DNA of 36,100 nucleotides from Hallerella porci. Its GTDB lineage: Bacteria > Fibrobacterota > Fibrobacteria > Fibrobacterales > Fibrobacteraceae. The position numbers were made by a program, and so were the translations under genes. The stretch covers positions 1 to 36,100 of the forward strand of contig NZ_QGHD01000027.1 in assembly GCF_003148885.1 (NCBI RefSeq), written 5' to 3'. This document shows positions 1 to 36,100 of the stretch, piece by piece. Numbering within the stretch: position 1 is the stretch's first letter; the number at the start of each line of letters is the position of its first letter. Below the pieces are notes generated by a model that did not search any database, was not told the DNA's origin, and saw nothing but the letters and a program-made list of their open reading frames with translations.

Positions 1-97
1 GTCATATTTTAGAAAACCTTGCAATAATTTCACAGGGTAGAAATCAGTTTTTCCCAATAGTTATGCGGGCTGGGCGGGATTTTAAGGGACGACTAAT
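1..97 (-). mobile_element. Probable 5' end of a further IS copy (leaves window)
   Basis: No gene is contained here. Read on the minus strand, the segment starts with a near copy of the IS end found at 99-113 (agtcgtcccttaaaa here against agtcagcccttaaaa there) and leads through non-coding DNA to an AAGG-type ribosome site and an ATG at positions 5-3. This looks like the upstream end of another copy of the same IS, in the same orientation, running out of the window. It is an inference: the transposase N-terminus itself is not visible. Confidence 0.4.
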
Positions 98-98
98 T

Positions 99-739
99 AG
101 TCAGCCCTTAAAAAGTCACTTTGCGAACGCAAGATAAGGACGTTCGCATTTTTTGTTCATTCCGTTCCACAGAAGGCAAAAACAGTATAGCCATTCCAAC
201 AGAACAAAAAAGCGCCTCATGGCCCTCTTGAAGTTGAACGCCGCTGCTGCAAGCTTTGCATTGAGCATGTCGCCAAAGATTCCCTTGTAGAAATTTCTGC
301 CCATACGGTGATCGCTTTTCAGATGGCCGTTGATAGGCTCGATGCCAGCCCTCTTGCAAAAAAGCTTGTGAGCCTTTTCCTTCTGGTAGTAAGTCACATT
401 TTTCTTCGGGACGTCCGGTATCACGATCTTTGTCGTTCCGGATTCCTTTTGTCCGCGGTAGCCTCGGTCGCATGCGGCCCGGCTCGGCCTGAATCCAAGC
501 ATTTGTTCAACATGGTCAAGCGTATCGTCTATCGTATGTCCGTCATACTCGTCCCGGAACGAAACCGCGCAGACAATGATGCCGCTGTAGCTCCGGGCGA
601 TTGACACCTTGTTGCCGAACTCGTATTTCTTGTGTTCCTTGCCCTTGCCGATGCATTTTACTTCGGGTTCGTGTAGCGAATAGACCTTGTCCTTGTCGCA
701 TTTCTTCTGTGCCAGAACTTTGTAGAAAAGTTCAATTTT
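99..739 (-). mobile_element. Truncated IS5-family element, copy 1 (3' part only)
   Basis: This is the C-terminal two thirds of a DDE transposase, nearly identical to the copy at 35269-36100. Visible family features are the DRGYRG block, the EPINGHLKSDHRMGRN block carrying the catalytic Glu, and a basic C-terminus with AAAFNFKRAMR. The reading frame ends at 116. The left terminus, tagtcagcccttaaaaag, is shared with copy 2, so the transposase 3' end of the element is intact. The other end is missing: homology to copy 2 stops at about 739, inside the coding region, and the frame continues without a stop into a GIY-YIG gene. The copy cannot be autonomous. The IS5 family is assigned from the motif pattern only. 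Confidence 0.85.
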
Positions 740-1155
740 TGGCGGAAACAAAGATTCAACAGAATATTCTTCATCGATGAGTTCAGGTTTATCAGGTTCA
801 TTTACACCATAAAACTTTAGTTTATCACTTCTGCCATGCATTTGGGCTATAGCAGAAAGCATATCATAGGCGTCCCAAGGGTCTATTTCAAAAAATTCCC
901 TGTTTGAAGAAATCCTTAAACTGGGATTAAGCAACTGAATGAGATTATGAACTAACTTATCAGGATCTTTTGCGCCATTTATTCTTGGAATCTCGTAGGT
1001 GCAATACACCTTATAAGGAAGAGGAACAGATTGCCGGAAAGGTCTTTGACTCGTTTGTCGACATCCTCAGCGTATCCAATCTTTATCCAGTTTGCCTTGT
1101 GGAAACTTTCATTGGTAAGGACATAAATAAAGCCCGTTTTTTCTTTCTGTTCCAT
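740..1155 (-). pseudogene. GIY-YIG nuclease, frameshifted and truncated by an IS
   Basis: The ATG at 1155 follows GAGGAAAT and lies 19 nt after the hsdR stop, so this was the last gene of the type I R-M operon. The first 40 residues read GFIYVLTNESF, then WIKIGYAEDVDKRVKDLS, the typical GIY-YIG core with its Arg after the YIG-like strand. At about 1030 the frame is lost; one missing base moves the reader into the frame SVPLPYKVYCTYEIP, followed by LRISSNREFFEIDP, which is the standard continuation of this T5orf172-like family with the conserved Glu. At about 740 the sequence changes abruptly to IS transposase in the same frame. The ORF beginning at 1009 is therefore a chimera of the two. Both lesions make an active nuclease unlikely. 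Confidence 0.8.
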
Positions 1156-1174
1156 ATTTCCTCATCAATCTTAT

Positions 1175-4100
1175 TTACAAATTCTTCTTAAAATTCTCAG
1201 CCTGTTCAAATATCTCCCCATAGACTTCGTCGCGTTCGACGGGCGGGTAGCCGAATTCATCGAGAAGGATTATCAAGTTCACTTTCAGTGCGGATTTAAT
1301 GTCGTCGCGCTTGTCCCAGTCGGGGTATGCGGCTTGTTCGTCAACAAGAATCTTGACGCGTTTCGAGAGTGCAATTAGTTTGTCTTCGGGATAGGTAAAG
1401 TGGTACTTGACGCAGAGTGATTTTAGAATATCATAGAATGCGGTCTCTTCGAAGCTGAGGCCTTTTTCTTCGCCTTCGGTAAACGCCTTGCGAACTTGGA
1501 CAATCATGTCGGTCAAAGTTTCGGCCATTTCTTCATAGACTTCGCTCTTCAAGATGTCTTGCTCGGTGCGATTGTTGTACTGCTCCACGAGCTGTTGCAT
1601 TTTCTGCGTGAAGTTGACTCCCTTGACCTTGTTCACCTTGCGGATTTGCCCGATGGCTTTTTGCAGGAGCATTTGCAGCAACTTAATTTTGGTATTCGGC
1701 AGTTTGATGCGGTTGATGTGCTGCAAGTATTCGTCGTCAAAGATGTTCTGTTTTGCCTGGTCGGCTTCGGCATCGCTCAACTGCAGAACGTCTTCCACGC
1801 CTTCGCTCTGGAGCGCCGAAGCAATCATCTCGCGGACGCGGGCGTTCATCTGCGCGGTATCGGGAGCATTGCCCTTGGTGAGCTTATGCAAAATGGAGCG
1901 AATTGCGAAGTAGAAATGCGCACGGTCGCGCTCGGCCTGCGTAATTCCCTCGTTGCCGACGCAAATGTCGTATGCGGCCTTCAGGCGTTTCGCGAGGCCC
2001 ATAAAGCGGGCTTCCTTTTCCTTCGTGGTTTGCACGAATTCCTGTGCCTGCTTGAGGCATTCCAGTTTCTTCAGTTCCGCGCCATTGCCCGTGCTCTTAA
2101 AATACGCCGACGTATCGAACTTGTACATTAACTTGTCGAGCAAATCCAGATGATTGCGGAACTCCGTAATCGCGGCGGTAATGTCTTCTACATTCTGCTC
2201 AGAACCGGCACCGTACTGCTTTAACGCCAGGTTCATCTTGCGCTTGATGCCGATGTAATCGACGACGATTCCCTTGTCCTTGCCCGCAAACGTCCTGTTC
2301 ACGCGGGAAATCGTCTGAATCAGGGAATGCTGCTGAATCGGTTTGTCGATGTAAATGGCGTCGAGGCACGGAACGTCAAAACCCGTGAGCCACATATCCA
2401 CGACTATCGCAATCTTGAAGTTGGAGCGTTCCTGTTTGAAAAGACGGTCCAGTTCCTTGCGGGCATCCTTGTCGCCGAGCAAGTCGTAAAGATCCTTCTC
2501 ATCGTCCTTGCTGCGGGTCATGACCATCTTGATTTTTTCGACCGGTTTCAGTTCCCGCTTTTCCTTGTCGGTAAGTTCGGTTGCCTCGCCTGCAAATTCC
2601 GCATCGTCGCAGATTTTCGCCACGCCCCATTCCGGGCGCAGTTCCAAAATATTCTTATACAGCGCATACGCAATTTGGCGACTGTAGCAAACGAACATCG
2701 CCTTGCCGCGAACCGTCGATTTTTCCTGAACGCGGGCTTCGTAATGCGCCACGAAATCCTTCGCCACAGCCTTCAACCGGTCTGGGTCGCCGAGAATCAC
2801 GCCCATCTGCGCCACATCCTGCTTGCTCTGGTCAATCTGGTATTCGTTGGCACCCGATTCTGCAGCTTCTTCGTAATACTTCTCAATCTCTTCGAGAACA
2901 GAATTGTTCAACACCACCTTGGCGGCACGGCCCTCGTAAACGATGGGCACCGTAATGCCGTCCTTCACCGATTCCGTCATAGTGTAAATATCGACCTCGG
3001 GGCCGAACACATCGAGCGTCGCATCTATCGGCGTGCCCGTAAAGCCCACGTAAGTCGCATTGGGCAGGGAATTGTGCAAGTAACGCGCAAAACCGAAACT
3101 CGTCTTGACGCCCTTATCGGTCACGGTAATTTTCTGGTCCAGGTTCGTCTGCGTGCGGTGTGCTTCGTCCGAAATGCAAACAACATTATCGCGGTCGGTC
3201 AGCAGTTCGATATCTTCGCTGAACTTCTGGATGGTAGTGAGGAACACGCCTCCGCTCTTGCGGCCCTGCAACTTTTCGCGCAGGTCGGCACGGCTCTCCA
3301 CACTTTCGACGCGTTCGTCGCCGATATACTTCTTGGAAGCCGTAAACAGCCCCGAAAGCTGATCGTCCAAATCGGTGCGGTCGGTAATCAGCACAATCGT
3401 CGGCGTCTTGAATTCTAGCGACTTCATGAGCAACCGCGTCAAGAAGAGCATCGTAAAGCTCTTGCCGCAACCCGTCGCACCAAAATACGTGCCGCCCCTG
3501 CCGTCGCCATAAGGCTTGCGGGCCTTGCAAATGTTTTCGTACAAAGACCTCGCCGCATAATATTGCGGATAACGGCACAGAACCTTCTGCTCCTTTTTGC
3601 TGCTGTCCGGGAAATACTGGAAGTTCTTGAAAATATCCAACAGGCGTTTGCGATTGAACATCCCCTGAATCATGGAGTAAAGGCTCTCGATGCCCTCGGC
3701 CTCGATTCGCTTGTCGCCAAATTCCACGCGTCGCCACGCATAAAAATAATCGTACTTGGCAAAGAAACTGCCCGCCCGGTTGTTCACGCCATCGCTAATC
3801 ACGCAGAAGGCGTTATAGACAAACAGCTGCGGGATATCGCGGCGGTACCGAACCGTCAACTGCTCGTAGGCGTTGAAAACCGTCGCCTCTTCGCGCACGG
3901 CGCTCTTGAACTCGAATACCACAAGCGGGAGCCCATTCACAAAAAGGATTGCATCGGGAATCCGCTTTTCGGAGCCGACAATTTCAAACTGGTTTACAAT
4001 TTTGACGATATTGCAGTCGGCGCAGTATTTCGCCGCCACATCGGCCGCCAGCGGCATCGCCTCTTCATCATCATCGACACCGAAACCCGACTTTCTCTGT

Positions 4101-4441
4101 TCACCCAGCGGCCTAAAATCTGCAAGCTCGATGAGGATGTCCTTGTCCTTCGGGTTCTCGCGCTTGAGCATAAAGCCGTCCGAAAGCCAGGAACAGAACT
4201 TCTTGTTGCTCTCGTAGAGCGCACTCGCCGAAAGCGAACGCAACTGCAAGACAATCGAACGGATCTCGTTCTCGGTAATGCCCTCGGAATCGTAACGACA
4301 GTGCAAGTAGTCACGCATGTCCTGCTCAATCAAGACCTCGCCCTCGCCGCGGCCAATCGCCTCGCCGGGCACATACTTGCAGCCCTCCTGAACCAGGAGG
4401 TCAATAAACACTTTCTCTAAGTCGGCTTCCTTGAACGCCAT
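1175..4441 (-). CDS. hsdR: Type I restriction enzyme, R subunit (HsdR)
   Basis: This is the 1088-aa motor and nuclease subunit of a type I R-M complex, which translocates DNA and cuts far from the unmethylated target. The N-terminal nuclease motif is PDAILF at residues 162-167 with EFK at 177-179. The helicase motifs are GATGCGKSFT (321-330), DEAHRT (425-430), FTGTP (467-471) and, about residue 730, SRVNRTF. The C-terminal 300 residues are the helical domain that binds HsdM/HsdS. The length is usual for the family. The start has no strong ribosome site but is preceded by a stop-rich 87-bp gap. HsdM and HsdS lie 6-12 kb upstream in the same direction, separated from hsdR by other defence genes and by a terminator, so hsdR probably has its own promoter or shares one with the AlbA-like gene just upstream. 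Confidence 0.97.
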   Translation of the reverse strand: MAFKEADLEKVFIDLLVQEGCKYVPGEAIGRGEGEVLIEQDMRDYLHCRYDSEGITENEIRSIVLQLRSLSASALYESNKKFCSWLSDGFMLKRENPKDKDILIELADFRPLGEQRKSGFGVDDDEEAMPLAADVAAKYCADCNIVKIVNQFEIVGSEKRIPDAILFVNGLPLVVFEFKSAVREEATVFNAYEQLTVRYRRDIPQLFVYNAFCVISDGVNNRAGSFFAKYDYFYAWRRVEFGDKRIEAEGIESLYSMIQGMFNRKRLLDIFKNFQYFPDSSKKEQKVLCRYPQYYAARSLYENICKARKPYGDGRGGTYFGATGCGKSFTMLFLTRLLMKSLEFKTPTIVLITDRTDLDDQLSGLFTASKKYIGDERVESVESRADLREKLQGRKSGGVFLTTIQKFSEDIELLTDRDNVVCISDEAHRTQTNLDQKITVTDKGVKTSFGFARYLHNSLPNATYVGFTGTPIDATLDVFGPEVDIYTMTESVKDGITVPIVYEGRAAKVVLNNSVLEEIEKYYEEAAESGANEYQIDQSKQDVAQMGVILGDPDRLKAVAKDFVAHYEARVQEKSTVRGKAMFVCYSRQIAYALYKNILELRPEWGVAKICDDAEFAGEATELTDKEKRELKPVEKIKMVMTRSKDDEKDLYDLLGDKDARKELDRLFKQERSNFKIAIVVDMWLTGFDVPCLDAIYIDKPIQQHSLIQTISRVNRTFAGKDKGIVVDYIGIKRKMNLALKQYGAGSEQNVEDITAAITEFRNHLDLLDKLMYKFDTSAYFKSTGNGAELKKLECLKQAQEFVQTTKEKEARFMGLAKRLKAAYDICVGNEGITQAERDRAHFYFAIRSILHKLTKGNAPDTAQMNARVREMIASALQSEGVEDVLQLSDAEADQAKQNIFDDEYLQHINRIKLPNTKIKLLQMLLQKAIGQIRKVNKVKGVNFTQKMQQLVEQYNNRTEQDILKSEVYEEMAETLTDMIVQVRKAFTEGEEKGLSFEETAFYDILKSLCVKYHFTYPEDKLIALSKRVKILVDEQAAYPDWDKRDDIKSALKVNLIILLDEFGYPPVERDEVYGEIFEQAENFKKNL

Positions 4442-4528
4442 GCAGTAAAAATAAATTCATCATTTTCCTGCGCAATAAGCAAAATGGCGATTTTGGGGCA
4501 AAATAGGGCAATAATTGGGCAATTTCCC

Positions 4529-5851
4529 TTATTTCAAGATTTCCCACCGTCCATTCTTTCTAGCCCCAATGCGAACAATGCACGATTTTTCTCGTAGCGA
4601 TTTCAAAGTTCTATTAACTGTTGGTTCGGAATAACCTGTTTCCCGCATAAGTAAGGAAACCGTAATGGAAGGATTCCGCTTTATTTCTGCGTAAATCAGC
4701 GATTCCGTTTCCGTAAGTTTTATCCTATCACTTATCCTATCACTTATCCTATCATTTATCCTATCACCCAACCGCTGCAATCCTTCAAAATAGAACGAAG
4801 TCCGCATGAAATGATCCGTAAACGAGAAAGCCTTTTCATCATAGGAACGCAGAATACGCCGCATGCCGCTCCCGAGTTGTTCGACCATATCCAAATCATG
4901 GAAAATACGCATCAATTCACGATTGCGCGGCATTGAACAACAGTTGAAGAAATCCTCCCTCGAAAGACCTTCCACCAACCCGCCGTAGTTCGTGATTTCC
5001 ATCCGATCAGAGAAAATCTCAAACAGGGGCGGGACCTCCTTCGTGTAATCATTGTGAACAACGGCATTGATTACAGCCTCGCGCAAGGCAACAGGATCGA
5101 CCAGAGACTTTTCGATGCGTTCCATAGGAGTGATCTTGGCGTGCGTAATATTCGCCACCTGCAATCGCGTGAGTACCGATTTTACAGCCTTTATAATGCT
5201 ACAATAGCCAAATTCCTCATTTTCAATAAGGTCATATTTGTCCGTGCCTGTGTACCGCGCCACTTTGATGGATACTCCGTTTTCATCTGCAAGGAGATAT
5301 GCGTTGTAGTTGTATTTTCCGTCGGGAGTAAGCAATTCCAGCGTCTTGGCAAACTGACTGTTCAAGGGCTTTTTGCTCTCTTCGTAGTAGATTTTTAGCT
5401 GGCTAAATGTCAGGTCTTGCCGCGGAGCCGGAATCTTGGCAAGAGAAATCTTTGCACGATAAGTGAACGTCTCCAGAATTATCTTTTCGCTCATTCCATG
5501 GACAGAACTTCCCACACGCACAAAGCATCCCTCGGGCGTCATGCCCGCCTTTTTTAGATAATACGGTTTTTCCGGACCACCCGAAATCGCCACATGAACG
5601 ATATTTTTGTTGTCTTTTTCCTCCGTCACTACTTCAAAGAGTCCGATTGCATTGGGCTTGATATTGTTCAAGATCCTATCCGCTACTTGACGCTGCACAT
5701 GGTCTATGTCCTTTACTCCATATACAGAGCCATCGTCATTGACTCCAATGTAGATATGCCCGCCTGTAGAATTCAGAAAAGCAATTACAGATCGCTCGAA
5801 AGTTTCGGACAGTTCTCGCTTGTATTCAACAAGATGATTTTCTTTGTTCAT
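4529..5851 (-). CDS. AlbA_2/Schlafen-like DNA-binding protein with RecG-type C-terminal and winged-helix domains
   Basis: The 440-aa protein has three parts. Residues 7-130 form the AlbA_2 (Slfn) domain, with LVEYKRELS and GGHIYIGVNDDG. Residues 245-350 form the HATPase_c_4-like region usual in this family, with ALREAVINAVVHNDY and EQLGSGMRRI. A winged helix occupies about 380-440 (SLLMRETGYSEPTVNRTL). A linker of four DRIx tetrapeptides (363-378) joins the last two. Such proteins are often annotated as transcriptional regulators or RecG-like ATP-binding proteins and commonly sit inside type I R-M operons; their job there is not established. The start follows GGAGG, which lies inside a hairpin at 5853-5878. 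A terminator just upstream separates this gene from the Hachiman block, so it likely begins the transcript that carries hsdR. Control of hsdR expression is a reasonable guess only. Confidence 0.88.
   Translation of the reverse strand: MNKENHLVEYKRELSETFERSVIAFLNSTGGHIYIGVNDDGSVYGVKDIDHVQRQVADRILNNIKPNAIGLFEVVTEEKDNKNIVHVAISGGPEKPYYLKKAGMTPEGCFVRVGSSVHGMSEKIILETFTYRAKISLAKIPAPRQDLTFSQLKIYYEESKKPLNSQFAKTLELLTPDGKYNYNAYLLADENGVSIKVARYTGTDKYDLIENEEFGYCSIIKAVKSVLTRLQVANITHAKITPMERIEKSLVDPVALREAVINAVVHNDYTKEVPPLFEIFSDRMEITNYGGLVEGLSREDFFNCCSMPRNRELMRIFHDLDMVEQLGSGMRRILRSYDEKAFSFTDHFMRTSFYFEGLQRLGDRINDRISDRISDRIKLTETESLIYAEIKRNPSITVSLLMRETGYSEPTVNRTLKSLREKSCIVRIGARKNGRWEILK
4721..4768 (-). repeat. 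Four 12-bp tandem repeats in the linker of the AlbA-like gene
   Basis: Four consecutive 12-mers of the form tatcctatcact (last three bases variable) encode the DRIN/DRIS/DRIS/DRIK linker. Because the unit is a multiple of three, changes in copy number alter linker length without breaking the frame. A repeat of the same unit length and copy number occurs at the equivalent place in the other AlbA-like gene (13473-13520), with unrelated sequence. Confidence 0.95.
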
Positions 5852-5852
5852 T

Positions 5853-5878
5853 ACGCCTCCATTGAGTTGTTGAGGCGT
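5853..5878 (-). promoter_or_regulatory. Hairpin covering the ribosome binding site of the AlbA-like gene
   Basis: On the minus strand the arms ACGCCTC and GAGGCGT (7 bp, GC-rich, 12-nt loop) form a stem whose 3' arm contains most of the GGAGG Shine-Dalgarno site, two bases before the ATG at 5851. When folded it would hide the ribosome site. The stem is seen directly; a regulatory role is inference. Confidence 0.5.
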
Positions 5879-5902
5879 CCCCTTATCCTGAAATCTCAGA
5901 AA

Positions 5903-5942
5903 TAAAAAAGACGCATTTTCCCATTAGACGGAAAAACGCGTC
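5903..5942 (-). terminator. Rho-independent terminator after the HEPN-like gene
   Basis: On the minus strand GACGCGTTTTTCC and GGGAAAATGCGTC pair with one or two mismatches around a short loop and are followed directly by a run of six T. It lies about 70 bp past the stop at 6011 and closes the transcript containing hsdS, hamA, hamB, the 311-aa gene and the HEPN-like gene. Confidence 0.75.
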
Positions 5943-5971
5943 GGGCATTAATGTACCTATTATCCCAAAAG

Positions 5972-5999
5972 TTGGCAAGAGGGGCAAGAAAATTTTACA
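5972..5999 (-). repeat. 28-bp repeat, copy A, just after a stop codon
   Basis: This segment matches 21673-21700 at 23 of 28 positions, ending in the shared aaattttaca. It starts 11 bp downstream of the stop of the HEPN-like gene; the other copy starts 8 bp past the res stop. Its function is unknown; it may be a 3'-end signal or a recombination scar. Confidence 0.5.
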
Positions 6000-6010
6000 T
6001 TCACAAGAAT

Positions 6011-6544
6011 TTATTCAAACAGCCTTGACGGTTCGAGTTGCAGGCCGGATTCGCCGAGGAGTTTGTAGAGATTCTGGCAGAGGATGTAGAGGGCGGCGAG
6101 GGCCCACAGGACACTTTTCAAATTCGCCAGTTGACTATTCGGGATGCTATCTGACGGTTCTTCTGCTCGTGCGTGTTTGACCAGATTGTAATTACGCCAC
6201 CACTCCGCCGCCACCTTGTCGTCGAACGCCTGGAACGGCGCCGGTTTAATCACCTCGTACGGATACTTTGTAATTGCGCGCTCGTTCTTTATCCGGGGAG
6301 TCTTCGTGACAATCGCCCGAACCTTCGCAACAATATTCTTCGGCTTGCGCCCCAAAACCTTGCAATACTCCTCAGCAATGGAATCTATCTCGCTACAGAT
6401 ATTGAGCAACAGATAAGTGTAACGACTGGAGAACGTCTTGAAGTTGCTCTTGTCAATCGTCACGAACTCATCCGTTTCAAGGAAGTCCTTTTCAAGCAGA
6501 AGATACTGCTTCCAGAAAATTTTGGAGAATTGCTGAGGAGTCAT
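6011..6544 (-). CDS. HEPN-like protein of unknown function
   Basis: This 177-aa protein is predicted to be mostly alpha-helical. It contains WWRNYNLVKHAR at residues 115-126. R117 and H124 are separated by six residues, which fits the RX4-6H signature of HEPN ribonucleases, and W-W-x-x-Y-N-x-V-K-H is a pattern seen in several small HEPN-like defence proteins. A helix follows (NLKSVLWALAALYILCQNLYKLL), hydrophobic enough to suggest packing or membrane association. The ATG overlaps the stop of the 311-aa gene by 4 nt (ATGA), so the two are translationally coupled, yet this gene is markedly more GC-rich than its partner. A terminator follows. RNase activity is a motif-based inference; it could equally be a non-catalytic HEPN-fold protein. 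Confidence 0.7.
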   Translation of the reverse strand: MTPQQFSKIFWKQYLLLEKDFLETDEFVTIDKSNFKTFSSRYTYLLLNICSEIDSIAEEYCKVLGRKPKNIVAKVRAIVTKTPRIKNERAITKYPYEVIKPAPFQAFDDKVAAEWWRNYNLVKHARAEEPSDSIPNSQLANLKSVLWALAALYILCQNLYKLLGESGLQLEPSRLFE

Positions 6545-7476
6545 AGGGAATTTCTGTCGACACGATCCAATTCACACTCATGCATAGACGCATATTCGCC
6601 CTTATAACATAAGCGTTCATATTTTGGAAAAGGAATAACGCCAAATTCAAATTGCTGCTCACCAGAAGGAGCCGGGAATATGATTGAATTGAACAGAATC
6701 GCATCATCCCATATCGTTGCAGGAGTTCTGACTACAGTATGAATATTTCCTTTTCCATTTGCAAATTTGTCTGATATTGAATTTGCTAAAGTATAACTAT
6801 TAATAGTAAATTTTTCATAAAAATTTTTTTCATTTACAATCGTATTTGTATGCAAACCTCGTTTCAATGTATAATCATTTGAACTACGCTCTTGATCTGC
6901 ATGACAAAGATCTTTTATCATTAAATTAAAAATGCTTTTATTTATCTCTAGTATTTTAGAAATTTCCTCTTCTGTAAATAAGGGGGAGACAGATAATAAT
7001 TCTTCCGTTCCTAATGTATCCGGCTCAGACAAAAGGTCTCGTTTTTTCAAATAATCGTAAATAGATCTTTTTAATCTTAAAGCATTATTACTATTACGAA
7101 TCACCGATTTCCCGTACATTTCTCTTTTTATCGTCCTAGCAAATAATAGATATTGGCAACAAGAAAGACCATTATTTTTCCAATCTTCTCGGAACCATTT
7201 TTTATATTTTTTTTGATTATCGATTAATACATGAAGATGATCTAAACGTAATTCATCTTCTTCTACATCATTATTCCCTTTTCCTGAGGGGACATCACGC
7301 GTTGCCTCATAATCAAAATATGAGTCTATCCATCTTTCAAGATGGCAAGTCGAAGTTGCGTATTCAGGAGGCATATGTTTCATCTTCTCTTCCTGTTCTT
7401 CTTGAATTTGTTCCATCATTTCCTCAAAATGCGGACATTCTTCATTAACTATTTGTTCCATTTCTTTTTCATTCAT
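6541..7476 (-). CDS. Unrecognised 311-aa protein downstream of Hachiman
   Basis: I recognise no domain. The first 45 residues are rich in Glu, Met and Lys and likely coil (EEMMEQIQEEQEEKMK). The middle is Lys/Arg-rich and helical. A Cys pair (SCCQY) occurs near residue 105. The last 100 residues look more globular, with several aromatic residues and ILFNSIIFPAPSG. No signal peptide or membrane span is seen. The start follows GAAGAGG, 16 nt after the hamB stop, and the end overlaps the HEPN-like gene. Its AT-rich composition matches hamA/hamB and not the hsd genes, which suggests that it arrived with Hachiman. It may be an accessory or second effector of that system, or half of a toxin-antitoxin-like pair with the HEPN protein; nothing in the sequence decides. 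Confidence 0.85.
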   Translation of the reverse strand: MNEKEMEQIVNEECPHFEEMMEQIQEEQEEKMKHMPPEYATSTCHLERWIDSYFDYEATRDVPSGKGNNDVEEDELRLDHLHVLIDNQKKYKKWFREDWKNNGLSCCQYLLFARTIKREMYGKSVIRNSNNALRLKRSIYDYLKKRDLLSEPDTLGTEELLSVSPLFTEEEISKILEINKSIFNLMIKDLCHADQERSSNDYTLKRGLHTNTIVNEKNFYEKFTINSYTLANSISDKFANGKGNIHTVVRTPATIWDDAILFNSIIFPAPSGEQQFEFGVIPFPKYERLCYKGEYASMHECELDRVDRNSL

Positions 7477-7492
7477 TTTTCTAGCCTCTTCT

Positions 7493-9601
7493 TTATTTTA
7501 TAGCAATCCCATCATAAAAGAAATCAACGACATATTTGTCAAATGAATCTAATGTATTTATTTGACAAATTCGTTCTTTTCCAATACTAATAAATTGTTC
7601 AATCACTTTTTTGCTTGTTAATTCTTTATCTTCAAAATTTATCAAACCCGCATTATGAATTTTTCTTGAAATCATTCTTGGCAATCCAAATTCTTCCATT
7701 TGTAAAACAACTGGTGGCAAGAATACAGTTTTCATTTTGGCAATGAACGGGCTAATATCCACTCCGGAATCGAGAATACTTTTTTGAAGATGGTTAAACA
7801 GTGTAAAGAATTGAACAAAATTATAAGTAACTTTCTTTTCTAATTCAAAGAAATTGTCAATACTAAAATCATATTCACTTAGCATATCCAAAATTTCTGG
7901 AATCGTTTTTGTCCAATTCCAGGGTAAAATTTCAATAAACGCAGCAACCTTTTCAACTGCGTCCCTGTCACCGATACTATGCATTAAATACAAAATGTTT
8001 TTTAAACAAAAGTCCCACTCACTAGGATTATCTGAATTCAAATAACCTAACCCATTCCATTTAGTAGGCTTGTCCTTTAAATCCGTAATTATATACTTAA
8101 CAGATTTCTTTTTGACATCGGAAAAATAGAAATCATCTTTTACAGATGAAAACGACTCCTGTCCAATTTCACTTTCTATTTCTCGTTGAATTAATGTTGC
8201 ATCTTCAATCTCTTCTGCAGAGAATTTAGAAGAATCAAGCAAAGCAGGATCAAATATTGAGTCTTGTGGAAGTTTTAACGAAAGTTGAACCGATTCTTCC
8301 TCTGGAGTTTTATCTAACAAGAAAACATTTCCCACAAAATGTTTGAACATACGGCCACTACGACCCATAATATTTTTATAGGTAAAAAAATTTAAATTTC
8401 GCGATCCTATTTTGTTTTTCCATATTATAACATTTTTCGCTTCCGTATTAACACCTTCTATAATAGAAGATGTTGAAATCAAGTCGTTTAAGCCATTTGT
8501 TCTCTCCTCAAACAACTTTATCTGAATTTGCGCTAATGATCTATGCAAACGACCATTATGCATTCCTATACCTCTTTTAGCCAAATCTGACAAATACCAA
8601 ATAGGTTGATAATTATCGGACAACCACTTAGAAAAGGAATCCAATAATTCACTTGAATTACGATTTATCCCGCTGCTCAGATACGAATCCTTTAATTTTC
8701 CGATTTCAGTAAAAGTTCCTGCATAGACAAGAGTTTTTCCAGGATTTTCTTTTAAAATATCAAATAAAAATTTGGCCTTCTGATCAGGAGCAACATTTAT
8801 TTGTGGATAATAATTTTTCGAGTTTAGGTATACTGTATTAAAATCAGTATAATAAAAAGACATGCCCTGAGTAAATGGATTATCTTCTAAACAGGAAATG
8901 TTTGGAGCAAGGAAATACCTTTGATTTGCCTTATTGGAAAATTGAAGCAGGCATTTTATTAACGAAGGTGCTCTATCTGGATCAAATTGAACACTCGCTT
9001 TATAAAATTCATCGATTATAAAAATATCAATATCTTGAATTACATTCTTAAAGGTCAAGGCTCGTTCTGGAGGAAATATAAATATGTTTTTCTCGCCAAT
9101 ATCAGAATCCGATTGAGTTATTATTTCATAATCTCTTGAAAAACTTTTATACAGTCTTCTCCTTGTTTCATCCATCAAGGCAATAGTTGGAACAAGAATC
9201 ACAACATTCTGAGGTTGTTTCAACTTGATGTATGCGTCAATAATGAAACTTTTGCCAAAACTTGTTGGTGCACTTACAGCAACACTTTCACCAGCCAGCA
9301 ACCTCTTCAATACCAAAGATTGTTCCCTATGCAAAATTACTGATTTTTCAAAACCAACATCTGCTCTAAACATTTCGCAAGCAAGAGAATCCATCCAGTC
9401 AGCTTGTTTCTCATCAAAATATGGGAACAATCCAACTTCGCGAATCAAATGATTCACCAAAGAGTTATACGGAATATCCTTCTCCTGAAGGAAATCAAGC
9501 ATTTTAATCAATTCATTTCGAGCATCTTTTTCATTACCGCTATTCAGCAATGAATTGATTTCTCTACATTTTTCAAACACATCAGAACGAATTTCAGACA
9601 C
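7493..9601 (-). CDS. hamB: Hachiman helicase HamB
   Basis: This 702-aa superfamily 2 helicase is the DNA-scanning partner of the HamA nuclease in the Hachiman phage-defence system. Motif I is APTSFGKS (residues 111-118), motif Ia is LVPTIALMDE, motif II is the non-canonical DEFY (197-200) in place of DEAH/DExx, and motif VI is NIMGRSGR about residue 420. The C-terminal 250 residues are family-specific and helical. The start is GTG at 9601 after AAGGGG, 2 nt beyond the hamA stop, so the pair is coupled. In known Hachiman systems HamB holds HamA inactive and releases it on sensing damaged or aberrant DNA; that role is taken from the family. Composition is strongly AT-rich, unlike the hsd genes on either side. 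Confidence 0.88.
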   Translation of the reverse strand: MSEIRSDVFEKCREINSLLNSGNEKDARNELIKMLDFLQEKDIPYNSLVNHLIREVGLFPYFDEKQADWMDSLACEMFRADVGFEKSVILHREQSLVLKRLLAGESVAVSAPTSFGKSFIIDAYIKLKQPQNVVILVPTIALMDETRRRLYKSFSRDYEIITQSDSDIGEKNIFIFPPERALTFKNVIQDIDIFIIDEFYKASVQFDPDRAPSLIKCLLQFSNKANQRYFLAPNISCLEDNPFTQGMSFYYTDFNTVYLNSKNYYPQINVAPDQKAKFLFDILKENPGKTLVYAGTFTEIGKLKDSYLSSGINRNSSELLDSFSKWLSDNYQPIWYLSDLAKRGIGMHNGRLHRSLAQIQIKLFEERTNGLNDLISTSSIIEGVNTEAKNVIIWKNKIGSRNLNFFTYKNIMGRSGRMFKHFVGNVFLLDKTPEEESVQLSLKLPQDSIFDPALLDSSKFSAEEIEDATLIQREIESEIGQESFSSVKDDFYFSDVKKKSVKYIITDLKDKPTKWNGLGYLNSDNPSEWDFCLKNILYLMHSIGDRDAVEKVAAFIEILPWNWTKTIPEILDMLSEYDFSIDNFFELEKKVTYNFVQFFTLFNHLQKSILDSGVDISPFIAKMKTVFLPPVVLQMEEFGLPRMISRKIHNAGLINFEDKELTSKKVIEQFISIGKERICQINTLDSFDKYVVDFFYDGIAIK

Positions 9602-9603
9602 AA

Positions 9604-10524
9604 TTAACCCCTTAAAAATTCAGCATGTTTTCGAAAATCTTCTAAAATTTTTTCTTTCTTTGGCACGGGAAACAGGACAAGATGAAATTTTATTTCCGAA
9701 TATTTGGACACGTCTTTACACTTGTTTATTTGTTTCTTAAAATATGAATTTGCGCGATCTTTTTGAAAAGCAATCACATTATCAACATACTCTGGCGACC
9801 ATTCATTTTGCGTTTCAGTCAAAGGGCATTCATATAGCAACATAATAGGAATGTGCAATATCGGTTTAATTTTATCAATTGAAATATCATCGTCCAGCAG
9901 TGATTTAATTTTTGTTCTTAAAGACTCATTCATTTCTATCAAATCTAAATCCCGAACATCCGTAATTATACTATTTTCTTTTTTTATATTCGCCGTCTCA
10001 CATATATCATGAACTGACTCTACAATTTTATACAATCGAGCATCTTCTATATTATTATAAAATTTTGCCTCTCCATGCCATAGTGAAAAAGAATCTTCTG
10101 ATTCTATGACAACATGTACACTATCAGCCCCTTTAGCAGGGTCCTGTGAATTTTGTTTGTAATATATTTTAGGCACGGCGGAAATTGCTCCGTAATAGTC
10201 TTTCATAACTCCATATAAAAGAGCTTCAGCAATTTCGCCCCCTTTTTCTTCCCCTGCGTTTTCTACCAATTTTAATTTTTGGGAAGCCTTTTTTAACAAA
10301 CTCATTGGGTTGCCATATAAAGCCTGCCGTTCCCTTAGTGATAAAGCCGTTTCTTGCAAATTATCCCAAATATAATTTTGGAATTTTTCATAACGCCATT
10401 TGCCGTCTTCAAAATCATTTACTAAGCCCAAAACAGATTTGTTATCAATAGGAGATAACGATGCGACAGTACATATAGTAGAAAAGGGGACCTTGTTAAT
10501 TATTATTTCAAATGGAACAGACAT
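9604..10524 (-). CDS. hamA: Hachiman effector nuclease HamA (DUF1837)
   Basis: The 306-aa protein carries the DUF1837 pattern: GGEIAEALLYG (residues 95-105), KGADSVHVV (131-139) and LWHGEAKFY (149-157). E97 or E100, D134, E152 and K154 give the PD-(D/E)XK-like set expected of a DNase. In Hachiman, HamA degrades DNA when released by HamB, stopping phage growth at the cost of the cell. Length is normal. The ATG lies one base after the hsdS stop, behind GGGGGCG, so hamA is welded into the type I R-M operon and co-translated with the specificity subunit. The AT-rich composition contrasts with hsdM/hsdR. Confidence 0.9.
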   Translation of the reverse strand: MSVPFEIIINKVPFSTICTVASLSPIDNKSVLGLVNDFEDGKWRYEKFQNYIWDNLQETALSLRERQALYGNPMSLLKKASQKLKLVENAGEEKGGEIAEALLYGVMKDYYGAISAVPKIYYKQNSQDPAKGADSVHVVIESEDSFSLWHGEAKFYNNIEDARLYKIVESVHDICETANIKKENSIITDVRDLDLIEMNESLRTKIKSLLDDDISIDKIKPILHIPIMLLYECPLTETQNEWSPEYVDNVIAFQKDRANSYFKKQINKCKDVSKYSEIKFHLVLFPVPKKEKILEDFRKHAEFLRG

Positions 10525-10525
10525 A

Positions 10526-11659
10526 TTACGCCCCCATTTTAGAGAGGAGAAGGGTTTGCGTTTGGGTTAATATTTTTATTTCTTTAAAGCAACACACAAA
10601 TTTCTGCATTATTGCAGAAAATGCTTGTTTTACAGAATTATCATCAACAATCAAAATCGGTTGTGCCGAAATAACATCTTGACTGAGATTTTCTTGTGCT
10701 CCGCCTGTCGCGAGCCGCTTTATTTCTTCCTGGTTAACCAAAAAATGGAAATACAAAAAAGCAGCATCAACTTCACTTTTGCAAATCATGTTACAACAAG
10801 CTTGATTTGTTGTCGTTTCGCATTGCAAATAGCCGACTTGTGCAGCAGTTGCCCCATACATAGCCATAACGACGGAACCTGTGGGAATCAGCTTTGCAGA
10901 GCTATTCTTTAAGCCGGCTTCGCTGATGTATTCTTCCGTTTCAAAAATGACATTATTTTGGACTTCACCAGTTTTCAACCATGGATAATCTTTGGAATTC
11001 CAATAATCATTATTTGTTCGGCTAGGTGTTCCGCCTGATGTCATTTTAGCACAAAACTCGCCAACGGTTCCCATCCTCCAGCCTTCGGGCAGGTTGTTTG
11101 GGTCGATGTTGTCGACGAAGGTGTGGCGGTAGAGGGTTTGGGCGGTTTGTTCGAGGGTGGAGATGAGTTTCTTGTTGGTTTCAATGCGGGTGGCGAGGGT
11201 GTTGTATTCGGCGACGGTTTCACGCTGTTTTTCAATTGCGGGGACGGGGACCTGGACTTCGCACATTTCTTCCCAGTCAAAGACCTCGCGGGCGCTGCCG
11301 TGAGAATGGAAGCGGGCGTAGCGGTCAAATTCCGGGCGACGGAACCACATCATCAGATATTCGGGATCCAGGGCGTTCGTATCAACGACTTCAAAAACGG
11401 TATAGGCCTGCGAAATGATGGCGTCGTCATATCCGTCCAACAAGGCAACTGAAATTTTATCACCATTGCGAGACGTTACGGGACCATAAGCAAATTGCCC
11501 CTTGGTCACCACTTTATAGGCGGACAAATCTGTGCCGACAATATTGGCGATAGAGGGCATGAATTCTTTCGTGATGCTCACGCCAAGTAACCGCGTCACT
11601 TTCAAGTCCCTGTTCCGCACATCTACGGGCCGTATGTAGTCACCAAGCCGTTTCATCAT
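10526..11659 (-). CDS. hsdS: Type I R-M specificity subunit (HsdS)
   Basis: The 377-aa protein sets the DNA target of the type I complex. There are two target-recognition domains, about residues 1-135 and 195-345, each followed by a helical spacer (ETVAEYNTLATRIETNKKLISTLEQTA in two parts; then FSAIMQKFVCCFKEIK). The second half opens with LPEGWRMGTVGEF, a standard domain start, and contains TSGGTPSR and WLKTGEV. The central conserved part is GC-rich whereas the second recognition domain is AT-rich, consistent with domain exchange. Two adjacent ATGs (11659 and 11656) are possible; the duplicated 5' end at 13244 begins at the second. The start overlaps the stop of the ATPase gene upstream. Confidence 0.95.
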   Translation of the reverse strand: MMKRLGDYIRPVDVRNRDLKVTRLLGVSITKEFMPSIANIVGTDLSAYKVVTKGQFAYGPVTSRNGDKISVALLDGYDDAIISQAYTVFEVVDTNALDPEYLMMWFRRPEFDRYARFHSHGSAREVFDWEEMCEVQVPVPAIEKQRETVAEYNTLATRIETNKKLISTLEQTAQTLYRHTFVDNIDPNNLPEGWRMGTVGEFCAKMTSGGTPSRTNNDYWNSKDYPWLKTGEVQNNVIFETEEYISEAGLKNSSAKLIPTGSVVMAMYGATAAQVGYLQCETTTNQACCNMICKSEVDAAFLYFHFLVNQEEIKRLATGGAQENLSQDVISAQPILIVDDNSVKQAFSAIMQKFVCCFKEIKILTQTQTLLLSKMGA

Positions 11660-13077
11660 CGAAACAGATCCTCCGCTTTAACAATACTTTGTATTAAAGA
11701 CGCATATTTTCCATTCGCCACTCCAAAAGGCGCAATCATTGTCAAGTGCAGCGTCTTGTTAGTCTTCACATCATCCCTGAAAATGTCACGGCGTTCCTTC
11801 AACCACTCGGCATAGTCTTTCTTTATCTCGAAGGGTCTGTCACAATACTTTATTTCGCACAGGTCTATCACCTTGTCGCTCCGGTCTATAATCAAGTCTA
11901 TCTGGGAACCTTTCTTGCCGTTTTTCTTTGACCACGAACAGACGTCGCTTTCGATTCCCGATATACCCAAAGCCGCTTTCACTTGAGCGACGTGGTGTAT
12001 GCAAACTTGTTCGAACGCATACCCCTGCCACGCATTGCGTTTGCTGTCAGACAAATTGCTCCACGCATTTTCATTCATGCCCTTGTAGTCCTTTACGAAC
12101 CGCAAAAAGAACAACGTAAACATGTCGGTCAACTGAAACAGAGCCTCATTCCTTTTTTTGCCAAAAGACTGGTAATGGCGGATAAAGTCGCACTTTTCCA
12201 GATTTTCCAGGACTTCGCTCAATTTTCCGTTATCTGCCGCACCAAGTCCCGAAATAATAGCGTTCCTTGTGAGGCCCACAAGCTTTGCGGACAACAGTTC
12301 TACAACCTTCCTGTAAATTGTCGATTCGTTAAAGAGCGACCGAAACAGAAAGTCGTATTCTGTCCTGAGTACAGCGTTTCTCTTGAAAAAAAGCTTATCT
12401 ATATTTTGCCTCAAGCTAAGCGACGAATCTAGCAACGATAGATAGTAGGGTGTTCCACCCAGGCACATGTAGGTTTCGACGATTTCCGAATCAGACCAGT
12501 CAAAGTTTTCTTTTGCAAGGTATTTACGGGTTTCAAGCAACGAAAAGGGAGCAAGATAGATAGGCCTAGTCACCCTATTGTGCAGTCCGCCCTTGTCGCC
12601 CAACAGCTTGTTCACCATCCAGGTCGTAGCGCTGCCGCAAACCACCAGTTTCAACCTTTGGCAATCGGCTCCCCAGCTGTTCCAAAACATTTCCAGGGCC
12701 CTGAGGAAATTGGATTTCGGCGTGTCAAGCCACGGCAGTTCGTCAATAAATACGACAATCCTTTTTTTCTTTAATGTCCGAAGGTAATTTTCCAGCTGGT
12801 CAAAGGCCTCAAACCAGTTCTTGGGAATGTTTGTACTTTGCCCGCTGAACTTTTGAAGTTGCTTTTTCCAGTTTCTCAGTTGTTCAGCCTTGCTTACCTG
12901 ATACACCCCTGTTGTATAGAAATCGAATTCTTCCTTGAAAAATTGCTTGACAAGGAACGTCTTCCCTATTCGCCTGCGACCATAGATTGCGACAAACTCC
13001 GCTTTCGGACTTTCAAAGCATTTTTGCAAGGTCTTTTGCTCTTCTTGCCGGCCAACAATTTTCTCTGAATAGTCCAT
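11656..13077 (-). CDS. AAA ATPase with C-terminal DUF234 nuclease-like domain
   Basis: This 473-aa protein belongs to the archaeal-type ATPase plus DUF234 family. Walker A is GRRRIGKT (33-40), Walker B is VVFIDE (108-113), and a sensor-like GSATTW follows (149-154). A winged-helix section sits in the middle. A PD-(D/E)XK-like C-terminus has D394, E408 and K410 in SQIDLIID and CEIKYC. The biological role of these ATPases is not established; they are often multi-copy in a genome. The start follows GAGGG and is preceded by a palindrome (13122-13160). The stop overlaps the hsdS start. A copy of the hsdS 5' end lies upstream of the palindrome, so the gene appears to have been inserted at the beginning of hsdS. 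Confidence 0.9.
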   Translation of the reverse strand: MDYSEKIVGRQEEQKTLQKCFESPKAEFVAIYGRRRIGKTFLVKQFFKEEFDFYTTGVYQVSKAEQLRNWKKQLQKFSGQSTNIPKNWFEAFDQLENYLRTLKKKRIVVFIDELPWLDTPKSNFLRALEMFWNSWGADCQRLKLVVCGSATTWMVNKLLGDKGGLHNRVTRPIYLAPFSLLETRKYLAKENFDWSDSEIVETYMCLGGTPYYLSLLDSSLSLRQNIDKLFFKRNAVLRTEYDFLFRSLFNESTIYRKVVELLSAKLVGLTRNAIISGLGAADNGKLSEVLENLEKCDFIRHYQSFGKKRNEALFQLTDMFTLFFLRFVKDYKGMNENAWSNLSDSKRNAWQGYAFEQVCIHHVAQVKAALGISGIESDVCSWSKKNGKKGSQIDLIIDRSDKVIDLCEIKYCDRPFEIKKDYAEWLKERRDIFRDDVKTNKTLHLTMIAPFGVANGKYASLIQSIVKAEDLFR

Positions 13078-13121
13078 ACGCCCTCATTTTTTCGCTCAAA
13101 AATGGCAAAATATACCGATTA

Positions 13122-13160
13122 TGGTGCGGAAAATATGTAAAAAAGAGACTTTCCGCACCA
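13122..13160 (-). promoter_or_regulatory. Palindrome upstream of the DUF234 ATPase gene
   Basis: The arms tggtgcggaaa and tttccgcacca are perfect 11-bp inverted repeats separated by exactly 17 bp, ending 44 bp before the ATG at 13077. A TATATT box lies between the palindrome and the start, so the palindrome overlaps the likely -35 region, as an operator would. The arm sequence differs from the palindrome before the DUF4143 ATPase, but spacer length and position are alike. Confidence 0.75.
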
Positions 13161-13163
13161 AAA

Positions 13164-13244
13164 TCAACCTGTTTGAAATATATATAATTTGCAACGATTG
13201 CGCAACAGATCTACGGGCCGTATGTAGTCTCCAAGCCGTTTCAT
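13164..13244 (-). pseudogene. Duplicated 5' remnant of hsdS
   Basis: An ATG at 13244, 11 nt after the stop of the AlbA-like gene, opens a 26-codon reading frame that starts MKRLGDYIRPVD, identical to the start of hsdS. At the DNA level 13209-13244 and 11621-11656 match over 36 bp with one mismatch. Coding similarity then decays and the frame stops at 13164. It marks where hsdS originally began, directly after the AlbA-like gene, before the ATPase module was placed in between. Confidence 0.88.
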
Positions 13245-13255
13245 ATTCTGCCCTG

Positions 13256-14628
13256 TCATAGATTCTCCAAGTCTATCAAAACCATCCACGAACCTTTTCT
13301 TGTCGTGCCTTCGTGCTTAATCGCGGGGACTTCAAGTTTACCTAGTTTGTTCAAATAATACTTGGTGGTATTCAAGTTCATTCCCAAGTATTTTGCAATT
13401 TGTCCCTGAGTTGCACGTGGATTGGCTACCAGATAATGCATAAGTTTGATTTCAATCGGCAAGTATTTTTGAGTCGATTGGGTGGCGGATTGGGTGGTCG
13501 ATTGGGTGGCGGATTGGGTGGCCGCAGTCTCTTGCTTAGCGAAAAACGCAAGCATCACATCCCCGGGGTGCACAGTATATTCCGTCTTGACTCCATAATC
13601 CTTGCAAAGCCTGCACATGTTTTCGATGCCGCGCCCCCACGCTTCCACGTAGCCAGCCCTAAAAAACGCGTTTGCGATTTTGGGGTTGTATTGTTCCGAA
13701 CGATGCCTTTGCATCAATGTTTCGGCGGTCCAATTGGCCGGGAAAACGCAATCGTTGCTTATAAGGACTTCGTTCTCGTGTATGCGAATTTGAATCGGGA
13801 CTCCGGACGAGTAATTCGAATGCATCAGGGCGTTGTAAACGGCTTCGCGCATGGCATCCTTTGGAATGGGGTAGCGTTCCACCCGAATCAGGCCGTCGTA
13901 ACTGATGCGTGCCTTGAAATACTTGAGGTAAATGAGCTCGACGACTCGATCCGCTTGAATGAACAACGAACCGTAAATTTCATCTTGGTTTGCAAATCGG
14001 GCCCATCGCCAAAAAAACCTATTTTCACGTATGCGCCACCAAACCATTTTTCCGGCTTGCGGTGAAAAAGCAAGACTGCGGCTCGGGTCAATTTTCCATC
14101 TACAACCAGATTCAGGCTGTCAAGCAGTTCTTCGTCCGTCATCGACAAATCTTGCGCAGTCATCCGGCCCGACTTTTTCGCCTCCCGGCGGAAGATGTCG
14201 AAGCTTTCCTTGTCCAAATCCCTAAAGCTGACTCCATCGACAGGGAGAGCATCCCATTTCGTTCCGGTCTTGTTCAGCAAAAACTGCGTGAGCGAAGCAC
14301 CTTGCAAAAGCTGCTTTGTGCTCCCGGTCCGGTAATGATATTCGCCTTTATAGTTTACGGGATATGTACTCGGAGAAATCGAGATTTCGATGTATTCCTT
14401 GGAATCTACAGAAAGCAGGTTTACATCTACCAGCAAGCCCAATGCATCCCTGACTTTATTCGGGATATCTTCCATGAGCTTCTTGGCATTCTGCAATCCG
14501 ATGACACGTCCCTTGTCATCTACGCCTACAAAAATCTTTCCACCTTGAGCATTCGCAAAACCGCATATCCACTTGATATACTCATCTCGCCACGATTCCT
14601 TGTACTCGATGTTCTGACTTTCGGGCAT
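13256..14628 (-). pseudogene. AlbA_2/Schlafen-like protein of the type I R-M operon, with a frameshift
   Basis: Two overlapping frames make one gene. The first, from the ATG at 14628 after AAGGAA, encodes the AlbA_2 domain (NIEYKESW, GGKIFVGVDDKG) and runs through VKIGFFGDGPDLQT. The second, to 13256, resumes with QDEIYGSLFIQADR and continues through the HATPase_c_4-like region (AMREAVYNALMHSNY, VEAWGRGIENM), a linker of TQSA/TQST repeats, and a winged helix (ATQGQIAKYLGMNLNTTKYYL). Joining them needs a one-base frame change near 13990. The full product would be about 455 aa, the normal family length. Both halves are otherwise clean, so this is either a recent mutation or an assembly error. 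The gene sits between hsdM and the hsdS remnant, the usual place for this family. Confidence 0.85.
13473..13520 (-). repeat. Four 12-bp tandem repeats in the linker of the frameshifted AlbA-like gene
   Basis: Alternating units gtcgattgggtg and gcggattgggtg, four in all, encode the TQSA/TQST linker between the ATPase-like region and the winged helix. It matches the position, unit length and copy number of the repeat at 4721-4768 in the second AlbA-like gene without sharing its sequence. Confidence 0.95.
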
Positions 14629-14709
14629 ATCGTTCCTTAAAGGTTAATCATTTTGACTTGATATACATTCGTCCGCTTTTGTATGCAATAGTGCCTGCTT
14701 TCCATCACG

Positions 14710-16299
14710 CTACAATTCAAATCCCAGGTTCTTGAATACTTTGGCGAGTTCCTTTTCGCTTTCTTTTTCGGCCTTGAGGAGGGTGCGCATTTCCGCTTGG
14801 AGTTCGCGCATCTTTTCATCAAAGTTCACGGCCTCGTCGCGGTTCTTGAATTCGATGTACTTGCTCGGCACGAGCGACCAGTTTTTCGCCTCGACTTCTT
14901 TTAGGGTGGCGGTGGCGCAGTATTCGGCTTCGTCCTTGATTTTCTGCGTTTGCCACTTGTGGTAGGTGCCGCTGATTTTTGCGATGTCCTCGGCGCTGAA
15001 CTGGGTGTATTTCTTTTCGAAGGGTTCGCCCATCTGGCGCAGGTCCATAAAGAGCACTTCGCCTTTGCGGTTACGGTACTTGCGCATGGCATCGCCGACC
15101 TTGACTTCGCGGGCGGTCTTGTTGTTGTTCAGAATCCAGAGCGTCACGCTGATGTCGGTGGAGTAGAACATGTTGCGGGGCAGAATGAGGATTGCCTCGA
15201 CCTTGTCGTTCTGCAAAAGTTCCTTGCGGATTTGCTGTTCGTCGCCTTCGCCGCTGAGCGCGCCGTTACTGAGCAAGAAGCCTGCCACGCCGTTTTCGGA
15301 GAGTTTCGAGAGGATGTTCAGAATCCAGCCGTAGTTCGCGTTGCTCGTGGGCGGCACGGTGTAGCCTTTCCAGCGCGGGTCGTCGAGGAGTTCGTTTTCG
15401 GCACGCCACGATTTTTGGTTGAACGGCGGGTTCGCCATGATAAAGTCGGCTTTCAAATCCTTGTGCTGGTCTTCGGCAAAAGTGTCGGCGGGTTTGTCGC
15501 CCAGGTTGCCGGAGATGCCGCGGATGGCAAGGTTCATCTTCGCTAGTTTGTACGTGGTGCCGGTGTATTCCTGGCCATATACGGAAACTTCGCGCTTGTT
15601 GCCGTGATGCGCCTCGATAAACTTCATGCTTTGCACGAACATGCCGCCCGAACCGCAGCAGGGGTCGTAAATCTTGCCGCGGTAGGGTTCAATCATTTCG
15701 GCGATGAGACCGACGATTGTCTTGGGCGTATAGAATTCGCCTTTGCCCTTGCCTTCGGCGATGGCGAACTTGCCAAGAAAATATTCATAGACGCGGCCAA
15801 CGACATCCTGTTCCTTGTCCTTGATGGTGTCGATGCCGTCGATGTCGCTGATGAGCGCCGCGAGTTTTGCAGTGTCGAGCTGCAGGCGCGAAAAATAGTT
15901 GTCGGGGAGCGCCCCACGCAACGCCTTGTTCTTCTTTTCGATGTTCGCAAGCGCGGTGTCGATCAGGAGCGCAATGTCGCTTTGGCGAGCATGCTCGATG
16001 ATAAAGCTCCAGCGGGAAGTTTCTTCCAGGTAAAAGACGTTGTCCTTGTTGTAGAACTCGGGCATTTCCACGTATTTCTGGCGGCCGGCGGCGATGAGCT
16101 TTTCGCGCAATTCCTCGAACTTGTCGCTCGCGAACTTGAGGAAGATAAGCGAAAGCACCACGTGCTTGTATTCGGCGGGTTCCACGCTGCCGCGCAACTT
16201 GTTCGCAGACTCCCAGAGAGAGGCCTCTACAGACTTTTCGGGGACGGATTTCTTTTTTGCGGGCGCAGACTGCGCGGAAGACGATTTTGTTCTAGGCAT
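14710..16299 (-). CDS. hsdM: Type I R-M methyltransferase subunit (HsdM)
   Basis: This 529-aa N6-adenine methyltransferase protects host DNA as part of the HsdM2-HsdS complex and is needed for restriction with HsdR. The N-terminal helical domain (residues 24-165) contains LRGSVEPAEYKHVVLSLIFL, typical of HsdM. The SAM-binding motif is YDPCCGSGGMF (211-221) and the catalytic motif is NPPF (290-293). The Ala/Lys/Ser-rich first 25 residues look unstructured. The C-terminal coiled segment (EMRTLLKAEKESEKELAKVF) probably contacts HsdS. The stop lies 81 bp before the AlbA-like gene. A TATATATTT sequence just upstream of the ATG could be a -10 element, though the preceding gene ends only 46 bp away. 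Confidence 0.97.
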   Translation of the reverse strand: MPRTKSSSAQSAPAKKKSVPEKSVEASLWESANKLRGSVEPAEYKHVVLSLIFLKFASDKFEELREKLIAAGRQKYVEMPEFYNKDNVFYLEETSRWSFIIEHARQSDIALLIDTALANIEKKNKALRGALPDNYFSRLQLDTAKLAALISDIDGIDTIKDKEQDVVGRVYEYFLGKFAIAEGKGKGEFYTPKTIVGLIAEMIEPYRGKIYDPCCGSGGMFVQSMKFIEAHHGNKREVSVYGQEYTGTTYKLAKMNLAIRGISGNLGDKPADTFAEDQHKDLKADFIMANPPFNQKSWRAENELLDDPRWKGYTVPPTSNANYGWILNILSKLSENGVAGFLLSNGALSGEGDEQQIRKELLQNDKVEAILILPRNMFYSTDISVTLWILNNNKTAREVKVGDAMRKYRNRKGEVLFMDLRQMGEPFEKKYTQFSAEDIAKISGTYHKWQTQKIKDEAEYCATATLKEVEAKNWSLVPSKYIEFKNRDEAVNFDEKMRELQAEMRTLLKAEKESEKELAKVFKNLGFEL

Positions 16300-16345
16300 T
16301 TCGGAAATATATAATAATGGAATGACGGCGGAGCGACAAGGGATA

Positions 16346-18427
16346 TCAAAGCACCTTGAATCCGGCCAATTCCAAACTCGCCTTGAACCGCGGGAACTCC
16401 GACTCCCTCACGGCAATGCGCTTACCCTCCATCTTGACACATAAACCCTGAAGTGAAAGTTTCCCGATTTCGCGGACAAGGGCGGCGTTCATATTTTCGA
16501 GCGAAAAGACCAGCCAGTTTCTCTCTTCTTCTAGCATGACAAAACCTTCTAGAAGTTTATCCCTGAAATCTTTCCAGATTTGGGGTAATTCCCCCTCTGT
16601 CAGCGTTTCCATGTTTTCAAAAAAATCGTTCACCTTCGTTTTTGTATCGCAGGTATTTCTGAATTTAATCCGGTCAATCCTGAATAGCGTATGCGATAGC
16701 ACCGTACAATACGGAGCAAGGAAAATTTGCGAAGGCTTGTCGTCCTTGTCGACATGAATTGTCAAATTGCGCTCGTCCAATTTTACCGGCAAACGCTTCT
16801 TGACATTCTTTAGTTCAAGAGAGTCTTTTAAATCGAAAACGTATTTACCCAGTTCCGTCATGCGGATATGCCCGATTTTTCCGAAACAGAAAAAATTCAG
16901 GTTGTTCAGCCAGCGGGCTCCGTTATCCGGTATATCTTCCGGCGCATTACACGGGTTCCACGTAATTTCGAACAGGCCTATAGATGCGAGCGCAAGGAAC
17001 AAGTTTGTATAAGCCGGTTCATGCACAAGTGCCTCGTACCGCTGTCGATCACGGATCCTGATATTTTCCTTGCACTGGACAGGACTGCAGAACCTGTCTG
17101 GTAGTTTATAGAAGCAGGCCACATCCAAATCGCAGCCAACAGGAGTCAACTCAGGCAGCCCCTTTGTCTCAAGATTTTCGATATAGTCCTTAAAATTCAC
17201 GGGTTCTAGCGGCGGGTATTCCTTTATCAGCTTGAACAGCCTTTTGAAATTTTCATTCCGTTTTTCCGATGTCAGACTGTCGTAATAGTCATATACCGTC
17301 GCATGCGGATACAGGAGCTTCTTGTCAAATTGAATGGCGTATCCTTTCATTTGCCCGCTCCTGTAATAAATTTTCAAGTCCTCCTTTCCGAAAAAAATCC
17401 TCACGGCCCGCTTTATCAAATCTTGCGGGGTTGCCAAGAGTTTCGAAAATTCCCGCTTGTCCATTCCCGCCTCCATTCCCTGGTGAACGAATAAGGAAAT
17501 GAAGTAGAACGCAAGCATGGTGCGGGCGTTTTGCATCCGCTTTACATTTTTATCCGGATAAGAGAGAAGGGGCGAAGGATATCCGGCGTCGTTTTTGAGT
17601 GTTTCCACGGAAAAATCCGCCCCATTCGCAAATTCCGAGAGTTTGGCAACTTGATCGACCCGCTGCAGAAGTACTTTCAGTAACGGGGAGCCCATTTCGC
17701 GCCCAAAGAAATCCATATTCGAAAGGGTCAGATAAATTTGTGGCAAGTTGGCAACAAGTTCTTGCCCGGCTTCCTCTGTAAAAAGTTCATTGGAATTGAA
17801 AAAATCTTCAGGCGACAACCTCACCCTCGGTTTTTGATAAGAGGCGAAGTATTCCTGCAAACGCTTTTTTGTGTATGGCGGGACAAAGAAAATTTCCCTG
17901 TAACCATATTGAATCGCAAAGGAAAGCGGGTACTCGTAATCGTTAAAATAAGATTTTGGCTTATCTCGTTCGACAAGTTCCTCAATCTGATTCGTAAAAA
18001 CATACGGGTCAAATGCGAGATGCAAGAAACTTTTCTTGACATGGTTGCCAAAGCTGTTATAGTAGGCTTCGAAAGCCTCCCTGTCGCAAAACGCTTCTGC
18101 AAGTGCCCTGCAGTATGTTGCTACGTTCATGTTTCCTGGTTTTAGCAGCCGGCTACCGTAATTCTTTATATCACTTGCGGTAGTGCTGGATAACCGTATT
18201 TCATGGGTGATTTTATTTAGCAGCGATTCCGGGACAGTGCCCGTTTTCACCATGTCCGACGCCAGCGACACATTGGGTACCGACGAAGCGAGCTTGCTTG
18301 CGACTACGCGCTGTAATGCTACGTCATTCGCCTTTTTCATCTTTTTTATATCGATAATTTTCGAAGCGCCGGGAGACCACTCCTCCAATTTTTTCTGCAA
18401 TTGAGTCAATTTCTTATTCTTCGGCAT
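16346..18427 (-). CDS. Unrecognised 693-aa partner of the SNF2 helicase
   Basis: I recognise no catalytic motif. Residues 1-60 are Lys-rich and coiled. The rest reads as a long helical protein with aromatic patches such as YEYPLSFAIQYGYREIFFVPPYTKKR. Near residue 490-540 there is a winged-helix-like stretch (LFLALASIGLFEI, then HIRMTELGKYVFDL), resembling the MTELG wings found in some helicase-associated proteins. No signal peptide or membrane span is seen. The start lies 6 nt after the SNF2 stop, so the two genes are coupled. Composition and codon use match the SNF2 gene. It probably acts with the helicase as DNA-binding or regulatory partner; that is inferred from position only. Confidence 0.88.
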   Translation of the reverse strand: MPKNKKLTQLQKKLEEWSPGASKIIDIKKMKKANDVALQRVVASKLASSVPNVSLASDMVKTGTVPESLLNKITHEIRLSSTTASDIKNYGSRLLKPGNMNVATYCRALAEAFCDREAFEAYYNSFGNHVKKSFLHLAFDPYVFTNQIEELVERDKPKSYFNDYEYPLSFAIQYGYREIFFVPPYTKKRLQEYFASYQKPRVRLSPEDFFNSNELFTEEAGQELVANLPQIYLTLSNMDFFGREMGSPLLKVLLQRVDQVAKLSEFANGADFSVETLKNDAGYPSPLLSYPDKNVKRMQNARTMLAFYFISLFVHQGMEAGMDKREFSKLLATPQDLIKRAVRIFFGKEDLKIYYRSGQMKGYAIQFDKKLLYPHATVYDYYDSLTSEKRNENFKRLFKLIKEYPPLEPVNFKDYIENLETKGLPELTPVGCDLDVACFYKLPDRFCSPVQCKENIRIRDRQRYEALVHEPAYTNLFLALASIGLFEITWNPCNAPEDIPDNGARWLNNLNFFCFGKIGHIRMTELGKYVFDLKDSLELKNVKKRLPVKLDERNLTIHVDKDDKPSQIFLAPYCTVLSHTLFRIDRIKFRNTCDTKTKVNDFFENMETLTEGELPQIWKDFRDKLLEGFVMLEEERNWLVFSLENMNAALVREIGKLSLQGLCVKMEGKRIAVRESEFPRFKASLELAGFKVL

Positions 18428-18433
18428 AAAAAC

Positions 18434-21340
18434 CTACACGTTCAAGAGGTAGTTGATGTCTTCTTCGGTAAGTTTCTTGATTTGCTGCCCGTCCGAAGAA
18501 ATGATGGCACTGAACAGGTCCGCCTTCTTTTGCTGGAGTTCCATGATTTTTTCCTCGATGGTTCCGCGGGAAATCAGCCTGTAGCAGAATACGGAGCGTG
18601 TCTGGCCAATGCGGTGCGTACGGTCGATAGCCTGCTGCTCGGCACTCCTGTTCCACCACGGATCCAGAATGAACACGTAGTCGGCACCGGTCAGGTTCAG
18701 CCCCACGCCGCCCGTCTTGAGCGTCATCAGGAATACCTTGTATTTTCCGTCCTGCTGGAACTTTTTCACCAGTTCCGCGCGATTCGTGGTAGCTACCGTC
18801 ATGACAAGGTGCGCTATTTCCGATTTTTCGAGCCGCTCCGCCATCGCATCTATCGATGCCAAGAAATTCGAGAACACGAGGCAACGGTGCCCGCTTTCGA
18901 CAAGTTCCGCAATGGCATCCACCAGCCTTTCCCACTTGGCTCCTTCGACAACGCCCTCGGTCTTGCTTTCAGGAACAGTAGCGATCTGGCGCAGCTCGGT
19001 CAGAGCCTGCAAAATGCAGAACTGGGATTTCTCGAATCCGTTTTTCGCAATTTCGCCCTTAATCAATTTCTGGTAGAATATGCGCTGCTGCTCGTAAAGT
19101 GCCGCCTGCTCGGAAGACATGTCCACATACATCACCTGTTCGGTCCGTTCCGGAAGTTCCTTCGCTACCTCCTGCTTTAATCGCCTCAGAATGAACGGAC
19201 GGATTTTTGCGGAAAGTTCGCGGGCGGCCTCTTCATCATTTTCTTTCTGGATGGGGTTTCCGTAACGGCAATTGAATTCCCCTTCGGTCCCGAACATCGG
19301 TGGATTCAGGAACCGGAAAATGGAATAAAGCTCTCCCAGGTTGTTTTCCATGGGGGTTCCGCTCAAGGCAATGCGGTGTCTAGCAGAAAGGAGCATCACC
19401 GCCTTGCTCGCCTGGCTTGCCGTATTCTTGATTTGTTGCACTTCGTCGAGCACGACATATTCAAACTCTTCACCTTGCAAAATCTTGATGTCGATTCGGA
19501 CAACCGCATACGTGGTGAGGATAACGGAGTGTCGCCTGGCCTTATCGATACTGCGTTCAGTGCCGTAATAGGCGTAGACACTCAGTTCAGGCGCGAACTT
19601 TGAAAGTTCGTTTTTCCAGTTCTCGATAAGGCTCTTGGGCACGACCACAAGCGAACTTCCCTTGGACTTTTTTGCATAAGCGCTTGCAAGGAGCGAAATG
19701 GTCTGGATAGTCTTTCCAAGTCCCATGTCGTCGGCAAGGCAGGCCCCCAGATTGTTTTCGGTTACATAGCCAAGCCACTGCAAACCGTATTTCTGGTAAT
19801 CGCGAAGTTTCTTTACGACAGGCAACTTCGCCGTCTTTCTTTCGGGAATGGTATCGAACCCGAAATAAAATTTTTGCCACGGAAGTTCTGTTTCTTTCGC
19901 GTTTTCGATTTTGGCATTAATAAGACTATCGACAAGGGGCATATCAAAGAAGGATATTTTATACGTACCATCCTTCTGTTCGCGCCCCAGTAACCGCTTG
20001 AGCCGCGTAAAGAAACTCTTGTCGATAATGGCACGGGAACCGTCGGAAAGCGGAATAAAATTATTTTCTTCGTAAAGCTCGACAATCTTTCGTGGTGACA
20101 TTATTTCGCCGTCAATTTCGACAGTACATTTCGTGTCGAAATAGTCGATACCATCCCCCACCGAAATATGCGTCTGCGGCGTCACCTTCTTGAACTTGAA
20201 TTTGCTCAACGCCTCGGTCCCGAAGAGCCGGTAATTCTGTGCAAGGTCACTCAAATTTTCAGAAAGGAACGGAAGCGCAAGCGCCGATGTGATATACAAT
20301 TCGTCGCCTTCAATGTCGTAGGCCCTGGCGCCCTCCTCCTTGCATTCCGGGTGTCGGCTGATACAGCCCCTCAAGAGGGAATCCATCTTTTTCCAGCTCT
20401 CGGTGCCACCGTATGTTACAGGAATCCTCGAAATGGTGCGGCTTGATACATGCAGGCGCACAAGGGTCGAAGGCTTGTTTTCCGAAACAAAGTCAACTGG
20501 GAACGGATCGAAGCACCACATCTGTCGAATCGAAAGGTTTCCCGATTCGTCCAGCCCCGCAAAGTGGAGCGCGGGTTCGGCGGGAGTTTTAGGCATGGGC
20601 GTTTCGCTAAATTGCGTCATCTCGATTTTGATGGAAGGGAAAATGGAAGCAAACAGCGAGAGGAACTTTTCAATTTCCTTCCCGTTCAAAACGCCTTCGA
20701 TATCCGAGAGCTTGTTGTAGTTAATCCCCAGGTCCCGCGTCCTGTAAATCTTCTTTCCGCAAAGTGCATAGGTAGGGCAAAGCGGAATTGGATTTTCAAG
20801 CGTTTCCGTTTCGGTGTTTAGGACAAGCGAAAGCTTGAAATCTACGCCGGAAAAATCCTCCTTCAATTCTTCTGAAGGGTCGATACGCAAAAGAACCGCC
20901 GTCCGTTCTGTCTTTTCGGCGTTGGTCACGATGCTTTTTCCAAAACGGAAATTTCGCTCGCCCTTGAAAAGCTGGTAGGCAAATTCCGCACTCTGGTCAA
21001 GATAAACCACTCCGTTCGGCCCATCTCCCCACGAAACCGTATTAAGCCGTTGTTGTTTGAAACGGTCTATGGCAAGGTCCAGCGGAGAACCGCCGCATAC
21101 AACGTCTTCGAGAGCAATCAAAGCGCCCTTGTCGTTCGAAAAAAAGAAATAGGCACGCCCGCTTTCGTCAATACCTAAATTGAATACAGTATCTTCAAGC
21201 GGGATGTTCGCCCTAAAATTTTCTGTCGTGGCAGAGGCGTTTTGCCAGATATCCGAAATTTGTCCTAATGATAGTTTCTTGGGAGCTCGCCCGCCTTCAT
21301 TTTTTTTGGCCATGGTGCAAAATGTAACTTTTTTGCTCAT
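18434..21340 (-). CDS. SNF2-family DNA helicase/translocase
   Basis: The 968-aa protein has an unrecognised N-terminal half (1-510) and a complete SNF2 motor. Motif I is ADDMGLGKTIQTI (about 530-545), motif II is DEVQ (about 630) where DEAH/DEAQ is common, motif III is LSGTPMENN, motif V is GGVGLNLTGADYV and motif VI is QAIDRTHRIGQTR (about 905). I see no SWIM-type zinc finger. SNF2 motors move along double-stranded DNA and remodel bound proteins. Alternative start: the ATG at 21313; the one at 21340 is preceded by AAGGGG at a long spacing. The gene stands behind a 368-bp gap and begins a run of closely spaced genes. A defence role is suggested by the neighbours; other roles are possible. Confidence 0.93.
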   Translation of the reverse strand: MSKKVTFCTMAKKNEGGRAPKKLSLGQISDIWQNASATTENFRANIPLEDTVFNLGIDESGRAYFFFSNDKGALIALEDVVCGGSPLDLAIDRFKQQRLNTVSWGDGPNGVVYLDQSAEFAYQLFKGERNFRFGKSIVTNAEKTERTAVLLRIDPSEELKEDFSGVDFKLSLVLNTETETLENPIPLCPTYALCGKKIYRTRDLGINYNKLSDIEGVLNGKEIEKFLSLFASIFPSIKIEMTQFSETPMPKTPAEPALHFAGLDESGNLSIRQMWCFDPFPVDFVSENKPSTLVRLHVSSRTISRIPVTYGGTESWKKMDSLLRGCISRHPECKEEGARAYDIEGDELYITSALALPFLSENLSDLAQNYRLFGTEALSKFKFKKVTPQTHISVGDGIDYFDTKCTVEIDGEIMSPRKIVELYEENNFIPLSDGSRAIIDKSFFTRLKRLLGREQKDGTYKISFFDMPLVDSLINAKIENAKETELPWQKFYFGFDTIPERKTAKLPVVKKLRDYQKYGLQWLGYVTENNLGACLADDMGLGKTIQTISLLASAYAKKSKGSSLVVVPKSLIENWKNELSKFAPELSVYAYYGTERSIDKARRHSVILTTYAVVRIDIKILQGEEFEYVVLDEVQQIKNTASQASKAVMLLSARHRIALSGTPMENNLGELYSIFRFLNPPMFGTEGEFNCRYGNPIQKENDEEAARELSAKIRPFILRRLKQEVAKELPERTEQVMYVDMSSEQAALYEQQRIFYQKLIKGEIAKNGFEKSQFCILQALTELRQIATVPESKTEGVVEGAKWERLVDAIAELVESGHRCLVFSNFLASIDAMAERLEKSEIAHLVMTVATTNRAELVKKFQQDGKYKVFLMTLKTGGVGLNLTGADYVFILDPWWNRSAEQQAIDRTHRIGQTRSVFCYRLISRGTIEEKIMELQQKKADLFSAIISSDGQQIKKLTEEDINYLLNV

Positions 21341-21708
21341 TTATACCGGCATCAGCCCCTTAAGTCGCCTTATTTTCGCCAATGAGGGCGATTTTCAAAA
21401 TGGCGATGTAGAACTTTGGTGTTGAAGCCACCAGTAATGTTTAAGATTTTAAACACAAGTCCTTTATGATGGTCAAAATCGCCATTCTAAGCCACGGACT
21501 TATCCACAACACCAGAGTCATACTTTCCCTACTATTTTCTACTCACTTGTACACTAAACATATATTCCTGGAGCGGGATTGTCAAGACTCTTGTTTCAAG
21601 ATTAGGTAAGGTTTCCCCGCGATTCATCTGTCTGCTACCCATTTTGTAAGCATCCTCATATTATTCAGAAAACTGGCAAGGGGCGTAAGGAAATTTTACA
21701 ACCAACGA
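21341..21708. other. Intergenic region between res and the SNF2 gene
   Basis: This is the longest gene-free stretch inside the island. I see no ORF with a ribosome site. It likely holds the promoter for the SNF2 gene, but no convincing -35/-10 pair stands out. Weak inverted repeats are present: gtttaa/ttaaac with a 4-bp loop at 21439-21454, tcttg/caaga at 21589-21601, and aatggcgat with atcgccatt about 80 bp apart. None is followed by a clear T-run, so no terminator for res is called. Confidence 0.6.
21673..21700 (-). repeat. 28-bp repeat, copy B, just after the res stop codon
   Basis: It matches 5972-5999 at 23 of 28 positions and, like that copy, lies within about 10 bp of the stop codon of the last gene in a cluster. 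Confidence 0.5.
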
Positions 21709-24700
21709 TTACTTCACCAAATCCAGCAAGCGTTCGTAGGAATCTACCACGTCGTAGGTGACGGAGTCGCTGGAAATGGCAGCGAAATGTTTGCGGGCGC
21801 ACTTGATTTTGGCGGATTCGATTTCGCGGAGTTCCATAGTGCTCATAGAGCCCTTGGTTTCGGCAACAAAATACACGTGTTTGACTTCGCCCTCATGGAA
21901 GGCAATTGCCCAGTCGGGATTATACTTGCCAACGGGCGTATTGATAAAGAATCCCTTGGGCAGCTTGATATACAGCGAAACTTCCTTGCTCGTTTCCAGT
22001 TTCTGTGCGAAGTCGCGTTCGTTACTGGAATCGTAAATCAAGTGGTCGTATAAATGCTGGTGCGTTTCGCAAGCATTCATACCGAGGCGTCCCTTCATCG
22101 TGTTATCGGTAAAGATGCTCGTCTCGTAACTGGATTCCAGCTTGTTATACGTAATATGCTCAATGATGACGGTCGCCTTCTGCTCGTTGATTAGGCGACT
22201 AGCCTTGATAATAAACTCTTCGGGGTTTTCCTGGAACTGGTCAAAGACGGGCTTCTGGATTTTGCTCAGAATTTCGCCGACCGTCTTACGGGTAAGTCCC
22301 GTATCTTCGACAATTTTTCCAATCAAATCATACTTGACGCTGGAATTTGCGGTAGCGACGGCGGCCCTGGATTCCGTAGATTCCATCTTGAAAGCGTTAC
22401 CCGCATCTAGTTGCTCCTTGGACTTGATTTTGTCCAGAGAGCCCTGCGACACCCTGAAGAAAATCTTCGTCACGCGTAAATTCGCATTCAGCGCATCGAC
22501 CGACTTACGGACAAGTTCATCCGTCTCGAAATCCACCACGTAAGCAGACTTCGCATTAATCTTCTGCCAGAGTTCCTTGAACTCCTTGGAATTGTACTTG
22601 CTCTTGTTCAGGCGCAGTTCCACATTGTTCTTGCGGGCATCTTCGGGCTTAATCGCATCGGCATCGTAAAGCGTATCAAGAACGCCACAAATGCTTGCAG
22701 AATAAGGAGCAACTTCTTCGCAAAGGCATAGCGTACCCGCAGCCTTGTCCGTGCGATACTTGTCTGTCAAAGCGCCCTTCTTCACATAGCCGCATTCCAG
22801 CAAAGCATCGTAAACCGTCTGCGCAAAGTCATCCGTCACAAAAAGCTTTTCGCCAGATTCCGAAGTAAACGACTTTCCCTTGAACAGGTCTATCGTCACC
22901 TTGACCGGGCGGCTGCCAATCGTTTCCGCCATTTCGGTTTGCAACGCCTTCGCGAAATCCTCGTAACTCTCGTTCGCGATAACCGTCAGCACATTCACCG
23001 AATGCACATCACCGCCCAAGACGCTTTCATCCATGCGTTCGCCGTTCTGATTTACGCATAAACGCAAGCCGCGGCCCACTTCTTGCCGCTTGCGGACTTC
23101 CGAAGCGCTGCTCTTGAGCGTGCATATCTGGAAAACGTTCTGATTGTCCCAACCTTCCTTCAATGCAGAATGGCTAAAGATAAACCGCACCGGTTCTTCG
23201 CGCGAAAGCAGGCGTTCCTTGTCCTTCATGATCAAGTCATAGGCGTCGATATCGTCGGAATCCGATGACCCGCGGGCAACCTTGCTATCCACAAAGCGAC
23301 CGCCGCCCTTCTTGCTCTTGTCGATGGAGAAATACCCCGCATGTGCCTTGTGGGCATCCGTCTTTTCTAGGAATTCAAAATACTCCGGACTCTCCAGCAA
23401 ATCCTGCTGCATCGACTTGCGAATGGTTTCATATTCTTCTTCGAACATTCTGGCGTAAATGCCCATTTCATCCGGAGCGTCATAATCACGATACTTCTTG
23501 ACCTCGTCAATGAAGAACAGCGAAAGCACCTTGATGCCCTTGCCGAAAAGTGCACGTTCGCGCTCGAAATGCGAAATAATCGTTTCGCGAATCTGAATCC
23601 GACGCAACTGTTCCTCGTTCACCACACCCACGCAGTCTCCGGCATAAATCTTCTTGCCGTTCGTGAAAGTCACAGAAGAATCATTGCCGTTCACGTCGGT
23701 AACAGTATAGCCGTCCTTGTATTCTTCGAGACCACCCGACTGTTCGTAAAGATTAAAACCCTTCGTGACATGGGCCTTTTTCTTGAGCAGGCCACCCTTG
23801 CCCTTGCAATCAAATTCAAGAGTCGCGACAGGAGCCTTGTCCGTAAACACCTGAACGCCTTCCAAGTACAAGTAGCCCTCGGTCGCCGTAGAACCGCTCA
23901 CCGTAATGCCCTTGACACTAATCTTTTTGACCAGGTGCTTGTTGTAGGCATCCATCGCATCGAGGCGGTAAACCATGTTGTAGATGGCGTCCTTGCGGTG
24001 AGTCGCCGAATAGCGCAAGGTCAACAGCGGCTGGAATTCCGCAAGGCCCTCTTTCGTCTTCTTGCCTTCGACACTCTGCGGCTCGTCAATAATCAGAATC
24101 GGGTTCGTGTTCGCAATCACATCAATCGGGCGGCGGCTGCGGAACTCGTCCAGCTTCATGCGGATACGGCGCGCATCCTTGCCCGTAGCGTTGAACGCCT
24201 GCGAGTTAATAATCATCACGTTGATGTGGCTGTCCGACGCAAAGTGGTCAATCTCGGTCAAGTTCTGCGAGTTATAGATAAAGAACCGGATAGACTTTCC
24301 GTATTCTTCCAGAAAATGTTCCTGCATAATCTGGAACGACTTATAGACACCCTCGCGAATGGCGATGCTCGGTACCACCACGATAAACTTGGTCCAGCCG
24401 TAGGCGCGGTTCAGCTCGTACATCGTCTTGATGTAGGTATAGGTCTTGCCCGTACCCGTTTCCATTTCGATGGTCAGGTTGTAATGGCCTTCCAGTTTGT
24501 CGGACTGCGGCAAAAGATTCGCAGACTGCACTGCCTGCAAGTTCGCAAGCACCTTGAAATCACTCAGCTCGGGCGCCAGACGCTGGTTGCAAAAACCGGT
24601 CACGCCCCTCTGCGCAGGCACACTGCCGCCAAAGAGCTTGGTCGTCCCCGAATCCATCAAGTAGCTCGATTCCAGGTAGGGCTGCCCCGCGAAAACATCG

Positions 24701-24756
24701 CAAACGGCCTTCGCGGCATCCGCCTGGAACTGCTGGTACTTGAACTGGATTTTCAT
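21709..24756 (-). CDS. res: Type III restriction enzyme, Res subunit
   Basis: The 1015-aa protein is the helicase-nuclease subunit of a type III R-M system. It cuts DNA when two unmodified sites are sensed, and works only in complex with Mod. Walker A is TGTGKT (100-105) and motif II is IIDEPQ (222-227). SHSALKEGWDNQNVFQICTL and EVGRGLRL are the typical Res motifs V and VI. The C-terminal endonuclease shows PDW (947-949) and ETK (966-968). Length is normal. The ribosome site is weak; the gene follows the 75-aa gene by 9 nt and probably depends on coupling. The cognate mod lies 4.6 kb upstream, separated by six other genes. Confidence 0.96.
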   Translation of the reverse strand: MKIQFKYQQFQADAAKAVCDVFAGQPYLESSYLMDSGTTKLFGGSVPAQRGVTGFCNQRLAPELSDFKVLANLQAVQSANLLPQSDKLEGHYNLTIEMETGTGKTYTYIKTMYELNRAYGWTKFIVVVPSIAIREGVYKSFQIMQEHFLEEYGKSIRFFIYNSQNLTEIDHFASDSHINVMIINSQAFNATGKDARRIRMKLDEFRSRRPIDVIANTNPILIIDEPQSVEGKKTKEGLAEFQPLLTLRYSATHRKDAIYNMVYRLDAMDAYNKHLVKKISVKGITVSGSTATEGYLYLEGVQVFTDKAPVATLEFDCKGKGGLLKKKAHVTKGFNLYEQSGGLEEYKDGYTVTDVNGNDSSVTFTNGKKIYAGDCVGVVNEEQLRRIQIRETIISHFERERALFGKGIKVLSLFFIDEVKKYRDYDAPDEMGIYARMFEEEYETIRKSMQQDLLESPEYFEFLEKTDAHKAHAGYFSIDKSKKGGGRFVDSKVARGSSDSDDIDAYDLIMKDKERLLSREEPVRFIFSHSALKEGWDNQNVFQICTLKSSASEVRKRQEVGRGLRLCVNQNGERMDESVLGGDVHSVNVLTVIANESYEDFAKALQTEMAETIGSRPVKVTIDLFKGKSFTSESGEKLFVTDDFAQTVYDALLECGYVKKGALTDKYRTDKAAGTLCLCEEVAPYSASICGVLDTLYDADAIKPEDARKNNVELRLNKSKYNSKEFKELWQKINAKSAYVVDFETDELVRKSVDALNANLRVTKIFFRVSQGSLDKIKSKEQLDAGNAFKMESTESRAAVATANSSVKYDLIGKIVEDTGLTRKTVGEILSKIQKPVFDQFQENPEEFIIKASRLINEQKATVIIEHITYNKLESSYETSIFTDNTMKGRLGMNACETHQHLYDHLIYDSSNERDFAQKLETSKEVSLYIKLPKGFFINTPVGKYNPDWAIAFHEGEVKHVYFVAETKGSMSTMELREIESAKIKCARKHFAAISSDSVTYDVVDSYERLLDLVK

Positions 24757-24765
24757 AGTGTAAAA

Positions 24766-24993
24766 TTAGGAATGTTTTGCAGAAAGTTCTGTTTCTTCAA
24801 GTATCTGCACAAGGACTTTGTAATCAAGATACTGGATGCCTTCAACGCCCTCATGGATTTTATCGGCAAGCTTGCTCTGGTAATACAGATCCATAGCTTC
24901 TTCCAGCGAACACTTACGCACCTGCGCCAAATGCGCTATAATCCGTTCTTCCAGACGTTCCTGATAAACCTTCTCTAGAACTTCGCCATCCAT
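24766..24993 (-). CDS. Small 75-aa protein of the DUF3791-DUF3990 module
   Basis: A short helical protein with ERIIAHLAQVRKCSLEEAMDLYYQSKLADKI, written here in two parts as ERIIAHLAQVRKCS and LEEAMDLYYQSKLADKI, followed by GIQYLDYKVLVQIL. I recall proteins of this pattern next to DUF3990 genes, but they have no assigned function. The ATG follows GAGG and lies 3 nt after the DUF3990 stop. Size and position fit an antitoxin or chaperone-like partner of the DUF3990 protein; this is inference. Confidence 0.8.
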   Translation of the reverse strand: MDGEVLEKVYQERLEERIIAHLAQVRKCSLEEAMDLYYQSKLADKIHEGVEGIQYLDYKVLVQILEETELSAKHS

Positions 24994-24996
24994 AAG

Positions 24997-25476
24997 CTAA
25001 GCCTCTTCGCCAGAAACAAACGTCAGCAACGAATCAATCGCTTTCTGCGTAATGAAGGCAATCTGGTCGTAATGCGGATACACCTTGATTTCTCTCAAGG
25101 CACGGTCTAAATCCCAGATTCCCGAATGATACATATCTACCACACGGAAAACCTTGTCGTTCGCGACCTTGCCTACGATAACGTCGTAATCCTTGTAATC
25201 CAAAGCCCCATCTCGGCACTTGCAGACAAAATTTATCCATTCAGTCAAATCTTCTGGAAAAGTCTTTACCGATAAATCGCTTGTAAAATCCGACATCTCG
25301 TAGATGTTCAGAACAGGACTCGCACCATCATAAATTTTTGACTTTCTTTCGGCCCAACGGATAGCCTGCTCGCGAACGGTAGTCACATAGAACCCCATCC
25401 CGAAATCAAGGGGCCTATAGGAATGATTGATATCAGGCTTCTGCACGACCTGTATTGAACCATGGTAAACAATCAT
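24997..25476 (-). CDS. DUF3990 protein, putative ADP-ribosyltransferase-like toxin
   Basis: The 159-aa protein opens with VYHGS (3-7), then RPLDFGMGFYVTT (21-33) and QAIRWAE (37-43). The YHGS ... DFGxGFYxT ... QAxxWA series is the DUF3990 signature, and it resembles the NAD-binding strands of ADP-ribosyltransferases, with which I believe this family is grouped. No signal peptide is present, so it would act in the cytoplasm. The start overlaps the DUF3791 stop by 4 nt, and a 75-aa gene follows immediately. The three-gene set looks like a toxin with one or two small antidotes. ADP-ribosylation is not shown here. Confidence 0.85.
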   Translation of the reverse strand: MIVYHGSIQVVQKPDINHSYRPLDFGMGFYVTTVREQAIRWAERKSKIYDGASPVLNIYEMSDFTSDLSVKTFPEDLTEWINFVCKCRDGALDYKDYDVIVGKVANDKVFRVVDMYHSGIWDLDRALREIKVYPHYDQIAFITQKAIDSLLTFVSGEEA

Positions 25477-25688
25477 ATGGCTACCTTGCGGACTTTCAAA
25501 TATTCCTCAATATCGCTCACGACAAAATCAGTCCCCTGCGTGTGCATTATTTCGTAATTGGGGACAAGAAACTTTTGAATACAACCAGAATCCCTAAGTT
25601 TTTTATATACGGCGGACGGCAGCTGATTCCACTTGTTCGCGCAAGCGTGAATCATATACACGACAAATTCGAATGAATCCTGAATCAT
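25473..25688 (-). CDS. DUF3791 small protein
   Basis: The 71-aa protein has FVVYMIHACANKWN, VYKKLRDSGCIQKFLVPNYE and HTQGTDFVVSDIEEYL. This is the DUF3791 pattern, regularly found directly before DUF3990 genes. The ATG follows GGAGGC, the strongest ribosome site of this trio, after an 88-bp gap from the DUF262 gene; an internal promoter there is possible. It is a likely antitoxin or specificity partner of the DUF3990 protein. Confidence 0.85.
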   Translation of the reverse strand: MIQDSFEFVVYMIHACANKWNQLPSAVYKKLRDSGCIQKFLVPNYEIMHTQGTDFVVSDIEEYLKVRKVAI

Positions 25689-25776
25689 AATGCCTCCGTA
25701 TAATTTAAAAGATACTTATTTATCAACGCGAATAATATCCGCCGTTCTTTGGAGGTGTTCTAACCGCCATTTGATT

Positions 25777-27465
25777 TTAAAGTTCCCAATTCGTTCTGAA
25801 AGTATTAATCAATCTTTCTTGTCGATTTTCCACAACCTCTAATGTCCATGAACTTTCGCTCAAAACTTGCGTTGCCAGAGCATAGGAAGTTACACCATTC
25901 TTTGACTTGAAATATTTTTCTTTTTTCTTCTCGAAGTCAAAATTTTGCGCAGCAGAATTATGCTTTCTGGTTAACGGTATCAAATTTCCAATTTTATGAA
26001 CCCAATTTTTCCGGGTTTCTGCATCGGGCCAAGTAGTAGCCCATTCAGATTCTGGATCTACTGTTTGTGGCAAAACATGTTCAATAGTAAGAATGGCGGG
26101 ATCATAAGACGCCCCAGCACTGGCAACAAAGCTATCCAATCTGAGTATTATATAATTTCTCCTTTTAGCCATCTCGTCATAAACGTTTCCGCTCAATACA
26201 TTCATAAATTTTCGTTTTTCATCTTCAGTTAGTTCAATTGAACTTATCTTCGCATCTTTAGAATGATTGGGGTTCACTTCCATTTCGGCCAGAATTTTAG
26301 CATATCGTTCAATTCGATGATTTACATCCTGAGAAGTAATCTGCAAATATGCTGCCAAACGTTCCAGTTTCTTCACGAACCAAAGGATATAATCTGAATC
26401 GTCTTTCTTTCCCGCAAAAAATTTTATTGCTGTAGGCATCCAATCCGAGTTGTCAATTTTATTCAACCAATACAAATAATTATTTACTTGTTCAGCATTC
26501 CTTGTCGCGATATAGTCTTTTTTCTTAAGAATGCAATATGCTTCTGTATAAGGGGTCAAATAATTATCTATCAAATCAGCGGGATTAAATCTCGGTAGAA
26601 TAGACTCGCTAAATTCCTCTAAAACCGTTTTCTTCGCTTTGGCTTTTATGAAAATCATTCGCATATGAGAAATAACATCGTTGAAGCCATTTCTTGTAGC
26701 ATCAATTTCCAATTCTTCCCATTTTTTTGTATAACCATCTTGCCGACTTTCTTCTATTTTCCCAATAACATCAGCCTTGATAATATCAATCGGAAGTAAA
26801 TCCAAGCCTCGATTATTCATCACAGAAAACACACGATATGCAGATTTTTGTGTTGGCGTCGAAACAACCACCAAGAAACATCTCATTAAGATGAACGAAC
26901 CAAATTTAAGGAGATCCTCTTCGGTCATTTCTTTATCATGGATTTTCTTTTCAAAAATCTCAGCATTTTCTAAAATATGCTTTTGCGACTCCGTAGCCAA
27001 AGAAGCCTTATCCAAAGCCAACAAATCAGAAAGTTGAAATTCTTGAATATATCTTTCAAAAAATGGTTGATCTTTTTCACGCAAGTGTAATCTAGGTGAT
27101 GCTGCTAATCCTTGTGACGGACGACCAGGCTCCCTTAAATAACTTTGGTAATCTGATACAATTTCAGTTTTTGAAAAATGAGTAGTAAGGACAGAAAGTA
27201 GGATAGTCAATGTAGTTAAACGCTGTTGACCATCTATTACATCAGCTCTTGGCTTATCCTCTTCTTTGATAAGAACTGTAGATCCAAGGAAATAATTTTC
27301 CTCACTTCGCTCCGATTTATAGAAGCCGTATAAATCCTCAAATAAGGTTGAAGCTTCTTCAGTTCCCCATGCGTATGGACGCTGATAAGAAGGAATATGA
27401 AAGTCAAATGCAGAACTAAAAATCTGCGAGATTTGGTATTCTTTGCCCGAAATTTTTGTACTCAT
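25777..27465 (-). CDS. DUF262/DUF1524 protein, GmrSD-like restriction factor
   Basis: The 562-aa protein joins an N-terminal DUF262 domain, with IPSYQRPYAW (24-33) and DGQQRLTTL (78-86), to a C-terminal DUF1524 HNH-type domain, with ILTIEHVLPQ (about 460) and HKIGNLIPLTRKHNSAAQN. In GmrSD, which restricts glucosylated phage DNA, DUF262 is an NTP-using ParB-like module and DUF1524 the nuclease. Here both are in one chain, a common arrangement. The catalytic His of IEHVLP and the NxxAxN-type end of the HNH are present. The gene follows the PIN gene by 24 nt behind AAAGG and is AT-rich like the AAA and PIN genes. It may target phages whose modified DNA evades the flanking R-M enzymes. Confidence 0.92.
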   Translation of the reverse strand: MSTKISGKEYQISQIFSSAFDFHIPSYQRPYAWGTEEASTLFEDLYGFYKSERSEENYFLGSTVLIKEEDKPRADVIDGQQRLTTLTILLSVLTTHFSKTEIVSDYQSYLREPGRPSQGLAASPRLHLREKDQPFFERYIQEFQLSDLLALDKASLATESQKHILENAEIFEKKIHDKEMTEEDLLKFGSFILMRCFLVVVSTPTQKSAYRVFSVMNNRGLDLLPIDIIKADVIGKIEESRQDGYTKKWEELEIDATRNGFNDVISHMRMIFIKAKAKKTVLEEFSESILPRFNPADLIDNYLTPYTEAYCILKKKDYIATRNAEQVNNYLYWLNKIDNSDWMPTAIKFFAGKKDDSDYILWFVKKLERLAAYLQITSQDVNHRIERYAKILAEMEVNPNHSKDAKISSIELTEDEKRKFMNVLSGNVYDEMAKRRNYIILRLDSFVASAGASYDPAILTIEHVLPQTVDPESEWATTWPDAETRKNWVHKIGNLIPLTRKHNSAAQNFDFEKKKEKYFKSKNGVTSYALATQVLSESSWTLEVVENRQERLINTFRTNWEL

Positions 27466-27489
27466 ATAGCATAACCTTTTTTCTACACT

Positions 27490-28005
27490 TTAGTTCGGGA
27501 TGTATTGAAAATGGTTTAAATCCCGATCTATTGACCAAATCTTTATAGATGTCATCTTCATCTTTTTCTTCAATTTTTCAAAAGTCTGAATAATTGAATG
27601 GTCGCCCCAGCTAATACCCTCTGTCTGCTTTTTGGGAGATTTATCACTTCCAGCGGCTTCAGGAAACGTAGTCAACCATTCTAAAACATCTTCATTCTTG
27701 GGGGGATCAACAACTCGAAATGGAGCTTTTCCCGTCATAGCATCCTTTACTAGTTCGCAAAAAAGCAATGCATATTTTTTTCGAACATCTTTCCCAGTCT
27801 TTATATGAGCAATAAAATTACCAGTCTCCCAAATTGTGGAGAAAGGCAATATAAAACGATTTACCTCTTCAGGATAATTTTCAAATTCTCTCTGGACGGC
27901 ATCCTTCTCTTGACAACGATCTGGAATTTCCAAAAGATTTAAAAGAATACTTGTATCAAGCAAAATAATGCTACAAAGTTCTTCTTTATTCTTTTTCTTT
28001 GACAC
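27490..28005 (-). CDS. PIN-like nuclease paired with the AAA ATPase
   Basis: The 171-aa protein shows the PIN tetrad in order: D17 in ILLDTS, E60 in IWETGNF, D135 in SWGDHSII and D160 in WSIDRDL. PIN proteins cut RNA, less often structured DNA, using metal ions held by these acids. The start is GTG at 28005 after AGAGG, 10 nt beyond the ATPase stop, so the two genes are coupled. The pair resembles ATPase-effector defence systems in which an SMC-like ATPase restrains a nuclease (as in PARIS, where the effector is a Toprim protein), with PIN as the effector. Target and trigger are unknown. Confidence 0.82.
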   Translation of the reverse strand: MSKKKNKEELCSIILLDTSILLNLLEIPDRCQEKDAVQREFENYPEEVNRFILPFSTIWETGNFIAHIKTGKDVRKKYALLFCELVKDAMTGKAPFRVVDPPKNEDVLEWLTTFPEAAGSDKSPKKQTEGISWGDHSIIQTFEKLKKKMKMTSIKIWSIDRDLNHFQYIPN

Positions 28006-28015
28006 AATTTACCTC

Positions 28016-29344
28016 TTAACCTTTAATTTCAGATTTCAATTTTGCCAGCCAGGAATAAGCACTTTCAGACTTCCCATTATTTGCTAAATTCTTTTTCACA
28101 AAATCATTTATTCGATTTGACACAAGTAAATCACCTAAACTTCCTTGAACGAGTAAATCAAAGTAATTCGGCAAATCTGATATTTTCCTTAACTTACTCG
28201 ACCCATCCACAGGATCTCGATAACAAAAAACGCAATCAGATACAATTTCATCAGGCAAAGCGTCTAATAGTGTAGGGTTATGAGTCGTAATAAGAATTTT
28301 CAAGTGACGTTTTTGGGCAACTTCATTTATTTTTGACAAAAGAGTTTTCGCTCTTGATGGATGAATACCATTGTCCAATTCCTCAATCACAACGGTAGAG
28401 TATTCCGGCGAAGATAAAAGTGCTACAGCAATAGCCAAGACTCTCAGGGTTCCATCCGACAACAACGAAGCATCATATTCTTTTCCTTCACCCCCAAAGG
28501 ATTCTTTTAATGAAACAATGCTTTCTCCACGGGGTTCTTTAATCGAAAAAAGTCCTGTAAAGTTCTGTTCCGGTAAATTTTTTATAAAATCAAGTATGTC
28601 CTTTTTATTCTTTTTTCTTTCCTCTCTAGTGTATGCCGCAGGATTTCTCGTTAGATTGTATATAACACCAGAAAGGTTCCCTCCATTTTCTGTTAACGCA
28701 CGATCTCTAGCACAATAACTCCGCATTTTTGCAGGAACCGGATCTAAAAAAATAAAGGAATCCAACGTTTTCTCTATTGTTTTACATACATTAGGAATAA
28801 TTTCTTTCGATTTTTCATATTTTTCTTGGAAAGGCGCAGATGTCGTTAATTGCGAAAAAATAGTCATTTGATCGGAGCAATTAATTAAATTTTTTTTACT
28901 TCCTCGAGTAAAATTATCATACGAAACAACGACATCCGAAGCATACACACCGCCTGAGCGTTCTTTAATTTTATATAAAGGAATTTTTCTTTTAGATGAT
29001 GAAACCGATTCATTTGAAATATGCAATTCTTCATCAAGCAAAGAAAGCGTCAACTCAAGATTATCATAATCACAATCATCAAAATTGCACAAAAAAGAGC
29101 ATTCTGATGAATCCTGGTACATTAAATTACTTATTTTTCCTCGAATCCCCCCCTCTTTATTAAATGTTGAATATGGTAGTGATGATAACTTTTGTCCTTG
29201 GGCTAAAATAGACATAAAACGCAGGGCTTCTATAGCATTACTTTTGCCGGATGCATTGGCTCCAATTAACACCGTAAAGGGAGACAATTCAAAGGTTGCA
29301 TCTTTATAGCTTTTAAAATTTTGGATTCGTATAGATTTTAACAT
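28016..29344 (-). CDS. AAA (ABC/SMC-like) ATPase paired with the PIN nuclease
   Basis: The 442-aa protein of the AAA_21/OLD-like class starts with IRIQNFKSYKDATFEL and has Walker A GANASGKS (28-35). A long variable helical insert (about 60-280) is followed by the signature LLSDGTLRVLAIAVALL and Walker B VVIEELDNGIHP, then a THNP switch histidine. There is no C-terminal Toprim domain, so the nuclease is supplied by the next gene. The gene begins 26 bp after the mod stop. Its AT-rich composition contrasts with the mod 3' end, marking the border of an inserted module. Likely a sensor ATPase; the trigger is unknown. Confidence 0.9.
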   Translation of the reverse strand: MLKSIRIQNFKSYKDATFELSPFTVLIGANASGKSNAIEALRFMSILAQGQKLSSLPYSTFNKEGGIRGKISNLMYQDSSECSFLCNFDDCDYDNLELTLSLLDEELHISNESVSSSKRKIPLYKIKERSGGVYASDVVVSYDNFTRGSKKNLINCSDQMTIFSQLTTSAPFQEKYEKSKEIIPNVCKTIEKTLDSFIFLDPVPAKMRSYCARDRALTENGGNLSGVIYNLTRNPAAYTREERKKNKKDILDFIKNLPEQNFTGLFSIKEPRGESIVSLKESFGGEGKEYDASLLSDGTLRVLAIAVALLSSPEYSTVVIEELDNGIHPSRAKTLLSKINEVAQKRHLKILITTHNPTLLDALPDEIVSDCVFCYRDPVDGSSKLRKISDLPNYFDLLVQGSLGDLLVSNRINDFVKKNLANNGKSESAYSWLAKLKSEIKG

Positions 29345-29370
29345 AAAGAACCTCTTCTTCCAAATATAAG

Positions 29371-31788
29371 TTAAATAACCTTGACTGTAGTGTTGGGGCT
29401 GATTGTTTTGAAGATTTCGGTGACGTTGATTTTGGCGGAGTCGCTTTTGAAGCTGGAGTCGCGGAAGACGGCGCGGAGGGGCTTGGCGGCTGCGATTTGG
29501 CGGATGGCGGCTTCGGGGATGTCGTTTGCGAAGCAGGCGACTAGGTCGCCGTCGTTGACGTTATAGACTTGGAGTTTTTCGATGGTTTCGGTTTTGATGG
29601 GGAGCGAGAGCGGGACGCCCCAATCGACGAGGCAGCCGAAGAGGAGGTCCATGTCGGTGCGGCCGTCCTTGATGTTGCTGATTTGCTCGACGAGGTCTTG
29701 CTGGGAGATTTCGCCGGCGGAGTAATAGACGTCCTTCATGTTGGAGTCGTCGATTTTCAGGACGCGGAAGCCGCGGTCAGAGTTTAGAACTGAGAGCTTA
29801 GAACTTAGACCTTTGATGTCAAATGCTTTATCAGCGAAGAGATCATTTTGCTGATTTCTTCCAAGAGCTTCAAGCTTGATTCGATATCCGTTTTCGTTAA
29901 GTATTTTAAGCGTTCGCAAATCAACAATTGTGTTTCCAGTTCCGCTCGTGATCCCCTTGCTATTTTCAAAAACTGGACAAACTCCTTGCTCCCCCGAGAT
30001 TGCCCCTCCGCTATGTTCGACGGAATCGACACCACAGCCCTGCGAATTTGATCCGACAGAGCGTATGTTTCCTCCTTCGGCAACCTCTTCACCAAGGCAT
30101 AGACCAATTCCACTAGACCCATAGACTTCTTCCAAACTTCTAATTTCTGGTAATTCTCTTGCATACTTTTCGACAATTCCTTCTTTTTCTAAGTTCTGTA
30201 AACTAAGCTCTAAGATCTGATCGCCTGCGCGGCGGATGCGTTCCTTGCCGATTTCGCAGATGGTCTTGTAAGTCGGCGACTTGGTTTCTTCCGGAACTTG
30301 AACCAAAATAAACTTGCGGTTTCCACCATCTTCCGCATTTTTCTTAAATACGGAATGAGCCGTTGTTGCAGAGCCTGAGAAGAAATCAAGAATTAAAGAA
30401 TCCTTATCTGTCGCAATAGTCAAAATTCTGTCAAGCAAACGAGTCGGCTTTGGCGTATCAAAAGGTGCTTTTCCATCAAACAACGCTAAAATTTCTTTCT
30501 TCGCTTCGTCGGTGTGTCCCACTTCTACATAAGGCCATAAATTTGTTGGCAAACGCCCATCAACATTATCAAGATATGTTTTTCTACGAATTCCACCTAA
30601 TCCATTTTTTGTAAAATAGAATTTCGGCCATTGTCCACGATTGTATATTACTTGGGCTTGTTTCCTTGACGTTTCTATATCATTTTTTAAAACAATTCCC
30701 AAAACACCCTTGCGAACATCATTTTCGGCAATTCCACAAACTTCGGCACGCTTTGAAGCATCGTTCAAATCTTTTAATTCATATTCACACCAACCACTCA
30801 TTATCGAAAACATTTCATTTTGCTCATAACGCCAACAGCATCCCGTAGCAGGATAAATATATTCTCCCGTAAAAGGATGTTGTATCGCATAAACCATTCC
30901 TTGGTGTGTTGAAGCTCCGGGGGCATTGGGGTCGGAACTAGTCCAAGGCGCAAAGTCGTTATCAGGATTTTTGTATTTGGCATCCATTTCAGCCGTTCTT
31001 GGCAATTTATAAGGAGTCCAATTTCCATTTCTGCCATATATCAAAATAGATTCGGCTTCAGAAGCAATACCTTTTGAATCATTTCTTGGTGAGTATGTTC
31101 TTTGCCAATCAACATTAGCCACAAAACAATCTCCGCCAAATACTTCATCGCAAATCTTTTTCAGGTTTGCTTGTTCATTATCGTCGATGCTGATAAATAT
31201 CACGCCATCGTCGGTGAGCAGGTTGCGGGCGAGCAGCAGGCGGCTGTAAATCATGGAACACCAGTCAGAATGGAAACGGCCGTTGCTGTCGGAATTCTGC
31301 ACCATGCGATTTCCTTCGTCGTCCACGGCGCCGCTTTCTTCGGCGTACTTGGCGCTGTCCATGCGGAAGTCGTCTTTGTAGATAAAGTCGTTGCCGGTGT
31401 TGTAGGGCGGGTCGATGTATATCATCTTGACCTTGCCCACGTAGCCTTCTTGCAAGAGTTTCAGGGCTTCGAGATTGTCGCCTTCGATGTAGAGGTTCTC
31501 GGTGATGTCGAAGTTCTTGGATTCTTCCACGCAGGGGCGCAGCGTCTTGCGGATGGGTTTCGCGGCTTCCACCATGGCGTCGCGCTTGCCGACCCAGGTA
31601 AATTCGTAAGATTCGTCGCCTTCCGCGACGCTCTCGCCAAGCATCTGCTTGAGCGCATCGAAATTCACCGCCTTCTTCAGCTTGCCATCCTTGGCCTTGC
31701 TTTCGGTCACGCAATTCGGGAACAGCGCGGCAATCTTCTCGACGTTCATCTGCGCCATATCGGGAGTTTCAAACTTCATCTTTTCCAT
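29371..31788 (-). CDS. mod: Type III R-M methyltransferase (Mod), carrying an intron-like insert
   Basis: The 805-aa N6-adenine methyltransferase also recognises the target for the whole type III complex. Motif IV DPPYNTGNDF (126-135) comes before the SAM motif FFSGSATTAH (about 466), the beta order normal for Mod. The recognition domain lies between them and is AT-rich (about 30240-31180), while both ends of the gene are GC-rich, suggesting exchange of the recognition domain. Residues 524-670 do not look like Mod: they are the translation of a 440-bp insert (29779-30218), after which normal Mod sequence resumes at RGFRVLKIDDSNMKDVYY. The insert leaves the frame open, adding about 147 residues. 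The ATG follows AAAGG and overlaps the end of the DUF4143 ATPase gene by 20 nt. Confidence 0.93.
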   Translation of the reverse strand: MEKMKFETPDMAQMNVEKIAALFPNCVTESKAKDGKLKKAVNFDALKQMLGESVAEGDESYEFTWVGKRDAMVEAAKPIRKTLRPCVEESKNFDITENLYIEGDNLEALKLLQEGYVGKVKMIYIDPPYNTGNDFIYKDDFRMDSAKYAEESGAVDDEGNRMVQNSDSNGRFHSDWCSMIYSRLLLARNLLTDDGVIFISIDDNEQANLKKICDEVFGGDCFVANVDWQRTYSPRNDSKGIASEAESILIYGRNGNWTPYKLPRTAEMDAKYKNPDNDFAPWTSSDPNAPGASTHQGMVYAIQHPFTGEYIYPATGCCWRYEQNEMFSIMSGWCEYELKDLNDASKRAEVCGIAENDVRKGVLGIVLKNDIETSRKQAQVIYNRGQWPKFYFTKNGLGGIRRKTYLDNVDGRLPTNLWPYVEVGHTDEAKKEILALFDGKAPFDTPKPTRLLDRILTIATDKDSLILDFFSGSATTAHSVFKKNAEDGGNRKFILVQVPEETKSPTYKTICEIGKERIRRAGDQILELSLQNLEKEGIVEKYARELPEIRSLEEVYGSSGIGLCLGEEVAEGGNIRSVGSNSQGCGVDSVEHSGGAISGEQGVCPVFENSKGITSGTGNTIVDLRTLKILNENGYRIKLEALGRNQQNDLFADKAFDIKGLSSKLSVLNSDRGFRVLKIDDSNMKDVYYSAGEISQQDLVEQISNIKDGRTDMDLLFGCLVDWGVPLSLPIKTETIEKLQVYNVNDGDLVACFANDIPEAAIRQIAAAKPLRAVFRDSSFKSDSAKINVTEIFKTISPNTTVKVI
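29779..29809 (+). repeat. Terminal inverted repeat of the insert, mod 3' side
   Basis: It is rich in CTTAGA units and pairs with 30188-30218 over 31 bp with nine mismatches, the longest clean stretch being agaacttaga. The stop codon of the enclosed ORF (29805-29807) lies inside this arm. Confidence 0.85.
29805..30176 (-). CDS. Four-helix-bundle (23S rRNA IVS-type) protein nested in mod
   Basis: The ORF is read in a different frame from mod on the same strand. It gives up to 123 aa, or 119 aa from the ATG at 30164. The first codon here is TTG, directly after AAGGAA. The sequence NYQKLEVWKKSMGLVELVY, then RAVVSIPSNIAEGQSRGS, FVQFLKIARGSRAELETQL and LLEEISKMISSLIKHL, is the complete S23/IVP family pattern with SIPSNIAEG intact. 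These proteins are encoded in intervening sequences of 23S rRNA genes and elsewhere; they form oligomeric helical bundles and their role is unclear. No decay is visible, so the ORF appears to be under selection. Confidence 0.9.
   Translation of the reverse strand: MSKSMQENYQKLEVWKKSMGLVELVYALVKRLPKEETYALSDQIRRAVVSIPSNIAEGQSRGSKEFVQFLKIARGSRAELETQLLICERLKYLTKTDIESSLKLLEEISKMISSLIKHLTSKV
30188..30218 (-). repeat. Terminal inverted repeat of the insert, mod 5' side
   Basis: This is the partner arm of 29779-29809. On the minus strand it reads as repeated CTTAGA-type units and is translated in the mod frame as ILELSLQNL. Confidence 0.85.
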
Positions 31789-33103
31789 GGGATACCTTTG
31801 CTTTTTTCAAATTTGTTATCGTAGCGATTCCGTACAACGGCACATTCAGTATCTTTTCGTTGTCACGGAAGGGGAGCATCGATGTTTTTACCGCCAAATC
31901 GGGCGCAAACTGGTCACAGAACAACGTAAAACTGCGTGAGCGCAGGTTCTCGCCGGACTTGACTTCAATGGGGATAATCAGTCCATCCTTTTGCAAAATG
32001 AAATCCACTTCAGATGTGCTGCGTTCGTTTGTCCAATATCCGAGGTAATCGGGGTCCAGAGTAGAGAGTTCCTGCATCACGAACTGTTCGGCCATGGCCC
32101 CCTTGAACTCTGTGAAAATTTTGTTTCCGTCGATTAACGTTTTTGCGTCCAAACCAGCGGATGCGCCAAGCAAGCCCACATCCAACATAAAAAGCTTGAA
32201 CACGTGGGTGTCCTGGTAGGCCTTCAGCGGCATACGGGGTTCCTTGACCCGGTGGGATTCCAGCACCAGCCCGCAATCGCGGAGCCATTCTATGGCAATT
32301 TCAAAATCCTTGGCGCGTGCGCCCTCGCGGATAATCCCGTACACGAATTTCTTGTTTTCTTTGCTGAGCTGTGCGGGGAGGCTGTCCCACACCATGTTCA
32401 GGCGCGGAATCTGCTCGCCAGGTGCATGCTTCGAAAAATCCGCCGCATACGAGCGGAGTATTTCGCGCTGGATTTCGCGGGCCTCGAAGTAGTCGCCAGT
32501 ATCAACCCATTTCTGCACCACTTCGGGCATTCCTCCCACAAACAGGTAGCTCCTCAGCAACCCGAGCAGTTCGTCGTGAAATGGTTCCAACGCGTTCCAT
32601 TGCCCGCCCTGGATAGCGTCGCAAAGCATTTCTTTTTTTGCGGCGTACAGGAATTCAAAAAACGAGAGCGGACCAAGGTCCAAGAATGACACCTTGCCCA
32701 CCGGAAACGAAAGGCCGGAGTGCAGCGCAATGCCAAGCAGCGAGCCAGCTGCGACTACGGCGTATTGAGGCGAGTCTTCGCAAAAATACTTGAGCGAGGT
32801 CAGGCCGCCCTCTGCCGCCTGAATTTCATCGAAGATAATCAGGGTGTTTTCGGGGTCTATCTTTTTCCCGTAATTGAGCTCAATCGTGGAAACAATCCTC
32901 TTGATGTCAAAATTTTCAGAGAACAAGTCACGGAGGCGGCGCTCGTTTTCAAAATTGATATAAACGGTTTCGGCAAAGGAGGTCTTGCCGAACTCCTTCA
33001 AAAGCCAGGTCTTTCCAGTCTGTCGAGCTCCACGGACTATCAGCGGCTTGCGGTCCTTACGCACTTTCCACTGAGCCAGCTGTTGCATCGCAAATCTTTC
33101 CAT
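31769..33103 (-). CDS. AAA ATPase with C-terminal DUF4143 nuclease-like domain
   Basis: I start the gene at the ATG at 33103, after AGAGGC; a longer frame to 33154 lacks a ribosome site and runs toward the palindrome. The 444-aa protein has Walker A GARQTGKT (25-32), Walker B LIIFDEIQ, and GSLLGIAL, followed by the DUF4143 region with SEVDFIL and IPIEVKSG; D367, E380 and K382 form a PD-(D/E)XK-like set. Function of the family is not established. The stop lies 20 nt inside mod, so translation of mod is coupled to it. This is the same arrangement as the DUF234 ATPase and hsdS in the type I operon. Confidence 0.9.
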   Translation of the reverse strand: MERFAMQQLAQWKVRKDRKPLIVRGARQTGKTWLLKEFGKTSFAETVYINFENERRLRDLFSENFDIKRIVSTIELNYGKKIDPENTLIIFDEIQAAEGGLTSLKYFCEDSPQYAVVAAGSLLGIALHSGLSFPVGKVSFLDLGPLSFFEFLYAAKKEMLCDAIQGGQWNALEPFHDELLGLLRSYLFVGGMPEVVQKWVDTGDYFEAREIQREILRSYAADFSKHAPGEQIPRLNMVWDSLPAQLSKENKKFVYGIIREGARAKDFEIAIEWLRDCGLVLESHRVKEPRMPLKAYQDTHVFKLFMLDVGLLGASAGLDAKTLIDGNKIFTEFKGAMAEQFVMQELSTLDPDYLGYWTNERSTSEVDFILQKDGLIIPIEVKSGENLRSRSFTLFCDQFAPDLAVKTSMLPFRDNEKILNVPLYGIATITNLKKAKVSHGKDEV

Positions 33104-33162
33104 AATGCCTCTTTTTTGCCGTTTTACAGTAAATATATACAAAAAAAGCGTCAAACAACAAA

Positions 33163-33209
33163 AATATCTTGATAAAAGTGTAATTTAAATACATTTTTAT
33201 CAAGATATT
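33163..33209 (-). promoter_or_regulatory. 47-bp palindrome upstream of the DUF4143 ATPase and mod operon
   Basis: The arms aatatcttgataaaa and ttttatcaagatatt are perfect 15-bp inverted repeats separated by 17 bp (itself partly symmetric: tgta near one side, taca near the other). It ends 59 bp before the ATG; a TATATATTT box lies between. The remaining gene-free DNA to 33395 is AT-rich and shows no ORF or clear terminator. It could be an operator for autoregulation by the ATPase or a site the module itself acts on. Confidence 0.85.
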
Positions 33210-33395
33210 CAGACTTCGCGAAGAAAATTGGCGATTTTAGCGAAATTTAGCCGTTTTTTGGCAGAAATTGCGCCGCATGTTGAAATATCTATAATTTTGA
33301 CCAGATTTTATGTTGAAAAAACAATAATTTTTTGAAAATGAATATGTAGACCGAAACCGTTTGCGTTGGAAGGGTGTAGACTTCTTTGATGCTTT

Positions 33396-34310
33396 TTAGT
33401 CTTTCGAGTCTTTTTTTATTTCGATTTCATTCAAAATAGTTGCCAAATTTGCGGTATCTGCAGTTGAGGATTCCTCAATTGCGTCATCCTGGCAAATTTT
33501 ATCAATTACCGAACATGCTTCTTCGTAAGCATCGGCATAGTAGGAATTGCGTTTCATTTCTTCTGAACTAGAGAAAAACTCTCTTATCCGCCATTTGGGC
33601 GATTGCTCAAAATATAATTCCAAAAACTCTTCAAGTACAGCAGGTGTCATCCGTTCGCCAAGAACTTCTTCTTCTTTATCCTGGAGGCTTATCTTATCTT
33701 TGGTAGATGAAAGAAACACTACAGGAACACCGCCTTCTTCAACAATCCCTTTTAAATTTTTTCGGCCGTAGAAATGCCATTTCATTTCACGACTTTCTCT
33801 AGAAGCTCCTATCAAACCTAGAGCCAGCTCTGGAGAAACTGCGATTCGATCGCGATTAGCAAGTGCAGCGACTCGAAAACCCAAATCTATATCTGAACCA
33901 ATAAAATCTATACAGTCATTGTTTATAGCAGGCTTACGCAAGATAAAATTTCTTATTGGAAATCCCGCAGTCCACACAGCTCCCTTTACAGGATACTTAT
34001 TTTCAGGGGAATTATTCTTTTCTATTGCATCCCTAAATCTTTTTACATGATTTAAGGCTTCATCCCAATTAGAAATTCTTGCATAGAAAAGGATTTCATC
34101 TCCATTATATTTCCATAGTTCTACACCATCTTTTGCAAAGGCTTCTTCGAAAGATGAGTAAAATTCTACAACATTTGAAACCCACGAACTTATACACAAG
34201 CCGTTTCTGCCATCTTGTCTTTGCGCAAACTGTTTCTTTTGGGTACTGCCAATAAGGTCCGCACTGAAGAAAATATACACCTGTGGCTCTTTAGGATTAT
34301 ATTCAGGCAT
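33396..34310 (-). CDS. Class III nucleotidyl cyclase-like protein
   Basis: The 304-aa protein resembles the class III adenylate/guanylate cyclase fold in residues 10-205. The first metal Asp is D18 in FFSADLIGST, the second is D71 in LWKYNGDEILF, and SDIDLGFRVAALAN stands where cyclases have their substrate-binding helix. The usual Asn of the VNxAAR pattern is replaced, so substrate and activity are uncertain. A helical C-terminal part of about 100 residues follows. Pycsar defence cyclases share this general form, but no Pycsar effector (TIR or membrane protein) is adjacent. The gene follows an ImmA/IrrE peptidase gene by 3 nt. It may make a cyclic nucleotide signal in defence; alternatively a non-defence regulator. 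Confidence 0.75.
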   Translation of the reverse strand: MPEYNPKEPQVYIFFSADLIGSTQKKQFAQRQDGRNGLCISSWVSNVVEFYSSFEEAFAKDGVELWKYNGDEILFYARISNWDEALNHVKRFRDAIEKNNSPENKYPVKGAVWTAGFPIRNFILRKPAINNDCIDFIGSDIDLGFRVAALANRDRIAVSPELALGLIGASRESREMKWHFYGRKNLKGIVEEGGVPVVFLSSTKDKISLQDKEEEVLGERMTPAVLEEFLELYFEQSPKWRIREFFSSSEEMKRNSYYADAYEEACSVIDKICQDDAIEESSTADTANLATILNEIEIKKDSKD

Positions 34311-34313
34311 AAA

Positions 34314-34826
34314 TTAGAGCAATCCCAAAGAAGAAAGACGCACACTGGCCGCAGTAAATGACACATGATACATCTGCGCCATTCTAGATATTTTGCCATC
34401 TTGATCGAGATCATTAGACAACGAATTAAAATCTTCTCTAAACATACTTTCTGGCATCAAAAGTTCAGCAGCAAAATAATTTGCTTCCTGTTCAGCCATA
34501 CTAGTTCCTAAACGAAATGCCTGCAAAGGCTTGTCGCCCTGTCGAGAATGCAAAAAATAATGACCTAATTCATGAGCAAGGGTAAATCTCTGTCGTTCGG
34601 TCGTTGCTAATGGGTGCAATTTGATGGTAAAATCAAGTTTTCCACGAACATCAATTGTATCACCAAAAAAGACATCTTTATCTTCAGAGACTTTTCCACC
34701 AAAAATTTCAACAATGCCTTTGAAATCAACAGTTTCTTTAGGATTAAAACCAGACACCTCGCGAACTTTATTCGCGACGCTTCGAATTACGGCTTTACCC
34801 CATCCACATTCTTTAATATCTGGCAT
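34314..34826 (-). CDS. ImmA/IrrE (DUF955) metallopeptidase
   Basis: The 170-aa protein has the zinc motif HELGH (85-89) in FTLAHELGHYFLH and the third ligand E114 in EQEANYFAAELLMP, followed by a C-terminal helix-turn-helix-like end (ISRMAQMYHVSFTAASVRL). Such peptidases cleave repressors, as ImmA does for mobile elements and IrrE/PprI for the damage response. Here no Xre-type repressor is encoded with it; its only operon partner is the cyclase-like protein. The ATG follows AAGGAG, and a promoter lies at 34850-34878. Confidence 0.93.
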   Translation of the reverse strand: MPDIKECGWGKAVIRSVANKVREVSGFNPKETVDFKGIVEIFGGKVSEDKDVFFGDTIDVRGKLDFTIKLHPLATTERQRFTLAHELGHYFLHSRQGDKPLQAFRLGTSMAEQEANYFAAELLMPESMFREDFNSLSNDLDQDGKISRMAQMYHVSFTAASVRLSSLGLL

Positions 34827-34849
34827 GGAAACTCCTTGATGGTTATATA

Positions 34850-34878
34850 AATATACTCAAATCACATTTTGTAGGCAA
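34850..34878 (-). promoter_or_regulatory. Sigma-70-like promoter for the IrrE-cyclase pair
   Basis: On the minus strand TTGCCT (34878-34873) and TATATT (34855-34850) are separated by 17 bp, placing the transcript start about 15-20 bp before the AAGGAG site at 34837-34832. This is the cleanest promoter in the window. Confidence 0.6.
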
Positions 34879-34954
34879 GACCAGCAGTGCCAGTTTGTGC
34901 AATTACACACATGGATAAACATTCTTTTTCTAGAATCAATCTTTTTTTGATTTT

Positions 34955-35268
34955 TTATTTCGCCAAATTTTTGTGTTTTTGCAATAATGTATCAAAATCA
35001 TAGTCTCTTTTTATTTTTTGCAAAATTGTAGTTACTACTTCATATATATCAGATGACTTCTTATAATCAGCAGAACAAACGAAATTCACGCGGTCTTCTG
35101 AAATCAATTTTTTTGCAATATCCTTTTTCCCTTTTTTACTCGGGTTATAAACCGCTATTGAATATCCGCCATTTTGCTTAACCATTTTCATGCAGGGAAT
35201 ATCCGTTTCTCCATCACCAAAATAAATCATCCTTTTAAATGGAATCGGACGATCTTCTTCTGCTACAT
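34955..35268 (-). pseudogene. HAD-family hydrolase, 3' fragment cut by an IS
   Basis: About 104 residues remain: RMIYFGDGETDIPCMKMVKQ carries the HAD motif IV acids (GDGETD), then GGYSIAVYNPSKKGKKDIA and RVNFVCSADYKKSSD. The N-terminal Rossmann half with the DxD nucleophile is absent; at 35269 the sequence changes to the IS end. The longer open frame that continues to 35644 is an unused frame of the transposase and not HAD sequence. The gene is not functional as it stands unless the missing part lies beyond the IS. Confidence 0.85.
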
Positions 35269-36100
35269 AGTCAGCCCTTAAAAAGGCCACTTTGCGAACG
35301 CAAGATAAGGACGTTCGCATTTTTTGTTCATTCCGTTCCACAGAAGGCAAAAACAGTATAGCCATTCCAACAGAACAAAAAAGCGCCTCATGGCCCTCTT
35401 GAAGTTGAACGCCGCTGCTGCAAGCTTTGCATTGAGCATGTCGCCAAAGATTCCCTTGTAGAAGTTGCGACCCATGCGGTGGTCGCTCTTCAAGTGACCA
35501 TTGATTGGTTCGATGCCAGCCCTCTTGCAAAAAAGCTTGTGAGCCTTTTTCTTCTGGTAGTAAGTCGCGTTTTTCTTCGGGACGTCCGGTATTACGATCT
35601 TTGTCGTTCCGGATTCCTTTTGTCCGCGGTAGCCCCGGTCGCATGCGACCCGGCTCGGCCTGAATCCAAGCATTTGTTCAACATGGTCAAGCGTATCGTC
35701 TATCGTATGTCCGTCATACTCGTCCCGGAACGAGACCGCGCCGACAATGATGCCGCTGTAGCTCCGGGCGATTGACACCTTGTTGCCGAACTCGTATTTC
35801 TTGTATTCCTTGCCCTTGCCCTTGCCGATGCATTTTACTTCGGGTTCGTGTAGCGAATAGACCTTGTCCTTGTCGCATTTCTTCTGTGCCAGAACTTTTT
35901 TGAAAAGCTCGATTTTTTCTTTGTACGTGTTCAACAAGTTCTTGCTGGCGAGATTTCGCTCTAATTCACGGACGAGCCGTCCCGCGATTGTCTTCAGCCT
36001 GCGATCTGCCTTGTGAGCCTTCTTGCCGTTCTTCGGGTGATTGCGGAAACGCTGGTCACGATGGACCTTCTTCAAGGTTCTCTTGTAGGACTGTCTTTGC
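35269..36100 (-). mobile_element. IS5-family element, copy 2 (leaves window)
   Basis: The transposase frame ends at 35278 and stays open to the window edge, so its start lies outside; the ORF start at 36075 is not the real one because in-frame codons continue upstream (SYKRTLKK). It shows the N-terminal helical part (RRLKTIAGRLVRELERN), then YEFGNKVSIARSYSG, DRGYRGQKESG and EPINGHLKSDHRMGRN with the catalytic Glu. The left terminus tagtcagcccttaaaaag equals that of copy 1. No lesion is visible, so this copy may be active. It lies in the same orientation as copy 1, at the other end of the island. Confidence 0.88.

Follow-up and report, generated by a model that had tools for sequence, protein, structure and literature searches.

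The window, which is the whole stretch of 36,100 nucleotides of Hallerella porci DNA analyzed here, contains a type III mod gene and the gene for its restriction partner, Res (Table 1). In profile searches, the Mod protein matches PADLOC MTase_III (E=1.4e-215) and Pfam N6_N4_Mtase (E=2e-30). The interval between mod and res (window 25777-29344) holds a PDC-M07A ATPase, a PDC-M07B gene and a GmrSD-type gene, which are other defense candidates within the type III system. The mod gene contains an insert with a second gene, S23, between two inverted arrays of 7-bp units (heptads).

Table 1. Positions of the mod-associated features in the window
Feature	Position	Strand	Basis
Type III restriction subunit Res, Mod partner, 1015 aa	21709..24756	minus	PADLOC REase_III, E=3e-300
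Type III mod gene, 805 aa, frame open through insert	29371..31788	minus	ORF list
Mod N-terminal and catalytic part, residues 1-523, with target-recognition region	30220..31788	minus	Alignment
Mod C-terminal part after insert (DRGFRVLK...)	29374..29778	minus	Alignment
S23/IVS element inserted in mod, 441 bp = 147 mod codons, Mod residues 524-670	29779..30219	minus	Alignment with insert-free Mods L006-L016
S23 four-helix-bundle gene, ATG start, 119 aa, +1 frame relative to mod	29805..30164	minus	PF05635, TIGR02436
Shine-Dalgarno-like AAGGA before S23 ATG	30178..30182	minus	Weak consensus match, long spacing
5' arm, four heptads ATCTTAG-AGCTTAG-TTTACAG-AACTTAG	30189..30216	minus	Sequence; heptad periodicity of S23 flanks
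3' arm, inverted copy, four heptads CTAAGTT-CTAAGCT-CTCAGTT-CTAAACT	29781..29808	minus	Sequence; inverted repeat; stem energy

The insert and its relatives

The alignment with insert-free homologues stops at Mod residue D523 (30222-30220) and resumes at D671 (29778-29776), and the resulting borders agree within a base or two with those of the initial annotation. That annotation had also described an intact S23 gene in a frame other than that of mod, with mod itself reading through, and both points hold: the S23 ORF matches PF05635 (E=8e-39) and TIGR02436 (E=1e-37) in Pfam and NCBIfam searches, and none of the 147 insert codons is a stop in the mod frame. The S23 gene likely starts at the ATG at 30164 rather than at the TTG at 30176, judging from homologues that begin at or near that methionine, and its TAA stop falls within the first heptad of the 3' arm. 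The element lies on the mod strand, i.e., sense in the host transcript. The family matches and the stem-forming terminal repeats bear out its assignment as an IVS-type (S23) element within a protein gene; because its host is mod and not the variable helix of 23S rRNA, we refer to it as an IVS-type element and not as a 23S IVS.

The same insert, identical in site and kind, is present in Fibrobacter intestinalis ATCC 43854 (contig NZ_FUWU01000067.1), and this equivalent placement indicates that its presence in mod is not due to chance. The two species share an S23 protein without a single difference over 119 residues (100% identity), and so, conservation of S23 at this site is observed. Other related Fibrobacteraceae Mods (L006-L010; 68-79% identity over the whole alignment) have no counterpart of residues 524-670, and the Mod C-terminal part is 91-97% identical to that of L007-L010. 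Insert-free Fibrobacteraceae Mods have a variable linker of 13-35 residues at the insert site. This linker is about 35 residues long between RRAGD and GFRVLK in L006-L010 and far shorter in Mods of 45-50% identity; thus, the insert takes the place of a hypervariable linker, against which no target duplication is discernible. In an AF2 model of Mod the insert is the least confident part (pLDDT 24-33) and almost without secondary structure, in a model that is poor as a whole (mean pLDDT 49.5, 12 sequences). The inserted loop of about 147 residues is probably unstructured.

Only two of 440 insert sites differ between the window and F. intestinalis, both of them synonymous for S23 and nonsynonymous for Mod, versus 43 of 1213 sites in the mod flanks outside the target-recognition region (p=2e-5). 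Both heptad arms are identical. The low divergence would mean either a recent insert or a double constraint on it, and it may reflect recent transfer rather than constraint. The target-recognition region (window 30424-31188) differs at 222 of 765 sites, which is 29% compared to 3.5% in the rest of mod without the insert, and this is probably an exchanged specificity region. Outside the insert, Mod has dN/dS values of 0.02-0.23, indicating purifying selection, and therefore it looks functional. Beyond F. intestinalis, the S23 proteins closest to that of the window come from Akkermansiaceae (79%) and Lentisphaeria (75%). Horizontal transfer is suggested by the S23 tree, which runs across phyla.

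Heptad arms

The initial annotation described the insert as bounded by inverted repeats of CTTAGA-type units. The repeats are indeed complementary, but they consist of tandem 7-bp units in inverted orientation and are not simply of the CTTAGA type. An ungapped comparison of the terminal arms shows 73% complementarity over 37 nt. Folded with a bulge, they form a stem of about 30 pairs with an energy of -34.7 kcal/mol, compared to -16.7 +/- 3.3 for 300 shuffled versions, none of which reached so low a value. In each arm a single heptad deviates, and it is the only unit whose consensus would create a stop in the mod frame. Read directly from the sequence, unit 3 of the 5' arm (30202-30196, TTTACAG) has CAG where the consensus gives a mod-frame TAG, and unit 3 of the 3' arm (29794-29788, CTCAGTT) has TCA where the consensus gives TAA.

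Such arms are common. Among 180 unique S23 genes from Fibrobacterota and one GTDB scan, a 7-bp period (at least 0.7 self-match) occurs in 58% of the upstream and 43% of the downstream flanks, compared to 0% after shuffling. Other periods from 4 to 13 are near the shuffled level, and beyond 7 only period 14 gives a signal. Within an element, the downstream heptad is the upstream one in inverted form, with 47 of 72 pairs sharing 6 or 7 of 7 bases versus about 7 expected from swapped arms. The heptads vary from element to element (48 distinct ones). Therefore, with period-7 flanks and inverted shared heptads, heptad arms generally characterize S23 elements across bacteria.

Several other observations concern the arrays. 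Heptad arrays without an S23 gene are found in frame within one Mod (L132), one PglX (L137) and two leucyl-tRNA synthetases (L244 and L379), e.g., NRSQLITNHSPLSTKK, SGQWSVESEQ and QVPSPKSQVP; heptad-only arrays were few in a survey of Treponema leucyl-tRNA synthetases. The arms in the Mod gene of an Akkermansiaceae MAG (L128) have grown by 21-bp units, or three heptads, with the frame kept, resulting in the peptide repeats LELSKEG and SSKLQAP. The genome of the window has two more distant S23-like genes, one (L002, G000:C4:56705-57019) flanked by inverted heptads of the CAATTAA type and the other (L003, G000:C28:210-512) with an ACTAACC array on one side only.

S23 elements in other protein genes and the frame rule

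The initial annotation called a protein-coding host unusual, and this view has to be corrected. Nineteen of the first 180 S23 elements lie within a longer ORF, and apart from one short antisense case they all share its strand and have one relative frame in common. After searches of added lineages there were 26 mechanical read-through cases, all 26 of them in relative frame 2; frame 1 was not represented. Two of these (L130, with no host gene, and L224, with a 169 aa ORF) were dropped for lack of a real host, leaving 24 read-through elements. The arrangement is present in at least seven bacterial phyla.

Eight hosts are type III Mods (L001, L005, L128, L129, L132, L183, L203 and L282), assigned by alignment around the ERIRRAG...GFRV linker. 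The BREX-1 PglX hosts are L133, L137, L106 and L256 (element before the start), plus L135 and L105 by similarity. The remaining hosts are an MmeI-like protein (L141, element between the TRD and C domain), two Eco57I proteins (L075 and L290), one type ISP protein (L247), a BadF/DUF2229 CoA-activase (L248, element between BadF and DUF2229), two leucyl-tRNA synthetases with the element after the editing domain (L243, TIGR00396 1084 bits, and L244, by similarity) and three prepilin-like leaders from Fibrobacterota (L059, L061 and L063), which have no family match and were judged by eye. Placement follows domain borders in the leucyl-tRNA synthetase, MmeI-like and CoA-activase hosts. In the three leader hosts, the in-frame elements lie just before GFTLIELL-type motifs, and prepilin peptidase would cut the peptide off. 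Both genomes with a leucyl-tRNA synthetase host have one match to this enzyme each; they are draft genomes in which a second copy is unlikely.

The frequency of read-through, in samples that are best-scoring matches and not random ones, is 8 of 96 in Fibrobacterota and 6 of 14 in the Treponema order. Among best-scoring matches it is 1 of 30, 1 of 5 and 1 of 30 in the orders of a Bacteroidales, an Oscillospiraceae and an Akkermansiaceae genome, respectively. At least six changes of state, read-through or not, occur on the S23 tree (a quick tree, with a range of 6-9). An internal Shine-Dalgarno sequence of at least 5 nt precedes 13 of 23 read-through elements and 53 of 241 others (p=7e-4). No S23 match was found in the phage sequences searched. 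Plasmid matches are mostly cyanobacterial and carry no information on placement within genes. Four long same-frame S23 ORFs (L317-L320) were considered as fusions, but they look mostly like upstream frame extensions, and L317 is masked with N; no fusion is claimed. A literature search, with subscription papers and preprints outside its scope, returned no report of S23 or IVS elements within protein genes.

A trace of these elements is also seen in a profile library. Two insert peptides match the PADLOC PglX profile PDLC02522, namely the one in the Mod frame of the window (E=5.7e-9, at profile positions 291-406 of 1218) and the one in the PglX frame of L137 (E=5.7e-6). The simplest reading is that sequences used to build this profile contain a same-frame S23 element, and so, the profile seems to have taken up the out-of-frame S23 peptide. 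PDLC02522, which matches the window Mod, can yield false PglX matches wherever a protein has an S23 element that is read through.

The two frames of these elements behave differently. Outside the known read-through cases, stops in the host-type frame of S23 genes occur at 6.9 per 100 codons, and only two of about 161 such genes, L052 (at a contig start) and L130, are without one; both may be remnants. The read-through elements have no host-frame stop within S23, compared to 9.95 per 100 codons in the other forward frame, a difference that is partly case selection as these elements were identified by their openness. In 100 nt of the arms of 23 read-through elements, the host frame has 1 stop and the other two frames have 46 and 79. 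Frame 2 stops come from a third-position T before AA, AG or GA, and changing this T to C is always synonymous for S23; therefore, no S23 protein has a frame 2 stop that could not be removed synonymously, while 70% of S23 proteins have such stops in frame 1. These removable stops would explain the fixed relative frame of the read-through elements, because only frame 2 allows every stop to be removed without changing S23. The frame bias alone gives p of about 0.004-0.03, given 6-9 changes on the tree. As the frame counts alone represent few events, the genetic-code argument bears much of the weight for the frame rule.

Substitutions among the read-through elements fall on S23 codon positions 1, 2 and 3 at.33,.22 and.58, close to other elements. 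Identity in the host frame is about what S23 conservation would predict, including in Mods from other phyla with S23 at the linker. Therefore, the Mod-frame segment is not a common and conserved part of Mod homologues, and the Fibrobacteraceae relatives other than F. intestinalis do not have it. A conserved host-frame peptide was considered and rejected on this ground; a small excess of identity is seen only at 70-80% S23 identity (0.51 versus 0.39 in 8 non-independent pairs). These comparisons indicate that S23 is the frame with the conserved amino acids and that the host frame is merely stop-free.

Interpretation and known systems

We think it probable that the insert is a nested, dual-coding mobile element of the IVS type that is translated through and tolerated as a disordered linker loop, and that it is neither an intron nor an intein. 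The element, an S23 gene between inverted 7-bp arrays, would have settled in the flexible linker that joins the Mod methyltransferase core to the C-terminal domain. Ribosomes presumably run straight through mod to give the 805-residue Mod with its loop. The S23 protein would be made from an internal start on the shared mod mRNA; the Shine-Dalgarno sequence of mod itself is weak. Host-frame stops could be removed by T to C changes at S23 third positions, and so, an element could fit its host without a change in its own protein; elements that fit in this way, in domain linkers or cleavable leaders, would persist. To Mod, the element would be selfish or neutral. The initial annotation had offered tolerance of about 147 extra residues as one option, and the open frame and the insert-free relatives support it. 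Its further suggestion, that the element regulates the balance of modification and restriction, is not supported.

A different fate for the message is that RNase III cuts it at the heptad stem, giving lower or split Mod, with the open frame serving only the uncut fraction. The stems of 23S rRNA IVSs are RNase III substrates (PMC4990558), and the stem in mod is not weakened. In fact, weaker stems in coding hosts were looked for and rejected, with median strengths of 20.3 in read-through hosts and 19.6 elsewhere. Since the stem is intact, cutting of untranslated mod messages would be possible. However, translating ribosomes would be expected to unfold it, a whole host frame without stops makes sense only if intact messages are translated, and the same arrangement in single-copy leucyl-tRNA synthetase is hard to square with full cutting. 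We regard cutting as unlikely, though it deserves consideration. The arrays could also be a phase-variation switch, with gain or loss of 7-bp units changing the reading frame and so setting Mod to on or off. Phase variation is classically known from type III mod, BREX pglX and type IIG genes. Heptad number also differs among Coxiella IVS copies (PMC4990558). However, leucyl-tRNA synthetase and CoA-activase could not be freely switched off, the arm growth in L128 by three heptads keeps the frame, and mod has just four degenerate units per arm, with both arms identical in two species. We consider such a switch very improbable.

Removal of the insert by RNA or protein splicing, to give an ordinary Mod, is suggested by an in-frame insert with terminal inverted repeats, and the initial annotation had raised excision. 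There is, however, no Rfam match at E<=1 over window 29300-30800 and no Pfam or NCBIfam intein family in the inserted Mod-frame peptide; S23 has no known splicing activity, and an open host frame would be needless if the RNA were spliced. Excision as an intron is not sustained, and we give splicing of either kind only the slightest chance. Finally, the 147 residues might be an ordinary Mod domain, overlapped by chance by an S23 ORF or its relic, given an open Mod frame and an apparently intact gene. The strength of the PF05635 match, the identical S23 protein in F. intestinalis, the substitutions at S23 third positions, the absence of the segment from relatives and the heptad arms of free-standing S23 genes all argue against this explanation, and we find it scarcely credible.

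IVS elements have been treated as an rRNA curiosity for more than 25 years. We lean slightly toward a broader statement, i.e., that IVS/S23 elements are widespread nested dual-coding mobile elements to which protein genes, even essential ones, would be habitable because one frame allows the host stops to be removed without touching S23. In-frame IVSs within protein genes provide a clean natural case of overlapping coding, in which host genes tolerate a complete foreign gene. The heptad arms tie together IVSs, heptamer arrays and selfish DNA in coding genes, and they offer a handle for searches. There is also an effect on annotation: the host proteins bear about 145 spurious-looking residues, which seem to have entered at least one public profile, PDLC02522.

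The closest known elements are the IVSs in 23S rRNA with an S23 ORF, as in Coxiella burnetii and Leptospira (PMC4990558). The Coxiella IVS has a variable number of heptameric repeats (GACAGAT) before the S23 start, and its S23 gene is decaying and probably not expressed (PMC4990558). The mod insert resembles the 23S IVSs in its sense S23 protein, its size (441 nt here versus 428-444 nt), its terminal inverted repeats with a long stem and the heptamers before S23. It differs in that the host is a protein gene read in frame, the second frame is open and the S23 amino acids are conserved. The Avd protein of diversity-generating retroelements belongs to a homologous four-helix-bundle family, and the mod S23 protein matches Avd NF033474 and PF22296 bAvd at E=3e-9 and 2e-8, both under the curated cut-offs. 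Neither a reverse transcriptase nor a template/variable repeat came up next to the mod element, in searches not directed at these features.

The cyanobacterial STRR are arrays of heptamer repeats. Arrays of the TAACTGA heptamer occur in Beggiatoaceae, Cyanobacteria and Bacteroidetes, and they are mostly direct; S23 is not mentioned in that report (PMC4679880). Like the S23 arrays, these have tandem 7-bp units in several variants, some within ORFs. However, the arrays at S23 genes are paired, one on each side of the gene, and inverted relative to each other.

Selfish DNA within protein genes is also known from Rickettsia, in the form of the Rickettsia palindromic elements (Ogata 2000/2002, as summarized in PMC10969869). 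By the account in that review, these insert in frame into many unrelated genes and the extra peptide is tolerated. The S23 elements share this, although host function would be an expectation in our case. The Rickettsia elements, by the same account, are about 150 bp long with one host-frame peptide, whereas the mod insert is a complete gene in another frame with heptad-array ends. By analogy, then, S23 elements would work like Rickettsia palindromic elements, and we do not claim that they are members of that group.
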